Source of the DNA: Halapricum desulfuricans
GTDB lineage: Archaea > Halobacteriota > Halobacteria > Halobacteriales > Haloarculaceae
Reading direction: 5' to 3'
Assembly: GCF_017094465.1 (NCBI RefSeq)
Contig: NZ_CP064791.1
Span: 1,612,001-1,676,000, forward strand
DNA length: 64,000 bases
Shown here: one piece after another, positions 1 through 64,000 of the stretch
Layout: each line of letters starts with the position of its first letter
Numbering within the stretch: the first letter of the stretch is position 1
The notes under the pieces: model-generated
Seen by the model: only the letters and a program-made list of their open reading frames with translations
Told to the model about the DNA's origin: nothing
The model's database searches: none
Translations under genes and position numbers: made by a program

Positions 1-801
1 GAAGCGGGGTGTGCGGTACTGGTCGAGAAGCCGCTGGCGCACACCCTCGAAAGTGCCGAGCGAATCGCGGCTGCGGCCGAATCGACCGACGAAATCTGTA
101 TGGTCGGGTTCCACAACCGGTTCGATCCGCGGTCGGAAGCACTGGCAGCGTATCGCGACGACGGCTTTTTCGGGGAGATCACCCACGTCGACGCGACGTA
201 CGTCCGGCGCCGGGGGATCCCCGGACAGGGAACGTGGTTCACCGACGCGGAGGTCGCCGGTGGCGGCGCGATGATCGACATCGGCGTCCACGTCCTGGAT
301 CTGGTGCTCTGGCTGCTGGGATTCCCGCCAGTTGCAGAGGTCAGCGGCGTCACCCGATCGACGTTCGGATCGCGCGAGGAGTACGTCGACGTCCGGGGAT
401 GGGGTGGCGGGGACGGGACCGTCAGCGTCGAAGACTCGGTCACGGCACAGCTACGAACTGCCGGGGACGCGACAGTCTCGCTAGACGTCGCGTGGGCGAG
501 CAACCGAACCGACGAAAAAGCAGTCCGCATCCGTGGGACTGACGGCGGCGCCCGTCTCGATCTGGACGGGGAGTTGACGCTGTACGAGTCGACCAGTCGC
601 GGCGTCGACCACCACCGAACGACGACGGTCGAGACGCCCGAGTACGACGGCCACGCGGCCGAGCAGCGCGCGTTCTTCGAGGCGATCGTGGACGGAGTTC
701 CACCGGAGCGCAACACCCCCGAGCAGGCGCTGACGGTCCAGCGCCTCGTCGAGTCGATCTACCGATCGAGTGCCGACGGGCGGGCTGTCTCGCCCGACTA
801 G
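1..801 (+). CDS. Gfo/Idh/MocA-family oxidoreductase, 5' truncated by the window edge
   Basis: This is the C-terminal 266 residues of an NAD(P)-dependent sugar or cyclitol dehydrogenase-like protein. The frame is open from base 1 and ends at the TAG at 799-801. The visible start contains VLVEKPLAHT, the EKP motif that follows the Rossmann fold in this family and carries the catalytic lysine. Further on, GGGAMIDIGVHVLD is the typical histidine-bearing motif of the C-terminal substrate domain. The nucleotide-binding N-terminus lies upstream of the window. The substrate cannot be told from sequence. The family call is firm because both hallmark motifs are present in the right order and spacing. 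Confidence 0.9.
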   Translation, partial: EAGCAVLVEKPLAHTLESAERIAAAAESTDEICMVGFHNRFDPRSEALAAYRDDGFFGEITHVDATYVRRRGIPGQGTWFTDAEVAGGGAMIDIGVHVLDLVLWLLGFPPVAEVSGVTRSTFGSREEYVDVRGWGGGDGTVSVEDSVTAQLRTAGDATVSLDVAWASNRTDEKAVRIRGTDGGARLDLDGELTLYESTSRGVDHHRTTTVETPEYDGHAAEQRAFFEAIVDGVPPERNTPEQALTVQRLVESIYRSSADGRAVSPD

Positions 802-885
802 CGGCGGATCGCAAACGACGAGGGTCCGGACCGGTAACACTCACGTCAGCGCGAGTTCAAGTACGTCCGGCCGCTACATCCGGCA

Positions 886-1899
886 ATGACCGATCCGACC
901 CCGACACCCGGCATCCACCACGTCACCTGTATCGCCAGCGACCCCCAGGAGAGTCTCGATTTCTGGGTCGAAGCACTCGGCCTGCGGCTGGTGAAACGCT
1001 CCGTCAATCAGGACGATCCCGGGACGTATCACTTCTTTTTCGCCGACGAGGAGGGGACACCCGGCACGAGCATGACGTTTTTCCCCTGGGCGGATCTCCC
1101 ACAGGGGGAAGTCGGTGCCGGCCAGGTCGCCCGAACGGCGTTTCGCGTGCCCGAGGACAGTCTCGACTACTGGGAGGGGCGTTTCGAGGAGCACGACATC
1201 GAGTATAGCGACCGATTCGAGCGTGTTATCGACGGGCCCGACGTGGATCGGACGACCGAGATCGTCCTCCCTTTCCGTGATCCTGACGGCCTGCCGCTCG
1301 AGTTGGTTGCGGTGTCGATTCCCGACGACGATCCGACCGTCCCCTGGACGGAGTTCGTCCCGGAGGACGCGGCGATCAGGGGCTTTCACTCGGTGACGCT
1401 GTGGGAGTCCGAGCCGGACCGGACCGCGGCGCTACTCGAAACGATGGGACTGGAGGAGGCCGGGACGGTCAGCGCCGACGACGGACCCGGCGGGCAGCGC
1501 CGGCGATTCAGCGCGTCCGGCCCCGTCGGGAAGTACGTCGACCTCGTCGAGACGGGCGAGCGTGGCCGACAGGGTTCCGGGACGGTCCATCACGTCGCGT
1601 TCCAGACGCCGACCGACGACGACCAGATGGCGATGCGGTCGGCCGTCCGCGAGGCGGGGCTGAACCCGACGCGACAGATTGACCGCCACTGGTTCCGGTC
1701 GGTCTACTTCCGGGAGTTCGGCGGCGTCCTCTTCGAGTTGGCGACCAGCGGCCCGGGCTACACGAGCGACGAGCCGCTCGAGGGACTCGGCGAGCGGCTC
1801 GTCCTGCCCGGCGAGTTCGAACAGCGACGTGGGGAGATCGAATCGCAACTGGCAGATGTGACGGTTCCACGCCCGGAAACGGCCGCGAGCGGAGAGTAG
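886..1899 (+). CDS. VOC-family protein, ring-cleaving dioxygenase-like
   Basis: This 337-residue protein has two vicinal-oxygen-chelate modules. One starts near residue 7 (GIHHVTCIASDPQESLDFW) and the second near residue 167 (GFHSVTLWESEPDR). Each carries the metal-binding histidine after the first strand, and the last module ends in GGVLFELAT, where a glutamate ligand is expected. Length and two-module layout fit the MhqO/PcpA-like group, which is annotated as ring-cleaving dioxygenases of hydroquinone-type substrates. The substrate here is unknown. The ATG at 886 directly precedes the first module. A bat-type regulator gene lies convergently 8 bases downstream. Confidence 0.85.
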   Translation: MTDPTPTPGIHHVTCIASDPQESLDFWVEALGLRLVKRSVNQDDPGTYHFFFADEEGTPGTSMTFFPWADLPQGEVGAGQVARTAFRVPEDSLDYWEGRFEEHDIEYSDRFERVIDGPDVDRTTEIVLPFRDPDGLPLELVAVSIPDDDPTVPWTEFVPEDAAIRGFHSVTLWESEPDRTAALLETMGLEEAGTVSADDGPGGQRRRFSASGPVGKYVDLVETGERGRQGSGTVHHVAFQTPTDDDQMAMRSAVREAGLNPTRQIDRHWFRSVYFREFGGVLFELATSGPGYTSDEPLEGLGERLVLPGEFEQRRGEIESQLADVTVPRPETAASGE

Positions 1900-1907
1900 G
1901 ATTTCCG

Positions 1908-2546
1908 CTACGTCGATTCGAGTTGCGAGACGTACTCCTTGACGACCTGCTCTTCCGCGCGGTGGAGAGTTTCGCTGGCGGTCGACTTCGCGATGTCGAG
2001 ACGGTCAGCGAGTTCGGTGAGCGAGCTCTCCCGGGGCGTGTCGTAGTAGCCGGCCTCGACGGCCTCGACGATGAGCCGGCGCTGGCGGTCGGTCAGCAGT
2101 GGTTCGTCGGTGACGTGCTGGTGGATGTAATCGACGGTGTAGCCGATGTCGAACTGATCGAGCTGCTCGCCGAGCGCGGACAGTCGATCCTGGGGTGCGG
2201 TCAGCTCCCAGACGGCCTCGCCGTCGCCGATCTCGAACGGCATCTCCAGGGGAATCCCGGAATCCCGAGCCGGGAACAGCAACAGCGGCATCGTCGTCCG
2301 AAACCGGATCAGGACTTTCCCGTCTTCCTCCTGGAGACGATCGATGTCGGTCACGTCCTCGTAGGCGGCCATCTCCGAGAGCGCGGCCGACACGTCCTCG
2401 GCGATGACCTCCGCGAGTCCGACCCCGGCGTCGACGTCGTCGCTCAACGCCGCGAGCACCCTGAACGTCGCGTCGGGATACAGCCGGGTGAGTTCGCCCA
2501 GCCACACTTCCTCCGGGACGGTCAACGTGAGCTTCGCGCGTGGCAT
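1908..2546 (-). CDS. Bat-type helix-turn-helix transcriptional regulator
   Basis: This 212-residue protein has the two-part layout common in haloarchaea. The N-terminal ~150 residues form a poorly conserved sensor domain. The C-terminus is an HTH of the HTH_10 (bat) class, beginning LTDRQRRLIVEAVEAGYYD and continuing with SLTELADRLDIAKSTASE as the recognition helices. The ATG at 2546 is preferred over an adjacent GTG one codon earlier. No target can be deduced. It is convergent with the VOC gene and divergent from folD, with about 120 bases between the starts. Confidence 0.88.
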   Translation of the reverse strand: MPRAKLTLTVPEEVWLGELTRLYPDATFRVLAALSDDVDAGVGLAEVIAEDVSAALSEMAAYEDVTDIDRLQEEDGKVLIRFRTTMPLLLFPARDSGIPLEMPFEIGDGEAVWELTAPQDRLSALGEQLDQFDIGYTVDYIHQHVTDEPLLTDRQRRLIVEAVEAGYYDTPRESSLTELADRLDIAKSTASETLHRAEEQVVKEYVSQLEST

Positions 2547-2666
2547 CACTTCACCGAACGTGTTCGGACCACTAGACCCCTCCGGTTCGGGCTGTCACGT
2601 CACAGTTCGCTGAGGCGCGGACCGATTCCGGGACGTTGATAGGCCGTCCGAGTTGTTGTTCAGCTA

Positions 2667-3560
2667 ATGACTCACGTCATCGACGGCAACGCGGTCGCAC
2701 AGCGGATTCGGGACGGCCTGGGCGAGGCGATCGAGACGCTTGCGGCGAACGGAACGACACCGACGCTGGCGACGGTGCTGATGAGCGACGATCCGGCCAG
2801 CGAGACGTACGTCTCGATGAAACAGGACGACTGCGAGGAGGTCGGTATCGAGGCGATCGACGTCGAGATCGATCCCGACGCCCCGGCCGAGGAACTGTTC
2901 GAGACGGTCGAGGAGCTGAACGCCGACGACGACGTGGATGGCATCCTCGTCCAGATGCCGGTGCCGGATCACGTCGATCAACGCGCCGTCCTGCGGGCGA
3001 TCGACCCCGAGAAGGACGTCGACGGGTTCCACCCCGAAAACGTCGGCCGACTCGTCGCGGGCGACGCCCGATACAAGCCCTGCACGCCACACGGGATCCA
3101 GAAACTGCTCGAAGCCGCCGACGTGGACACCGAAGGGAAAGACGCGGTCGTCGTCGGTCGATCGGACATCGTCGGCAAGCCGATGGCGAACCTGTTCATC
3201 CAGAAAGCGCCCGGCGGGAACGCGACGACGACAGTCTGTCACTCCCGAACCGAGGACCTCGCCGCCAAGACCAGAGCGGCCGATATCGTCGTCGCGGCGG
3301 CCGGCGTCCCCGAGATGATCGACGGGTCGATGCTCTCAGACGGCGTCGTCGTCATCGACGTGGGGATCAACCGCGTGGACGCCGACACCGAGAAGGGCTA
3401 CGAACTGGTCGGGGACGTCGACTTCGAGAGCGCAAAGGAGAAAGCCAGCGCGATCACGCCGGTCCCGGGCGGCGTCGGACCGATGACCCGCGCGATGTTG
3501 CTGTACAACACGGTCAAAGCAGCCGGTAGCCGGGCCGACGTCGAGATCGAACTGCCCTGA
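2667..3560 (+). CDS. folD: Bifunctional methylenetetrahydrofolate dehydrogenase / methenyltetrahydrofolate cyclohydrolase
   Basis: This 297-residue enzyme interconverts 5,10-methylene-, 5,10-methenyl- and 10-formyl-tetrahydrofolate in the cytoplasm. The sequence shows the FolD signature ETYVSMKQDDCEEVGI with the catalytic lysine, the second signature GILVQMPVPDHV, the motif VVGRSDIVGKPMA for NADP binding, and PVPGGVGPMTRAMLL near the C-terminus. Length matches the family. Halophilic archaea use tetrahydrofolate rather than relying only on methanopterin, so the gene is expected. The ATG at 2667 sits just before the conserved N-terminus. The gene stands alone, with a convergent neighbour downstream. 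Confidence 0.97.
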   Translation: MTHVIDGNAVAQRIRDGLGEAIETLAANGTTPTLATVLMSDDPASETYVSMKQDDCEEVGIEAIDVEIDPDAPAEELFETVEELNADDDVDGILVQMPVPDHVDQRAVLRAIDPEKDVDGFHPENVGRLVAGDARYKPCTPHGIQKLLEAADVDTEGKDAVVVGRSDIVGKPMANLFIQKAPGGNATTTVCHSRTEDLAAKTRAADIVVAAAGVPEMIDGSMLSDGVVVIDVGINRVDADTEKGYELVGDVDFESAKEKASAITPVPGGVGPMTRAMLLYNTVKAAGSRADVEIELP

Positions 3561-3576
3561 GCACGGGGTCGCAACA

Positions 3577-4284
3577 TCAGTCGAGACTGTCGAGGCGATC
3601 ACGCGCGGTTTCGAGCGCCGACTGATCGCCCGTGGCGTACCTGCTGAGCGCGATCAGTCCGTCCAGAATCGCCTCGGCGTTTTCGGGCGGGATCGATCCG
3701 TCCAGGGCCTCGATCCGCTTGCGGTGGTCGACGAACCGACCCATCGTCGTGCGCGTCTCACTGTCCGGGTGTTCGGAGAGGTATCGCGTCAGATCCCGAC
3801 GATAGGCGTCGATGATCGCGGCGATCGCGAGTCCCCGCGCGGCGGCGAGCGAGTCGGGAACCGTCTCGGGGTCGGGCCGGTCCCCGTCGGTGAGACGGCG
3901 AACCAGCGAGAGGAAATACCGCTGTTCGTCCTCGGTGACACGCATCGAGCGGGCGATTTCGCTCGCGACATACTGGAGTTCGACAGCCATAACGAACTCC
4001 GTGTCGAGTTGGCGTAGCTCGCCGCCGCGGATGAACCCGCGCTGCCGGACGTATTCGCGACACTGCTCGACGGTGCGTTCGGCGACCTGGTCGATCGGGT
4101 CGGAATCGATCGCCTCGACGACGGGCGTGAGATCCAGTTCGACCGGATTGTCAGTGTGTTCGGTTCGCTCATCGACGCCGACGCTCCGCATGCTCCCACA
4201 CTCCGGGCACGTGATCGAGCCGGTCTCGTAGTACGACCATCGCGTCCCACAGGCCTGGCACTCGCGCTCGCCACGGATCTTCAT
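3577..4284 (-). CDS. Zinc-ribbon (TFIIB-like N-terminus) haloarchaeal conserved protein
   Basis: This 235-residue protein begins with MKIRGERECQACGTRW and a second pair CPECGS, giving a four-cysteine zinc ribbon in residues 8-32. The rest is predicted helical and has no enzyme motif I recognise. The ATG at 4284 is preferred to an upstream start eight codons earlier because the conserved-looking part begins there. It is convergent with folD, 16 bases away. The zinc ribbon suggests nucleic-acid or protein contacts, but the function is unknown. It looks like one of the lineage-specific DUF families of Halobacteria. Confidence 0.75.
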   Translation of the reverse strand: MKIRGERECQACGTRWSYYETGSITCPECGSMRSVGVDERTEHTDNPVELDLTPVVEAIDSDPIDQVAERTVEQCREYVRQRGFIRGGELRQLDTEFVMAVELQYVASEIARSMRVTEDEQRYFLSLVRRLTDGDRPDPETVPDSLAAARGLAIAAIIDAYRRDLTRYLSEHPDSETRTTMGRFVDHRKRIEALDGSIPPENAEAILDGLIALSRYATGDQSALETARDRLDSLD

Positions 4285-4354
4285 GCCTCTACGTACGCGA
4301 GCGGACACAAAAAACGACCGCGCTATGTAGCTCAGGACCGCGGCGTCACGCTGC

Positions 4355-4930
4355 TCACTCGCCGTCGACGCCGAAGGTCGCGGCCGCGTCGTCCGGCACG
4401 TCGAAGTCGTGGTAGTGTTCGCCCTTCTCCTTCGAGAGGATGTTCAGCGCGGCCGCCGCGCCGTCGCCCGCGGAGATGACCGCCTGCCACTCCTCGGCGC
4501 GGACCATCGCGCCCGTCGCGTAGGCGCCCTCGACGCTCGTCTCCATCGACAGATCTACCTCAACGAGATCATCCTCAAACGCACAGCCGAGCGACTCGGC
4601 GAGACCGCGGTCCGCACCGGTCGCCAGGATCAGGTACGACCCCTCGTATTCGTCCTCGGAAGTGGTGATCACGAATCCGTCGTCGGTCGCCGAGACGTCG
4701 GTGACCTCCTGCTCGCGGCGCTCGACGCCGAAGCTGTCGACCTGCGTCCGGAGTGTCGCCATGTACGCCGAGCCGTCCTGGGACCCGATACCCGGGTAGT
4801 TGAACAGATGCGCCTTGTGCATCCAGGTTCCGTCGGTATCGAAGACCGTCGTTTCGAGGCCGTTTTTCTGTGTGAACAACGCTGCACTGAGTCCGGCGGG
4901 ACCCCCGCCGACGACAAGAACGTTCGTCAT
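4355..4930 (-). CDS. Short FAD/NAD(P)-dependent oxidoreductase, thioredoxin-reductase-like
   Basis: This 191-residue flavoprotein has the N-terminal dinucleotide fold VLVVGGGPAGLSAALFTQ, the middle motif LILATGAD and the C-terminal FAD motif VEGAYATGAM. The layout is that of a thioredoxin reductase with the central NADPH domain and its CxxC pair missing, so no redox disulfide is visible. Full TrxB proteins are about 310 residues. Such mini-flavoproteins recur in haloarchaea. The electron donor and acceptor are unknown. The ATG at 4930 is chosen because it abuts the dinucleotide fold; an upstream start would add 23 unconserved residues. Confidence 0.82.
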   Translation of the reverse strand: MTNVLVVGGGPAGLSAALFTQKNGLETTVFDTDGTWMHKAHLFNYPGIGSQDGSAYMATLRTQVDSFGVERREQEVTDVSATDDGFVITTSEDEYEGSYLILATGADRGLAESLGCAFEDDLVEVDLSMETSVEGAYATGAMVRAEEWQAVISAGDGAAAALNILSKEKGEHYHDFDVPDDAAATFGVDGE

Positions 4931-5094
4931 ACCTGTTATACTCGCGGCGTCCTGAAAGGTCTTTACCAGACCGAAGCGATGACCGGAGCCGAAACCCACA
5001 TTTATGTGATGTCAGGGACACCAGGGCGTAGTCGGACGCCCCGACCGAGTTGGGTCTACGGTCGTTCGATCGGCGATCGCGCCGGTCGAGACTC

Positions 5095-5174
5095 ATACTG
5101 GTGGCTATACGTTCGTACAGATATCCGGCACGCCGTCGTGCCGGATTATTTCGAAATGGTATAGCCACCAGTAT
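5095..5174. repeat. 80-bp double-hairpin element with 16-bp terminal inverted repeats
   Basis: A perfect 16-bp inverted repeat (ATACTGGTGGCTATAC at 5095-5110, its complement at 5159-5174) encloses an inner GC-rich hairpin with arms ATCCGGCACG and CGTGCCGGAT. The right arm ends on the first base of the TGA stop codon of the HisG-like gene. A second element of 82 bp at 47498-47579 has the same plan. The form resembles a miniature inverted-repeat element. A transcription terminator is the alternative, although the loop is long for one. Confidence 0.8.
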
Positions 5175-6076
5175 CAGTGAGCGATCGGGAGCTCGGTGTC
5201 GATGTCCTCGCCGGCGACGAGCGCGGCGACCGCGTCGGTCGCGTCCGTCCGTTCGGCCTCGTTCTCCAGCAATACGGTTTCGCTGGGGAACAGCGACTCG
5301 CCGACGACGAGCCCGTGATCGCGGGCGGTCGACCCGGTGACAGTCAGGTAGACGCCCAGCCCTGCGTTCGCGATGGCCCGCTCTTCGGTCTGTCCCGACG
5401 CCGGGTACACGAACTCGATGCCATCGAGCGCGTCGGTACCGAGCACGGCCTCGACGAGTCGCTCGTACCGCGGTGAGACACACAGCGATCCCGTGTACGA
5501 ACTGACGAACGAGCGATCGAGCGGCGTCTCACCCGACGGCAGCACGTCCGGGGTCGAGAGCAGCGTGTGATACACCGTATCGCCGAGGCCCGTCCGGAGC
5601 CGCACGTCGGTGTCCATCGGATCGATGCGTTCGTTGACGGCGTCGAGATCGCCGAGCGGGTCCGATCGGAGTTCGACGACCTCTTCGAGGACGAGATCGG
5701 CGCTGTCGAAGCCGAGCGCGAACTCGTGCGTCCGGAGTGCACGAAACGGTTCCTCGCGACCGATCAACCGGATGTCGGCGTCGTCGGTCGGAATCGTCAC
5801 GCTATCGAACACCAGTCGTCGCGGCATGCCGTCACGGTCGTCGCGGAGCAGTGAGTATTCCGGCTCGGTCGGATCCGAGACGTCACTGTACGCCGCGAGC
5901 CGGTCGTAGACGTCGTCGTCCGCCGACTGATTGCCTTTCGTGATCGCCTTCTCGTAGCGCAGCGTCGAACTGATCCGGTCGGCCACGTCCGTCGCTCCGG
6001 TGCGGTCGGCGATCCGTTCGAGCACCGCTTCGAGCGGCCGACCCTTGCGCGGGACGGCGACGCTGACGGTCGTCAT
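5174..6076 (-). CDS. HisG-like (ATP phosphoribosyltransferase-related) protein of unknown substrate
   Basis: This 300-residue protein starts MTTVSVAVPRKGRPLEAVLE, which resembles the start of ATP phosphoribosyltransferase (VAVPxKGR). It ends with a segment, VTGSTARDHGLVVGESLFP followed by VLLENEA, that parallels the C-terminal end of the HisG catalytic domain (TGxTLRxxGL, then a strand ending LIAN). The middle is divergent and I do not see a clear PRPP loop. No his genes are nearby. I infer a HisG-fold paralogue, possibly with another substrate, rather than the histidine enzyme itself. The 3' end is bordered by the 80-bp repeat. Confidence 0.55.
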   Translation of the reverse strand: MTTVSVAVPRKGRPLEAVLERIADRTGATDVADRISSTLRYEKAITKGNQSADDDVYDRLAAYSDVSDPTEPEYSLLRDDRDGMPRRLVFDSVTIPTDDADIRLIGREEPFRALRTHEFALGFDSADLVLEEVVELRSDPLGDLDAVNERIDPMDTDVRLRTGLGDTVYHTLLSTPDVLPSGETPLDRSFVSSYTGSLCVSPRYERLVEAVLGTDALDGIEFVYPASGQTEERAIANAGLGVYLTVTGSTARDHGLVVGESLFPSETVLLENEAERTDATDAVAALVAGEDIDTELPIAH

Positions 6077-6124
6077 TGTCGAGTACAGCCGCGCGGAGAA
6101 TAAAACGGAACCGGTTCGTGCCCG

Positions 6125-7369
6125 TCACTCGCCGCCGCCGCCGATGACCGACGAGAGCTGCTCGCGCCACTGCTTGAGGTCCTCGATCTCGGACTCGATC
6201 TCCCCGATCCGGTCGTCGACATCGCCGATATCGCCGACGCGGTCGTCGACGTCCTCGATATCGCTCCGGAGCGAATCGACTTCCGCTTCCAGGGTCGAGA
6301 GGCTGTCTTCCATCCCGGAGACGTCCTCGCCGAGGGTATCGACCTCGTCGTCGATCGTGTCGACTTCCGAATCGAGCGTCTCGACGGTGCCTTCGACCTC
6401 GTCGACAGTCCCTTCGACCGACGAGACCGTCTCTTCGACGCCGGACATCTGCTCCGAGACCTGATCGACCTCCGAGCGCACCTCGTCCATGGCCTCGTCG
6501 TTCTCCATGGTCATGCGCTGGATCCGATCGAGTTCGTCCTCGAACGAATCGAGCCGATCGCGGAAGTCCCGGATCATCTGATCGCCGGTTCCGTTATCGG
6601 CCAGGAACTCCTCGAGGGCCTCGGTGTAGGCTGCCAGATCGCTGACTTCGTTCTGGAGGTGCTGAATCCGCGCGTCGGTCGCCCCGCCATCGCCCCCGCT
6701 CGCGCCGTCGAGGGCCAGTTCCTGTCGAAGGGCCCGGACAACGTCCTCCTCGACGGCGTCGTGGTGAATCTCAGCCAGCAGCGTGGTCGTTACGTTCGAC
6801 TGTGCTGACTCCCCGCCTTCGCCATCGCCCCCCTGACCGTCGTCGCCAACCGTCCCCGCGCTGGGATCGTTCGGATCCTTCAGATCGAGGGTCTCGATTT
6901 CCTCGTCTTCGTCCTCGTCGAGCCCGGGCACGCTGTCGCTCTCGCCCGCGATGACGTCTTTGACGACATCGGAACTGGACTCGTCGAGCACGTCGCCGTC
7001 TTCCAGCGGCGGGTCGACCGTCTCGATGGTCGGCTCCGTGAGGAACTTCTCGACGTCGTCGGTGCCCGTCGATCGGATCCCGTAGACGGTCGTGTACTCC
7101 GAGTCGGGCTCGAACTCGCGCTCGAACGTGATCCGCTTGCCGTCGATCGTCCAGTGTTCACTCCCGTACTCCGGGTGGAATCCGAGGTCCTCGACAGACA
7201 CGTCCTCCGGGACCGTATCGACCAGCGTGACTGTCACCGACTCCGTGCGATTAGATTCGATCCGAAATGCGATTGCCGGCACCGGGAACTCGTCGGCCTC
7301 GAAGCGCTTGGCCACGGACACCCCATCCGACGACACCGTGACCGGATCGTACGTTTGTGAATTACTCAT
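6125..7369 (-). CDS. Acidic long coiled-coil protein with N-terminal beta-rich domain
   Basis: The protein has 414 residues. Residues 1-130 look like a beta-rich, Ig-like domain (SVTVTLVDTVPEDVSVEDLG). Then comes a low-complexity acidic linker (LDEDEDEEIETLDL), a segment with AEIHHDAVEEDVVRALRQEL, and from about residue 230 a long run of heptads (VDTIDDEVDTLGEDVSGMED and similar), ending LKQWREQLSSVIGGGGE. No enzyme motif is seen. The ATG at 7369 is preferred to an upstream start because a TATA-like box lies 27 bases before it. The gene is divergent from the Val-tetrad membrane protein. A structural or scaffold role is plausible but unproven. Confidence 0.75.
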   Translation of the reverse strand: MSNSQTYDPVTVSSDGVSVAKRFEADEFPVPAIAFRIESNRTESVTVTLVDTVPEDVSVEDLGFHPEYGSEHWTIDGKRITFEREFEPDSEYTTVYGIRSTGTDDVEKFLTEPTIETVDPPLEDGDVLDESSSDVVKDVIAGESDSVPGLDEDEDEEIETLDLKDPNDPSAGTVGDDGQGGDGEGGESAQSNVTTTLLAEIHHDAVEEDVVRALRQELALDGASGGDGGATDARIQHLQNEVSDLAAYTEALEEFLADNGTGDQMIRDFRDRLDSFEDELDRIQRMTMENDEAMDEVRSEVDQVSEQMSGVEETVSSVEGTVDEVEGTVETLDSEVDTIDDEVDTLGEDVSGMEDSLSTLEAEVDSLRSDIEDVDDRVGDIGDVDDRIGEIESEIEDLKQWREQLSSVIGGGGE

Positions 7370-7390
7370 GCTACCATGTCGGTCAAGCAA

Positions 7391-7400
7391 TCGTATTAAA
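7391..7400 (-). promoter_or_regulatory. TATA-like box for the coiled-coil gene
   Basis: On the minus strand the bases read TTTAATACGA, centred about 27 bases upstream of the ATG at 7369. This is the spacing expected if transcription starts at or next to the start codon, giving a leaderless mRNA. It is the strongest AT-rich match in this 196-base divergent gap. Confidence 0.5.
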
Positions 7401-7565
7401 GTTACCTCCCATTTCTCAGGAGATATACCGACGAATCGGCGACTCACCGCGAGCGGGAGTGGTAAGCTACTTCAGCCGCCGCGTCTTCGGTTTTCATATG
7501 ACTTCTGGGTTTCACCTGACAAGGATAGTATCACGGACGACGGCCGGCCGTCCGGGGGATGGCAC

Positions 7566-8306
7566 ATGAATCCGAGCCGCGTCGACTCGCTGGTCGATCT
7601 GACCTACGGGCTGTTGATCGCGCTATCGGTCGGACTGATACTACTGGTCGGCGACGCGATCGGGCTCGCGTTCGGGTTCGGTGTGTTGATCGCGTATATC
7701 GTACACGTCGTCTGGAAGATGTCCCGATTCGATCCCGACTGGATGACGACGGCCGTCAAAGAGACCGTCCAGGAGACCGTCGACGAGACGGTCGAAGAGC
7801 AGGTCAGCGAATCGGTCGACGAGACTGTCAAAGAGACAGTCGGTGAAACCGTCGACAAGGCCGTCGGCGAGAGCGTCGAGGAAGCAGTCGATCAGACTGT
7901 CGAAGAGGCCGTCGGCGAAACCGTCGAGGAGGCCGTTGGAGAGAGCGTCGAAGAGGCCGTCGGCGAAACCGTCGAGGAGAAAGTCGGCGAAACCGTCGAG
8001 GAGAAAGTCGGCGAAACCGTCGAGGAGAAAGTCGGCGAAACCGTCGAAGAGGCCGTCGACGAGACCGTCGAGGAGAAGGTCGGCGAAACCGTCGAAGAGG
8101 CCGTCGAAGAGACGCTCGAAGACCAGCCGATCCCGGAGGGCGAAGATCAACAGCGGTGGACGGACGAGGAGAAGTGGAGCGACGACGAGGACGACGCTGC
8201 TGGAAGCGACGACGATGACGACGCTGCTGGAAGCGACGACGATGACGACGCTGCTGGAAGCGACGACGAGGATGCCGAGAACAAAGACGAGAGCGGGGGG
8301 AACTGA
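7566..8306 (+). CDS. Membrane-anchored protein with about 30 valine-tetrad repeats
   Basis: This 246-residue protein has two hydrophobic helices (about residues 12-30 and 33-50). A tail from residue 61 to 184 then carries valine at every fourth position without a break (V64, V68, V72 and so on to V180, then L184). The repeating unit is four residues such as T-V-E-E or A-V-G-E. Three copies of a nine-residue acidic unit (DDAAGSDDD) follow. It overlaps the phosphate permease start by one base (TGATG), so the two genes are probably co-transcribed. The function is unknown; the tail is probably cytoplasmic and helical. Confidence 0.78.
   Translation: MNPSRVDSLVDLTYGLLIALSVGLILLVGDAIGLAFGFGVLIAYIVHVVWKMSRFDPDWMTTAVKETVQETVDETVEEQVSESVDETVKETVGETVDKAVGESVEEAVDQTVEEAVGETVEEAVGESVEEAVGETVEEKVGETVEEKVGETVEEKVGETVEEAVDETVEEKVGETVEEAVEETLEDQPIPEGEDQQRWTDEEKWSDDEDDAAGSDDDDDAAGSDDDDDAAGSDDEDAENKDESGGN
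7746..8117 (+). repeat. In-frame 12/24-bp tandem repeat coding for Val-every-fourth residues
   Basis: The coding DNA here consists of degenerate 12-bp units, often paired as 24-bp units such as GTCGGCGAAACCGTCGAGGA with minor changes. The best-preserved copies lie at 7970-8050. The unit keeps the reading frame throughout, so copy number could change by slippage or recombination without a frameshift. Confidence 0.85.
8190..8270 (+). repeat. Three tandem 27-bp units
   Basis: Three near-identical 27-bp units encode DDAAGSDDD or DDAAGSDDE. They are in frame inside the acidic tail of the tetrad-repeat protein. Near-identity at the DNA level points to recent duplication. Confidence 0.85.
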
Positions 8307-9481
8307 TGGTCGATCCGCTGCTCGTCGCCGGTGTCATCGTCGCCATGTTCGTGGCGTTCAACATCGGCGGCTCCACGACCGGCCCGGCGTTCGGCCCGGC
8401 AGTCGGCGCGAATGCCATCTCGAAGACGACAGCGGCGGGACTGATGACGGTGTTTTTCTTCGTCGGGGCCTGGACGATCGGCCGGAACGTCGTAGAGACG
8501 CTCGGCGGGGAACTCATCACCGACGCGAGCGTCTTCACCCTCGAGACGAGCATCGGCGTCCTGTTTTTCATCGGGCTCGCGCTGTTCATCGGCAACCTCT
8601 TTGGCGTCCCTGCCTCGACGTCGATGACGGCCGTCGGATCGATCGCCGGACTCGGCGTCGCGACCGGCTCGCTCGGCTGGACCACGATGGGGCAGATCGC
8701 GACCTGGTGGATCGTCGCTCCCGTCATCGGGTTCTGGGTCTCGCTGATCGTCGGTCGGTACTTCTACTCGCGGATCAACGAGTTGATCGCGATGGATCGC
8801 TCGGACGGGCCGCTGGTCGAACTCGATCGCTCCGGCGCCGTACCCAGGCCGTCTGTCCACGAGACGACCAACCGGCGGGAACTGTACGGCGTCGTCACAG
8901 TCGTCGTGATCGGGTGTGTGATGGCCTTTAGCTCCGGGACGTCGAACATCGCGAACGCGATCGCACCGCTGGTCGGAAGCGGCGCGATCGAGATGAACCC
9001 CGCAATTCTGCTGGGCGGTGTCGCCGTCGGGATCGGGACGTTCACCATCGCCCGTCGGACCCTGGAGACGATGGGCAGCGACATCACCGAACTACCGCTA
9101 ACGGCGGCGATCGTCGTCGCGTCTGTCAGTTCCGCGCTGGTGATCTTCCTCTCGGCGATCGGCATCCCCGCCAGTTTCGTCGTCATCGCGACGATGTCGA
9201 TCATCGGGCTGGGCTGGGGCCGGGCAACCCGTCCGGTCACCGTCACCGAGGCCGTCACCGGGGAAGAGACGCCGGCGGTCACCGTCGACTCGCTGGCAGT
9301 CGACGAGGAGGGCGAGGAACTGCCGCCGATCGGCGAGGAGGATCCCGAGGTTCCCAACGCGGCGGACCTGTTCAACCCGGCGACGACGGCGCGTGTCGTG
9401 TTGATGCAGAACGTCGTGCCCGTCATCGCCACCTTCGGGGCGTATCTCACCTTCGAGTTCGTCCCGATCTTCGGAATCTGA
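8306..9481 (+). CDS. Inorganic phosphate transporter, Pit family
   Basis: This 391-residue membrane permease belongs to the PiT/PHO-4 family, which moves phosphate with a cation down its gradient. The two family repeats are visible: FVAFNIGGSTTGPAFGPAVG near the N-terminus and FSSGTSNIANAIAPLVGSGA in the second half. Each sits in hydrophobic helices, with a charged cytoplasmic segment between the halves. The call is supported by length and the two inverted signature repeats. The gene follows the tetrad-repeat membrane protein with a one-base overlap, so that protein may be an accessory (inference). It adds a low-affinity phosphate route to the Pst systems at 55-64 kb. Confidence 0.92.
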   Translation: MVDPLLVAGVIVAMFVAFNIGGSTTGPAFGPAVGANAISKTTAAGLMTVFFFVGAWTIGRNVVETLGGELITDASVFTLETSIGVLFFIGLALFIGNLFGVPASTSMTAVGSIAGLGVATGSLGWTTMGQIATWWIVAPVIGFWVSLIVGRYFYSRINELIAMDRSDGPLVELDRSGAVPRPSVHETTNRRELYGVVTVVVIGCVMAFSSGTSNIANAIAPLVGSGAIEMNPAILLGGVAVGIGTFTIARRTLETMGSDITELPLTAAIVVASVSSALVIFLSAIGIPASFVVIATMSIIGLGWGRATRPVTVTEAVTGEETPAVTVDSLAVDEEGEELPPIGEEDPEVPNAADLFNPATTARVVLMQNVVPVIATFGAYLTFEFVPIFGI

Positions 9482-9539
9482 GTCGGCCCACAGGCCTCAG
9501 AATCCGAGCTATCACGCGATCTTATTGTCCCGAGAGAAC

Positions 9540-10253
9540 TCAGGCCTCGCCGTATGCCGGGACGGCCGCGCCGCTGGTCGCGCCCGCGGCGTCACTGCAG
9601 AGGAACTGCACGACATCGGCGATCTCGACGGGATCGACCCATGTCTCGTGATCGGCGTCGGGCATCATCTCGCGGTTCATCGGCGTGTCGATCACGCTCG
9701 GCATGACCGCGTTGGCTCGTACCGTCCCGAGATGCTCTTCGGCGATCGTCTCGGTGAGGAGCCTGACCCCTGCTTTCGAGGCGCGGTAGATCCCGTCACC
9801 CTCCCCGCCTTCGAGCGATGAGCGGGCGGAGACGCTGACGATCGAGCCCTCGCGCTCCTGAAGATAGGGGAGCGCGTGTTTCGAAGCCAGAAACATCGTC
9901 TTGAGGTTGACGTCGAACAGGAACTCGAAGGTGTCGACGTCCGTCTCGGCGATCGGCGTCCCGCCGCGCCAGGTCCCGGCGACGTTCGCCAGGTAGTCGA
10001 TCCCACCGTGATCGGTCACGACCTGCTCGATAGTGCTTTTGACCCGGGGCTCGTCGGTGAAATCGGACTGGTAGACCTCGATGTGCTCGTGGTCGGGATC
10101 GAGCAGGAAGTCCTCGCTTTCCGGTTCGACGATGTCGACTGCCGCGACCGTCGCGCCCGCGTCGGCAAAGCCGGTTGCGATCGCGCTCCCGAGCGCGCCG
10201 CCCGCGCCGGTCACGAGAGCGACACGCCCGCTGAAATCAAACGTAACTGACAT
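9540..10253 (-). CDS. Short-chain dehydrogenase/reductase (SDR)
   Basis: This 237-residue NAD(P)-dependent oxidoreductase has the glycine-rich motif VTGAGGALGSAIA, then NVAG, the catalytic serine in IVSVSARSS and the YRASK form of the YxxxK motif. All elements of a classical SDR are present, so it should be active. The substrate is unknown. The ATG at 10253 starts six residues before the Rossmann strand. It is transcribed divergently from the glycerophosphodiesterase gene about 90 bases away. Confidence 0.93.
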   Translation of the reverse strand: MSVTFDFSGRVALVTGAGGALGSAIATGFADAGATVAAVDIVEPESEDFLLDPDHEHIEVYQSDFTDEPRVKSTIEQVVTDHGGIDYLANVAGTWRGGTPIAETDVDTFEFLFDVNLKTMFLASKHALPYLQEREGSIVSVSARSSLEGGEGDGIYRASKAGVRLLTETIAEEHLGTVRANAVMPSVIDTPMNREMMPDADHETWVDPVEIADVVQFLCSDAAGATSGAAVPAYGEA

Positions 10254-10343
10254 CGGTGGCTGTTCACACGGCCCGAGAGTGAATAAACTGTCGCATATCT
10301 TCGCCTCCAAAGTCCTATTGTCACCCCGTGCGTGGCCCCCAGT

Positions 10344-11003
10344 ATGCGCTGTATCGCCCATCGCGGATTCGCCGGGCTCTATCCCGAGAACACGCTGACA
10401 GCCGTCCGTCAGGCCGCCGAGCGTGCCGATATGATCGAAGTCGACGTCCGACAGTGTCGCTCGGGCGATCCGGTCGTCATCCACGACGAAACGGTCGATC
10501 GCGTCACGGATTCGACCGGATCTGTCGCCGACATTTCGCTGGCGACGCTGCAATCGATGGACGTGCTCGGCACCGGCGAGGGTGTGCCGTCGCTGGAAGC
10601 CGTGTTGCGGACCGTGCCGGACGGCGTCGGTCTGAACCTCGAACTCAAGGAGCCGGATCTCGTCGAGCCAGTGATCGACCTCCTCGACGCGTTCGACACC
10701 GAGATCCTGCTGTCGTCGTTCGACGTGGAGACGCTCGCGGCCGCGCGCGATCTCGATCCGTCGATCGACCGGGCCCTGCTGGTCGACTCGTCCTCCGAGG
10801 CGGCTATCGAGCGGGCGGCGAGTCTGGACTGCGAAGCGATCCATCCACACTGGCGACTGGTCGATTTCGCGCTGCTGGAGCGGGCCCATCGCTCGGATCT
10901 GAACGTCAACGTCTGGCCGATCAGCGATCCGGAACGGACGGCCGAATACGAGAAGATGGGCGTCGACGGGGTCATCGTCGAAGAGCCGGCCGGCTGTCGC
11001 TAG
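10344..11003 (+). CDS. Glycerophosphodiester phosphodiesterase
   Basis: This 219-residue GDPD-family enzyme hydrolyses glycerophosphodiesters to glycerol phosphate and an alcohol. The N-terminus has CIAHRGFAGLYPENTL, with the HRG and PENT motifs. It then has MIEVDVRQC with the metal-binding acidic pair and VVIHDETVDR with the catalytic histidine. The C-terminus VWPISDPE...GVDGVIVEEP is also typical. The ATG at 10344 is chosen over a GTG four codons earlier. No signal peptide is present, so the enzyme is cytoplasmic. The 3' end overlaps the convergent membrane gene by four bases. Confidence 0.93.
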   Translation: MRCIAHRGFAGLYPENTLTAVRQAAERADMIEVDVRQCRSGDPVVIHDETVDRVTDSTGSVADISLATLQSMDVLGTGEGVPSLEAVLRTVPDGVGLNLELKEPDLVEPVIDLLDAFDTEILLSSFDVETLAAARDLDPSIDRALLVDSSSEAAIERAASLDCEAIHPHWRLVDFALLERAHRSDLNVNVWPISDPERTAEYEKMGVDGVIVEEPAGCR

Positions 11004-11731
11004 GTCCGCATTCCCTGGAGGTTCTGCCGGAGCTTGATTGTCGAGGTCATCAGCGTCGTCGCGGTCATGATCACCAGGACGACCTGGACGTGGAGGACGA
11101 TCACTCGATCGAGACCGGCGAAGACGGCCAGCTCCGCGATCGAAATCAGCGCCGCGAACAACAACACCGGCAGCAGGTGTCGCAGCAGCGTCTCCAAAAG
11201 CGTTCCTCGAACGCGAACGTTGTCGAGCTGTCGCTGGCCGAATCGATACCCGTACGACAGGACGAACAGCCCGCTTGCCCCGACGAGCCCGGCGAGCCCC
11301 TGGCGATGTTCGGGGAACACGACCAAACCGGCCGAAAGCACCCCGACGACTCCGAGGAGCAACACTGTCAGCGATGCGCGCCCGGGGGCGGAGTCGTTTG
11401 CAGTCCCGGCGCTGGCGGCGTCGATCTCCCGGAGCGCGAGCGCGAGCACGAGCGCGAACAGCAGGGCTGCGCCGCTGGCCAACTCGAGCAACCAGTCCGG
11501 GGCCAGCGTAATACGACCGATCCCGACCAATCCGTAGCCCGTGCCGACGACACCGACCAGCAGTAGATACCCCCACAGCGTCGTCTGTGTGGTGTCACTG
11601 GCGCGACCGTTCCAGTAAGCGTACAGCGCGAACCGCACGCCGAGCGCCGTGAGCAGGAAGAACGCGATGAACGCGATAAACGTCAGGTTCGGATTGCCGG
11701 CCAGTTCATTGAGTCCGATCAGGTTCGCCAT
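11000..11731 (-). CDS. Polytopic membrane protein, unknown function
   Basis: This 243-residue protein has about seven hydrophobic segments, including LTFIAFIAFFLLTALGVRF, LLLVGVVGTGYGLVGIG, LLFALVLALAL, LTVLLLGVVGVLSAGLVVF and VIVLHVQVVLVIMTATTLM. I see no transport or enzyme motif. It begins one base after the stop codon of the upstream pseudokinase gene. The two are therefore almost certainly one operon and may act together at the membrane. It is haloarchaea-like in composition, but I do not recognise the family. Confidence 0.7.
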   Translation of the reverse strand: MANLIGLNELAGNPNLTFIAFIAFFLLTALGVRFALYAYWNGRASDTTQTTLWGYLLLVGVVGTGYGLVGIGRITLAPDWLLELASGAALLFALVLALALREIDAASAGTANDSAPGRASLTVLLLGVVGVLSAGLVVFPEHRQGLAGLVGASGLFVLSYGYRFGQRQLDNVRVRGTLLETLLRHLLPVLLFAALISIAELAVFAGLDRVIVLHVQVVLVIMTATTLMTSTIKLRQNLQGMRT

Positions 11732-13168
11732 CTAGATTCGCTCCCGTGCATCGAGCAGGTCCTGTTGGAACGCGACCGCTGTTTCGTACCGCGTCAGCTT
11801 CTGGCGCGCCAGTGCCTTCGAGACGATTCCGTCGAGAAACGCCGGTACCGCCGCGGCCTCGGACGGGGGCGTCGGTCGCGTCTCACCCGGAACCCGCGTG
11901 CGAACGTCGGCGTAGCTCCCGTCGTAGGGCGGCTCGCCGGCGAGGAGATAATAGAGGATCGCCCCGAGTTGGTAGATGTCCGTCGCCTGATCGACACCGC
12001 CGAACGAGGCATCGAAGTATTCGGGAGCGGCAAAGCGCGGATCGAGACAGGTCGACGGATCGACGAACCACCGATAGACCGTCAACAACCCGATATTGTC
12101 GAGTCGGGCACGCTGACCCGCCTCCGTTTCGAGCTCGACCGCGACGCTCTCCGGATCGATCCCGCCGTGAACAATATCCCGCTGGTGGAGCGTCGCGAGT
12201 CCGTCCGCAAGCCGGGCGACGGTACCGACGATCTCGGAGACGTTCCAGTCGGGCAGGCCAGCCCGCAGCGTCGCCTCGACGTGCTGGCTCGCGACCCACG
12301 GCTCCGGGCGCGTACCGCTATCGTACAGCGAGACGACGTGTTCGTGGTCGATCCGCCCCCACTGTTCGATCGCCCCGGCAAGTCGGCGCTGAAACGTCTG
12401 CCTGTTCTCGGTCGGCTGGTAGAACAGCCGGAGCGAAAGCGCCTGTTCACGACCCCCGTGCGTTGCCAGCACGGGATACGCGTGCGCGTACCGGCCCGGA
12501 ACCTCCCCTGTCAGCACCATCAGCTGGTCGAATCGGCTTTGTTCGACGATCGATTCGACACGCTCGTGGAGCCGCTTCACTCGCTGGCGGGCGGTCTCGG
12601 AACTGCCACCGGGCGCCTCCTCGTCCGTGTCACTCCCGGGCTCCGACTGGCTGTTTTCGTCGCTGTTCTCCCACCCTGGCGCACGTTCGTCACCCCGCTC
12701 GTCGGCCTGCCCGTACACGAGTCCCGACCCGGAGTCCGCGCCGCCGGGATGGCGCACGCGTCCGACATCGTCCCGGCTGGGCTCGCCGGGCTGGAAATAC
12801 CCGCTCCGGACGAACCCGCCCTGACGGGTGTACTGCAGCGGCTCCTCGTCGCGCTGCTCGCGCAACTCCTGGAGGGTTTCGTCGACTCGCTCCGGGAACT
12901 GCGTCATGAGGTACTCCAGCGCCAGGATCGACTCCGGACGTGCGACGTCGTCGTCGAGGCGGTCGACCAGCCGGCGGACGGTGTACTCGACGCTCCCCGG
13001 GTCCTCGCTGGCGATCAGACAGAGACCACAGGCAGCTCCGATGCGGACAGTTCGATCGTCGCTGTCGAGACGGCCGACTAACCGCGGCAACGCTTGCTGA
13101 CCCCGCTCGGGGTCAGCGATAATATCCGCAAGCATCGTCCGGACGGCCTCACTGTCGGCGCTCGACAT
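11732..13168 (-). CDS. HEAT-like repeats plus degenerate protein kinase domain (pseudokinase)
   Basis: In this 478-residue protein, residues 1-100 form HEAT/armadillo-like helices ([20 protein letters not shown]). An acidic, disordered linker follows. A protein-kinase fold starts at about residue 210. Key catalytic positions are altered: the HRDLKPEN loop reads HGGIDPESV, the DFG site reads NIG, and the strand-3 lysine position appears to be arginine (LSLRLF). The structural APE motif (AAPEYFD) and the helix-F aspartate (DIYQLGAIL) are kept. The ATG at 13168 matches the start of the repeat domain. It is followed without a gap by a membrane protein gene. A binding or scaffold role is inferred. 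Confidence 0.8.
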
Positions 13169-13204
13169 TGTCTGTGGTAAGTGTCGTGATACTATTCGGT
13201 CCCG

Positions 13205-13219
13205 GGTAATGATATTACC
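13205..13219. promoter_or_regulatory. Palindrome in the pseudokinase/transducer divergent gap
   Basis: The arms GGTAAT and ATTACC flank the centre GAT in the 145-base gap between the divergent pseudokinase and phototaxis-transducer genes. It lies 37 bases upstream of one start and about 95 bases upstream of the other. A regulator site is possible. No regulator gene adjoins it. Confidence 0.4.
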
Positions 13220-13313
13220 GGCTCGGACGGTCGCGGATCCGCCATCGGTCGGTGTTATCACCGCTGAAAATCGAGGGCGTGGGTTTTACTGTGCGAAATC
13301 GAATTGTCTGTCG

Positions 13314-15617
13314 ATGAAACCGTCGAAACGATCGCTGCTTCCGGCAGCGGTTCGTCAGAGCTACGCGATGCGGCTGGGGGTCGCACTCGCGTTCTCCATC
13401 GTGGTGATCGTCGCGTTCGGTGGCGTGATCAGCGCACAGACGACCACACAACTACAGGAGAACGTCGAAACGGATCTGACAGCTCAGTCGAACACCGAGG
13501 CGAGCCAGATCGATACCTGGCTTCGGTCGATCGAGGGCGACGCACGAACGACCTCGAAACTCCCGGTCTACGCCAGCGGAGATACCGACGAAATAAAACA
13601 GGATCTCGATTCGCTGGTCGCATCCGGACACACACCTGACGACGTGATCGGGGTGCACTACCTGAATACCGAGAACATGACGTTCGTGACGAGTTCCGCC
13701 GACAGGATGATCGGTGTCAACGCCAGCGTGCAGGGTGCCCCGTTCGCGACCGATCCACCGTCGTTCGACGGGAGTGACGACGTCGTCCTGACCGAACCGT
13801 TCTCGGTGTCGGTCGTCGACCACCCGATCGTCGCCGCGATCACGCCGATCGAGGGAACCGACGATCGAGCGCTCGTGTACATGATCGATCTCTCTGCTCA
13901 CGCCGATCGGATCGCGGACAACGCCGGCGACACGACGACCGTCGTGATCGACCAGCAGGGTCGCTACGCGGCGCATCCGAATCAGAGTAAACTCCTGACG
14001 GACGCAGGTGTCGATGGCTTCGATCTCGGAGCCGGTGAGAGCGACTTCACGTCCGACGATGGGACGCTTCGAAGTGCTACGGGACTGGAGACGGCCGACT
14101 GGACGGTGATGGTCCAGACCCAACGGGCGGACGCCTACGCGCTGGCCGATCAAATCAACGCCGACCTGCTCGGGTTGGTCCTGCTCGCGATCATCAACCT
14201 CGGACTCGTCGGCGTGACGATCGGCAGTAATACGATCACGTCGCTGCGTCGGTTGACGGCCCGTGCCGAGGAGATGGCCGACGGCGACCTCGACGTGGAC
14301 CTGCGGACGACGCGCGAAGACGAGATTGGGTCGCTCTATCAGTCCTTCGCGGCGATGCGCGATTCCCTCCGGGAGAAGATCGACGAGGCCCAGGAGGCGC
14401 GTCAGTCCGCCGAAGGGGCACGCGAATCCGCCGAGCAGGCCCGCCGCGAGGCCGAGAGCGAACGGGCCGAGATGGAGGCGATGACCTCCCATCTCACCTC
14501 GAAGGCGAGCGAATACGAGTCCGTACTCGATCAGGCCGCCGAAGGTGATCTGACCGGCCGGGTCGATCCCCAGAGCGAGAGTGACGCGATGGAGCGGGTC
14601 GGCCAGAAGATCAACGCGACGCTGGATTCCCTGGAGCGGATCGTCGCCGACGTCGAGTCGTTCTCCTCGGAGGTGCTCACCGCCTCCGACCGCGTCCAGC
14701 GCAACGCCGACGAAGTCAGCGAGGCGAGCCAGCAGGTCACCAGTTCTATCGACGAGATCTTCGAGGGGGCACGGAAACAGAACGAGCGACTCAACGACGC
14801 CTCCGGCGAGATGGAAAACCTCAGCGCAACTGCCGAGGAGGTCGCATCCTCGGCCCAAGAGGTCGCAGAGACCTCTCAGGCGGCGGCCGAAGCCGGCGAG
14901 GAGGGTCGTGAGGCCGCACAGGAGGCTATCCAGGAGATGAACGCCATCGAGGCCGAGACCGAGGAGATGGTCGAGGAGATCAACGCGCTGGACGACGATC
15001 TCGACGAGATCAACGACATCATCAACGTGATCACCGAGATCGTCGAGCAGACCAACATGCTGGCGCTGAACGCCTCTATCGAGGCCGCTCACGCCGACGG
15101 ACAGGGAGACGGGTTCGCCGTGGTCGCCGACGAGATCAAGAGCCTCGCCGAGGAGACCAAAGACGCCGCCGGCGATATCGAACAGCGCATCGAGCGCATC
15201 CAGTCACAGGCCGGCGATACCGTCGAGACGATGGAGTCGACGAGCGAGCGGATCACGGACGGCGTCGAGACCGTCACCGAAACCGTCGACGCTCTGGAGA
15301 CGATCGTCGACCGAACCGAGGACGCCGACGCGGGTATCCAGGAGATCGACGACGCGACGGCCGAGCAAGCTCGGACCGCACAGGAGGTAATGCAAACGAT
15401 CGACGACCTCTCGGCGATCAGCCAGCAGACCGCACAGGAAGCGGATACCGTCGCCGCTGCGGCCGACGATCAGGAGCACGCGATCACCGAAGTCTCCGAA
15501 TCCGCGACCGATCTCCGCCGGCGCGCCTCCGATCTCGAACAGCTACTCGAACGCTTCACCGTCGAGACGACCCCCTCGGGAGCGTCGTCTCCGGAGCCCG
15601 CAACAACTGACGATTGA
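13314..15617 (+). CDS. HtrII-like phototaxis transducer (methyl-accepting chemotaxis protein)
   Basis: This 767-residue transducer has TM1 at about residues 20-41, an extracellular sensing region of roughly 240 residues, TM2 near 281-303, a HAMP domain ([19 protein letters not shown]), then long coiled-coil helices with the signalling tip [20 protein letters not shown] and [15 protein letters not shown]. It ends two bases before the rhodopsin gene, the usual htr-sop arrangement. Total length is close to that of the Halobacterium HtrII, which has a large external domain, unlike the short Natronomonas type. It should relay the rhodopsin signal to CheA, and may also sense a small molecule outside the cell. 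Confidence 0.9.
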
Positions 15618-15619
15618 TC

Positions 15620-16333
15620 ATGGATCTAACAATCACCACCTGGTTCACGCTTGGCACCGTCGGCATGGCACTGGGAACGATCGGACTGATCGTGGGGTAC
15701 ACCCGCCTGTCCGAGGCGCATCGCCTGCCGTTTCTGGATCTGGTCGGCGTGACGGCCATCGCGACAGTCGCGTACGCGCTGATGGCGCTCGACGTCGGCA
15801 CGGTCACGAGCGCTCGCGGGGCCACGCTGTACATCCCGCGGTACGTCGACTGGCTGTTGACGACGCCGATGCACATCGCCTACGTCGCCTTCCTGGCCGG
15901 GGCCGACCGGGAGACGATCGCGAAACTCGGGGCGCTACAGGCCTCGACAATCGTGCTCGGGTTCGCCGGCGGGATGGTCGCCTCGCCGCTGAATCTGGTG
16001 CTGTTCGCTGCCGGTGGCGTCGCCTTCGGCGTCCTCGTGTACTGGCTGTACACCGACATCGGCGAACTCGCCCGCGAGCGCGACGACATGACCCTGGCGC
16101 TGTACCGGACGCTACGGAACTTCGTCGTCGTCCTCTGGATGATCTACCCGGTCGTCTGGCTGCTCGGCGAAACCGGGTTCGCCTTCATGAACACCGAAAC
16201 CGTCTCGCTTGTGGTCACCTACATCGACATCGTGGCCAAGGTCGGCTTCGGACTGCTCGCCTATTCGGCATTGCGGGACATCGAGTTCCTCGAATCGTCC
16301 GAAGACAGCGTGATGGCGACACCGTCGGACTGA
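15620..16333 (+). CDS. Sensory rhodopsin, SRII-related with non-standard residues
   Basis: This 237-residue seven-helix retinal protein carries RYVDWLLTTP (counterion Asp77), YIDIVAKVGFG with the Schiff-base Lys207 and Asp203, and IYPVVWLLG in helix F. Overall it reads most like SRII (LYRTLRNFVVVLW against the SRII version LYVRLRNLTVILW). Helix G keeps a tyrosine (Tyr201) equivalent to the SRII residue that contacts HtrII. The proton-donor position of bacteriorhodopsin (Asp96) is Tyr88, as expected for a sensor. Ala206 replaces the threonine characteristic of SRII. His85 sits at the bacteriorhodopsin Leu93 position. The ATG at 15620 is preferred to TTG at 15614. It is co-transcribed with its transducer. 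Confidence 0.9.
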   Translation: MDLTITTWFTLGTVGMALGTIGLIVGYTRLSEAHRLPFLDLVGVTAIATVAYALMALDVGTVTSARGATLYIPRYVDWLLTTPMHIAYVAFLAGADRETIAKLGALQASTIVLGFAGGMVASPLNLVLFAAGGVAFGVLVYWLYTDIGELARERDDMTLALYRTLRNFVVVLWMIYPVVWLLGETGFAFMNTETVSLVVTYIDIVAKVGFGLLAYSALRDIEFLESSEDSVMATPSD

Positions 16334-16460
16334 TCGGTTTCCCCTCTTTGGTCTGTACGGCTTGTATCGGCGGACGGCAATCGCGCACTGATTCGCGCGG
16401 GACTTCCGGGATTCAAATCCCGCTAGCCACTTCGCTCAGCACAAAACGTTCGTCGCAGAA

Positions 16461-16484
16461 AGCGGGCCGAGCGCGATTTGAACC
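16461..16484 (-). repeat. Copy of tRNA-Lys 3' end (att-like remnant 1)
   Basis: On the minus strand it reads GGTTCAAATCGCGCTCGGCC and continues CGCT. It matches the T-arm and acceptor 3' strand of the tRNA-Lys at 18406-18479, in the same orientation. The rest of the tRNA is absent. Confidence 0.7.
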
Positions 16485-16485
16485 A

Positions 16486-16622
16486 GCATACGGCGAGCGG
16501 AGCGAGCCGTTTCACCGGGTGCGAACGAAGTGAGCGCCCGGCCTTTTGGATTCTAAAGTTTTCGAGGAGTGGTGCCCGCAACGCGGCGCAGTCGCGTGAG
16601 GACACCCGACGCTGAAAAGTTT
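16486..16622 (+). repeat. Three-hairpin intergenic element, copy A
   Basis: The element runs from AGCATACG through the conserved linkers CCGTTTCACCGG, TTTTCGAGGAGTGGTGCCCG and CACCCGACG to GAAAAGT. Variable stems lie between them. It is almost identical to copy C at 18126-18262. Confidence 0.8.
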
Positions 16623-16623
16623 A

Positions 16624-16648
16624 GAGCGGGGCGAGCGCGATTTGAACC
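16624..16648 (-). repeat. Copy of tRNA-Lys 3' end (att-like remnant 2)
   Basis: The minus strand reads GGTTCAAATCGCGCTCGCCC followed by CGCTC. It sits directly after copy A of the three-hairpin element. Confidence 0.65.
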
Positions 16649-16751
16649 ACGCGAAGACGGTCCTGCTCGCTCACGATGTTCGCTGCGCGGGCTGCGGCTT
16701 CTCTCATTCAAATTGCCCTGGCGTTTACATTGCTCATGCCGTTCGTGGGAA

Positions 16752-16775
16752 AACGGGGCGGGCGCGATTTGAACC
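16752..16775 (-). repeat. Copy of tRNA-Lys 3' end (att-like remnant 3)
   Basis: The minus strand reads GGTTCAAATCGCGCCCGCCC. It is followed on the plus strand by the beginning of another three-hairpin element (AGTATACGGCCAGCGAAGCG) that then degenerates. Confidence 0.65.
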
Positions 16776-17074
16776 AGTATACGGCCAGCGAAGCGAGCCG
16801 TTTCACCGGATGCGACTGGTGAATGCCCAGCACGGAGTGGGAGTAAACCGATAACGGACGCTGCATCCATTTCTACTCGCTCCGTGAGGACGAGGCTTGG
16901 CGCCCTGTCGCTCAGATGCTAAACGAGGTGCCCACTTCGGCACTCCTGATACGGCACGTTGTAGTTCGAGCGGTATCTCGACAAGCGCGGGGACTCCAGC
17001 GACGCACGGGATCGGCCAACGATAGGCGAGGCTATGGCTGTTGGACCGGAAAACAGAAGCGGTAGATGGCAATT

Positions 17075-17680
17075 CTACGGCGGCCCCTGTCCGCGGTCGT
17101 TCGGCGGTCCATTCGGATTATCCACCCACTGGCTCGGCGGATTGCATTTACGGGTTCGAACTATAACTTTACCGACATTCACGCTCTTCGGATCGTTGAT
17201 AACATACTCGTGACGGCTGACACGCTCGTAGAACATGTAAAGGATGTCGTCCTCGAGATCATCCGGGAGGGGGCAGTCGATGTCTCCAACAGTCTCTCCA
17301 GCAGGCTCGTCAAAGCCGAGGTCACTGAGTGCTCGCGATGCGCAGTTGTTTGGATTCTTGAAGAATCGGTAGTCGTCCAGTCTCCTATTGAAAAGCCCGA
17401 TAATCTTCTCGTCGTCACCGGCCGTTTCGCAGGTCGCCTCGACGCCGACCTCGTCGAGCTCGCAGTCGTAGCCGTCCTCCGTTTCGGTCGCATACAGGAC
17501 AAAGTTTCTGCCATCATTCTCTCCGAAACAGATCTGTGAGCACCCACAGAATCTGATCTCCGTGGGCGGCGTGGCACTCGCGGTTCCGGAGTACGCTGCG
17601 AGGCCGACCGTCGCCATCCCGGCCGTTTTCAGGACTGTTCGTCTGTTGATTCCTCGACTTTCGCGCTGTTGATCAGACAT
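17075..17680 (-). CDS. Tat-exported cysteine-rich protein of unknown function
   Basis: This 201-residue protein has a clear twin-arginine signal (INRRTVLKTAGMATVGLAA, likely cleaved after TASA near residue 36). The mature part is rich in cysteines, including FCGCSQICFG, YDCELDE, ATCETAG, NNCASRAL, DIDCPLPDD and RKCNPP, which suggests disulfides or metal binding outside the cell. The C-terminus is rich in Pro, Asn and Gly. GC content is lower than in neighbouring genes, and the gene sits between the two copies of a 242-bp direct repeat near tRNA-Lys. That placement suggests cargo of a former mobile element. I do not recognise the family; a secreted factor is possible. Confidence 0.7.
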   Translation of the reverse strand: MSDQQRESRGINRRTVLKTAGMATVGLAAYSGTASATPPTEIRFCGCSQICFGENDGRNFVLYATETEDGYDCELDEVGVEATCETAGDDEKIIGLFNRRLDDYRFFKNPNNCASRALSDLGFDEPAGETVGDIDCPLPDDLEDDILYMFYERVSRHEYVINDPKSVNVGKVIVRTRKCNPPSQWVDNPNGPPNDRGQGPP

Positions 17681-18110
17681 GAAACGGTCATTGGGGGTAT
17701 CTCATCCGGAGAGTGTAGTTATACAGTTGATACTTCGGCTGACAATTGACAGACCTGCTTGTACATAATCTCGGAGGGGACTTGTCTCGTTGAATGATAA
17801 AACGGCGTCGGAGGTCGGTCGATCATTTCCTGTCCCCTCTAGCTACCGTCCCGAAGTCATGCGTTCTTGCTCCCGTTCTGGGCGATTGGATGCGGACGCA
17901 AGAGTTCCTACAAAGCGCGTCGTAAAAACGAGAAGAACCATCCTACTCGCTCCCCGCTGACGGGTTCGCTCGTTGAGGGTGGAGTAGTTGACAGCGATCC
18001 GGGCGCGATTTGAACCGGAGGAAGACGGTCGCTCGCGCTAAGACTCCAGGATTCAAATCGCTTGTAGCCACTTCGCTCCCCATGAATTATTCGTCGCAAA
18101 GGCAGGTCGG
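17681..18110. other. Gene-free stretch, lower GC
   Basis: No gene is supported here. The first 250 bases are AT-richer than the surroundings and include the promoter region of the Tat protein gene. Position 17997-18016 is another tRNA-Lys 3'-end copy, followed by a segment ending in a T-arm-like inverted part (ATTCAAATCG near 18051). Confidence 0.6.
17997..18016 (-). repeat. Copy of tRNA-Lys 3' end (att-like remnant 4)
   Basis: The minus strand reads GGTTCAAATCGCGCCCGGAT. It keeps the T-arm and most of the acceptor strand of tRNA-Lys. Confidence 0.65.
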
Positions 18111-18124
18111 TCGCGATTTGAACC
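18101..18124 (-). repeat. Copy of tRNA-Lys 3' end (att-like remnant 5)
   Basis: The minus strand reads GGTTCAAATCGCGACCGACC. It is the most diverged copy and abuts the second three-hairpin element of this region. Confidence 0.55.
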
Positions 18125-18125
18125 A

Positions 18126-18262
18126 GCATACGGCGAGCGGAGCGAGCCGTTTCACCGGGTGCGAACGAAGTGAGCGCCCGGCCTTTTGGATTCTAAAGTT
18201 TTCGAGGAGTGGTGCCCGCAACGCGGCGCAGTCGCGTGAGGACACCCGACGCTGAAAAGTTT
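18126..18262 (+). repeat. Three-hairpin intergenic element, copy C
   Basis: It has the same motif order as copy A. Stem 1 is CGGC/GCCG around GAGCGGAGCGA, stem 2 is CCGGGTGC/GCGCCCGG, and stem 3 lies between GGTGCCCG and the CACCCGACG linker. Confidence 0.8.
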
Positions 18263-18263
18263 A

Positions 18264-18287
18264 GAGCGGGCCGGGCGCGATTTGAAC
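18264..18287 (-). repeat. Exact copy of tRNA-Lys 3' end (att-like remnant 6)
   Basis: These 24 bases are identical to 18403-18426 of the intact tRNA-Lys locus, 139 bases away and in the same orientation. A perfect match of this length to the T-arm, acceptor 3' strand and a few bases beyond is the classic shape of an attachment site. Confidence 0.75.
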
Positions 18288-18405
18288 CACGCGAAGACGG
18301 TCCTGCTCGCTCACGATGTTCGCTGCGCGGGCTGCGGCTTCCCTCATTCAAATCCCGCCGGCTATCCACAGCAATCGCTCGCGAATTTGCGAGCGATAGA
18401 GTGAG

Positions 18406-18479
18406 CGGGCCGGGCGCGATTTGAACACGCGACCGTCTGATTAAGAGTCAGACGCTCTGCCGGACTGAGCTACCGGCCC
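18406..18479 (-). tRNA. tRNA-Lys (anticodon CTT)
   Basis: The minus strand folds into a full cloverleaf. The acceptor stem is GGGCCGG with CCGGCCC, the D-arm is GCTC...GAGC, the anticodon stem is TCTGA/TCAGA with loop CTCTTAA (anticodon CTT), and the T-arm is GCGTG-TTCAAAT-CGCGC. Length is 74 with discriminator G. CCA is not encoded and no intron is present. Downstream on the minus strand lie at least six partial copies of its 3' end. Confidence 0.96.
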
Positions 18480-18596
18480 TCGCACCGCAGGATAATGGCA
18501 GGGACGTAAAATAGGTTTCCTTTCGACGACGGCGTCGGGCCGGGAGCGGAGGCCAGCGCAAGGCCCTGTCGTCGACGGGATCGAGTCTCCGGACCG

Positions 18597-19961
18597 TCAC
18601 TCGGCGGGGTCGTCGCGATCGCTCTCGACCGCATCGGCTCCGTCCTCGGATGCAGTCCGACGGGTGAGCCGAACGGACTCGATCCGGGACCCGTCGACGG
18701 CGGCCACCTCCACGTCGAACTCGCCGATTTCGATGCGGTCACCGACCTCGGGGGCACGCCCGAGCCGGTCCAACACGAGTCCGGCAACCGTCCCGTATCC
18801 CTCGGCCTCGAACTCAGTGCCGAGGACGTCGTTGACCGTCGAGAGCGGGACGGCACCGTCGGCGTCGTAGGCGTCGCGTCCGTCCTGGCGGATCGCAGGT
18901 TCGCGACTCTCGACGTCGAAGTCGTCACGGAGGTCGCCCACGACGGCCTCGACGGCGTCTTCGATCGTCACGATCCCTTCGAGCGCGCCCCACTCGTCGA
19001 CAATCGCAGCCATCTGTCGCTGCTCGTCGCGGAACTGCAACAGCAACTCCTGCAAGCTGGTCATCTCGGGGACGATCATGATCTCACGGGCCAGCTCCGC
19101 GGCAGTCGTCTCCTCGTCACCGGCGTGGCCAGCACCGAGCACGTCCTTCACGTCGAGATACCCGACCACTTGATCCGGGTCCGCGGCCGACACGACAGGA
19201 TAGCGCGTGTGCCCGGCCCTGAGGACCGTCGCCCGGATCTCGTCTAGCTGCTGGTCGCCGGACACGCTGACGACGTCCGGACGCGGTACCATCACCTCCC
19301 TGATGACTGTATCGTCCAGGTCGAAGACGCTCTCGATCATCTCGACTTCGCCCGCGTCGACGTGACCCGCTTCGCCGGACTGTGCGAGTATCCGGCGAAT
19401 CTCCCGTTCTTCGAGGGTCTCGTCGCTCTCGGAGGCCGGCGGGACACCGAGCATCCGCGTAAACGCGTTCGCCGCACCGTTGAACACGACGATGCCGGGG
19501 GAAAACAGGTAATAGGCGACCTTCATCGGGGGCGCGAGAAAGAGCGCGAGGCGCTCGGCCTGGGAGATCGCGATCGTCTTCGGTGCGAGCTCGCCGAAGA
19601 CGACGTGCAGGAACGTGATGATGCTGAACCCGATCGCGAACGCGACGAGATGGACGATCCCGGCCGGGAGGAACTCACCGAGAACAGGCTCGATGAGCGC
19701 TGCGACCGCCGGTTCACCGACCCACCCCAGACCGAGCGAGGCGATCGTGATCCCGAGCTGCGTCGCCGCGAGGTAGTCGTCGAGTTGCTCCATGACTTCC
19801 TGGAGCGCAGCCGATCCGGTCCGATCGTCCAAGACGAGCTGTTCGACTGACGTCGCGCGCACCCGAACGAAGGCGAACTCCGAAGCGACGAAAAAGCCGT
19901 TCAAGACGACTAACACGAGCGCAAGCACCAGCTGCAGCGACGACACGACGAGATTTACCAT
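18597..19961 (-). CDS. CNNM/CorC-type membrane protein with CBS domains
   Basis: This 454-residue protein has an N-terminal DUF21/CNNM membrane domain with about four helices (LVLALVLVVLNGFFVASEFA). A CBS pair follows (VMVPRPDVVSVSGDQQLDEI, then ELAREIMIVPEMTSLQEL), and it ends in a CorC/HlyC domain (DGRDAYDADGAVPLSTVNDV). Proteins of this class are linked to magnesium export or regulation and were once called hemolysins. The ion specificity is unknown here. The ATG at 19961 precedes the first helix. The gene stands alone next to tRNA-Lys. Confidence 0.92.
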   Translation of the reverse strand: MVNLVVSSLQLVLALVLVVLNGFFVASEFAFVRVRATSVEQLVLDDRTGSAALQEVMEQLDDYLAATQLGITIASLGLGWVGEPAVAALIEPVLGEFLPAGIVHLVAFAIGFSIITFLHVVFGELAPKTIAISQAERLALFLAPPMKVAYYLFSPGIVVFNGAANAFTRMLGVPPASESDETLEEREIRRILAQSGEAGHVDAGEVEMIESVFDLDDTVIREVMVPRPDVVSVSGDQQLDEIRATVLRAGHTRYPVVSAADPDQVVGYLDVKDVLGAGHAGDEETTAAELAREIMIVPEMTSLQELLLQFRDEQRQMAAIVDEWGALEGIVTIEDAVEAVVGDLRDDFDVESREPAIRQDGRDAYDADGAVPLSTVNDVLGTEFEAEGYGTVAGLVLDRLGRAPEVGDRIEIGEFDVEVAAVDGSRIESVRLTRRTASEDGADAVESDRDDPAE

Positions 19962-20125
19962 CGGCGCTCACCGGGCCGGCACCCGCGCGAATCGTATGTG
20001 ACCATACTGGCGTCTCTCGGCGAGGCCACAAAAGACCGGTCGGTCTATTGCCGGGGACAGCGCTTCGGTACCGGCTACGCATGCTGCAAAAGTTTTTTCA
20101 GTTCCGAGTTAATATGCCCAACCGT

Positions 20126-20458
20126 ATGGGACGAGAGGCATATCGACTGACCGAATCGATCGCGGGGTTCCCGGAGGGTGAAGTACTGGACGTGACTGCG
20201 CGGTTCGGCGACTGGCACATCTACGACATGGAACTGGAGCCACGCCGCGAGACGGCGACGACACCGAGCAAGCTGGTCGTCTCCGAGGCGGACGTGGGAT
20301 TCAGCGAAGCGGAAATCCTCGACGAGACGGCGCGGATCGGCGACTGGCACGAGTACGAGCTGGCGTTCGAGCCAGGTGCGTCCGAACGCGACGAACCGGC
20401 CGCGCTCACGATGGACGACCTGGAAACTGTCGCCGAGCGCGTCGAAGCATCGAGCTAG
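20126..20458 (+). CDS. Small protein with an internal duplication, unknown function
   Basis: This protein has 110 residues. Two halves repeat the same pattern: GFPEGEVLDVTARFGDWHIY with MELEP, and about 44 residues later GFSEAEILDETARIGDWHEY with LAFEP. The shared core is GF-x-E-x-E-(V/I)-LD-x-TAR-x-GDWH. The ATG at 20126 gives MGREAYRL; an in-frame ATG four codons earlier is possible. AT-rich bases (GTTAATATG) lie just upstream. I do not recognise the family. Confidence 0.65.
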   Translation: MGREAYRLTESIAGFPEGEVLDVTARFGDWHIYDMELEPRRETATTPSKLVVSEADVGFSEAEILDETARIGDWHEYELAFEPGASERDEPAALTMDDLETVAERVEASS

Positions 20459-20527
20459 CGGACGACCTGTCTCGATCGCATCGACGGCTCTGACCCTTTC
20501 GCCGATCGAGCGCGCAACCGTCGCTCG

Positions 20528-21280
20528 TTACTTGAGATCGCCACTGCGGATCGCTTGTTCTGCCGCCTGGAGCGCCGCGTTGGGATCGAACTCCGCGATG
20601 ATCGCTTCGAGAGTCGCATCCGACTCCTCGTCCAGTTCGCGGGCGTGGGCGGTGATGTTCGGGACGGCACGCAGGACGTTGTCGACGATCGGCACAGCCG
20701 CGACCTGTGCCGATCGCGACAGCGGGTTCAGGTCGATCACGATCTCGGTCTTGCCCATCTCCCCGAGGGCTTCGGCTCGGTCGCCGTCCTCGAGCGGGAC
20801 GAGCACGACGTCGGCGCTCTCGATTCCGTCGGCGTCGACCTTCGCGCGTTCGTGCTCCAGTCCCGGGATCCGCCCGTCGGCGTCCAGCCCCTTGACCTCC
20901 CCCGCGCCGTGCTCGCGCAGGTGGGAAGCGATCGCTGCCATCCGCTCGTCGGTGCGGTTGAAGAGGTTCACCTCGATTTCGGCGCCGGTCGCTGCGGCCA
21001 GTTCGCCGATCTCTCCGGGGACGAGCGCGGCGACGTTGCCGTTGACCGAGAGCACGGGACGGTCGGCCAAAAGCAGATGCGCGGCCGCGACACGTTCGGC
21101 CGTCTCGGCGCTCTCGAGGGTCCGCTCGCCCAGCAGGTAGTCGAAGGCCTCGCCCCGTCCTTCGGCGATCAGCCCCTGTTTGCTCGTGATCCCCTTCTCG
21201 ACCCCTGCCTCGATCCGGTGACGCGTCAAAAGCGACTCGTAGCGGGGGTGGCTCTCGGGGATATCGAGTTCGTCGGCCAT
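20528..21280 (-). CDS. 4-phosphopantoate--beta-alanine ligase
   Basis: This 250-residue archaeal phosphopantothenate synthetase joins 4-phosphopantoate and beta-alanine using ATP in the archaeal route to coenzyme A. The start IPESHPRYESLLTRHRIEAG and the motifs GRGEAFDYLLGE, VNGNVAALVPGE and EVNLFNRTDERMAAI are characteristic of this family. KTEIVIDLNPLSRSAQ and IVDNVLRAVPNI follow. Its neighbour upstream on the same strand, 36 bases away, is pantoate kinase, which makes its substrate, so the two form an operon for consecutive steps. Confidence 0.95.
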   Translation of the reverse strand: MADELDIPESHPRYESLLTRHRIEAGVEKGITSKQGLIAEGRGEAFDYLLGERTLESAETAERVAAAHLLLADRPVLSVNGNVAALVPGEIGELAAATGAEIEVNLFNRTDERMAAIASHLREHGAGEVKGLDADGRIPGLEHERAKVDADGIESADVVLVPLEDGDRAEALGEMGKTEIVIDLNPLSRSAQVAAVPIVDNVLRAVPNITAHARELDEESDATLEAIIAEFDPNAALQAAEQAIRSGDLK

Positions 21281-21316
21281 ACCGGTACTCGGGGAAGCGC
21301 CGAAAAACCGCTTTCG

Positions 21317-22144
21317 TTACACGAGCCGTGCGCCGGCAGCGTCGACCCGGCAAGCCTCGGGGTCGTATCCGGCGTCGGAGAGCCCAGACCCGAGCGCGAA
21401 GACTGTCTCGCCGAGCATCGCCATCGAGGCCTCGCCGCCGGCCTCGCTCACGTCCTGGATGACCTCCCGGAGGTGGTCAGTCAGCAAACCCGACTCGCGG
21501 GCGAACCGCCGGGAGGCGTAGGCGAACTGTTCGGGAGTAGGTTCGGAGACAAGTCGCGAGAGCGCCTCCGTGCCAGCCTTGCTGAGCAGGTCGGTATCGC
21601 CGCCGATCACCTCGCCGGTGTCGAGTTCGCCGAACGTGACGTACTCGACTCGCGGGCGACAGGGGACGGCGTCGATCTCGTTGTGGTGTGGCCCGCCCGG
21701 TTCGAGCCGGATCGGCATGCCGCCGGCCGCCTGCGCGACGACATCGCCCAGTCCGGTCCCGGCCCGAACGTCAGCGCCGTGGGCGATCGTGACGAGTTCG
21801 TTTCTGGAGAGTTCGCGTTCGTAGACGCTGTTGGCCGCCAGCGCCGCGCCGAGTGCCATCGCCCCGGAGATCCCGAACCCCGATCCGATCGGGAGGTCCG
21901 TCTCGGCGACGACAGCCGCCTCGGCGTCCAGCGTGTCGAGGACGGTCTCGACGGCGTCGACGCTCGCCGGCTGGCCGTTCAGTTCGACGCGTCGGTCGTC
22001 GGCCCGTTCGACGGTCACGCTGACGCCGTCGGCGAGTGTCACCCCAGCCCCCTGCGAACCGCTCGCCGTCGGGTCGTCGTCCCGATGGACCGTGAAGAAG
22101 CCGGTCACGTGCCCCGGGACGAACACTGTCGCCTCGTCGGTCAT
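21317..22144 (-). CDS. Pantoate kinase (GHMP family)
   Basis: This 275-residue GHMP-superfamily kinase phosphorylates pantoate in archaeal coenzyme A synthesis. The start ATVFVPGHVTGFFTVH, the glycine-rich ATP loop LPIGSGFGISGAMALGAAL and the later GAGTGLGDVVAQAAGG are as expected. The ATG at 22144 is preferred over one nine codons upstream because the conserved domain begins directly after it. It is followed by the phosphopantoate ligase gene, the next enzyme of the pathway. It is divergent from the toxin-antitoxin pair. Confidence 0.93.
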   Translation of the reverse strand: MTDEATVFVPGHVTGFFTVHRDDDPTASGSQGAGVTLADGVSVTVERADDRRVELNGQPASVDAVETVLDTLDAEAAVVAETDLPIGSGFGISGAMALGAALAANSVYERELSRNELVTIAHGADVRAGTGLGDVVAQAAGGMPIRLEPGGPHHNEIDAVPCRPRVEYVTFGELDTGEVIGGDTDLLSKAGTEALSRLVSEPTPEQFAYASRRFARESGLLTDHLREVIQDVSEAGGEASMAMLGETVFALGSGLSDAGYDPEACRVDAAGARLV

Positions 22145-22259
22145 CGTTCGAACGTCCGTGTGGACGGACAAAAGCGAGACGGTTGCGGGACGGTCGCTCG
22201 CGCCGACGGCGGTTGCCAGCCCCTACCTTCAAGGCCGCTTCAGCTATACAGGCGTGTAT

Positions 22260-22562
22260 ATGCCGACACTCAGTGCCGAGGTAGCCGAAGAGACCGCCGC
22301 CGATCTCGAGGCGGTCGCAGAGTTGCTCGGGGACGACGACGAGACGACGATCGAGAAAGCCCTGCAGGAAGGGCTGGAGACGCTCCGGATCCGGGTCGCG
22401 GTCGAGCGCTACCAGACCGGCGACGTCTCGATCGGTGAGGCCGCCGATATCGCCGACTGTACCGTCGCCGACTGGCTGGAGGTCGCCCACGAGAAGAACC
22501 TCACCGCCCAGTACACGCCCGAGGAGTTGACCGACGACGCCGCGACCGCCATCGACCCATGA
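22260..22562 (+). CDS. UPF0175-type antitoxin
   Basis: This 100-residue protein resembles the UPF0175 HTH antitoxins. The pattern is a helix ALQEGLETLRIRVAVERYQ followed by GDVSIGEAADIADCTVADWL, the recognition helix region. It overlaps the PIN-like gene by four bases (ATGA). This gene order is the standard one for UPF0175/DUF3368 toxin-antitoxin pairs. It probably neutralises the downstream protein and represses the shared promoter (from family knowledge). Confidence 0.82.
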   Translation: MPTLSAEVAEETAADLEAVAELLGDDDETTIEKALQEGLETLRIRVAVERYQTGDVSIGEAADIADCTVADWLEVAHEKNLTAQYTPEELTDDAATAIDP

Positions 22563-23065
22563 CGTTCGTCCACGTCGGACCGACGGTGCTGTACGATCTC
22601 GGCCAGATCGGCGAACTCGACCTGCTGTCGTACTTCGACGGCGCGATCGTCGTGCCGGCGGCGGTCCGCGCCCAGATCACGACCGAGCCTGCCGCGACCA
22701 ACCTCGCGCAGTTCATCGAGGAGTCGACGGTCATCACTTCCGTCCGGCCCGAAGTCCGCGAGCAGGCCGCCAGCGCGCTGGGGCTCGATGCCGCCGGGTA
22801 CGAGGCGGCACTGCTCGGGGGGCTGTTCGACGAGTCCATCGACGACGATCGACGAATTCTGGTGCTGTCGGACGATAAACGATTGCGAGCGCTTGCCGAG
22901 GGGCTCGGTGCATCGGTCACCGGCTCGTTCGGCGTCGTCGTTCGCGCCGCCGTCGAGGACAAGTATCTCTCCGCCGGGCAGGCAAAGCGGATCGTCTCAC
23001 GGATGGACGACCACGGCGTCCAGCTGACGGGGCAACTGAAGACTGCGGCGATCGGCGAACTCTAA
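22559..23065 (+). CDS. DUF3368-type PIN-like toxin with an altered first acidic site
   Basis: This 168-residue protein has the DUF3368 features IGELDLLSYF, VPAAVRAQI, AAGYEAALL, LSDDKRLRALAEGLG and VTGSFGVVVRA. PIN-fold toxins are RNases with clustered acidic residues. Here the first aspartate of the usual VVDTSP motif appears to be histidine (FVHVGPT), while the later glutamate and aspartates are kept. Activity may be reduced or changed. It is translationally coupled to the antitoxin gene. A structured repeat starts right at its stop codon. Confidence 0.8.
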   Translation: MTFVHVGPTVLYDLGQIGELDLLSYFDGAIVVPAAVRAQITTEPAATNLAQFIEESTVITSVRPEVREQAASALGLDAAGYEAALLGGLFDESIDDDRRILVLSDDKRLRALAEGLGASVTGSFGVVVRAAVEDKYLSAGQAKRIVSRMDDHGVQLTGQLKTAAIGEL

Positions 23066-23202
23066 TACCACTTTTTACTTCGTCGGGTGCGCGCCGTCGG
23101 CGCGCACCGCTCCTCGCAAAAACGTGGGGAAAAACAACCCGGACGCTCGGCTCCGCCTCGCGTCCGGTGAACCGCGCCTTCGGCGCGGATGCTAGTCTCC
23201 CA
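23066..23202 (-). repeat. Three-hairpin intergenic element, copy D
   Basis: On the minus strand it runs AGCATCCG, stem 1 CCGCGCC/GGCGCGG, GTTCACCGG, stem 2 CCGGACGC/GCGTCCGG, TTTTTCCCCACGTTTTTGCG, AGGAGCGGTGC, stem 3 GTGCGCGCC/GGCGCGCAC, CCCGACGAAGTAAAAAGTGG. It begins one base after the toxin stop codon, in a gap between convergent genes. Confidence 0.82.
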
Positions 23203-23547
23203 CCGCCTCGTCAAAAATATACAACCACTTTTCTTCCCTCGGGTTTCCTCGCGTCTACGTCGCTGCGGGAACAGCGTTGCGGCTTCGCCGCCGTTCACAG
23301 ACCAGCAAGACCGAAAGATCCCCGCTCGGCCCGCAAACTTGCGAAAAAGCCCTGCTGACTCGCTGTGTTCGCCAGCAGTGAAACGGCTTGCTTCGATCGC
23401 TGTTCCCGTGTGCTCTCAACGTTTCGTCAGGGACTCAGCCGTTGCCGGTCTGGCGAGGCCCACTCCGTTCGTCTCGCTGGCTCCCAGCCACTTCGCCTCA
23501 GGGACTCAGTCGCTGGCGATCTTGAACCGCGGCGAGATCGAGCGACT
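23203..23547. other. Gene-free stretch 3' of aspS
   Basis: No gene is supported. The stretch contains two extra, synonymous copies of the last codons of aspS (23427-23451 and 23498-23522). The remainder shows no recognisable gene or repeat. Confidence 0.65.
23427..23522 (-). repeat. Two tandem copies of the aspS 3' end
   Basis: On the minus strand, 23522-23498 reads AGATCGCCAGCGACTGAGTC then CCTGA, and 23451-23427 reads AGACCGGCAACGGCTGAGTC then CCTGA. Both encode DRQRLSP followed by TGA, the same C-terminus as the actual AspS end at 23572-23548, but with different synonymous codons. This fits serial replacement of the gene end by integrating elements. Confidence 0.6.
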
Positions 23548-24852
23548 CTACGGAGAGAGTCGCTGGCGATCTCGCGGGAAGATCACCGCCTCTCGGATGT
23601 TGTCAAGTCCGAGCATCGTCATGACCAGGCGCTCGCCGCCGAGGCCCCAGCCGGCGTGGGGCGGCATGCCGTACTTGAACATCTTGGTGTAGTACTCGAA
23701 GGCCTCCGGGTCGAGTCCCTGCTGTTCGAAGCCGTCGACGAGGTGGTCGTAGCGGTGCTCACGCTGACCGCCCGAGACCAGCTCCATCGACGGGTGCATC
23801 ATGTCGAAGCCCGTCGAGATTTCCTCGTCGTTGTCGTAGTCCTTGATGTAGAAGGGCTTGATCTCGCTGGGCCAGTCGGTGATGAAGTAGTGCTCGCCGA
23901 CCTCCTGGCCGAGGACGTGCTCGGCTTCCGTCGAGAGGTCGTCGCCCCAGACCAGCGGCTCGTCGAGTTCGCCCGTCGCGTTGATCCGCTCGATGGCCTC
24001 CTCGTAGGTCAGCCGCGGGAACTCGCCGTCGGGCACCTCGAAGTCGTCTGCGAGGTCGAGCGCCTCCAGCTCGCGCTGACAGTTCTCCGCGACGCCCTCG
24101 TAGGCGGCCTTGACGACGTGCTCACAGACGTCCATGGCGTCCTGATGGTCGAAGAAGGCCGACTCGAAGTCGATCGAGGTGGCCTCGTTGAGGTGTCGCG
24201 GCGTGTTGTGCTCCTCCGCGCGGAAGATCGGGCCGATTTCGAAGACCCGCTCCAGGCCGGAGCCGACCATCAGCTGCTTGAACAGCTGCGGGCTCTGGTT
24301 CATGAAGGCCTCGCGACCGAAGTAGGTGATCGGGAACAGCTCGGTCCCGCCCTCGGTGCCCGTAGCGACGATCTTGGGCGTGTTGATCTCGGTCGCGTCG
24401 ACCTCGCGGAAGGCCTCACGGACGCTCCGGAGGACCTCCGCCCGGATCTCGAAGACCGCCTTGACCGCGGGTTTGCGCAGGTCCAGCGTCCGGTTGTCCA
24501 GCCGCGTCGAGAGTTCGGCGTCGACCTTCCCGGAGGGATCCAGCGGGAGTTCGGGGTCGGCCTCGGCGATAACCTCGACCGACTCGGGGACGATTTCGAC
24601 GCCGGTCGGGGCGCGGTCTTCCTCTTCGACAGCGCCCGTGACCGCGACGACACTCTCGCGGTGGACGTCCAGGCCGGTCTCGACAAGCTCGTCGTCCATC
24701 TCGTCTTTCTCGAATTTGACCTGGATCTTGCCGGTCGTGTCCCGTACGATGATGAATGCGATGCCACCGAGGTCGCGGATCTCGTGCACCCAGCCTTTGA
24801 CGGTTACGTCGTCGCCGGGCTCGGCCTCCGCGGTGTAGGTTCGCTCGTCCAT
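23548..24852 (-). CDS. aspS: Aspartyl-tRNA synthetase, archaeal type
   Basis: This 434-residue class II synthetase charges tRNA with aspartate. It has an N-terminal OB fold ([20 protein letters not shown]) and the catalytic core with motif 2 ([14 protein letters not shown]) and motif 3 ([16 protein letters not shown]). The short archaeal form without the bacterial insertion is seen. GatB at 34.4 kb suggests the enzyme is non-discriminating and also makes Asp-tRNA(Asn) for amidation (inference). The ATG at 24852 is preceded at -27 by TTTAAG, fitting a leaderless transcript. The C-terminus DRQRLSP is repeated twice in the downstream gap. Confidence 0.96.
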
Positions 24853-24875
24853 GCTCGGCCCTATTGGTTGGCCTG

Positions 24876-24883
24876 ACTTAAAC
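24876..24883 (-). promoter_or_regulatory. TATA-like box of aspS
   Basis: The minus strand reads TTTAAGTC, centred about 27 bases upstream of the aspS ATG. This fits leaderless initiation. Confidence 0.5.
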
Positions 24884-25021
24884 ACCGTTTATTCGTCCCG
24901 AGCGACGAGGCGGTGAGACGGGCAGCGGTCAAGGTCCATTTTATGTGAGAGAATCCGTGTCTCAACGCGCGCAGACGTGCCCAACTTTGATTACCTTCGC
25001 CGTCCGGTGATCAGCCAACGC

Positions 25022-28000
25022 ATGAGTCAGGCGACACTCGGCGAGATGCCGTATCGGAACTCGGGGCTGTTCGCCGATTACTATCTCCGCGAGCGAATCG
25101 ACGACCTCGAGGAGTGGGACTGTGACGACACCGCCGAGGACGCGTTCGACGCCCTTCGGGCGCTCTATCTGGACGAACACGAGTTGCTCGCGGCCTACAA
25201 GGAGCACGAACTGATCGACGCCTGGGTCGACCCGGTCATCGAAGCGCTGGGGTTCGAGAAGATTTCTGAGACCTCACTGCCTGACGGTGGCGGCGAAGTC
25301 GACGGGTTGCTGTACGACTCGGCCGAGGACCGCCGGGAGGCGATGAAACGCAAGCGCGACGACGACACGCGGGCGACGTTCGCCCGGGCGAACGCGATCC
25401 TCGAAGTCAAACAGTGGGACGCAGACTTCGACGCCGAGTTCAGCGAGCGCCGTAACTACCGGGACGCCTCGAATCAGATCAAATACTATCTGGAACGGAC
25501 GCCTGACGACCTCGCGTGGGGGGTCCTGACCAACGGCCGCAAGTGGCGACTCTACAGCACCAAAGACTACGAAACACAGATCTACTACGAGGTCGATCTC
25601 CCCGAGATCCTCAGGTCGGGCGATCTGGAGGAGTTCAAGTACTTCTATACGTTTTTCGGGCAGCTTGCCTTTCGGGAAACCGCCGGGGCGACCTTTCTGG
25701 AGACAGTTTGGTCCGAGAGCGAAACCGCTGCCGAGGAACTGGGCGAGGACCTGCAGGACAACGTCTTCACCGCGCTCAGGGTGCTCGGGCGCGGGTTCGT
25801 CGAGTACAACGATCTGGACATCGACCCCGAGGACGACGCCGCGCTGGCAGAGTTAAAAGAGCAATCACTGGTGTTGCTCTATCGGCTGATGTTTGTCCTC
25901 TACGCGGAGTCACGGGGGCTCATCCATCCGGACGAACCGGGCGCACAGGAGGAGTACGAGGACAATTTCAGTCTCGATGCGATTCGGCGGGAGATTTACG
26001 AGGAGATCGAGGCCGGCAAGACCTTCGAGGAGGCCTTCAGCGAGTACGCGACGGGCTACTGGGGGCGACTGCAGGACCTGTTCGAGTTGATCGACAACGG
26101 CGAGGAGTCGCTGGGGATCCCGCCGTACAACGGCGGCCTGTTCGACCGCGAGGAGCACGACTTTCTGGCTGATCACGAGGTGAGCGACCGTCATCTCGCG
26201 GAGGTCATCTACCAGCTTTCGACGGTCGCAAACGACGAGGACCGGGACGTGCTGGCCGACTACGCCGATCTGGACACCCGCCACCTCGGGTCGGTCTACG
26301 AGGGGTTGCTGGAACACGATTTCCGGATCGCGCCCGAGCAGTACGCCGCCGTCGCCGAGGACGGCGCGCAGGTCTGGAAGCCCGCCACCGAGGTCTCGGT
26401 CGCCGACGCGGTCGAAACGGTCCCTGAGGGCGGACTGTACGTCGTCAACGACGAGGGCGAGCGCAAGGCGACGGGCGCGTACTACACGCCTGATTACGTC
26501 GTGACCTACATCGTCGAGGAGACGGTCGGGCCGCTGGTCGACGACATCGAGGACGACCTGCAGGATCGCGGGCTGGAGCGCAGCGACGTCGAGTACTTCC
26601 GGGGGTTGTACGACGGGATTCAGGAGTTACGGATCCTCGATCCGGCGATGGGGAGCGGGCACTTCCTGACGAAGGCGACGGCCTACCTCACCGAGCGCGT
26701 GATGGAAGTCGTTCGCGAGCAGGAGCAGTTCGACTTCCCCGAAGACGAGATCCGCCGGACGATCGCGAAGGAGTGCATCTACGGCGTGGACCTCAACGGG
26801 ATGGCCGTCGAACTCGCCAAGCTGTCGATGTGGCTGGAGACGCTGGCGGCGGACAAGCCGCTGGCCTTCTTCGATCACCACCTCAAGACCGGCAATTCGC
26901 TGGTCGGCAGTGACATCACGGAGGTGCTGTCCGAGGACAGCGAGGGCGAGGGTGGGCAGTTGACGCTGACGCAGGCGTTCGCGCGGGTGCGCCAGCGCAC
27001 GCTGGGCCACGTCATGGAGTTGATGCAGGAGTTGCTGGCGATCGACAACGACGAACTGGCAGACATCAAGTCGATGGAAGAACTGTACGACGAGATCCGC
27101 GACGATCCCCTCTACGGGCGGTTGTTCGAGTTGGCGAACGTCCACACCGCCGAGCGGTTCGGGCTGGACGTGCCCGAGGGGGCCTACGAGGAGATGGCCG
27201 ACGCCATTGAGGATGAGGACGACTGGGCCGAGATTCAAGAGAACGACTGGTTCACGTCGGCGCAGGCGATGGCCGGCGAGGAGACGTTCTTCCACTGGGA
27301 ACTGGAGTTCCCCGAGGTGTTCTTTGACCAAGATGGTGAGAAGATGGACAGCGCTGGGTTCGATGCTGTTGTCGGGAATCCGCCGTATGTGCGGATTCAA
27401 TCGATAAGAGCGAACACTCCCATACAAGCCAATTATATATCAAATAAATATCAATCCTCAGTGAGGAATTTCGATTTATATATGTGTTTCACTGAAGAAG
27501 GGTATAGATTGACAAATCCAACTGGAAAACTGGGGTTTATCGAACCACATAAATTTTTCAAAAATAAATCTGGTGAAGGACTAAGAGAATTCATATCTGA
27601 TAGAAATGCGCTTGATAAAGTCGTCTCATTCGGCCATGAGCAGGTATTCAATGGAGCATCAGTATATACTTGTGTTCTAGTTCTCTCTGCAAGTCCCCAA
27701 GAAGAATTTGAGTATGCAGAATTATCACCTATCAACCTCATTACAGTTGAAAAAACTGAGTTTAGATATATTTCTGAATACGACAGTTCATCATGGATAT
27801 TCAATTCGATTGGGGTTAAAGAAGTTTTAGATCGTATCGATCAGCAACCAAGAAAACTAGAAGACATCGCAAAAGTATATGTTGGCCTGCAGACAAGTGC
27901 GGACAGTATCTACTTATTGCATCATGTCGGGGAGGAAGGAGAATATGAGCTAGTTGAAAGCAAGGAAGATGGAGAAACGCACAAAATTGAAACAGAAATT

Positions 28001-29248
28001 CTGAAGCCGTTCTTGAAAGGCGAAGATGTGGGCCGGTATGAGTACGTAGAGACAGATCGACGGGTTATATTCCCATATGATATTCCAGACAACTCTACTG
28101 GAGAGAAGGAAGCAAGATTCATAGAGGAAAAAGAATTGAGCGAAAAATATCCGAAAGCGTATGACTATCTCACGAAACATGAAGAAGCTCTTCGGGGTAG
28201 AGAAGACGGAAAGATGGATAACGAAAGATGGTATGACTACGTCTATCCCAAGAATCTAACAAAATTCGAACAGAATAAAATATTGACACCAGAGATTGGA
28301 TATGGAGGTAGTTTCACTCTTGACGAAAACGATCACTATCACAAAACAAAAGTGTATGGTGTTTTACTAAATGATGATACATAATTTACAGAATATTCAC
28401 TAATAGCATTGTTAAACAGTAAACTTCTGTGGTTTTTCATATCTAGGACAGGATATGCCTTACGCGGAGGTTATTTTACTTTCAAGCGAGATTACCTGTA
28501 TCCATTTGGGATTCCTCCGAAAGGGAAGTTAACAGAAAAAGAGGTTGAAAGTCAATATCTGGATATGAATGGGGAGAATGTGCAAGTCAACGTCGCTTTA
28601 TCTGAACTCTCTCAGGCCATATTAGATGCAAACAAGTCACTACATAATCTCAACCTCTCCCTTCTCGACCACCTCGGCAACTACGAGGAGGGCCAGACAC
28701 TCTCAGAGATCGGCCTGACCCAGCCCCCGGAGGGTGCGGCGGATTCGATCCTCCAGCAGACCACCGAGCAGCGGCCGAACCTCCGGGTCGGCGAGGCCAC
28801 GGTCGAACGCGAGTCGCCCACGACGGTCGAGATTCGACTCACCGCTCGCTACAAACCCGACGATCCAGAGGCACACGAGACCGACCAGTGGGGCTACACC
28901 GAGACTGACCCCCTGCCGGCGCTCAGGATCACCGACCTCATCGAGACGGAGGCAGATCTGATCGCGGCGTTCGTGCCCGTCGCCGTCGAGGAGGCCGGCG
29001 GGTTCGCGGACTTCCGGGAGACCGCGACCAAGACCAACTCCTTGATCGACCGCCTGCAACAGCTGACTTTGCCCCGCGTGGCCGACGTCGAGAGTGGGCT
29101 CGAAAACTACACCGAGACGAAAGCCCGGGCCGAGGAACTGGAGGAAAAGATCGAGCGCACCGACGAGTTGATCGACGAGATCGTCTACGAATTGTACGGG
29201 CTGACAGAGGAGGAGATCGAAATCGTGGAAGAGGCAGTCGGAGACTAG
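25022..29248 (+). pseudogene. Type IIG-like (Eco57I-class) restriction-methylase, interrupted by one in-frame TAA
   Basis: The frame continues for 1409 codons except for TAA at 28382-28384. The N-terminal nuclease region shows a PD-(D/E)xK pattern (GGGEVDGLLYD then AILEVKQWD). The adenine methyltransferase core has LDPAMGSGHFLTKA (SAM motif) and GNPPYVRIQS (catalytic NPPY). A target-recognition region and a C-terminal coiled coil follow. The stop falls in the recognition region; the reading after it, FTEYSLIALLNSKLLWFF, is the conserved continuation. Bases about 27380-28650 are far more AT-rich than both flanks. The first product would have 1120 residues from the ATG at 25022; a GTG at 24977 is an alternative. 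It is probably inactive or altered. Confidence 0.85.
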
Positions 29249-29372
29249 CATACGCGCCGGAGGCGCGTTTCACTCGACCGAACGTAGTGAGGTCGAGGTA
29301 GTTTTTCCCCACGTTTTTGCAAGGAGTGGTGCGCGAACGTAGTGAGCGCACCCGACGCAGTAAAAAGTGGTA
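29247..29372 (+). repeat. Three-hairpin intergenic element, copy E
   Basis: It overlaps the last two bases of the methylase stop codon. The order is AGCATACG, stem 1 CGCGCC/GGCGCG, GTTTCACT, stem 2 CTCGACC/GGTCGAG, TTTTTCCCCACGTTTTTGCA, AGGAGTGGTGC, stem 3 GTGCGC/GCGCAC, CCCGACGCAGTAAAAAGTGG. It fills the gap to the convergent HTH gene. Confidence 0.85.
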
Positions 29373-29381
29373 GTGGGTGGT

Positions 29382-29786
29382 CTAGGGCCGAGGCGCCTGC
29401 TCGTATTTGACCATCTTCTCGGGTTTGTCGGAGATAGTCTCGTACATCCGCTGGAGGGTGTCCTCGGCGGCGAGCAGGTTGTGAGCTTCGAGGAACTCGC
29501 GACCGTCTGCAGTGAGGCCGTAGAACTTCCAGGGGTAGCCCTGGCGACGTTGGTCGTCGTCCAGCGCGACCTCCGTGACGATGCCGGCGTCGATCAGCTT
29601 CTGGACGTGCTTGTAGACGGTCGCCTCGCTCACGCTGGGGTTGAGTTGCTCGAGTTCGTACATCGAGGGAAGCTGCTCGGGGTGTTGCAGGATGTTGGTG
29701 ACCAGCGCGAACCGCGTCTGCTGGGTGACGAAGTGGACGAGTTCGCGCGAGCCCATCCCCGACGCGGTTTCCAGTTCGGTGCTCAT
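29382..29786 (-). CDS. PadR-like winged-helix transcriptional regulator
   Basis: This 134-residue regulator has a winged-helix domain: TRFALVTNILQHPEQLPSMY, then LNPSVSEATVYKHVQKLIDA as the recognition helix, and a wing ending PWKFYGLTADGREFLEAHN. A C-terminal helix probably mediates dimerisation. The ATG at 29786 is taken as start. The upstream gap carries TTTACCC/GGGTAAA operators overlapping its likely promoter, so autoregulation is expected, with possible control of the divergent gene at 29913. Confidence 0.85.
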   Translation of the reverse strand: MSTELETASGMGSRELVHFVTQQTRFALVTNILQHPEQLPSMYELEQLNPSVSEATVYKHVQKLIDAGIVTEVALDDDQRRQGYPWKFYGLTADGREFLEAHNLLAAEDTLQRMYETISDKPEKMVKYEQAPRP

Positions 29787-29817
29787 ACGCCGTCGTATGC
29801 GCTCCTGCGCCAAGTAG

Positions 29818-29848
29818 TTTACCCTGGGGTAAATCACTCTAGGGTAAA
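29818..29848. promoter_or_regulatory. Operator: palindrome TTTACCC-TG-GGGTAAA plus a half-site
   Basis: A perfect 16-bp palindrome lies at 29818-29833 (TTTACCCTGGGGTAAA), followed eight bases later by a further GGGTAAA half-site at 29842-29848. It is located in the divergent gap and overlaps the expected TATA region of the HTH gene. Confidence 0.7.
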
Positions 29849-29876
29849 TCAGGGTGCTGAACGGTTCGACGCTGCC

Positions 29877-29887
29877 ATAAAATATAT
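29877..29887 (+). promoter_or_regulatory. TATA-like box for the gene at 29913
   Basis: ATAAAATATAT lies about 30 bases upstream of the ATG at 29913. It is the clearest TATA-like element in the gap. Confidence 0.55.
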
Positions 29888-29912
29888 CGCACGACTTGGA
29901 GAAAAAGCGTCC

Positions 29913-30461
29913 ATGCCCGATGCGGAGCCGCCCGTCCCCGAAGACGTCCTCACGAGTGCCAAAGATCGGCTCGAGGAAGAAGAGATTTCGCTGGCGGACA
30001 ACGAGGAAATCCTCCACGCGCTGAGCGAACTGACGCCGGTCTACGAGAACGATCGGTCGTACTTCGTGCTCGGAAACTACGACCGAGAGCCGATCCGACG
30101 GCTGAATCTGGTGGTCGATCGACTCAACCGTCGCCAGGACGCCTACGCGTTCCGGATGGTCGATATCCGCGGCGAGTGGGACAACAGCATCCAGAAGTTC
30201 TGTTTGATCGCCGATATCGTCACCTACCTCGTCGGCGTCGCTGAAAAGGAACCGAGCGATTTCCTCGTCGAACAGGGGCTGCTCGTCGGTACGACCGAGT
30301 ATTTCTCCAAGAGCCACGTGCTCAAGCGGGAGTACGAGGACGCGGAGCACCCCTTCGGCTGGATGCAAGACGGCGTCTTCGAGCTGTTCGACCGGAACGG
30401 GCGGCTGTATCGCTGGCAGACTGAAGCGGATCTCGTCGACGTGACCGAAGAACTCCCCTGA
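29913..30461 (+). CDS. Haloarchaeal conserved protein of unknown function
   Basis: This 182-residue soluble protein has an acidic N-terminus (PEPPVPEDV-like, Pro/Glu rich). A core contains YFVLGNYDREPIRRLN, AYAFRMVDIRGEWDNSIQKF and VLKREYEDAEHPFGWMQDGV. No catalytic motif is recognised. The pattern looks like one of the lineage-specific DUF families of Halobacteria. The ATG at 29913 is chosen for the TATA-like element upstream. It is divergent from the PadR-like regulator and may be its target. Confidence 0.65.
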   Translation: MPDAEPPVPEDVLTSAKDRLEEEEISLADNEEILHALSELTPVYENDRSYFVLGNYDREPIRRLNLVVDRLNRRQDAYAFRMVDIRGEWDNSIQKFCLIADIVTYLVGVAEKEPSDFLVEQGLLVGTTEYFSKSHVLKREYEDAEHPFGWMQDGVFELFDRNGRLYRWQTEADLVDVTEELP

Positions 30462-30801
30462 GAAAGCGAGCCCATTGTATTTCAGGTTTTTGTGACTGGT
30501 TCGAGAGCAGCGCTCTCACAGTCCATGCGAACGGGCCTGTGGCCGCTACACGCAGCGAGTGATGGGAGACGCGACTAGCGGGACCGTCCCCAAATGGCGA
30601 GCGAGAAATTCCGAGGGATTAACCGCCCGTTGTATGGGAGCGGGTGTCGGCTCCTCCCCTACAGTAGGGCGGGGAATCCGCCTCGCCACCTAGTCGTAGC
30701 CCCCAATAACAAATGCTGAACCCCAAATAGAAATAGTTATTAATCACTGACCCAATATTGTTAATACACGGTCGACAGTTCAACCGGAGTGATCTCGGAA
30801 C
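30462..30801. other. 340-base gap without a gene
   Basis: No gene is supported. The second half is AT-rich (30720-30770, with GTTATTAATC and TTGTTAATAC) and probably holds the promoter of the ZIP gene. A small hairpin, GGCGG/CCGCC around GGAAT, lies near 30668. The segment 30600-30690 loosely resembles the ends of IS200/IS605-type elements, but I cannot support that. Confidence 0.4.
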
Positions 30802-31695
30802 GTGGATACAAACCAGACGACATCGACGTCAGTCAGTACCGGCTCGCAACGACACCAGCGACAGGAGCGCATCACGCTGTTCGTGAGTGCCGTCACCGCC
30901 GTCGTCTTTCTCGCGATGGTTGCCGCCGGCATCGCCGCGGGGCGGACGAAACTCACGTTCGTCGTCCTCTTCGGGTTCGTGGCGATGTTCGCCGGCGTCG
31001 GGATCAGCTACGTCAGCGAGTTCGATACCCCTAACCAGCAGGTGTGGGCCTATGGCCTCTCAAGCGGTGCCATGCTCGCGAGCGCTGCCGCGTTGCTCGC
31101 GCCGAAAGCGATCACCCGTCACGCCGCCTACGGCGGGTTCGCGATCGCCTTCGGGTACCTGCTCGGCTATGCCGCCCACGAACTCGGACACCTGGTGACG
31201 CATCGGGACCTGCCGCTCAACGCGGCCGCGGGTGAACTCACAGTCCACGCCCTGGCAGCGGGAGCGATCATGGGCGTGGTCTACGGCTCGCTGCCGGGCC
31301 TGTCCGCGCTGTTCGGCTTTGGCATCCTCGCGCACAAGTTCCCGGCGGGGTTCACCGGCTCGGAAGCACTCCAGCAGTCGGACCTCCCACGCTACGCGAT
31401 GATCGTCCCGGCCTCGGCAGTCGCGATCGCCGCGATTCCGCTGTCGATTCTGACGCCCTCGCTATCGCCGATCGTGCAGGCGGTCTTCTTCGGCGTCTCG
31501 ACGGGCGTGTTCGCGCACGTCGGCGTCGATATGCTCCCGGAATGTGGCCACGCCGGCTCACACGCTGATTCGGGCGGCCACGGGAGCGTGCAGTGCTCGC
31601 CGGAAGCAGATCGGACCCGTCGCCACGCCGTGCTGAGCACGTTCGTCGGCGCGGGCGCGCTGTTCGTCCTGTGGCAAGCGCTGGCGATGGTGTAG
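30802..31695 (+). CDS. ZIP-family metal transporter
   Basis: This 297-residue membrane protein has about eight hydrophobic helices. The motif YAAHELGHLVTH in one helix and a further histidine motif (TVHALAAGAIMG) in the next match the metal site of ZIP transporters, which import zinc or related divalent cations. A histidine-rich loop (CGHAGSHADSGGHG) lies before the last helix, a common feature for metal handling. The start is GTG at 30802; a GGAGTGATC stretch upstream may serve as ribosome binding site. The gene is monocistronic and convergent with topA. Confidence 0.82.
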   Translation: MDTNQTTSTSVSTGSQRHQRQERITLFVSAVTAVVFLAMVAAGIAAGRTKLTFVVLFGFVAMFAGVGISYVSEFDTPNQQVWAYGLSSGAMLASAAALLAPKAITRHAAYGGFAIAFGYLLGYAAHELGHLVTHRDLPLNAAAGELTVHALAAGAIMGVVYGSLPGLSALFGFGILAHKFPAGFTGSEALQQSDLPRYAMIVPASAVAIAAIPLSILTPSLSPIVQAVFFGVSTGVFAHVGVDMLPECGHAGSHADSGGHGSVQCSPEADRTRRHAVLSTFVGAGALFVLWQALAMV

Positions 31696-31759
31696 CGGCC
31701 TTTGTATCGACCGGCTCGGCCGCAGGCGAGCGGTCGGTATCTCGTTACGACGGTCGCTC

Positions 31760-34249
31760 TCAGGCCTCGAGATCGGCCTGCCAGTCGCGGATCTGCTCGG
31801 CGCTCACGCCGCGGACCTGTTCGGCGACCGCGTCGGGCTCGATCCCGGCCAGGTCAGCAGGTGACTCGACGCCGGCCGCCGAAAGTTTCTCCGCAGTCTT
31901 CGAGCCGACCCCGTCGAGATCCTCCAGATCCTCGACGGCGTTGCGGGCCTGATACTCCTCGTAGTTGCAGATCGGGCAGCCCAACTCCCAGGGATCATCG
32001 TCGTCATCGCCATCGAGGATACGCAGATGCGGGAGGTCGTGTTCCGCACAGCGTTCGTCCTGAACCTCGATCTCGCCGCGACGGGGCAGCGGCAGCGAGT
32101 ACTCACAGTCCGGATAGCGGGTACAGCCCACGAGCCGTGATCCCGACCGGAGGTGCTTGATCGCCAGCTCCCCGCCGTGTTCCTGACCGCACTCGGGACA
32201 CGCACCGATGATACGATCCTCGTTCTCGTCGGCGGCTTCGGCCTGACAGCGCGGGCAGCCGTGGACGAACGTGTCCGAACCGGCGAGCATCTTGACGTGG
32301 TGAGTGTCGTGTTCCTCACAGACCTCGTCCAGCACGAGCGGTTCGCCCTTCGAAGGCAACGGGAGCGTGTACTCACACTCCGGATAGCCGTCACAGCCGA
32401 CGAAGTACGACCCGTATCGCGACTGCCGGATCACCAGATCCGAACCACACTCCGGACAGGAGCCGATCGTCCGGTCTTCCTTGAGCGACTCCTGGAGGTG
32501 CTCGCCGACTTGCTCTCGGGAGTCGTGTAACTCCTCGAAGACGCGTTCGAGCATCTCCCGGGACTCGTCGGTCACCCCCTCCAGAGTTGCCTCGCCGTTG
32601 GTGATCGCGGTCATATCCTCTTCCAACTGGGCAGTCATCTCCTCGCTGACGATCAGCTCGGCGAAGGCCTCCGCGGCGTCGACGACCGCTTTCGCCAGCG
32701 CAGTCGGCTGTGGCGGGTCGCCGTCGATGTAGCCGCGATCGTACAGCTTCTCGATAGTGCCGTGGCGGGTCGCCTTGGTCCCGATGCCCATCTCCTCCAT
32801 CCTGGAGATGAGCCGCGACTGCCCGTAGCGGCGCGGCGGCTGGGTCTGTTTGGCCTGGAGGCCGACATCCTCGATCGCCAGCTGTTCGCCCTCTTGGACG
32901 TCGGGGACGTGGGTCTCGCTGGCGCTGGAGTACGGATAGACCTCGTGATAGCCGGCCTCGAGCAGGCGCTTGCCGTTGGCCTTCAGTTGCAGGCCGTCGG
33001 CGTCGGCGACCACACGCAGGTGTTCCCAGGTGGCGGGCTCGGCGACCGTCGCGAAGAAGCGGCGAACGACGAGTTCGTAGATCTCCCACTCGTCGTCGGA
33101 GAGGTTGTTGCGATCGGGAAATTCGCCGGTCGGATGGATCGGCGGGTGGTCGGTCGACTCAGTGTCGCCGCGGGTCGGCTCGATGTCGTCTTGCCCCAGC
33201 AGCGCCGTCGCGTCGTCACCGAAAGGGCTCGTCCCGGTGAACGACTCGAGCAGTTCTCCAGGATCGAGATCGTCGGGATAGACGGTGTTGTCCGTCCGGG
33301 GATAGGTTACGTACCCGGCGGTGTACAGCTCCTCGGCGATCGACATCGCCCGCTGAGCCGAGTAGCCCAGCGACCCTGCGGCCTGGATGAACGCGGTGGT
33401 GTTGAACGGCGCGGGCGGGGCGTCCGTCCGGGTGCGCCGGCGGACGCTCTCGACCGTGGCGGCCTGCTGCGTGCGCAGGCGCTCGAAGACCGACTCGGCC
33501 TCATCCTCATCCCAGATGCGCTCGGCCTCGCTGCCGTCGTCGTCGTAGAAGTATTGGGCCTCGAATCCCGATCCGTTCTTCGCCAGTTCGGCGACGATTT
33601 CCCAGTAATCGTCGGGGTCGAACGCCTCGATCTCGCGCTCGCGATCGACGATAAGCTTCAGCGTCGGCGACTGCACCCGGCCGACGGAGATGAAATCGTC
33701 GCCCAGCTGGCGAGCCGACAGCGAGAGAAACCGCGTCAGCGCCGCCCCCCAGATGAGATCGATAATCTGTCGGGCCTCGCCCGCCGCGGCCAGGTCGAAA
33801 TCCAGATCGTCCGGGTTGGCGAAGGCCTGCTTGACCTCGTTTTCCGTGATCGAGGAGAAGCGCACTCGCTGGATCGGGGCGTCGGTCTCCTCGCGGATGA
33901 GTTCGTAGGCCTCCTTGCCGATCAGCTCACCCTCGCGGTCGTAGTCGGTCGCGATGACGGCCTCATCTGCCTCCCGAGCCAGACTCCGCAGCGTCGCGAC
34001 GATGTTCTCCCGCGTGGGCGATTTGACCACCTCGGCGTCGATCAACTCGACGGGCTGGACATCCCGCCAGTCGCTGTACTCCGGCGGGAAGTCAACACCG
34101 ACGACGTGGCCGGACAGTCCGATACAGCGCTTGCCACCCCACTTGTAGACGTTGACGCCGTTGCGCCGCTCGGCGTCGGCCCCGCCGTCGCTGAGGATGT
34201 CGGCGATCCGTCGCGCGGCGTTGTCTTTCTCGGTGATGATCAACTGCAC
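31760..34249 (-). CDS. topA: DNA topoisomerase I (type IA)
   Basis: This 829-residue enzyme relaxes negatively supercoiled DNA. It has an N-terminal TOPRIM domain (LIITEKDNAARRIADIL, with ATDYDREGELIGKEAYEL) and the active-site tyrosine in GYVTYPRTDNTV. Four zinc-binding C-terminal modules follow (CPECGSDL, CDGYPEC, CPECGQEH, CTRYPDC). The last ~60 residues form a helix-hairpin-helix module (LEDLDGVGSKTAEKLSAAGV) of the kind found in RadA-type N-termini. The ATG at 34249 directly precedes the TOPRIM strand. A gap of 196 bases separates it from gatB downstream. Confidence 0.96.
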   Translation of the reverse strand: MQLIITEKDNAARRIADILSDGGADAERRNGVNVYKWGGKRCIGLSGHVVGVDFPPEYSDWRDVQPVELIDAEVVKSPTRENIVATLRSLAREADEAVIATDYDREGELIGKEAYELIREETDAPIQRVRFSSITENEVKQAFANPDDLDFDLAAAGEARQIIDLIWGAALTRFLSLSARQLGDDFISVGRVQSPTLKLIVDREREIEAFDPDDYWEIVAELAKNGSGFEAQYFYDDDGSEAERIWDEDEAESVFERLRTQQAATVESVRRRTRTDAPPAPFNTTAFIQAAGSLGYSAQRAMSIAEELYTAGYVTYPRTDNTVYPDDLDPGELLESFTGTSPFGDDATALLGQDDIEPTRGDTESTDHPPIHPTGEFPDRNNLSDDEWEIYELVVRRFFATVAEPATWEHLRVVADADGLQLKANGKRLLEAGYHEVYPYSSASETHVPDVQEGEQLAIEDVGLQAKQTQPPRRYGQSRLISRMEEMGIGTKATRHGTIEKLYDRGYIDGDPPQPTALAKAVVDAAEAFAELIVSEEMTAQLEEDMTAITNGEATLEGVTDESREMLERVFEELHDSREQVGEHLQESLKEDRTIGSCPECGSDLVIRQSRYGSYFVGCDGYPECEYTLPLPSKGEPLVLDEVCEEHDTHHVKMLAGSDTFVHGCPRCQAEAADENEDRIIGACPECGQEHGGELAIKHLRSGSRLVGCTRYPDCEYSLPLPRRGEIEVQDERCAEHDLPHLRILDGDDDDDPWELGCPICNYEEYQARNAVEDLEDLDGVGSKTAEKLSAAGVESPADLAGIEPDAVAEQVRGVSAEQIRDWQADLEA

Positions 34250-34445
34250 CGTCGATCACCGTCTCGAACGTGAACGCTCATTGTGGGACTCTACGCAACG
34301 ACCCGCTAATCAGTCTTTCGCCGGAAAATCGCAAGACTCGAGCGGGACAAGGCGCGCGTGCAGTGCGCGTGCGTGTCGACTGTGTGACGGAGTACCGAGG
34401 GCGTGAGTCCGGGAGTGTCCCGAAGGCGTGAGGTCGATCGCGAAA

Positions 34446-35960
34446 TCAGCCTTCCAGTTCTTCCCGCAACAGCTGATTCACGTCACCGGGATCCGCCGAG
34501 CCGCCCGTTTTCTGCATGACCTGCCCGACGAGGAAGTTGATCGCGCCGCCCTCGCCGCTGTGGAAGTCCTCGACGGCGTCGGGGTTCTCCTCGATAGCCG
34601 CCTCGACAGCCTCCTGAACCGCGTCGCCGGAGGTCTTGCCCAGCCCCTCCCGGTCGACGATCGTCTCGGGGGTGTCGCCGTCGTCGAGCATGTCCCGGAG
34701 AACGGTCTCGCGTGCGTTCTTGGCCGTGATCTCCTCCTCCGCGACCAGCTCGACGAGCGTCGCGACTTCCTCGAGGCGTCCCTCGATGTCGGTCACGTCC
34801 ATGTCGCGGTAGTTCAACTCGCCCAGCAGGTTGTCCGCGACCCACGTCGCCACCAGGTCGGCATCGTACTCGCGTGCGAGCTCCTCGTAGAAGTCCGCGA
34901 CCTGCTTCGTCGAGGTCAGCTTCGAAGCCGCCTCCACACCGAGACCGTACTCCGCCCGAAAGCGCTCCCGGCGGGCGTCTGGCAGTTCGGGAATTTCGAT
35001 TTCGTCTTTCCAGTCGCTGACCTGTAGCGGCGGCAGATCGGCCTCCCGGAAGTAGCGGTAGTCCTTCTCCGCTTCCTTCGAGCGCATCGCGACGGTGTTG
35101 CCGTGGGTCTCGTTGAAGTGTCGCGTTTCCTGCTCGACCCCCCGTCCGGACTCGAGTAGTTTCTTCTGGCGCGAGGCCTCGAACGACAGCGCCTGCTCGG
35201 CGCCCTTGTGACTGGAGATGTTCTTGACCTCGGTGCGGTTCGCTTCCTCCAGGACCGCATCGTCGATGTGACCGTCCTCGCCCACCTCGTCGGCGTCGAC
35301 GACCGAGAGGTTCGCGTCGATCCGCAAGCTGCCGTCCCGGGTGGGGTCGAACACGCCGAGATACTCCAGGACTTCCTCGAGTTTTTCGAGGAACGCCCGC
35401 ACCTCCGCGGGATCGCGGAAGTCCGGCTTGGTGACGATCTCCATCAGCGGCGTCCCCGCGCGGTTGTAGTCGATGAGCGTGTAGTCGGCCCGATCGATCG
35501 AGCATGTCCGGGCTTCCAGGCTCTCGGTTCCCTCGCGGACGTGCTTGATCGAGCCGGGATCCTCTTCGAGGTGGGCGCGTCGGATCCCGACCGACCGGCG
35601 CTCGCCCTCGTGACCGAACTCCAGGACACCGTCCTGACAGATGGGGGCGTCGTACTGGGTGATCTGGAAGTTCTTCGGCAGGTCCGGGTAGTAGTAGTTC
35701 TTCCGGTGGAAGGCCGTCTCCTCGGGAATCGAGGCGTCGATGGCCTTGCCGACCTTGACCGCGGCCTCGACTGCTCCCTCGTTGAGCACTGGGAGCGCAC
35801 CGGGGAGTCCGAGGCAGACGGGGCAGGTGTTGGTGTTGGGTTCCTCGGCGGGCTCGGTCGAACAGCCACAGAAGATCTTCGTGTCCGTCTCCAACTGGAC
35901 GTGGACTTCCAGGCCGATGACGACCGCCAGGTCGCGTGAATCGGCGGCTTGCGCAGTCAT
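34446..35960 (-). CDS. gatB: Asp-tRNA(Asn)/Glu-tRNA(Gln) amidotransferase subunit B
   Basis: This 504-residue subunit of GatCAB binds and phosphorylates misacylated tRNA during amidation. The N-terminal signature VVIGLEVHVQLET is followed by CGCSTEPAEEPNTNTCPVC with zinc cysteines and LPGALPVLN. The helical tail and YqeY-like end (GGAINFLVGQVMQKTGGSAD) are present. The ATG at 35960 is preferred over one 25 codons upstream, which adds an unconserved leader. GatA and GatC are not in the window. With AspRS nearby, the indirect Asn/Gln pathway is likely used. Confidence 0.96.
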   Translation of the reverse strand: MTAQAADSRDLAVVIGLEVHVQLETDTKIFCGCSTEPAEEPNTNTCPVCLGLPGALPVLNEGAVEAAVKVGKAIDASIPEETAFHRKNYYYPDLPKNFQITQYDAPICQDGVLEFGHEGERRSVGIRRAHLEEDPGSIKHVREGTESLEARTCSIDRADYTLIDYNRAGTPLMEIVTKPDFRDPAEVRAFLEKLEEVLEYLGVFDPTRDGSLRIDANLSVVDADEVGEDGHIDDAVLEEANRTEVKNISSHKGAEQALSFEASRQKKLLESGRGVEQETRHFNETHGNTVAMRSKEAEKDYRYFREADLPPLQVSDWKDEIEIPELPDARRERFRAEYGLGVEAASKLTSTKQVADFYEELAREYDADLVATWVADNLLGELNYRDMDVTDIEGRLEEVATLVELVAEEEITAKNARETVLRDMLDDGDTPETIVDREGLGKTSGDAVQEAVEAAIEENPDAVEDFHSGEGGAINFLVGQVMQKTGGSADPGDVNQLLREELEG

Positions 35961-36056
35961 TACTCCCGATTCGGGGTCGTGGGGCTTATGGGTAACGAAC
36001 GGGGCTGCCGAGGCGGGTCGGCCACTGTCCGACACAGTTGCCGTTGGGACCTGGCA

Positions 36057-36533
36057 CTACCGGACGAGCACGAGCGCATCCTCGCCGTCGTCGTAGTAGT
36101 TTGGAATCGTCCGCCGATGGGAGAATCCGAAGCGTTCGTACAGTGACCGGGCGCGGTCGTTGGTGGCCCGGACCTCGAGTTTCACCGACTGGACGCCCTG
36201 CTCGTCGAGGACAGTCAGCGCCCGCTGTAGGAGGCGCGTCCCGATACCCCCACCGCGCCGTTCGGGATGCACTGCCAGGTCCTTGACGTGGCCCAGCGGT
36301 TGCCCGTGGTTCGGTACGGTGTCGGCGACGACGTATCCGACGACGCCTGACGGACCGGGACCACCGACTTCAGCGACCAGAAACCCCGGCTCGGACAGAA
36401 ACCGCTCGAACGCCGAATAGGGCCACGGCTGGGGAAACGACGCCTGTTCGATCCTGAAGACGGCGAGCAGGTCGGCGCGAACGGCCCGCCGGACGCTCGG
36501 GCCGGGTGATTCCGCTGGGACGGTCGTCGTCAC
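36057..36533 (-). CDS. rimI: GNAT N-acetyltransferase, RimI-like
   Basis: This 158-residue acetyltransferase resembles archaeal RimI/Ard1 enzymes, which acetylate protein N-termini. It shows ADLLAVFRIEQASFPQPWPY, the acetyl-CoA binding loop VHPERRGGGIGTRLLQRAL, and VRATNDRARSLYERFGF. The start is a GTG at 36533. The region upstream contains a G-rich tract and a hairpin on the transcribed strand. Confidence 0.88.
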   Translation of the reverse strand: MTTTVPAESPGPSVRRAVRADLLAVFRIEQASFPQPWPYSAFERFLSEPGFLVAEVGGPGPSGVVGYVVADTVPNHGQPLGHVKDLAVHPERRGGGIGTRLLQRALTVLDEQGVQSVKLEVRATNDRARSLYERFGFSHRRTIPNYYDDGEDALVLVR

Positions 36534-36640
36534 ATTCCGTATGAGGGGTGCTGGTAGTTTATGTGTATCGACCGTGAATCACCGGGAAGCAGCCCGCTCC
36601 GGCCATAAAGTTCTTTATTGGGGCTTCCCTAGCACCGCGT

Positions 36641-36658
36641 GCACCCAGTTTTGGGTGC
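36641..36658. terminator. Hairpin between PAN and rimI
   Basis: GCACCCA, loop GTTT, TGGGTGC forms a perfect 7-bp stem. It lies downstream of the PAN stop codon on the minus strand. No U-run follows on that strand, so a terminator role is only possible. Confidence 0.4.
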
Positions 36659-36660
36659 CA

Positions 36661-36686
36661 CCCCAACACCCCCCACCACCCACCCC
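36661..36686 (-). other. Potential G-quadruplex tract
   Basis: The minus strand has G-runs of 4, 3, 6 and 4 bases with loops of 1, 4 and 4 bases. This meets the simple G3+/N1-7 pattern. The tract would be part of any RNA read through from PAN to rimI. Confidence 0.55.
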
Positions 36687-36874
36687 TCTTTCCGCTTTCT
36701 GTTTCCCCAGGTACACCGGTCGACAGCGGCCGCCCCGTCTCGTCAGTAGTCCTCCCGACTCGACGCTGACCGAGCGATTGCGTGTCGATTCGAGTGTGGA
36801 TTCGATCCCGTCGCTACCGACGTGTAGCAGACCGAGAAAACGCAGACGACAGACGCTACCGACGGAACGGACGA

Positions 36875-38089
36875 TCAGTGGAACGTTCGGGAGACGTCCT
36901 CGTCGCCTTCTGACTCCTGCTGGATCTTCTCCCAGGCGTCGTAGAAGTCCTGCTCGACGATCTCCGAACGGTCGTCCCGGATCGCGAACATCCCGGCCTC
37001 GGTGCAGATGGCCTTGATATCCGCCCCTGAGGCCTCGGACGTCTCCTCGGCCAGCGACTCGAAGTCGACCGTCTCGGCGAGGTTCATCCCGCGGGTGTGG
37101 ATATCGAAGATCTGCTCGCGGCCTTCGGCGTCCGGCTTGGGGACCTCGATGAGGCGGTCGAACCGGCCAGGCCGGAGGATCGCCCGATCGAGCATGTCGA
37201 AGCGGTTGGTCGCGGCGATGATGCTGATCTGGCCGCGGTCCTCGAAGCCGTCCATCTCGCTGAGGAGTTGCATCATCGTCCGCTGGACCTCGGCGTCGCC
37301 GGAGGTCTTCGATTCGGTCCGCTTGGCGGCGATAGCGTCGATCTCGTCGATGAAGATAACGGCGGGCTCGTGCTGGCGAGCCAGCTCGAACAGGTCTCGG
37401 ACGAGCTTCGCGCCCTCGCCGATGAACTTGTGGACCAGCTCGGAGCCGGCCATCTTGATGAACGTGGCGTCGGTCTGGTTGGCGACGGCCTTGGCCATCA
37501 TCGTCTTGCCCGTGCCGGGCGGGCCGTGCAGCAGGACGCCGCTGGGTGGGTCGATCCCGACGTCTTCGAACATGTCGGGGCTTTTCAGCGGCATCTCGAC
37601 GGTCTCGCGCACTTCCTCGAGCTGGTCTTCGATACCGCCGATGTCGCCGTAGCCGACCGACGGGCTCTCTTCGACTTCCATCACGCGAGCACGGACGTCG
37701 GTCTCGTCCTCGAGAGATTTGACGATAGACAGGGAGTTGTTGACCGCGACGCGGTCGTCCGGTTCCAGGTCCTCGCGCATCTCCTCGGTGACCTCGGTGA
37801 GAGCCTCCTGGTTGTTGCCGTGCTGTTTGATGATGACTCCCTCGTCGGTGAGTTCCTGGACGGTGGCGATGAACAGCGGCGACTGTTTGAGCTTCTTGTT
37901 CTCGTGGGTGAGTCGCTCCAGCTTCTGCTGGTACTTGTTGTTCTCTGCGTTGGCGTCCAACAGCTTGTCCCGCATCTCCTCGTTTTGGGCCTCCAACACT
38001 TCGAGACGCTCCTGCAGGGCATCGATCTTGTCCTGCTGGGAAGCGTCGTCGTCGTACGGGAGATTGACGTCGTCGACGGTGTCCGTCAT
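36875..38089 (-). CDS. pan: Proteasome-activating nucleotidase (PAN)
   Basis: This 404-residue AAA+ ATPase unfolds proteins and feeds them to the 20S proteasome. It has an N-terminal coiled coil (QQDKIDALQERLEVLEAQNE), an OB domain, Walker A GPPGTGKTMMAKA, Walker B VIFIDEIDAIA, and the second region of homology with ATNRFDMLDRAILRPGRFDR. The C-terminus ends RTFH, so the penultimate residue of the proteasome-opening HbYX motif is Phe and not Tyr. The ATG at 38089 has an AT-rich element (CTTATGAA) about 24 bases upstream. It is divergent from a small HTH gene. Confidence 0.96.
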   Translation of the reverse strand: MTDTVDDVNLPYDDDASQQDKIDALQERLEVLEAQNEEMRDKLLDANAENNKYQQKLERLTHENKKLKQSPLFIATVQELTDEGVIIKQHGNNQEALTEVTEEMREDLEPDDRVAVNNSLSIVKSLEDETDVRARVMEVEESPSVGYGDIGGIEDQLEEVRETVEMPLKSPDMFEDVGIDPPSGVLLHGPPGTGKTMMAKAVANQTDATFIKMAGSELVHKFIGEGAKLVRDLFELARQHEPAVIFIDEIDAIAAKRTESKTSGDAEVQRTMMQLLSEMDGFEDRGQISIIAATNRFDMLDRAILRPGRFDRLIEVPKPDAEGREQIFDIHTRGMNLAETVDFESLAEETSEASGADIKAICTEAGMFAIRDDRSEIVEQDFYDAWEKIQQESEGDEDVSRTFH

Positions 38090-38183
38090 TACCCCCTGGG
38101 TAGTGGATGTATTCATAAGAGGTTTCGGGTAATGTCAGGTGCTGCCCCCGTGGAGCGCCTCTCCGGCAGTAAATGCCTCAAAG

Positions 38184-38236
38184 TAATATTTCTGAGTAGA
38201 AAATATTATTATCCTGTATCCCATCGATCGGGATAC
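38184..38236 (+). promoter_or_regulatory. Two palindromic operators and TATA region of the small HTH gene
   Basis: The first palindrome has 8-bp arms, TAATATTT at 38184-38191 and AAATATTA at 38201-38208, and overlaps the TATA-like run AATATTATTAT. The second, GTATCCC (38216-38222) and GGGATAC (38230-38236), ends one base before the start codon and would cover the transcription start. Autorepression is a natural reading. Confidence 0.65.
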
Positions 38237-38237
38237 G

Positions 38238-38504
38238 ATGAGTACGACCGAAGCAGTCTCCGCCGAAGCACAGCCCAAGAGCGACTGGGAAGCAGTTCGA
38301 GACCTCCCGCCGAGTGCGAAGCTCGTCGCGAAGGTCCTGGAGTACAACGATCAGCTGACCCAGAGCCAGCTCGCCGAGGAGACGCTGCTGCCCGGCCGCA
38401 CGGTTCGGTACGCACTGAACCGCCTGGAAGAGGTCGGCGTCGTCGACGCACGGTTCTCCTTCACTGATGCGCGCAAGCGCGTCTATACCCTGCAGATCGA
38501 GTAA
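38238..38504 (+). CDS. Small MarR-like winged-helix regulator
   Basis: This 88-residue protein is little more than a winged helix: LPPSAKLVAKVLEYNDQLTQ, then SQLAEETLLPGRTVRYALNR as the recognition helix, and a wing ending RKRVYTLQIE. The form is common in haloarchaea and known to be involved in local gene control. Two palindromes directly upstream suggest autoregulation. It is divergent from PAN and precedes mre11 on the same strand by 58 bases, with a separate TATA-like box (CCTTTAGG) before mre11. Confidence 0.85.
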   Translation: MSTTEAVSAEAQPKSDWEAVRDLPPSAKLVAKVLEYNDQLTQSQLAEETLLPGRTVRYALNRLEEVGVVDARFSFTDARKRVYTLQIE

Positions 38505-38562
38505 TTTCACTTCCACCGTGGTCTCGGAACCCCTTTAGGACGGGCCGGCATACGGGCGGGCA

Positions 38563-39834
38563 ATGACGCGGGTTATCCACACTGGGGACACCCATCTGGG
38601 CTACCAGCAGTATCACGAGCCCGAGCGCCGGGAGGACTTTCTGAGCTCGTTTCGGCAGGTGGTCGAAGACGCCGTCGCCGAGGACGTCGACGCGGTGGTC
38701 CACGCTGGGGATCTCTTTCACGACCGTCGTCCGGGACTGCCCGATATCATGGGTACGCTGTCGGTGCTCCGTGACCTGGACGCGGCCGACATTCCGTTTC
38801 TGGCGATCGTCGGCAACCACGAGGCCAAACGCGAGGCCCAGTGGCTCGACCTCTACGAGTCGCTGGGGCTGGCGAGGCGGCTCGGCTCCGAGCCGGTGAC
38901 CGTCGGAAACACGGCCTTCTACGGCCTGGACTTCGTGGCTCGCTCCCAGCGTGGTGACCTGGACTACGACTTCGAGCCACACGACGCCGAGCACGCAGCG
39001 CTGGTCTCGCACGGACTGTTCCAGCCGTTCGATCACGGCGACTGGGACGCCGAGGAACTGCTGTCGGCCGCTCCCGTCGAGTTCGACGCGATGTTGCTGG
39101 GCGACGACCACGAACCCAAACGCACACAGGTGGGCTCGACGTGGGTGACCTACTGCGGCTCGACCGAGCGCGCCAGCGCCTCCGAGCGGGCGGATCGCGG
39201 CTACAACCTGGTGACCTTCGAGGAGGGCGTCGACATCCGTCGCCGGGGGTTGCCGACCCGCGAGTTCGTCTTCGTGGACGTCGAACTCGGGGACGGAGAG
39301 GGGTACGAGCGCGTCCGCGAGCGAGTCGAGCAATACGATCTGTCGGAGGCGGTCGTGATCGTGACGATCACCGGCGAGGGCGAACCGATCACGCCGGCCG
39401 AGATCGAGACCGTCGCGCTGGATGCGGGGGCGCTGGTCGCCCGGGTCAACGACCGCCGTGAGATCGAGGATACGGGCGATGTCTCGGTCAGTTTCGCTGA
39501 CCCGGACGACGCCGTGAGCGAGCGGATCCGCGAGCTGGGACTGAGTCCGGCCGCCCGGGACCTCGACGAGACGATCCGGGCGAGCAAGGTCGCCGACTCG
39601 AAGGTCGCGGATGTGATCGAAGACCGCGTCGCGGAGTTCGTCGCCGAAGCCGACGAGGGGGCGTTCGCGTCGGCGCCCGAGAGCAGTGAACAGACGGACG
39701 AGGCAGCGACCGACGACACGGGCGGAGCGGACGGAGACGGGGCGGACGGGACGAGTTCAGACGACGGGAGTGGCTCGACGCAGGGAGACGCCGGAGCGGG
39801 CGACGGCCAGGCCACGATGGAGGAATACCTATGA
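38563..39834 (+). CDS. mre11: DNA double-strand break repair nuclease Mre11
   Basis: This 423-residue protein carries the calcineurin-like phosphoesterase motifs in order: [49 protein letters not shown] and [11 protein letters not shown], each supplying metal ligands. The C-terminal ~80 residues are acidic and low in complexity before the terminal ATMEEYL. With Rad50 it processes DNA ends. The rad50 start overlaps its stop by four bases. The ATG at 38563 lies about 27 bases after a TATA-like element, so the transcript may be leaderless. Confidence 0.96.
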
Positions 39835-42500
39835 AGTTCACGCGGATCTCCCTGCAGAACTTCAAGTGTTACGCGGACGCCGACCTGCGACTGAACCCGG
39901 GCGTGACAGTGATCCACGGCGTCAACGGTAGCGGGAAATCCTCGCTGCTGGAGGCCGCCTTCTTCGCGCTGTACGGGGCCCGTGCGCTCGATGCGACCCT
40001 CTCGGATATCGTCACGACCGGGGCCGACGAGACGATCGTCGAACTGTGGTTTACCCACGCCGGCGGGGACTACCATCTCAGGCGTCGGATCCGGGCGACC
40101 GGCGAGCAGCCGACGACCGCCGAGTGCGTCCTGGAGGGACCGAGCGCGACCTACGAGGGCGCTCAGGACGTCCGGGCGCACGTGACGGAACTGCTCCGGA
40201 TGGACCACGAGGCGTTCGTCAACTGCGCGTACGTCCGGCAGGGCGAGGTCAACAAGCTCATCAACGCGACGCCGGGCGAGCGCCAGGATATGCTCGATGA
40301 CCTTCTGCAACTGGGCAAGTTAGAGGAGTATCGATCCCGGGCGAGCAAGGCCCGTGTCGGGGTCGGCCGGGTCCGGGACGACAAGCAAGGCGCCCTCTCA
40401 CAGATCGCCGAGCAGATAGAGGCCAAGGAAGAGAAGGAGCTCCATGAGACGCTGAACCGACTGGAGACCGAACTGCAGGAGGTCGAATCCGAGATCGAGC
40501 GCTTCGAGGACCAACGCGAGGCGGCGGTCGAAACCCTCGAAACAGCCGAGTCCGTCCTCGAGGAGTACGAGGCAAAACGCGAGGAGCTGACGACACTCGA
40601 AGACGAGATCGACGAGCTACAGGAGACCATCGCCGACACCGAGCGCGAGCGCGAGTCGCTGCAATCGGAGATGGGGGAGTTGCGGGCGACGATCGAGGAC
40701 AGCGAGGAGACGGTCAAAGGAGAGCTGGCCGATTCCGAACTCGACGCAGACGCCGATATCGAGACCGTCGACGAGCGCCTCGCGGACCTACAGGAGCGTG
40801 ACGAACAGCTTCGGGACGAACTGGAGTCGTACAAACTCGCGGCCAGCGAACACGAGAGCGACGCCGAGAACGCCCGCGAACGCGCCAAGTCCCTCGAAGA
40901 GCAGGCCGCGGAGAAACGAACGCGGGCGGAAGACCTGGCGACGGAGATCGAAGCGGACGAGGAAGCGATCGCCGAGCGCCGCGAGCGCCTTGCGGGCCTC
41001 ACGGAGGAGATCGAGGAGTTGCAGGCCCAATTCGAGGACGCGCCGGTCGAGATCGGCGAGGCCGAGGCCCACCGGGAGTCGCTTGCAGACGAGCGCAGCG
41101 ACCGACAGACGGAGCTGTCCGATCTCACGGCGACGATCGAGCAGCAGCGCGAGTCGATCCAGGAAGCCGAGGCGCTACTGGAAGCGGGCAAATGTCCCGA
41201 GTGCGGCCAGGACGTCGAAGGGTCGCCACACGTCGAGTCCCTCGCGGACGAGCGGGAGACGCTGGCGGAGCTGGAAGCCGAACGCGAGCAGTTGCGCGAG
41301 CAACGGGAACGGCTGGATGAACGGCTCGAACGCGCGGAGGCGCTGGTGGAAGCCGAAAGCGAGATCGAACGGCTTCGCGACCGCCGCGAGACCGTTTCGG
41401 AACTGATCGAGGAGAAGGAAGCCAGCCTCTCCGAGGACCGCGAACGTGTGAACGAACTCCGGGAGTCGGCGGCCGAACTGGAAAGCGAGGCCGAAGACGA
41501 ACGTGCGGCCGCGAGTGAGGCCCAGGCAGCGGCCGAGGACGCGCGCGAGGAGATCGGGACTGTCAACGAACAGCGGGGCGAACTCAAGGAGCGTCGACAG
41601 CGCATGGAGCGGGCTCGGGATGCCCTGGAGGCTATCGAAGCGGCCGAGAGTGAACTCGAACGGCTGCGGGAACGGCGGGCGGACCTCGCGGAGACCAACG
41701 AGGAACGTCGCCAGCGCCTCGCGGACAAACGCGAGCGGAAGGCCGAACTCGCGGAGGCGGTCGAACAGTCCCAGGTCGAGAGCGCCCGCCAGGACAGACA
41801 GAACGCACAGAACTACATCGAGCAAGTCGACGAGAAACTCGACGAGCTACGGGAACGGCGTAACGACTTACAGAGTCGGATCGGCGGCGTCAGCAACGAG
41901 ATCGAGGAACTCGAAGGGCTCCGGGAACGCCGTGGGGAACTCGAGGCGACCGTCCAGCGTCTGGAGTCGCTGTACGAGGAAACTGAGCAGTTAGAGTCGA
42001 TGTACGGCACGCTCCGGGCGGAGCTGCGCCAGCGCAACGTCGAGACGCTCGAACGGATGCTCAACGACACCTTCGAGTTGGTCTATCAGAACGCCTCATA
42101 CGATCGGATTGAACTCGATGGCGACTACGAACTGACGATCTATCAGAAAGACGGCCAGCGGCTCGAACCCGAACAGCTCTCGGGTGGCGAGCGGGCGCTG
42201 TTCAACCTCTCGCTGCGCACGGCGATCTACCGACTGCTGGCCGAGGGAATCGAGGGGACCGCGCCGATGCCCCCCCTGGTCCTGGACGAGCCGACGGTAT
42301 TCCTCGACTCGGGCCACGTCTCCCAACTCGTGGCGTTGATCGAACAGATGCGCGAGCTGGGCGTCGAGCAGATCGTCGTCGTCAGTCACGACGAGGAGTT
42401 GATCGGCGCGGCTGATGATCTCGTTCACGTCGAGAAAGACGCCACGACCAACCGCTCGCGGGTCGAGCGAATGGATTCGGCGGCGCTCGTCGAGCCCTAA
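39831..42500 (+). CDS. rad50: DNA double-strand break repair ATPase Rad50
   Basis: This 889-residue SMC-like ATPase is the partner of Mre11. Walker A is [18 protein letters not shown]. Two long coiled-coil arms flank the zinc hook [12 protein letters not shown] near residue 453. The C-terminal half of the ATPase has [17 protein letters not shown] and [11 protein letters not shown]. It is translationally coupled to mre11 through an ATGA overlap. The 3' end overlaps the convergent small gene by four bases. Confidence 0.97.
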
Positions 42501-42892
42501 AATAGCGCGTCGCTGACCTGCTCGGTAGCCCGGTAGCCGCGCTCCCCGTGGACGGTCGTCGGCTCGATCAGTCCAGCCGCCCGGAGTTCTGTCGTCGCCC
42601 CGTGGATGTCGCTCTCACAGGCATCGAACCGATCGAGCAGTGCCCGTGCGGAGGTCGGCCCGGCAACCGCAAGCTCGGCAGCGAGCGCAACGGCCCGCTC
42701 GGATCGCTCTCGTGGGCCTGAAACGTCGATATCCGCGTCACGCGCCTCGACAAATTCGGCCGGGCTGATCGGCGTGAGGTCCGAACACGGCCGGGCCGTC
42801 GTCGTTCCCTCGGACAGCTCCCGCAGTCGGCAGATCTCGCCGTTCGAACGCTGCAGGACGTAACACTGCTCGCCGTCGCTGACCAGCCGCAT
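42497..42892 (-). CDS. Haloarchaeal small conserved protein with helix-turn-helix-like C-terminus
   Basis: This 131-residue protein has an N-terminal beta-rich part ([19 protein letters not shown]) and a C-terminal part resembling a winged helix ([19 protein letters not shown], then [18 protein letters not shown]). No function is known to me. The ATG at 42892 is preferred to one nine codons upstream. It overlaps the end of rad50 by four bases on the opposite strand. Confidence 0.68.
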
Positions 42893-42945
42893 AGGCGACC
42901 GAACGGCACCGACGCCCAAGCCTGTTCCGACCGAGGCAATCTTCC

Positions 42946-42996
42946 GCAGTGGATTCCCACTGCGTTCAGACAGTCCCGAAAGACACTTACAGTGTC
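42946..42996. promoter_or_regulatory. Two perfect inverted repeats upstream of the PAPS-reductase-like gene
   Basis: GCAGTGG/CCACTGC (42946-42952 and 42957-42963) and GACACT/AGTGTC (42982-42987 and 42991-42996) lie in the 127-base divergent gap. The second is next to an AT-rich run AATTATAT (43001-43008) just before the start at 43020. Confidence 0.45.
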
Positions 42997-43019
42997 ATCT
43001 AATTATATCTCATTAGACG

Positions 43020-43997
43020 ATGTCACAGCAAGCCGAATTCCCCGAGTACCTCGACGTCGATTATACCGACGGCGAGGGTGAGGAGCCCGCGGATTACCCG
43101 AGTATCGAAGACAAGATCGAGAAGGCGATCGAAGTCACTCGCGAAGGCCTCGAACAGTACGAGAACCCGGTCGTCATGTGGACCGGCGGCAAGGACTCGA
43201 CGCTGACGCTGTATTTCGTCAAGGAGGTCGCCGACCGCTTCGATCTGGAAGTGCCGCCGGTCGTGTTCATCGACCACTACCAGCACTTCGACGAACTCAT
43301 CGACTTCGTCAAGTACTGGGCGGACGAATGGGACCTGGAGGTCATCTGGGCGCGAAACACCGACGTCGGCGACTACGTCGACGAGAACGGTCTCACGCCG
43401 GGCGACGACATCCCGGTTGAGGCCCTCTCGGAGCACAACCAGCACCACGTCCGGAATCTGCTGGAGTACGAGGAGGACACGTTCCCGTTCCTGCTTGACA
43501 CCTACGTCGGCAACCACCTGCTGAAAACCGTCGCGCTCAACGACACCCTCGAAGCCCACGACGTCGACGCCGTACTCTCGGGTGTGCGCTGGGACGAACA
43601 GGAAGCCCGAGCGGACGAGACGTTCTTCTCGCCGCGTCACGATCCGGACATCTACCCGCCCCACGACCGCGTCCAGCCGATCCTGCAGTTCGCCGAAGCG
43701 GACGTCTGGGACACGTTCTGGAACTTCGTCGTGCCGGACACGGTCGAAGGCTTCCCCGAGGACGGCTACGTCCCGCAGGGCCAGGACGACTTGCCCGACG
43801 GTGTCGAGAAAGAGGACGTGCCGGTCAGCCCGAAGTACTTCGCCGGCTTTCGCTCGCTGGGGAGCGAGGTCTCGACGGACAAGTCCGCCGAGGAGCCCGC
43901 CTGGCTGCAGGACATGGCCAACACGACCGAGCGCGCCGGCCGCGCCCAGGACAAAGAGGACCTGATGGAGCGCCTGCGCGACCTCGGCTACATGTAA
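43020..43997 (+). CDS. Phosphoadenosine phosphosulfate reductase family protein
   Basis: This 325-residue member of the ATP-pyrophosphatase fold has a P-loop variant VVMWTGGKDSTLTLYFVKEV, the motif PVVFIDHYQHFDEL and LSGVRWDEQEARADETFF. Family members include PAPS and APS reductases and sulfurtransferase-like enzymes. No C-terminal cysteine motif of assimilatory reductases is visible, so the exact reaction is uncertain. The first ATG (43020) follows an AT-rich sequence. The gene stands alone between divergent and same-strand neighbours. Confidence 0.85.
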   Translation: MSQQAEFPEYLDVDYTDGEGEEPADYPSIEDKIEKAIEVTREGLEQYENPVVMWTGGKDSTLTLYFVKEVADRFDLEVPPVVFIDHYQHFDELIDFVKYWADEWDLEVIWARNTDVGDYVDENGLTPGDDIPVEALSEHNQHHVRNLLEYEEDTFPFLLDTYVGNHLLKTVALNDTLEAHDVDAVLSGVRWDEQEARADETFFSPRHDPDIYPPHDRVQPILQFAEADVWDTFWNFVVPDTVEGFPEDGYVPQGQDDLPDGVEKEDVPVSPKYFAGFRSLGSEVSTDKSAEEPAWLQDMANTTERAGRAQDKEDLMERLRDLGYM

Positions 43998-44078
43998 GGC
44001 GACCACGGTCTATGAGACGCTACCTGTAGCGACACCCTTATTCTGCCGTCTCCATGAGTACGTGACAGTATTGCGGCC

Positions 44079-45743
44079 ATGAGCACCGACAGCCCGGAGA
44101 CAGAGGACGCCTTCGAGCAGGCCTGCACCGAGTTGATCGACCGCATCCTCGTCGGCGACCTCGAACGCGACGGCGTCGAGGCGGCCAAACGCGAGGTCTG
44201 TTCGAAATACGGCTCCCCGAAAGTCCCCAAGAACTCGGAGTTGCTCGATCGCGCCCCAGAGGGTCGTCGTGGGGAACTGGAGTCAGTCCTGCGTCGCAAG
44301 CCCGTCCGGACCGCTTCGGGGGTCGCGCCGGTCGCGATCATGACCTCACCCGAGCGCTGTCCCCACGGCAAGTGTCTCTATTGTCCGGGCGGCCCGGACT
44401 CGGAGTTTTCCAGCGCCCAGAGTTACACCGGTAACGAGCCCGCCGCCGCGCGAGGCCAGCAAAACGACTACGACCCGTACGGCCAGGTGACCCTGCGGCT
44501 CAATCAGCTCCGGGAGATCGGGCACACCGTCGACAAGGTCGAACTCATCGTGATGGGGGGGACGATGACCGCCCGGAGCCACGACTATCAGGAGTGGTTC
44601 GTCAAGCGCGCCCTGGAGGCGATGAACGATTTCGAGCCCGACGCCGAGCCCGAGCCCGCAGAGGGAGTCTCCTTCGCTCAAGACCGCGAGGACTACGAGT
44701 TCAAGTACCTCGAAGACGTCATCGCCGAAAACGAGACCGGTAGCATCCGCAACATCGGGACGACCTTCGAGACCAAGCCCGACTGGTGCGGTCCCGAGCA
44801 GATCGATCGGATGCTCCGGCTGGGCGGGACGAAAGTCGAGGTCGGCGTCCAGACGACCTACGAGCGGATCAACCGCGAGATGCATCGTGGCCACGGCATA
44901 CAGGCGAGCATCGACGCGACGCGTCGCCTCCGGGATGCCGGATTCAAGGTCGGCTATCACATGATGCCGGGCCAGCCCGGGATGAGCGAGGAGATGGTCA
45001 TCGAGGATTTCCGGCGGATCTTCGAGGAGAGCCAGTGGCGGCCGGACTATCTGAAGATCTATCCGACGCTCATCGTCGAGGGGACCGCGACCTACGATAT
45101 GCACCACCGCGGCGAGTACGACCCGCTCACGAGCGAGGCGGCCGCCGACCTCGTCGCGGAGATCAAGGATATGATCCCGCCGTACACCCGCCTCCAGCGC
45201 GTCCAGCGGGACATCCCGGCGGATTTCATCGAAGCCGGCGTCCAGAAGTCCAACCTCCGGCAACTCGCCCGCCAGCGGATGGGCGATCACGGCTACACCT
45301 GTGACTGCATTCGGTGTCGAGAGGTCGGGATGAACGACGAGGATCCAGAGGACGTGAGCCTCGATACGCTGACCTACGAGGCCGGCGGCGGCACCGAACA
45401 CTTCATCAGCTACGAGGACCGTTCGAAGGACCTGCTCGTGGGATTCGCCCGGCTGCGCTTCCCGAACGATCCGACGCGCGAGGAGTTGGCCGACGCCGCG
45501 ATCGTCCGGGAACTGCACGTCTACGGCAACACCGTCGGCGTCGGCGACCGCGGTGCGACCGGCGACGTACCCGACTGGCAACACAAAGGCTACGGGAAGC
45601 GACTCCTTGGTGAGGCCGAGCGGCGGGCCCGCGACGCCGGGTTCGAAAAACTCAGCGTCATCAGCGGGATCGGCGCGCGGGAGTACTACCGCGAGAAGCT
45701 GGGATACGAACAGGACGGGCCGTACGTGAGCAAGGAACTGTAG
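44079..45743 (+). CDS. elp3: tRNA uridine(34) 5-carboxymethyl modification enzyme Elp3
   Basis: This 554-residue enzyme combines a radical-SAM domain and a GNAT acetyltransferase domain. It forms the carboxymethyl group at wobble uridine of tRNA. Visible motifs are CPHGKCLYCPGGPDSEFSSA with the iron-sulfur cysteines, LIVMGGTMTARSHDYQEWF, VGVQTTYERINREMHRGH, and the C-terminal acetyl-CoA part HKGYGKRLLGEAERRARDAG. A zinc site is suggested by CDCIRCREVG. Archaeal Elp3 works without the other Elongator subunits. The ATG at 44079 fits the family start. Confidence 0.97.
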   Translation: MSTDSPETEDAFEQACTELIDRILVGDLERDGVEAAKREVCSKYGSPKVPKNSELLDRAPEGRRGELESVLRRKPVRTASGVAPVAIMTSPERCPHGKCLYCPGGPDSEFSSAQSYTGNEPAAARGQQNDYDPYGQVTLRLNQLREIGHTVDKVELIVMGGTMTARSHDYQEWFVKRALEAMNDFEPDAEPEPAEGVSFAQDREDYEFKYLEDVIAENETGSIRNIGTTFETKPDWCGPEQIDRMLRLGGTKVEVGVQTTYERINREMHRGHGIQASIDATRRLRDAGFKVGYHMMPGQPGMSEEMVIEDFRRIFEESQWRPDYLKIYPTLIVEGTATYDMHHRGEYDPLTSEAAADLVAEIKDMIPPYTRLQRVQRDIPADFIEAGVQKSNLRQLARQRMGDHGYTCDCIRCREVGMNDEDPEDVSLDTLTYEAGGGTEHFISYEDRSKDLLVGFARLRFPNDPTREELADAAIVRELHVYGNTVGVGDRGATGDVPDWQHKGYGKRLLGEAERRARDAGFEKLSVISGIGAREYYREKLGYEQDGPYVSKEL

Positions 45744-45820
45744 CGACCCGTTCTCGGACCCGAAGGTGACTGCACTGCGAGCACGGAACACATATACGAG
45801 ACGGTGGTCTATCTATTTCC

Positions 45821-46822
45821 GTGGCGACACCGCTCCGGTTCCGTCGGTCGCACGCCCACTGGACAGCGGGACGCGTCCGCGCCGAGATCTATCAGGCCCT
45901 GGATGACAATCTGGGCGCTCAGATGTCCAGGCCGTGGTACAAACAGCCGGAGGGGTACGACGCGCGCCGCTTCGAGATGGACAACGGCGATATCGCGCTG
46001 TTTTGCTGGGACGAGGACGGTGGCTACTGGCTGGGCAACACCGAGACGCCCAAGACCCTTTGGGGCACTGACAAAGTGACCTTCGAGGAGTCGCCGGACT
46101 CGGTCGCCGACTGGGCACAGCGGGAACTGCTCGCGCAGCTCTACGAGGAAGACCCGTGGCTCGAAGCGACGCCGACGCTCGCGTGGTTTTTCTTGCCGGT
46201 GTTTCTCTCAAAGGACGGCCGCGAGAGTACGCGGACGTTCTTCCGGGAGCACGCCGCCGGGTTTCCGGACGCCGACCGCGAGACAGCGCTGTCGTTTTAC
46301 GAGGAGTTCCTCGCAACGGGTGCGCTTGATGAGTACCGGTACGTAATGGCCTCGAAACTCGGGACCTCCGAGTCGGTCCACTTCACCCGGATGGCGGCGG
46401 CGATGAGCGAGTTCACCGTCGCGAAAGTACTGTTCGAGCAGGGGTATACGGTCACACCCGAGATCGAGATCTCGACGGGCCATTCGATCGACTTCCGGAT
46501 CGACCGCGCGGACGCCGAGACGACGCTGGTCGAAGTGACTCGGCCGGTCCCGCCGGACGACCGGGCGGCCGATTCGGCGGTCACAGCGATCCGCCAGACC
46601 GCGGCCAACAAGACCGGCGGTCAGCTGCAGGAACACGGCGGCGGTGTCACGCTCTTCGTCGATTGTTCGTCGTTTACCGACGAAGGATGGTCCGAGATCA
46701 TGCGAAAGCAGCCGGATGTCGGCCATCGGCCGGCCGTGGTCTTCCGCGCTCGGCCCGACAGCCGGATCGACGGATACACGCACGGCTCCGTGCCGATCGA
46801 CTTGCCCTCGGCGTTTGAGTAG
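45821..46822 (+). CDS. DUF5784-type haloarchaeal protein
   Basis: This 333-residue acidic protein starts at GTG 45821 (ATPLRFRRSHAHWTAGRV). The N-terminal half is rich in Trp and Tyr (DEDGGYWLGNTETPKTLWG). The C-terminal half contains KVLFEQGYTVTPEIEISTGH followed by SIDFRIDR and TLVEVTRPV, which has the look of a restriction-endonuclease-like fold (D then ExT). This family is found widely in Halobacteria, but no role is known to me. The gene is monocistronic, downstream of elp3. Confidence 0.72.
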   Translation: MATPLRFRRSHAHWTAGRVRAEIYQALDDNLGAQMSRPWYKQPEGYDARRFEMDNGDIALFCWDEDGGYWLGNTETPKTLWGTDKVTFEESPDSVADWAQRELLAQLYEEDPWLEATPTLAWFFLPVFLSKDGRESTRTFFREHAAGFPDADRETALSFYEEFLATGALDEYRYVMASKLGTSESVHFTRMAAAMSEFTVAKVLFEQGYTVTPEIEISTGHSIDFRIDRADAETTLVEVTRPVPPDDRAADSAVTAIRQTAANKTGGQLQEHGGGVTLFVDCSSFTDEGWSEIMRKQPDVGHRPAVVFRARPDSRIDGYTHGSVPIDLPSAFE

Positions 46823-46851
46823 CACTATATCGGGTTGAAATACAGCGCGGG

Positions 46852-47445
46852 CTACGTGTCTTGGATCGCATCGATGACGACTGTCCCGACCACGATCGGA
46901 CCGACCGGAATTGAACTACTATCGCTGATCGTGATCTCGTATTGATCCTGGATTGCGAAATCACTCTCGATGGTGCCGACAGCAGTCCCCTCTGAATCAG
47001 TTATCTCGTATCGATGGCCAATAAACTGTCCGGCCGGCAGGAGTTTCCGACCCGCCGTGACAAGCCCGCCGCGCGAAGCGATCGTGGCAAGCAGCGACTC
47101 GTCTTCGGCGTCGCGGATCCGCCAGGTATCCTGGAGAAGTGAAAGGTCGTTGTCTAGAACAACGATATCCTCCCCAGTATGGCTATCAGTCAGTACGTAG
47201 TCGCCGGCGATATCGATCGCGCTACTGGCCTCCACTGTCAGCAACTCGTTTCCGTTTTCATCGACGAAGGGGAACGTATCGTTCTCCTCGTACATCTGGT
47301 GCGTGCAGCGAAATATCGTGTCACCGGTGACGTCCTCGGCCTCGTACTCCGGGCGGAAGTTCTTGTCTTTGCCCGTCTGTTCGACGGTATACTCGGTGCC
47401 GGACAGGTCAAGGCCAGTAATCTCGTATGATTGTGCTGCTTCCAT
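46852..47445 (-). CDS. LURP-one-related (tubby-like) family protein
   Basis: This 197-residue protein matches the LOR/tubby C-terminal-like pattern of repeated beta-hairpins, with NGNELLTVEASSAIDIAGDY, LLATIASRGGLVTAGRKLLP, and a C-terminal hydrophobic segment PVGPIVVGTVVIDAIQD. Family members are beta-barrels around one helix and may bind phospholipid. The function is not established. The ATG at 47445 is preferred to an upstream start. The 5' side is the 82-bp double-hairpin element. Confidence 0.75.
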   Translation of the reverse strand: MEAAQSYEITGLDLSGTEYTVEQTGKDKNFRPEYEAEDVTGDTIFRCTHQMYEENDTFPFVDENGNELLTVEASSAIDIAGDYVLTDSHTGEDIVVLDNDLSLLQDTWRIRDAEDESLLATIASRGGLVTAGRKLLPAGQFIGHRYEITDSEGTAVGTIESDFAIQDQYEITISDSSSIPVGPIVVGTVVIDAIQDT

Positions 47446-47497
47446 TGTCCGGGTTTTGTAGCGGCAACAGATAAATCCGGAACGTCCCGGTCGTTTC

Positions 47498-47579
47498 ATA
47501 CGGATCGCTGTAACGATTTACCGCTCCGACCGCCCGACTCCGGGCAGTCGATGCGGAACAGACTGACAGCGATCCGTAT
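47498..47579. repeat. 82-bp double-hairpin element with 14-bp terminal inverted repeats
   Basis: ATACGGATCGCTGT at 47498-47511 is perfectly inverted at 47566-47579. An inner hairpin GCCCG/CGGGC around ACTC lies in the middle. Size, ATAC start and the flanks (TC before and CA after) agree with the element at 5095-5174. Confidence 0.78.
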
Positions 47580-47640
47580 CAGGCAGTCTCCGTTCCGGCG
47601 GACCTGTCCACTCTATTTCGCACGGTATGGCCGTATTTTG

Positions 47641-48201
47641 CTACGCGTCGATCTCCCGGATCACTCGTGCCGGGTTCCCGCCGACGACGACACCGTCAGG
47701 TACGTCCTTGACGACGACCGCGCCAGCCGCGACTACGGCGTCGTCGCCAATCGTTACGCCGGGGTTGAGCACGGCCTGCCCGCCGATCCAGACCCGGTCA
47801 CCGACTGTGACTGGTTTGCCGAACTCCGTGCCGCTGGTTCGTTCGGCCGCGCCGAGCGGGTGCGTCGCCGTATAGACGTGGACGGCCGGCCCGAGCATAC
47901 ACTGGTCGCCGAATCGGATCTCACAGACGTCCAGGAACACGCATCCGAAGTTCGCGAAGAAATCCTCGCCGACGTGGATCTGCTCGCCGTAGTCACAGCG
48001 AACGGGCGGCTCGATAAAGGCCGTCTCGCCGCCGGAGCCGAGTAACGCTTCGAGCAGCGTCCGGCGACGCTCGTCCGCAGTCGGCCTGGTCTCGTTGAAC
48101 AGGCGCGTCAACTGGCGGGCGGCCCGGCGCTCGGCCCGCAGCTGCGGGTCCATCGGGTCGTATGGCTCGCCCGCGAGCATCTTCTCCTTCTCGCTGGTCA
48201 T
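47641..48201 (-). CDS. Maltose/galactoside O-acetyltransferase-like protein
   Basis: This 186-residue left-handed beta-helix acetyltransferase of the Maa/LacA group starts MTSEKEKMLAGEPYDPMDPQ. Hexapeptide repeats follow (CDYGEQIHVGEDFFANFGCV), then the catalytic histidine in HVYTATHPLGAAERTSG and the closing GGNPARVIREI. It would transfer an acetyl group to a sugar or small acceptor; the acceptor is unknown. Its start overlaps the stop of the upstream FAD oxidoreductase gene by four bases, so the two are co-transcribed. Confidence 0.92.
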   Translation of the reverse strand: MTSEKEKMLAGEPYDPMDPQLRAERRAARQLTRLFNETRPTADERRRTLLEALLGSGGETAFIEPPVRCDYGEQIHVGEDFFANFGCVFLDVCEIRFGDQCMLGPAVHVYTATHPLGAAERTSGTEFGKPVTVGDRVWIGGQAVLNPGVTIGDDAVVAAGAVVVKDVPDGVVVGGNPARVIREIDA

Positions 48202-49454
48202 CGCAGCGTCGCCCCGGCGAGTTCGGCCGCACGGCGACCGCTCTCGAGTGCTCCTTGAATCGAACACCAGCGCGTGTAATCGCCGGCGAGGACGACCGGC
48301 CCGTCGGGTGCGTCCGGGTCCGGCAACTCGGAGCGAAAGCCCGGCGGCTGGGGGAACTGTGCGAAATCGATCCGGTCAGTGTGGCGCAGTTGCAGCCCGC
48401 CCAGATCGCGTTCGGGATACCACGCGGAGAGGGCCTCCCGCGTCTCCGCGGCGAGTTGCTCGTCGCTTCGCTCCTGTGTTCCGAGGAACGTCGCGCTCAG
48501 CAGTTGCGTCCCCTCGGGCGCGTACTCGGGGGCCGCCGTCGAGAGCGGTGCAATCTGGTTCGGTCGGCCGTCCGCGGCGTTGAGCAGGAGTTTCCGCCCG
48601 GTGTCCAGTTCCGCGTAGCTGTCGAACGTGTAGTACTGGGTGACACACCCCTTCGAGCCGGTCGGGATGGACTCGACGCCGGTCAGCTCCCGGGCCGTGT
48701 GTGGATCGGTCGCCACGACGACGGCGTCCGCATCGACCCGTTCGTCAGCGAGTTCGACCCCGTCCTCGACAGCCGTCACCGTCCGACCAGTTTCGATCCG
48801 CGCGCCCGCCGTCTTTGCGCGGCGGGCAAGCTGCTCGCTGATCGCGCCCATCCCCTCGGCGGGCACGACAGTCTTCCCTGCAGAGAGCATCTTGAAGGTG
48901 TATTCGAAAACGCGCGAGTCCGTCGAGAGCGAGCGATCGAGCGTGATCCCGCCGTAGAAGGGCGCGGCGAACCGTTCGACGTAGGCCTTCGAGAAGCCAC
49001 GGTCGGCGAGGTACTCCCGGATCGTCGTCGCCGGCCGGCTCGGGTCGAGGATCGCCTCAGGATCCGTCCGGGCGAGTTCACGCTGGAGCCTGAACGTGCG
49101 GAGCTTGTCGGCCGTCCGGACCTCGCGGTTGAACAGCGTCTCCAGCCCGTCGCGGGGGTTGCGAAACGGATCGGACAGGACCGAGCGTTTGCCGGCCCGT
49201 GCGATCGTCGCGCCGGGCGCGAACGACCGCAGGTCCAGAGCGTCGAGATCCAGTTCTCGCTGGACGGCTGGATAGGCCGTGAAAAGCACCTGAAAGCCCC
49301 GGTCGAAGGTCAGTCCGTCCTCGTGTCGTGTCCGGACGCGGCCACCGACCGTCTCTTCGCGCTCGAACACCACTACGTCGTGTCCGTCGGCCGCGAGACG
49401 GCGGGCCGCGACCAGTCCGGCCAGTCCGCCGCCAGCGACGGCAACGTCAGTCAT
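48198..49454 (-). CDS. FAD-dependent amine-oxidase/phytoene-desaturase-like oxidoreductase
   Basis: In this 418-residue protein the N-terminal dinucleotide motif DVAVAGGGLAGLVAARRLAA is followed by VVVFEREETVGGRVRTR, the FAD-binding pattern of the amine oxidase/phytoene desaturase superfamily. The end PDGPVVLAGDYTRWCSIQGA is the usual closing FAD motif. Substrates range from polyamines to carotenoids and porphyrinogens and cannot be fixed here. The ATG at 49454 abuts the Rossmann motif. It is translationally coupled to the acetyltransferase gene and divergent from the threonine-synthase-like gene. Confidence 0.88.
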   Translation of the reverse strand: MTDVAVAGGGLAGLVAARRLAADGHDVVVFEREETVGGRVRTRHEDGLTFDRGFQVLFTAYPAVQRELDLDALDLRSFAPGATIARAGKRSVLSDPFRNPRDGLETLFNREVRTADKLRTFRLQRELARTDPEAILDPSRPATTIREYLADRGFSKAYVERFAAPFYGGITLDRSLSTDSRVFEYTFKMLSAGKTVVPAEGMGAISEQLARRAKTAGARIETGRTVTAVEDGVELADERVDADAVVVATDPHTARELTGVESIPTGSKGCVTQYYTFDSYAELDTGRKLLLNAADGRPNQIAPLSTAAPEYAPEGTQLLSATFLGTQERSDEQLAAETREALSAWYPERDLGGLQLRHTDRIDFAQFPQPPGFRSELPDPDAPDGPVVLAGDYTRWCSIQGALESGRRAAELAGATLR

Positions 49455-49530
49455 ACCCCGTCCTGCGGGCGGCGAGCACAAAACGACTGCGACGGACAGG
49501 GCTTTGTCGGTGGGCCACGGACAGCCGGCT

Positions 49531-50715
49531 ATGGAGACGACAGCGGCGTTTACCGGGCTTCGCTGTCCGGCCTGTGAGACCATTCACGACCCCGAAACGG
49601 TGACACATCGCTGTCCGGACTGCGGCGGCGTCCTCGAGGCCCACTACGAGCAGTCGGGACTCGACCGTGCGGCACTGACAGCGCGCCGGTTCGGCGGCGT
49701 CGATCGCTACGCCGAGTTCCTGCCGTTTCCGGAGGGGACGCTCGTGACAGCGGGGGAAGGGGGGACGCCACTGGTCGAAGCCCCCGCACTCGCCGAGCGT
49801 TTGGGCGTCGAACGCGTGCTGATCAAAGACGAGGGACAGAACCCGACGGGGTCGATCGCGGACCGCGAGGCTGCAGTCGCGGTGGCTGCCGGGGCCGTTC
49901 ACGACGCGGAAACGGTTGCACTCCCCTCGACCGGGGACAGCGGGCAGGCGGTGAGCGCCTACGCCGCTCGCGCGGGCCTCGACGCCGAGGTGTTCGTGCC
50001 GTCGCGTGCGATCTTCGACGCGAAAGCGATGATCAACGTCCACGGCGGCGAAATGTCCGTCGTCGACGGTCGGTTCGGCGACGCGGTCGCTACTTTCGGG
50101 GACGCGATCGACGAGGAGCCCCGGTATTCGCTCGCGCCGTTCGAGACACCGTACCGTCAGGAGGGCGTGAAGACGGCCTACTACGAAATCGTCGAACAGC
50201 TGGGCTGGAACGGCCCCGACCACGTCGTGTATCCGACGGGGACCGGCCTCGGCCCCGTCGGGGTGGCTCGGGCCGCCCGCGAGTTCGAGGCACTCGGCTG
50301 GACCGACGGTATGCCCGCCGTACACGCCGTACAGGCGGAAGGCTGTGCGCCCATCGTCGAGGCGTTCAAGTCCGGCGATACCGAACAGGCGTCCGTCTCG
50401 CACCCGGACACGATCTGTGGCGGGATCGAGATCGCCAACCCGCCGGCACCGGGACACGTGCTGGACGCAGTGGTCGACAGCGGCGGGACGGCGATCGCGA
50501 CGTCCGACGCGGAGATTCTGGAGGCCGCGGTCGAGCTCGCCCAGAGTGCCGCCGTCGAGGTCGGTGCGGCCGGTGGAGCGGCCGCGAGCGCCGCGATGGC
50601 CCTGGCCGAGCGAGACGTCTTCGCGGCCGGGGAGACGGTCGTCCTCGTCAATCCGGCCGCGGGAAACAAGGAGGCTGACGTACTGCGCAGTCACCTGATG
50701 AGCAAGGGCGTGTGA
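49531..50715 (+). CDS. Threonine-synthase-like protein lacking the PLP lysine
   Basis: This 394-residue fold-type II PLP-enzyme homologue has a zinc ribbon at the N-terminus (LRCPACETIH, then HRCPDCGG) as in archaeal threonine synthases. The active-site motif, normally NPTGSFKDR, reads NPTGSIADRE, so the Schiff-base lysine is Ala110. The neighbouring motif ASTGNTS reads PSTGDSGQ. The phosphate-binding glycine stretch (VYPTGTGLGPVG) remains. Canonical threonine synthesis is therefore unlikely without another lysine. The alternative is a lineage-specific paralogue with a different role. The ATG at 49531 starts next to the zinc ribbon. Confidence 0.82.
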   Translation: METTAAFTGLRCPACETIHDPETVTHRCPDCGGVLEAHYEQSGLDRAALTARRFGGVDRYAEFLPFPEGTLVTAGEGGTPLVEAPALAERLGVERVLIKDEGQNPTGSIADREAAVAVAAGAVHDAETVALPSTGDSGQAVSAYAARAGLDAEVFVPSRAIFDAKAMINVHGGEMSVVDGRFGDAVATFGDAIDEEPRYSLAPFETPYRQEGVKTAYYEIVEQLGWNGPDHVVYPTGTGLGPVGVARAAREFEALGWTDGMPAVHAVQAEGCAPIVEAFKSGDTEQASVSHPDTICGGIEIANPPAPGHVLDAVVDSGGTAIATSDAEILEAAVELAQSAAVEVGAAGGAAASAAMALAERDVFAAGETVVLVNPAAGNKEADVLRSHLMSKGV

Positions 50716-50806
50716 ACGAGTAGCGACGACGGAAAACCGGAGCAACAGCGGACGCGTGTCGTTCGCTCGTCTACAGAGAAAGCAAGGTGAGTGCCTCGGG
50801 GTCGTC

Positions 50807-50905
50807 CGGAAATCTTTGATTTCCGTGATGGGCGTGGGACAAAATCCCACGAACCTGCGAACGGCGCAAGCGCCGTGAGCAGATGACGAGAATCGGAGAT
50901 TCTCG
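50807..50905. repeat. Four-hairpin intergenic element
   Basis: Four perfect stems occur in succession: CGGAAATC/GATTTCCG (50807-50825), CGTGGGA/TCCCACG (50833-50851), ACGGCG/CGCCGT (50861-50876) and CGAGAATC/GATTCTCG (50887-50905). Linkers are TGATGGG, AACCTGCGA-like and GAGCAGATGA. It lies in the gap between the convergent threonine-synthase-like and zinc-ribbon genes. Confidence 0.85.
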
Positions 50906-50927
50906 AACCACTTGACCCCGAGGCGGT

Positions 50928-51200
50928 TCACTGCAGTCGCTGGACGCACTCCTTGCAGTAGGTGTACGCCGGATCGCGTTCGTTGTACGCGCCGCATCGC
51001 GGACACCGAACTGCGTCGTCCTCGCCGGTCTCGATCGGGGTCGCCCCAGTTCGGGAACGGGCCACCTCGGCGTCGCCGTAGTCCGGAGTCGCCTGCTCGA
51101 TGGAAGGGCGATCCTCACCCTGGAGATAGCGATAGAGCAACAGCTGGAACAGGCCGAACGCGAGCACGTACACCAGGATCCAGATCCAGGCCCCCGGCAT
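50928..51200 (-). CDS. Small membrane-anchored zinc-ribbon protein
   Basis: This 90-residue protein has a single N-terminal hydrophobic helix (WIWILVYVLAFGLFQLLLYR) and an acidic linker. The C-terminal zinc ribbon has CPRCGAYNER and YTYCKECVQRLQ. The architecture suggests a membrane-tethered metal-binding domain of unknown role. It is divergent from the S24e gene and convergent with the threonine-synthase-like gene. Confidence 0.75.
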   Translation of the reverse strand: MPGAWIWILVYVLAFGLFQLLLYRYLQGEDRPSIEQATPDYGDAEVARSRTGATPIETGEDDAVRCPRCGAYNERDPAYTYCKECVQRLQ

Positions 51201-51307
51201 ACATTGATATTCGTTGCCACGACACTTGGTTGTTTTGGCGCCGCCGACTCGTTCGCCGGTTCGAAATCCTTTTAGGCAATTCAGAGGGAATATATGAGCA
51301 ACGAACT

Positions 51308-51619
51308 ATGGACGTCGACATTATCGCGGAAGACGAAAACCCCATGTTGCACAGGACGGACATCCGGTTCGAGATGACACACGACGAGGCGACCCCGTCG
51401 CGTCTCTCCGTTCGGGACTCGCTTGCGGCCAAGCTGAACAAGGACGCCGAGGAGGTCGTCGTCCACAAGCTCGATACGAAGTTCGGCATGCGCAAGACCG
51501 TCGGCTACGCCAAGGTCTACGACGATCCGGAGGCCGCTCTGGACGTCGAACAGCAGCACATGCTCGAGCGGAACAAGATCACCACCGACGGCGAGGACGC
51601 CCCCGCGGAGGAGGCATAG
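51308..51619 (+). CDS. rps24e: Ribosomal protein S24e
   Basis: This 103-residue small-subunit protein reads DVDIIAEDENPMLHRTDIRF at the start and later KFGMRKTVGYAKVYDDPE, the S24e signature region. The acidic C-terminal tail (DGEDAPAEEA) is a halophile trait. The ATG at 51308 lies about 36 bases after a TTTTAGG element, which implies a short leader. The rps27ae start codon begins immediately after its stop. Confidence 0.97.
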   Translation: MDVDIIAEDENPMLHRTDIRFEMTHDEATPSRLSVRDSLAAKLNKDAEEVVVHKLDTKFGMRKTVGYAKVYDDPEAALDVEQQHMLERNKITTDGEDAPAEEA

Positions 51620-51754
51620 ATGGCCCGCTACGAACTCTACGACGAGGACGGCACGACCGATCGCGAGCAGTGTCCCCGGTGTGGTGACGCGTTCCTGGCC
51701 GATCACGGTGACCGGCTCCACTGCGGAAAGTGCGGCTACACAGAGTGGAACTGA
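51620..51754 (+). CDS. rps27ae: Ribosomal protein S27ae
   Basis: This 44-residue zinc-binding small-subunit protein begins with [16 protein letters not shown]. Its zinc site is made by CPRCG and CGKCGY, and the end TEWN is conserved. It starts at the base following the S24e stop codon, the usual archaeal pairing. It is short but complete. Confidence 0.97.
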
Positions 51755-51766
51755 GCGGTTCGTAAA

Positions 51767-51785
51767 CTCGGGGATTGATCCCGAG
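51767..51785. terminator. Hairpin after rps27ae
   Basis: CTCGGG (51767-51772) and CCCGAG (51780-51785) form a 6-bp stem twelve bases after the rps27ae stop. There is no T-run. It may stabilise or end the ribosomal transcript. Confidence 0.35.
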
Positions 51786-51880
51786 ACCACCTGATTCTTC
51801 GACGGGATTCGTCCTGTGAAACGTAGCGATAGCAGTCCCTGCGGACGCAATCCGGTATCGCGATAAGGGCATGACAGCAG

Positions 51881-53056
51881 TCACTGTCGATCGTTCGCTG
51901 TCAGCGTTTCGTGGATGCCGAGTACCAGGGCGGGCACGACGATGATGAAGAGGTGCTCTTCGATGGGGATCCCCAGAAGATCGACTCCTGTGCGCAGCCT
52001 GATGGCGAACACGCCGACTTCGAGCGTGTACCAGTCCCAGAGATACGCGATGGGATACAGGACTACGATCGTCCGGGCTGCCCGGGCCAGTGCTTCGGCA
52101 CGGACCAGCAGCGCTAGCGCCACGCTGCCGAAGACGATCTCAGTCGCGAGATATGTATATGGACCCAGGACACCGATATCGACGGGGAGCGGGCCGGCGA
52201 ACGGCCGATACCACAGCGCGACGAGTAGCAACGCGAGGAGGACGTACACACCGCGGACCAGCAGCATCGTCGCCACGCGCGGCCCGGCGCGTCGACTGAT
52301 CGCCGCGACCGCACCGAACGCGAACGCTGCCAGGACGGTCCCGGTGGGAAACACGCCGACTGCTGCCAGGACGACCAGCAAGCCGGCGCCCGCCGCCAGC
52401 AGCGCGTGCGCCAGCCGACGGGCGCGAGCCGGTCCGAGAACGACCGCGAGGGTCCGCTTGTCGATCGAACGGTCGTACGCTAGGTCCTGCGCGTCGTCGA
52501 TCACTTTGATGCCAAGCAGAATGACGACCAGCACGCTTGCCAGCCCGAGAACGGTTAGTCCGAGCGGGGCCCCCTGGGCGGCGTGGCCACCGAGCAGCGC
52601 GAGCCCGATCCCGGCGGGATACCCGCCAGTCGCCGAGACGGGACCGGTGTCCAGTTGCGGTGCGTGGAAGTATCCCAGCGCCCAGGTCGGCGCCGTCAAC
52701 GCGACGGTGACGAGTCCGGCCGTCGACCACAGTCCCGCGATAGCGGCCGCAAACACCGCACCGGCGCCGACCAGCGCGATGCGACAGCCCGTCACCGAGA
52801 GCGGGTGATCGTCGTCCTCGCCGCGGACGAAGAAATCGATGTAGCCGTCCTTGACGTGGGCCGTGTAGACGGCCGCGAAGATCGCCAGTGCGTGCAGCGC
52901 GGCGACGGTCGGCGCGAACGTGCCCGTCGTCCGGGCGGCAAGGAGCGATCCCACCAGCGAAACCGCGACAGGCGGCAGCATGAACACCGGGTGGACCTGC
53001 GACGCCAGCGCCCGGATCGCGGGGACGATTCCGGCCTGGTGGCGAGCGATTGCCAT
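51881..53056 (-). CDS. UbiA prenyltransferase fused to a lycopene-cyclase (CarR-type) domain
   Basis: This 391-residue polytopic membrane protein has a UbiA-type N-terminal ~280 residues, with aspartate-rich motifs near residues 70-83 (KDGYIDFFVRGEDDD) and 186-200 (VIDDAQDLAYDRSIDKRTLA). From about residue 297 it resembles one copy of the heterodimeric lycopene cyclase domain: YTYLATEIVFGSVALALLV, AYLWDWYTLEVGVF, LLGIPIEEHLFIIVVPAL. Lycopene cyclases carry two such copies. Haloarchaeal carotenoid synthesis uses a UbiA lycopene elongase, so a carotenoid role is inferred. ATG at 53056 is preferred; GTG at 53080 is possible. Confidence 0.78.
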   Translation of the reverse strand: MAIARHQAGIVPAIRALASQVHPVFMLPPVAVSLVGSLLAARTTGTFAPTVAALHALAIFAAVYTAHVKDGYIDFFVRGEDDDHPLSVTGCRIALVGAGAVFAAAIAGLWSTAGLVTVALTAPTWALGYFHAPQLDTGPVSATGGYPAGIGLALLGGHAAQGAPLGLTVLGLASVLVVILLGIKVIDDAQDLAYDRSIDKRTLAVVLGPARARRLAHALLAAGAGLLVVLAAVGVFPTGTVLAAFAFGAVAAISRRAGPRVATMLLVRGVYVLLALLLVALWYRPFAGPLPVDIGVLGPYTYLATEIVFGSVALALLVRAEALARAARTIVVLYPIAYLWDWYTLEVGVFAIRLRTGVDLLGIPIEEHLFIIVVPALVLGIHETLTANDRQ

Positions 53057-53195
53057 AAATGTGTCTCGGTATCGAATCACATAGTCTGTGCGGCGTTCTC
53101 AAATGTTGCTGGCACGCACCCAGCAGCGATTTCGGCCTGGGGGTGTCCCGCCGGTCATGCGAGCGTTTTTGGGCGTCGGCGACGAACCGGCGAGC

Positions 53196-53879
53196 GTGTC
53201 AGAGCCGATTCCGACGGGCTGTGCGCCCATCGACGACCTCCTCGACGGCGGCTTCCCGCGCGGCGCTGCGACCCAGATCTACGGCCAGCCGGCCGCGGGC
53301 AAGACGAACCTCGCGCTCGGCGCGGCCGTCGAAGTCGCCGCGAGCGGTTCGTCCGTGTTGTTCGTCGATACGGAGGGCGTCTCCGTCGATCGGATGGAGC
53401 AACTGGCGGACGCGCGCGGCGACGTCGAGTCGATCGCCTCGAACATCATCGTCTCGGAAGCGACCACGTTCGAGGAACAGGAACAGGCCGTCAAAGACGC
53501 CGCCGACCTCGCGAGCCAGGTGGAGTTGGTCGTCCTGGACAGCGCGACAGGCTTCTACCGACTGGAGCGAACCGAACAGGAGGAGGGTGAAGCACTCCGG
53601 GCGGTCGCCCGCCAGATCACTCACTTGCTCGCACAGGCACGCAAGCACGACCTCGGGGTCGCATTCACCAACCAGGTGTACACCGACCCCGACAGCGACG
53701 GCACGCGTGCGCTGGGCGGGCACACACTCAACCACTGGTCCGCTGTCATCCTGCGACTCGATCGGTTCCGGGGCGGGAACAGGCGTGCGACCCTGGAGAA
53801 ACACCAGTCGAAGGCTGCAGGCGAGACTGCGACCTTCCAGATCACCGGCGACGGCCTGGAAGGGGTCGAAGAGTTTTGA
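53196..53879 (+). CDS. radB: DNA repair and recombination protein RadB
   Basis: This 227-residue RecA-family paralogue lacks the RadA N-terminal domain. It starts SEPIPTGCAPIDDLLDGGFP, with Walker A IYGQPAAGKTNLALGAA and Walker B LVVLDSATGF, then LGVAFTNQVYT (loop region) and LGGHTLNHWSAVILRLDR. RadB binds DNA and modulates RadA and Hjc in archaea. The GTG at 53196 gives the family's normal length and lies about 27 bases after a T-rich box (GTTTTTGG). An upstream ATG would add 36 unconserved residues. Confidence 0.93.
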   Translation: MSEPIPTGCAPIDDLLDGGFPRGAATQIYGQPAAGKTNLALGAAVEVAASGSSVLFVDTEGVSVDRMEQLADARGDVESIASNIIVSEATTFEEQEQAVKDAADLASQVELVVLDSATGFYRLERTEQEEGEALRAVARQITHLLAQARKHDLGVAFTNQVYTDPDSDGTRALGGHTLNHWSAVILRLDRFRGGNRRATLEKHQSKAAGETATFQITGDGLEGVEEF

Positions 53880-53934
53880 GAGTGAATAGCACACTACCGA
53901 CGGTATTTTTCAGCCGTCCGCGACACCTGAGAGC

Positions 53935-54666
53935 ATGGACGAGGACGCAGACGCCTACGGGAAGGCGATCCGGGACTACCACGAGAATGAGGAGGGCTTC
54001 GAGATCGTCGAGCGCGACGACGGTCTCATCGCGCCCTCTGGCGGGCCTGAGATGTACTTCAACGAGGTCGACGACTGGGGCGAGCACGTCGGTTCCGGCC
54101 TCGACCACCTCCGGGGCCGCGTCCTCGACATGGGATGTGGCGCGGGCCGACACGCGCTGTACGCCCAGAGAGAGGGTCACGACGTGGTCGGGATCGACGT
54201 CTCGCCCGGCGCGGTCGCGGTGAGCCGCGACCGCGGTGTCGAAGCCGTTCGGCAGTGTGACGTGGCGGACGTGGCCGCTGCATTCTCCCCAGACGCCTTC
54301 GAGACGGTGCTGATGCTGGGCAACAACTTCGGGCTGGTCGGCACGAGCGAGACAGCACCCGAGGTGCTCGACGGGCTGGCGACAGTCACCGACGACGACG
54401 CCCGGATCGTCGCCGAGAGCCGTGACATCTACGAGAACATCGACGACTACCACCGCGCGTACCACGAGAACAACCGCGATCGGGGTCGACTGCCGGGTGC
54501 GCTCCGGATCCGGACGCGCTACAAGACCCACAGCACGGATTGGTTCGACTACCTGCTGGTCGCCCCGGAAGAGATGGACGACGTGCTAGCCGAGACAGTG
54601 TGGACCCGGACAGAAACCTACCGGGGCGAGAACGGGCAGTACGTGGCAGTGCTGGAGAAGGCGTAG
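53935..54666 (+). CDS. Class I SAM-dependent methyltransferase
   Basis: In this 243-residue protein, motif I is VLDMGCGAGRHALYAQREGH, motif II VVGIDVSPGAVAVSRDRGV, and the acidic loop ETVLMLGNNFGLVG follows. The C-terminus (WFDYLLVAPEEMDDVLAET) looks like a small-molecule methyltransferase. The substrate is unknown. It follows radB by 55 bases on the same strand. A three-hairpin element fills the gap to the convergent phoU. Confidence 0.88.
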   Translation: MDEDADAYGKAIRDYHENEEGFEIVERDDGLIAPSGGPEMYFNEVDDWGEHVGSGLDHLRGRVLDMGCGAGRHALYAQREGHDVVGIDVSPGAVAVSRDRGVEAVRQCDVADVAAAFSPDAFETVLMLGNNFGLVGTSETAPEVLDGLATVTDDDARIVAESRDIYENIDDYHRAYHENNRDRGRLPGALRIRTRYKTHSTDWFDYLLVAPEEMDDVLAETVWTRTETYRGENGQYVAVLEKA

Positions 54667-54673
54667 CCGAGAG

Positions 54674-54866
54674 ATGCAGCATACGGCGCGACCGGGAGCG
54701 AGGTCGCAAGCGACCCCGCCAATCGAGCGGCGAGGCCGCGATGAGTACCGTTTCACCGGGCGCGACCATCGGGAGCGTCCGGCCTGTTTGGATCACAACG
54801 TTTTCGCGGAGTGGTGCCCGCAGACCGCCGAAGGGACGCGAGGGCACTCGACGAAGTGAAAAGTGG
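54674..54866 (+). repeat. Three-hairpin intergenic element, copy F (longest)
   Basis: It starts ATGCAGCATACGG and has an extended stem-1 region (GCGACC/GGTCGC with extra bases). It continues with CCGTTTCACCGG, stem 2 CCGGGCGC/GCGTCCGG, GTTTGGATC, CGTTTTCGCGGAGTGGTGCC, stem 3 GTGCCC/GGGCAC and CTCGACGAAGTGAAAAGTGG. It ends two bases before the phoU stop. Confidence 0.82.
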
Positions 54867-54868
54867 CT

Positions 54869-55549
54869 TCAGTAGATGAGTTCGTCGTCGTTTTCGACCA
54901 TGTACAGCGTCCGAGCGGCGATGTTGACCGCGTGATCGCCGATCCGTTCGAGGTCGCGGATGGTCAACAGCAGTCGCGAGACGTCAGCCATGAGGCGTTC
55001 GATCTCACTTTCGTCGGCACCGGCGTCGACTTCGCGTTCGATGAGGTCGCGAACGACGGCATCGGATGCGTTCGAACACTGATCGTCGACTTCGTCGTCG
55101 CGTTCGGCGATGTCGAAACAGGCGTCGATCTCCTTGTCGGCGTAGGCCCCCATGGCGTCTTCGACCATCGTGACGACCGCGTTACCGATCGCCTGGATGT
55201 CGACCTCCGGGTACCGTTCTCGGCCGGCATCGAGCGTGTACTCTCCGAGATTCGTGGCCAGGTCGCCGATCCGTTCGAGATCGGTGATGATCTTGAACGA
55301 GGCGGCGATGAACCGCAGATCGCTGGCAACGGGCTGCTGGAGGGCGAGCAAGTCGACGCATCGCTGTTCGAGATCGAGGTAGAGCTGGTTGATCTCGTCG
55401 TCGCCGTCGATGATCTCCTGTGCGAGCTGTTCGTCCCGCTGCTGGAGCGATTCCAGGCCCTGTCGAACGCGATCGAGGACGAGCTCGCTCATGTAGAGGA
55501 CGTCCTCACGCAGGGCGTTGAGCTTCTCCTGGTATGATTCGCGTGGCAT
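54869..55549 (-). CDS. phoU: Phosphate uptake regulator PhoU
   Basis: This 226-residue protein is made of two PhoU three-helix repeats. Metal-binding acidic motifs occur in each: ITDLERIGDLATNLGEYTLD and IRDLERIGDHAVNIAARTLY. PhoU senses the state of the Pst transporter and restrains uptake and phosphate signalling. It is the last gene of the pst cluster, 71 bases after pstB. The only PhoU in the window serves two transporter sets. Confidence 0.95.
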   Translation of the reverse strand: MPRESYQEKLNALREDVLYMSELVLDRVRQGLESLQQRDEQLAQEIIDGDDEINQLYLDLEQRCVDLLALQQPVASDLRFIAASFKIITDLERIGDLATNLGEYTLDAGRERYPEVDIQAIGNAVVTMVEDAMGAYADKEIDACFDIAERDDEVDDQCSNASDAVVRDLIEREVDAGADESEIERLMADVSRLLLTIRDLERIGDHAVNIAARTLYMVENDDELIY

Positions 55550-55620
55550 TGGTGTATGTTCCGTGTGGTGTGGTCAGATACGTCAGTGTTACTCTCGACG
55601 CTCGTTCGTGCCGGGCAGAG

Positions 55621-56541
55621 TCATCCGAATTTGCCGGTGATGTAATCCTCGACGCGCTGACTCTCGGGGTTCTCGAAGATCTTGTCGGTGTCGTCGTATT
55701 CGACGAGTTCCCCGCCAGTGAGGAAGACGGCTGTCTGGTCGGATATCCGGGCCGCCTGCTGCATGTTGTGGGTGACGACGACGACGGTGTACTCCTCGGC
55801 GAGTTCCTCGATGAGGTCTTCGATCTTCGAGGTCGCGATGGGATCCAGCGCGCTCGCCGGTTCGTCCATGAGGATGACCTCGGGATCGGTCGCGAGCGCG
55901 CGAGCGATACAGAGGCGCTGTTGCTGGCCGCCGGAGAGCCCGAGAGCGTTGTCTCCCAGTCGTTCGTTGACCTCGTCCCAGAGCGCGGCCTGTTTGAGCG
56001 ACCGTTCGACGAGCGCCTCTTCTTCGTCGGTGTCGTCCTGACCCAGCAGACGGGCGAGCAACCCCGTATTGATCTCGCCGTGTTTCCGCGGCCCGTAGGA
56101 GACGTTGTCCCTGATCGATTTCGGGAAGGGGTTCGGTGACTGGAAGACCATCCCGACGCGCTTGCGCAGCTCGACCAGGTTTGTCCCCTCCTGGTAGATG
56201 TCCGCCCCGTCGAGCTCGACGGTCCCCTCGACCCGGGCGCTCTTGATGCGGTCGTTCATCCGGTTGAGGCTTCGCAGGAACGTCGACTTGCCACAGCCGG
56301 ACGGACCGATCAGGGCCGTGACGCTCTGCTCGGGGATGTCCATCGAGATGTCCTGCAGCGCGTGTTCGTCCCCGTAGTAGACGTCGAGGTCCTGCACGGA
56401 GAGTTTCGGCGTTCCCTCGAACCGATAGTCGATCCAGTCGTCTTCGATTCGCTCGTCGGTCTCGCCAGCGGTCGTCGTACTGGTCGCGGTCGTTTCGACG
56501 CCGATACTGTCTGATTCGTGTGTGGTCTGTGAGTCGCTCAT
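55621..56541 (-). CDS. pstB: Phosphate ABC transporter ATP-binding protein PstB
   Basis: This 306-residue ATPase energises phosphate uptake. Walker A is [20 protein letters not shown], the signature is [18 protein letters not shown], and Walker B is [14 protein letters not shown]. An N-terminal extension of about 45 residues rich in Ser and Thr precedes the domain. It overlaps pstA by four bases. No second pstB is seen, so both permease pairs may depend on this one. Confidence 0.97.
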
Positions 56542-58166
56542 TGGTTGAGTTTCCGCCGGAAGTACACTCGCGAGGCGATGCCGATCGCGTAGAAGCCCAG
56601 AACGACGATCAGGAGCACCAGTGCGGTCCCCCAGGCGAAGTCGAGATTATCGCCGAGGCCGGCCGAAATGAGGCCGTATAGCTGGTATGGGAGCGCGCTC
56701 GACGCCTCCATCAGCGCTTCGTTTGCCACGAACGGGGGCGACAGCGTGAGCTCGAACGACCCGAGGACGTTCGGCACGGTATCCTCGAACGGGTCGCTCG
56801 ACGTGACGAGCAGGATCGGTGCCGTTTCGCCGGCGATGCGCCCGACGCCGAGAATGACACCGGTGATGACGCCCGGCATCGCAGCGGGGACGACGACGCT
56901 CCGAATCGTCTGCCACTTGCCGACGCCGAGAGCGGCACTGGCGTCACGGTACTCGTCGGGAACGCTCTGCAGCGACTCCCGGCTGGTGATGACGACCAGC
57001 GGCAGGAGCATGAACCCGAGTACCAGCTGGCCGGCGACGATCGAGCGGCCGTTACCGATGCGGGGGACGAGAAACGCGAGACCGAACAGCCCGTAGACGA
57101 TGCTCGGCGTGCTCCAGAGGCCGTTCGTCGAGACCTCGACGAGCTGCGTGAACCGGCCCTGTTCGGCGTACTCCGTGAGGAACACCGCCGCACCGATACC
57201 GAGCGGAACCGCGAACAGCACCGCGCCGAGCACGAGCCAGAACGTGCCGACGATCGCCGGCAGCACGCCGCTTTGCAGCGTGCCCAGCTGGTGGAACGGT
57301 TCCATGACGAACGGCCAGTAGAACCAGATCTCGGGGCCGCTGACGATGACGTACGTATCGACGATGGGAACGTGGAAGTGGAACCAGTGATAGAACCCGG
57401 GATAGAACCCGTACCTGATCCCCTCCGTCATCGGTCCGAACCCCTTGATCGCGATGAACGTGACGATTAACACGAGCAACGATATCATCGCGATGGCGTT
57501 GGCACCGATCAGCGCGTGTGCACCGTTCTGTCTGCCGCGGGCACCGAAGCCGCCGTGGACCCTGGCACCCGCCCAGACGGCGAGTAACCCGCCGGCGATG
57601 GCGAGGAGCGGAATGGCGACGGTTCCCGTGAACGTCGCTGACAGTGCGGGGGGCTTCCACTGGGCGCCAGGCGTGAGTACTCCGGCGAGAACGCTCCCGC
57701 CAGCGGCCAGCAGGAACGCCCCTGCTGGCACAGTCACGCCGAGATCCTCACGGACGAGTACCGTCCCGATCCCGACGGCGGCGGCGACGAGGAGTGCGAC
57801 TACCGGCCAGAGTGCGCCCAGGTCGAACACGACGATCGAGACGACCGCGCCCGCAACAGCCCACACGAGGCCGTAGGTGACGGCCGTCGGGATGCCGGGG
57901 GTGTACGTCGGGTCCGCCTCGATGACGCCCTGGACTGACGCGACACCGGCCGCGAGGAGCCCAAAGCCGGATACGACCAACAGACCGGCGATGAGTGTGC
58001 CGACCTCGACGCCGACGATCGTCGACGTGGCCGGGACGATCATCGCCGCACTGAGGAACCCGGCGACGACAGTCAACACCGCCAGTGCGGCGACCGAACC
58101 CCCGAGTATCTCTCTCGTCGACGACCCGGACTCGACGAGCGTGGTCGTTCGGATGTCCGTGCTCAT
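56538..58166 (-). CDS. pstA: Phosphate ABC transporter permease PstA (first set), extended
   Basis: This 542-residue protein has a normal PstA permease domain in its C-terminal ~290 residues. The EAA-type coupling loop [20 protein letters not shown] is followed by [20 protein letters not shown]. The N-terminal ~250 residues add about seven more hydrophobic segments. Typical PstA proteins have about 290 residues. The extension contains no motif I recognise. The gene overlaps both neighbours (pstC and pstB) by four bases. Confidence 0.94.
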
Positions 58167-59203
58167 TGTTTCCCTCCGAGTTTCCGTTGCATGCGTGTCT
58201 CGATATACTGGGATCCGATACTCAGCGAAAGGACGGTAATGAACAGGACGACGCCGGCCGCGAACAACACCGATAGCTGGCGGCCGCTCGCGGTCCCGTG
58301 CTGATTCGCGATGAGACTGGTGAGCGTGATCGTGTTCCCGAAGACGTCGGTGAGGGGATCCGGAAGACGCGTCACGTTCGCGAGGATCACCGTTGCTGCC
58401 ATCGTTTCACCGACGACGCGTCCGACGCCGAGCAAGACGGCCGCGGAGACGCCGGAAAACGCTGCGGGGATCGTGACTGAGTTCGTCGTCTGCCAGTCGG
58501 TCACCCCCAGCGCGTGCGACCCGTCTCGCATCGCGTCGGGAACAGCCGCCAGCGCGTCTTCAGCGACCGAGACGACCGTCGGCAGCGCCATCAGTCCGAT
58601 GACGATCCCGACGGCGAAGAGGCTTCCCAGTTGCGGTAACTGGAGGGCCGCTTCACGCGTGAGGAACTTGCTGAAGACGATGTATCCGAGAAAGCCGTAG
58701 ACGATCGACGGGATTCCGGCCATGACCTCGATCGCCGGCTTGGTGATCTCACGCGCCCAGCCCGGCGCGATTTCGCTGAGGAATATCGCGCCAGCGAGGC
58801 CCAGCGGACCGGCCACGCACATCGCGATGATCGTCGTGACGAACGTCCCCCAGATCATCGGAACGAGCGTGTATATCCCCTCGCTGGAGGTCCACTGCGT
58901 CTGGAAGAAGAGGTCGAATCCGACCGCGCTGAAGGCAGGTATCGATTCGACGATCAGATAGATCGTGATCAGTCCCAGGATGAGGACCGTGGAAACAGTC
59001 ATCAGGAGAAACAGGAACTTCGCCGTCCGCTCGCGGTCCGTGAACCACCCGTAGACCACTGTAACGACAAAGCCACCGAGCAGATAGACCGTCGCCTGTG
59101 GGAGCGCGAACACCGAAACGAAGGCCAGCAGGATGAGACCTCCAGCTATGCCGCTAGTTCGCACGCCCGCCTCGATCGAGTCGAAATACCCGGGCGATGT
59201 CAT
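58163..59203 (-). CDS. pstC: Phosphate ABC transporter permease PstC (first set)
   Basis: This 346-residue membrane protein has the PstC features FLSEIAPGWAREITKPAIEV, AGIPSIVYGFLGY and the coupling loop VPDAMRDGSHALGVTDWQTT followed by PAAFSGVSAAVLLGVGRVVG. Normal length. It is coupled to pstS and pstA by four-base overlaps. Confidence 0.95.
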   Translation of the reverse strand: MTSPGYFDSIEAGVRTSGIAGGLILLAFVSVFALPQATVYLLGGFVVTVVYGWFTDRERTAKFLFLLMTVSTVLILGLITIYLIVESIPAFSAVGFDLFFQTQWTSSEGIYTLVPMIWGTFVTTIIAMCVAGPLGLAGAIFLSEIAPGWAREITKPAIEVMAGIPSIVYGFLGYIVFSKFLTREAALQLPQLGSLFAVGIVIGLMALPTVVSVAEDALAAVPDAMRDGSHALGVTDWQTTNSVTIPAAFSGVSAAVLLGVGRVVGETMAATVILANVTRLPDPLTDVFGNTITLTSLIANQHGTASGRQLSVLFAAGVVLFITVLSLSIGSQYIETRMQRKLGGKQ

Positions 59204-60285
59204 TGTTCTGTATCGGGGAGCGCGTCCAGCTGGTTCTGCTGTCGTTCGTCAGTCAGCACCGAGTAGTTCGACGCCTTGACGAACTTCTCCTGACCGAAGT
59301 CGCTGAGTATCATGCTGAGGAACGCGGCTTCCATCTTGGACGTTCCGTCGTAGGTGTAGCAGTGGAGGTCGCGAGAGAGCGGATAGTCGGCGTCGGAGAG
59401 GTTCTCGCCCGGGACGAACTCCGTGCCGTCGAACACGAGCGTAAGCGTCTCGATCGAGTCGTCGACGAAGCCCAGCGCCATGTATCCGATCGCGTTGTCG
59501 GAGTTGGAAATGATGTTTTTGACCTGCTGATTCTGTCCTTTCCGCTGGTCGGCTCCCGGGATCGGGGTGTCCGGATCCCCGTAGAGATTCTTCCGGAACG
59601 AGGTGTCAGTCCCGGAGCCGGGCGTCCGACCGATCGCCTGGATCGACTTGCTCTCGCCGTTGTATCCGTCGATCTGTGACCAGTCGTCGATCTCGCCGCT
59701 GTAGATCGCCTTCAGCTGTTCGGCGGTTATTCGAGTGACGCCCGACTGGTAGATCTCCTTGCTCACGACGATCGGCTGCGCGTCGACGCCGACGACGTGG
59801 TCTTCGAACTTATCGAGTTCCTCCTGCGACATCTCCGGGAACTCCGCGGAGACAGACGCACTCGCGTTCCCGATCGACACGCGACCCGCCTGCAAGTTCT
59901 CCAGGCCCGTCCCGGAGTGGCTCAGGCTGACAGAGACGTTGAACGGCGGCGTTCTGTTCTCGCCCGCCTCGAATCCATAGCGGCTCGCCCAGTAGTTCGC
60001 GAGGCGCTTGTCGGTCGTGATGCCGTACTGGGTCGGTCCCCAGTACTCGAGATCCGACGTCGGATAGTTCCCGTTCCAGTGTGACGATGCCAGTTTTACG
60101 ATGGGATACACTGTCGACGACCCGCCCGTCTTCAGAATGCTATCCGATTGGCCGACTCCCTGCTGGTCGTTCTGTCCCGGCGGTGTCGCACTCATCGTGA
60201 TGCAACCGCTCGCGAACGATGCTGCGACGCCGGCAGACCCCGCCAGGAAGGCGCGTCGGTTTACAGAGGTGTCCCACATCACCAT
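59200..60285 (-). CDS. pstS: Phosphate-binding lipoprotein PstS (first set)
   Basis: This 361-residue substrate-binding protein has a Tat signal (VNRRAFLAGSAGVAASFASG) ending in a lipobox-like cysteine, so it is probably exported folded and lipid-anchored. Phosphate-site motifs are visible: KTGGSSTVYPIVKLA, QAIGRTPGSGTDTSFRKN and GYMALGFVD. The ATG at 60285 gives MVMWDTS; a TATA-like TATTTAG sits about 23 bases before it. It begins a four-gene overlapping operon, pstS-C-A-B, with phoU after a 71-base gap. Confidence 0.95.
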   Translation of the reverse strand: MVMWDTSVNRRAFLAGSAGVAASFASGCITMSATPPGQNDQQGVGQSDSILKTGGSSTVYPIVKLASSHWNGNYPTSDLEYWGPTQYGITTDKRLANYWASRYGFEAGENRTPPFNVSVSLSHSGTGLENLQAGRVSIGNASASVSAEFPEMSQEELDKFEDHVVGVDAQPIVVSKEIYQSGVTRITAEQLKAIYSGEIDDWSQIDGYNGESKSIQAIGRTPGSGTDTSFRKNLYGDPDTPIPGADQRKGQNQQVKNIISNSDNAIGYMALGFVDDSIETLTLVFDGTEFVPGENLSDADYPLSRDLHCYTYDGTSKMEAAFLSMILSDFGQEKFVKASNYSVLTDERQQNQLDALPDTEQ

Positions 60286-60304
60286 TTTCTATCCCTGACA
60301 CCGA

Positions 60305-60355
60305 CTAAATACTCTACTATGATCACTATGTTCTCTATATAGGTATATATACATC
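60305..60355 (-). promoter_or_regulatory. AT-rich promoter of the first pst operon
   Basis: The minus strand carries TATTTAG (60311-60305) as a likely TATA box. Upstream of it is CATAGTGATCATAG, a near-palindrome around TGATCA, and TATATATACC further up. This is the most AT-rich stretch of the cluster and implies an independent, possibly phosphate-controlled start. Confidence 0.55.
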
Positions 60356-60381
60356 TCGCTGTAGCGGTCCTGAGGGGTGTC

Positions 60382-62568
60382 TCAGTCATGGTGTAATTTC
60401 TTCCTGAAGTAACGTCGTGAAGCGACGGCCACGGCGAAAAACGCGAGGACGACGCCGAGGAGTACGAACGCCGTCCCCCAGCCGAAAGCCAGGTCGTCGA
60501 GCACGCCGGCCGTGATGATCGCGTACAGTTGATAGGGCAACGCACTGGCCGATTCCAGCAGCGCCGGGTTCGAGACGTGAACGAACGGCGGCTGCATCGA
60601 CACGCCGACCCGGAAACTAGAGAGGACGCTCGGCGCCCGCGTCGGCGCGACGGGGCCGTTGAGCACCAGCAGCAGGGGTGCCGTCTCCCCGGCGATCCGG
60701 CCGACCCCCAGGATGACGCCGGTGATGATGCCGGGCATCGACGCGGGAATCACGACGGATCGGATCGTCTGCCAGCGGCTCACGCCCAGGGCGGCGCTGG
60801 CGTCGCGGTACTCGTCGGGGACGCTCTGCATCGCCTCACGGCTGGTGATCAACACCAGCGGCAACAGCATGAATCCGAGCACAAGTTGGGACGCCAGAAT
60901 CGAGCCGCTGTTGCCGAACCGGGGCACGACGAACGCCAGCCCGAAGAGGCCGAAGACGATACTCGGGGTACTCCAGAGGCCGTTCGTCGCGATATCGACC
61001 GCGCCGGTGAAGGCGCTGTCCTCGGCGTATTCGGTCAGGAAGACGGCCGCGCCGACGGCGATGGGGACGGCGAAGACGACCGCCCCGAGGACGATCCAGA
61101 TCGTCCCGACCAGCGCCGGGTAGACACCAGTCTGGATGCCGAGCCCCTGGGTGGGGTTGGTCACGAACGGCCAGACGATCGTGCCGCGATCGACGATGCC
61201 GACGGTGTGCGTACCGACGGCCCTGCCCGTCACGAGCGCGTGGAGACCTGCAGCGATGATACCCCACAGGAACAGCCGCCCGCTGTAACTAGCGGGCGCC
61301 AGCCACGCTTGGCCGCTACCATCGGACCGTTCGGACAGGGAACGGCCAACGACCCCGAGCAGACCGATACCGGCCACGAGCAGCGCCAGCCACGCGACCG
61401 GCGCGATCCCGGCGACGACGAGCGGGCCGGCGACCGCCTGCAGGCCAACAGCGGCAAGCGATAGTCCCACGAGAGTGAGTGTAATTCGTCGGAGTGTCTG
61501 CTGGGCGTCCCCGACAGGGTTCCAGGACGGGGAGCGAGCGCGGAGTACCAGCAACCCCCAGCCGGCGACCAGCACCGCCGGCACGGCCCCGGCAGTCAGC
61601 GTCGGCTCGATCGTCGTAGTCGCCGTCGAGAGGGGCGACCCGGTAAGGACGGCGTATCCGAGACCGAGTATGCCGACCGCGAGCAGTCCGGCGAGCCCGG
61701 CGCGTACGTAGGTGGCAACAATCCGCGGGGCGGAGCTGGCACCGAATCCGCGTCGGGCCTGCACGGCAAACTCGATCAGCGCGGCCGTACCGACGACCGC
61801 GAGCGTCCCGGCGCTGACCGAGAGGTTTTCGACGACCGTGCCGATCCCGCGCTCGGCGACATACAGCAGCAGGAACGCCAGCACGCCGATGACGAGCACG
61901 ACGACGAGCGAGAGCAGCAGAAACGCGCCGTGCTGGCGACCAGTCGCACCGAACCCGCCGTAAGCCTTGCCGGCCGTCCAGATCGCCAGCAGTCCGCCGC
62001 CCATCGTCACCAGCGGGACCACAGTTCTGGCTGAGACGGTCACCGCGAAAGCCGTCGACTCCCACTGCCAGCCGGGTCCGACGAGCCCCGATATGATGAT
62101 CGCACCGATCACCACGAGGAACCCGCCGACCGGCAGCGTCGACCCGAGATCCTCGCGCGCGGTGACCGTCGCGTACCAGACACCTGCACCGATACCGACT
62201 GCGAGGGCCCACGCCAGCGCGCCGGCGTCGATCACCGTCCCGAGAAGCGCTCTCGCCGTCAGCAGCCACACGACTGCGAGAACGGTGCTGGCGGTGACGC
62301 CGGTGCTCGCGCCGGGCTGTGTTCCGACGTTCGCCCGGTTGGATGCGATTCCCAGACCGACAATCGCTGCGCCGAGAGCACCGCTGGCAGCCCCAAAGAA
62401 GGTCAACCCGGAGACGCCACCGACAGTCTCGGTCGTCGGCACCCAGCCGAAGAACGTCCCGACTGCGCCGCCGAACAGCGCGAACGCGAGCGCGATCGTG
62501 AGTACTGCGGCCCGCTCGTAGCTCGAGGTCCCCGTCCGAACGAGTGGACGGCTGTAGGCGTCGCTCAT
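60382..62568 (-). CDS. pstA: Phosphate ABC transporter permease PstA (second set), strongly extended
   Basis: This 728-residue protein is closely similar to the first PstA over its C-terminal ~290 residues ([20 protein letters not shown], then [20 protein letters not shown]). About 430 N-terminal residues form many additional hydrophobic helices, so it is more than twice the usual size. The coupling loop is intact, which suggests a functional contact to an ATPase. No pstB follows; the next gene is pstS of the first set. It overlaps the pstC2 stop by four bases. Confidence 0.93.
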   Translation of the reverse strand: MSDAYSRPLVRTGTSSYERAAVLTIALAFALFGGAVGTFFGWVPTTETVGGVSGLTFFGAASGALGAAIVGLGIASNRANVGTQPGASTGVTASTVLAVVWLLTARALLGTVIDAGALAWALAVGIGAGVWYATVTAREDLGSTLPVGGFLVVIGAIIISGLVGPGWQWESTAFAVTVSARTVVPLVTMGGGLLAIWTAGKAYGGFGATGRQHGAFLLLSLVVVLVIGVLAFLLLYVAERGIGTVVENLSVSAGTLAVVGTAALIEFAVQARRGFGASSAPRIVATYVRAGLAGLLAVGILGLGYAVLTGSPLSTATTTIEPTLTAGAVPAVLVAGWGLLVLRARSPSWNPVGDAQQTLRRITLTLVGLSLAAVGLQAVAGPLVVAGIAPVAWLALLVAGIGLLGVVGRSLSERSDGSGQAWLAPASYSGRLFLWGIIAAGLHALVTGRAVGTHTVGIVDRGTIVWPFVTNPTQGLGIQTGVYPALVGTIWIVLGAVVFAVPIAVGAAVFLTEYAEDSAFTGAVDIATNGLWSTPSIVFGLFGLAFVVPRFGNSGSILASQLVLGFMLLPLVLITSREAMQSVPDEYRDASAALGVSRWQTIRSVVIPASMPGIITGVILGVGRIAGETAPLLLVLNGPVAPTRAPSVLSSFRVGVSMQPPFVHVSNPALLESASALPYQLYAIITAGVLDDLAFGWGTAFVLLGVVLAFFAVAVASRRYFRKKLHHD

Positions 62569-63680
62569 TGGTTCCCTCCGAGCGTCCGTCGCATCCGCAT
62601 CTCGACGAGTTGAGAGACGATCCCGAGACCGGTGACGATCACCATCAGCAGGACGCCGGCCGCGAACAGCGCGCTCCAGAACGTCCCGCCTGGCGTGACG
62701 TGGCCGTAGCTGCTGGCGATAAAGGTCGTCAGCGTCTCCGTGCTGTCAAAGACGTTGTACCCTGTCGGTTCGGGAAGTCGACGGCTGTGTGAGATCATCA
62801 CCGTCGCGGCCATCGTCTCGCCCATCGCACGGCCGATCCCGAGCAGGACTGCCGCCGAGACGCCCGAGAACGCGGCCGGGAGTGTGACGCTACCGATCGT
62901 CTGCCAGTCCGTCGCCCCGACCGCGAGAGAGCCGTCTTTCATCGCGTTCGGGACGGCCGCCAGCGCGTCTTCAGCGACCGAGACGACCGTCGGGAGCGCC
63001 ATGAACCCGATGACGACGCCGATCGCGAACATCGCACCGGGCGAGACGGACAGCCGATCGGTGACGTAGGGGTTGACGATCGTGAACCCGATGAACCCAT
63101 AGACGATCGAGGGGATGCCGGCCAGGATCTCGACGGCCGGCTTGACGATATCCCGCAGCCAGCCGGGCGCGATCTCGCTGATGAACAGCGCTCCAGCGAT
63201 TCCCAGCGGGCCGGCCACGGCGATCGCGACGATCGTCGTCAGGATCGTCCCCCACAGCATCGGGATCAGCGAGTAACTGCCCTGGCTGGACGACCAGACG
63301 TTCTCGCCGAATGGGTTGATCAACTCGAGCCCCGCCGTCCGGAACGCCGGAATCGACTCCAGCACGAGGAATACGGCGATCAGCCCGAGCGTTACCAGTG
63401 CCGAGACGGTCATCAGAAACGTTACCACCTTCGCTGTCAGTGCCTGCCGATAGACCCAGCCGAGCCCCGACACGGCCAGAAAGAGGACGACGAAAAGTGG
63501 CGTCCACAGCGACTGCAGCAGGAAGCCAGCGAAACTGCAGACGACCAGTGTGATCTGGCCGACGGCCAACAGGAGGCTGAGACGGTCGAGTTCGTCGATC
63601 GACCGCCGAAGCGAGGCGACACGTGCGTGTCCCCACTGGGTCACGGCCGACAGCGGATTCGTCGTACGGTTGTCGAACAT
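62565..63680 (-). CDS. pstC: Phosphate ABC transporter permease PstC (second set)
   Basis: This 371-residue permease resembles the first PstC: FISEIAPGWLRDIVKPAVEI, AGIPSIVYGFIGFT, VPNAMKDGSLAVGATDWQTI and PAAFSGVSAAVLLGIGRAMG. It has a longer cytoplasmic N-terminus (MFDNRTTNPLSAVTQWGHAR). It is coupled to pstA2 by an ATGA overlap and lies 40 bases after the pstS2 stop. Confidence 0.95.
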   Translation of the reverse strand: MFDNRTTNPLSAVTQWGHARVASLRRSIDELDRLSLLLAVGQITLVVCSFAGFLLQSLWTPLFVVLFLAVSGLGWVYRQALTAKVVTFLMTVSALVTLGLIAVFLVLESIPAFRTAGLELINPFGENVWSSSQGSYSLIPMLWGTILTTIVAIAVAGPLGIAGALFISEIAPGWLRDIVKPAVEILAGIPSIVYGFIGFTIVNPYVTDRLSVSPGAMFAIGVVIGFMALPTVVSVAEDALAAVPNAMKDGSLAVGATDWQTIGSVTLPAAFSGVSAAVLLGIGRAMGETMAATVMISHSRRLPEPTGYNVFDSTETLTTFIASSYGHVTPGGTFWSALFAAGVLLMVIVTGLGIVSQLVEMRMRRTLGGNQ

Positions 63681-63720
63681 TGGAATTGAACGGGCGGGAA
63701 ACTGGACGCAAGTCGCTAGA

Positions 63721-64000
63721 CTATGCCTGGTCGGGGAGCTTTTCGCGTTCGGCCTCGCGCCGTTCCGGCGGAATCTTGAAGTAGTTGTTCGGCTCGACGA
63801 AGTTAGTCTGGCCGAACTCCGAGAGCAGCATGTTGATGAACGCGGCTTCCTTCTCGGAGGTCCCGTCGTAGGTGTACGCGTGGAGGTCCCGACTCAGCGG
63901 ATACCCCTCCGCGCCGAGGTTGTCGCCGTAGCTGTAGACCGTCCCGTCGAGTTCGAGGTCGATCGGCGGCGTGGGGCCGTCGGGTTCGACGAACGCCAGC
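63721..64000 (-). CDS. pstS: Phosphate-binding protein PstS (second set), C-terminal part only
   Basis: The last 92 residues are within the window, starting at the right edge. They read LAFVEPDGPTPPIDLELDGT, then GYPLSRDLHAYTYDGTSEKE and FINMLLSEFGQTNFV, close to the first PstS (YPLSRDLHCYTYDGTSKMEA). The stop is TAG at 63723-63721. It heads the operon pstS2-pstC2-pstA2. Confidence 0.92.
   Translation of the reverse strand, partial: LAFVEPDGPTPPIDLELDGTVYSYGDNLGAEGYPLSRDLHAYTYDGTSEKEAAFINMLLSEFGQTNFVEPNNYFKIPPERREAEREKLPDQA

Follow-up and report, generated by a model that had tools for sequence, protein, structure and literature searches.

Hairpin-bearing tail units behind tRNA-Lys(CTT) and other tRNA genes of Halapricum desulfuricans and related haloarchaea

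The tRNA-Lys(CTT) locus

The DNA analysed here (the window) is a stretch of 64,000 nucleotides from Halapricum desulfuricans (contig NZ_CP064791.1, positions 1,612,001 to 1,676,000). It contains a tRNA-Lys(CTT) gene which anchors an array of partial copies of its own 3' end. The features of the array, in order from the tRNA, are:

18405..18479, minus strand: tRNA-Lys(CTT), anchor of the array (ARAGORN; Rfam RF00005, 67.7 bits)
18288-18404: tail unit 1, whole span
18374..18397, strand not applicable: H1 hairpin of unit 1 (inverted repeat I8; DNA fold)
18347..18361, plus strand: inverted copy of the T-arm in unit 1, reaching partly into the acceptor (sequence; pairing with copy 1 in the fold; family statistics)
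18288..18346, minus strand: H2 hairpin cassette of unit 1, the same module lying at 16648-16706 (repeat D1; module sharing)
18264..18287, minus strand: direct copy 1 of the tRNA-Lys 3' end, 24/24 identity (repeat analysis)
18124..18263, plus strand: type-A genome-wide repeat, between direct copies 1 and 2 (repeat analysis)
18100..18123, minus strand: direct copy 2 of the tRNA-Lys 3' end (repeat analysis)
18016..18099, minus strand: tail unit 3, with H1, inverted T-arm (18052-18061) and H2 (repeat analysis; flank search)
17992..18015, minus strand: direct copy 3 of the tRNA-Lys 3' end (repeat analysis)
17075..17680, minus strand: 201-aa ORF with an apparent Tat-type leader, the sole gene inside the array (ORF list; family search; region common to genome G001 at 97%)
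16751..16774, minus strand: direct copy 4 of the tRNA-Lys 3' end (repeat analysis)
16648..16750, minus strand: tail unit 5, with inverted T-arm (16707-16718) and the same H2 as unit 1 (repeat D1)
16624..16647, minus strand: direct copy 5 of the tRNA-Lys 3' end (repeat analysis)
16484..16623, plus strand: type-A repeat, second copy (repeat D1)
16460..16483, minus strand: direct copy 6 of the tRNA-Lys 3' end (repeat analysis)
about 16380..16459, minus strand: seventh, truncated unit, with H1, inverted T-arm and the start of H2 (repeats D6 and D7; sequence)

The 24-nt family has seven members: 16460, 16624, 16751, 17992, 18100, 18264 (100%) and the tRNA itself (18403). The original prediction placed six partial tRNA-Lys 3' ends in direct orientation within 2 kb, one of them (18264-18287) identical to the tRNA over 24 bases; its positions agree with ours within 0-5 nt, and the identity is confirmed at 24 of 24. 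It read the ends as scars of repeated integration and remarked in passing that they might be part of a composite repeat, which is the right reading. In the whole 2.88-Mb genome there are six occurrences of the 13-mer GCGCGATTTGAAC, all of them at the tRNA-Lys locus; its reversed control does not occur.

There are two kinds of spacer in the array: tail units, built of H1, inverted T-arm and H2, and the 140-bp type-A repeat. A block of 264 bp is present twice (16459-16722 and 18099-18362; 95% identity, spacing 1640), so the six copies of the tRNA-Lys end do not represent six independent events; their number is in part the result of segmental duplication. One interval of 1.2 kb holds a single ORF (17075-17680), which matches no Pfam or NCBIfam family. 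No integrase is seen between the tRNA-end copies within the window. An Rfam search of the window returns the tRNA and one chance-level match only, and nothing for the tail units. Elsewhere in the window (13209-16333), a methyl-accepting transducer-like ORF is directly followed by a bacteriorhodopsin-family gene (PF01036); the two resemble a sensory rhodopsin/transducer pair.

Tail units at tRNA genes of Halobacteriales

Three genomes of the genus were compared: the window genome (G000), with 46 tRNA genes, and those of two further species, G001 and G002. For the window genome, 45 tRNAs were matched by Rfam and 46 genes are in the later ARAGORN set; their flanks were searched for the tRNA's own 3' end. 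Such a copy is found downstream of 20/46 tRNA genes in G000, and of 26/42 and 15/43 in the two further species. About half of the tRNAs in the window genome have an own-end copy, always downstream and direct, about 75-140 nt off. Under a strict cut (at most 3/22 mismatches within 700 nt), the three genomes have direct copies downstream of 49/131 tRNAs, inverted copies downstream of 1/131 and upstream copies at 1/131; the ends of other tRNAs are found in 1/655 cases. The first copy lies at a median of 101 nt from the tRNA and the median period is 122 nt; the spacing is free of cargo.

Tail units are real, widespread and structurally defined. Read in the sense of the tRNA, a unit consists of an H1 hairpin (for example TTCTGTCGCTCGCAAATTCGCGAGCGAC), an inverted T-arm, an H2 hairpin, and a direct T-arm with acceptor strand and discriminator. 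It is about 100-125 nt long and non-coding. H2 hairpins form several families, such as CCAGTCGCGCGCAGCG-AAG-CGAGCACGTCTGG or GGAAGTCGCAG...CCGTCTTCC. H1 is enriched after tRNAs with units; it is not enriched after bare tRNAs or after last copies, and the inserted segment is therefore taken to be H1, inverted T-arm, H2 and copy. In all, 273 distinct units were collected at 36 isoacceptor types. Among these, the inverted T-arm tracks the loop type of the copy (TTCAAAT with TTCAAAT in 176, TTCGAAT with TTCGAAT in 14, mixed in 3+3). In a minority the inverted T-arm extends toward the acceptor, and it does so more for the unit's own tRNA than for tRNAs with the same T-arm core (p=2e-9; the loci are phylogenetically related, and p-values here and below are rough). 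Decay of the copy and decay of the inverted copy are not significantly correlated.

The units were followed among genomes by exact matching of a pattern that represents one T-arm type (GGATTTGAA-N35-65-GGTTCAAATCC), with the reversed pattern as control. The pattern is present in 38/53 sampled Halobacteriales genomes and in 0/242 other Halobacteriota; the control gives 0. Tail units are found in 31/59 relatives, and among the matches listed from a pattern scan of 84,980 genomes, all are haloarchaea. An intact tRNA lies upstream in sense at 106 of 120 pattern loci. Of the other loci, most are next to a tRNA fragment, the end of a contig or a tRNA that went undetected, and three are apparently chance matches. 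Where there is an upstream tRNA, 76/112 unit copies are identical to its final 22 nt, and other isoacceptors do not fit the acceptor portion of the copies. An H2-type query has matches in 27/29 family genomes. All 17 matches in G000 and G002, the genomes with mapped tRNAs, lie just downstream of tRNAs, and an intact tRNA is close by at 27/30 loci examined.

A scatter of tRNA-end-like units away from tRNA genes would have favoured a family of repeats whose likeness to a tRNA end is only superficial. The units do occur genome-wide, yet only at tRNAs and each with the end of the local tRNA. Together with the confinement of the 13-mer to the Lys locus, this rules out such a family.

Viral carriage was considered and rejected: pattern matches in IMG/VR are due to chance or to bacterial prophages with a palindromic tRNA T-arm, and there is no haloarchaeal match among these viral contigs. 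In five contigs which are apparently bacterial prophages (L251, L253, L254, L255 and L258), a near-perfect T-arm palindrome, ATGGATTTGAACCGTG..CACGGTTCAAATCCAT, is an inverted duplicate of the tRNA att site at the prophage end.

The tyrosine recombinase family PF00589 has seven matches in the window genome and 28 together in G001, G002, G006 and G010. Six tRNAs of G000-G002 have an integrase less than 1 kb downstream, and a tail unit lies between tRNA and integrase in 0/6. An integrative element of about 7.7 kb is found at tRNA-Glu(TTC) (G000:C1:2218007-2225834); its integrase is 0.8 kb away from the tRNA. The far end of the element is a tRNA copy of roughly 70 nt, followed by a decayed tail unit, an order that fits insertion of the element between tRNA and unit. 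The far copies at two loci (L165, L227) are plain and att-like, with neither an inverted T-arm nor H2. Tail units share the direct partial tRNA 3' end with att scars; they show neither association with integrases nor element-sized cargo. An origin of the Lys array as serial integration scars of proviruses or plasmids, as first proposed, is thereby very improbable. It would account for the direct tRNA 3' ends, for the ORF at 17075-17680 as cargo, and for the integrases at other tRNAs of the genome, but not for uniform 100-nt cargo-free units with common H1/H2 anatomy at 36 isoacceptor types; the empty intervals at integrase-bearing tRNAs, the different build of genuine far att copies and the viral contigs also speak against it.

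The type-A repeat is a separate entity. It is 140 bp long and is found genome-wide, also away from tRNAs, which rules it out as a part of the tail unit. Its layout is AGCATACGG..hairpins..GGAGTGGTKCCCG..GAGGAMACCCGACG. At two protein genes of the window genome (L006:1240-1640 and L016:1290-1640), the 3' end of the gene is directly duplicated on either side of the type-A repeat, over about 50-60 bp. This resembles the situation at the tRNA, the flanking repeats being long and variable. The two copies in the window carry the helix GGTKCC/GGMACC (16571-16612 and 18211-18252) as GGTGCC..GGACACC and GGTTCC..GGAAACC. The type-A repeat may also be a selected hairpin, since pairing is kept through a G-C to T-A change between copies.

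Strand bias, turnover and exchange of hairpins

The hairpins of tail units are strongly oriented. Of the units with the tip motif CGNAGCGAG, 79 have it on the tRNA-sense strand and one has it on the antisense strand. The sense strand folds more stably with both RNA and DNA parameters (175/224 with RNA parameters). For unit 1 of the window, fold energy is not below that of dinucleotide shuffles (z-scores near 0), so the energy of this single sequence carries no weight and the case rests on pairing across the family. The strand bias could reflect an RNA role, in which units transcribed together with the tRNA would form a hairpin trailer and serve as a terminator, as a decoy for tRNase Z or as an alternative pairing partner of the T-arm. 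The bias of 79:1, the more stable sense fold with RNA parameters and the retained pairing of inverted T-arm with copy are all compatible with this. However, G.U is not in excess over A.C in the T stem of the sense strand (42 vs 30, p=0.19), and predicted G.U pairs number 227 in sense folds vs 244 in antisense folds. Apical loops are mostly C(GNA)G triloops, which are exceptionally stable in DNA, and GNRA or UUCG loops are few. The presence of units also varies within the genus, and Rfam has no match. A functional RNA is for these reasons doubtful as an explanation; we lean towards hairpins that act as folded DNA, though RNA is possible.

Units are gained and lost repeatedly, as the original prediction supposed: whole units differ between related species. 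There are 39 isoacceptors common to the three species; units are present in all three at 10, in none at 8 and variably at 21, and the count differs at 28. Presence which is so poorly conserved suggests that tail units are probably without essential function. At the tRNA-Lys locus itself, where relatives were to be compared for inserted elements, the difference is exactly one whole tail unit: the array of G001 lacks precisely unit 1, with a flank that is 97% identical. The more distant G002 has an equivalent of unit 1, so the simplest account is that G001 has lost the unit precisely. G001 and G002 also differ at Leu(TAA) and Leu(GAG), where entire units are present or absent ahead of a common flank. 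Several of the unit differences could be losses or plain tandem duplication. An apparently identical pair of units at Arg(GCG) and Asp(GTC) in G001 was set aside; the two tRNAs are neighbours, and a single unit was probably counted from each.

Arrays have a polarity. In 29 arrays the first copy resembles the tRNA more closely than the last copy does, and in 3 the reverse holds (p=2.6e-6), in line with decay as distance from the tRNA grows. At four loci (L043, L073, L304 and L309) the T-loop of the copy reads TTCACAAT instead of TTCAAAT, with an inserted base which is common to successive copies in the array; the variant is seen at Arg(TCG), Pro(TGG) and Thr(TGT). This suggests that tail-unit copies derive from earlier copies.

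H1 and H2 assort independently between tRNAs. In the three genomes, the nearest relative of an H2 is at another isoacceptor for 44/64 units, with identities up to 96% (maximum for shuffled cores, 0.60). There are 55 pairs of units at different tRNAs whose H2 are at least 90% identical, and only 3 of the 55 also share H1. Conversely, six pairs have H1 at least 85% identical and 0/6 share H2. Because H2 is shared across tRNAs without H1, the boundaries of exchange would lie at the T-arm copies, with the copies staying local. This modular exchange is the strongest indication of a cassette-like process.

We give a probability of about 0.5 to the following reading: the Lys locus is one array of a family of haloarchaeal tRNA-tail hairpin cassettes which turns over by recombination at T-arm copies. 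H2, and also H1, would be exchangeable hairpin cassettes that enter and leave arrays, with breakpoints in the T-arm copies. New or renewed units would appear next to the tRNA, while outer units would decay or vanish through recombination between direct repeats. Gene conversion, together with correction inside the hairpin, might keep each copy matched to its local tRNA. We infer from these patterns that the units are mobile; any enzyme involved is likewise inferred. The driver could be a trans-acting tyrosine recombinase working on a folded strand, or ordinary homologous or microhomology recombination. A double-strand recombinase using both T-arm copies would often flip H2; given the observed 79:1, it is not flipped.

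Turnover might also proceed with no dedicated mobility at all. Old duplications of tRNA ends would then grow and shrink by homologous recombination at the 22-nt direct repeats, haloarchaea being polyploid, and gene conversion at short T-arm homology would shuffle the hairpins. This is possible, if rather unlikely. The almost identical units in tandem at Leu(TAA) and Thr(TGT) of G001, the 264-bp duplication in the window, the duplicated gene ends around type-A repeats (L006, L016) and the correlated presence of units in G000 and G001 (odds ratio 7.8) are all in keeping with it. Yet H2 is exchanged across tRNAs and genera with 10-12 nt of flanking identity, which is short for homologous recombination, and polarity toward the tRNA is not expected from simple unequal crossover.

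Comparison with known systems

The cassette reading has a more specific form, in which haloarchaeal tRNA 3' ends would carry integron-like arrays. The units would be single-stranded hairpin cassettes (inverted T-arm, H2, T-arm) in one strand orientation; a trans-acting tyrosine recombinase would read the T-arm as core site, and new cassettes would enter beside the tRNA. Like integron attC sites, tail units are tandem folded hairpins with inverted core boxes, a variable tip and a fixed orientation, and new units would be nearest the anchor. They differ in being virtually cargo-free, so that gene cassettes between sites are not found, in being anchored at tRNA T-arms, and in having unrelated sequences. 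The integron integrase IntI (TIGR02249) scores over the cut-off in 0/39 genomes, and the one feature which may point to recombination of a single folded strand is the strand-biased hairpin. This specific form is unlikely. If true, it would be a previously unnamed class of non-coding mobile cassette in a large fraction of the tRNA genes of an archaeal order.

The rtT repeats of E. coli tyrT/tyrU (RF00391) are tandem units of 178 bp, each of which starts with about 19 bp of the tRNA-Tyr 3' end; rtT RNA is said to have a role as trailer RNA. Tail units are similar in that they are direct tandem repeats downstream of a tRNA, each with the 3' end of that tRNA. By its general description, rtT is limited to one enterobacterial tRNA family, whereas tail units are found at 36 isoacceptor types across Halobacteriales; they also have an inverted T-arm and exchangeable hairpins. 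The window has no match to RF00391.

No description of the tail unit was found in the open literature, which was the scope of the search; a prior description in the subscription literature is possible. The tail units replace a view of many integration scars by a defined repeat family. This affects genome annotation, since partial tRNAs in haloarchaea are commonly taken as provirus borders, and it affects island finders that rely on tRNA-end duplications. Tail units also provide, at dozens of tRNA genes, a natural setting in which to ask how short hairpin DNA moves and what keeps its copies matched to an essential gene.

In Haloferax gibbonsii LR2-5, 11 partial tRNAs adjoining full ones are described as remnants (PMC7921747); the hairpin unit, the H1/H2 modules and the spread across tRNAs and across the order do not figure in the parts of that report consulted. 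The MITE, PATE and SMR of Haloquadratum are short palindrome-rich repeats without transposase (PMC3119063). They insert at many sites, whereas tail units are found only at tRNA 3' ends and have the local tRNA end. In Methanopyrus kandleri, half of the tRNAs are followed at about 10 bp by a palindrome, which the authors call genome-specific (PMC5217627). Here too a hairpin follows many archaeal tRNAs at a constant distance, but it consists of an 18-nt palindrome only, without copies of the tRNA end.
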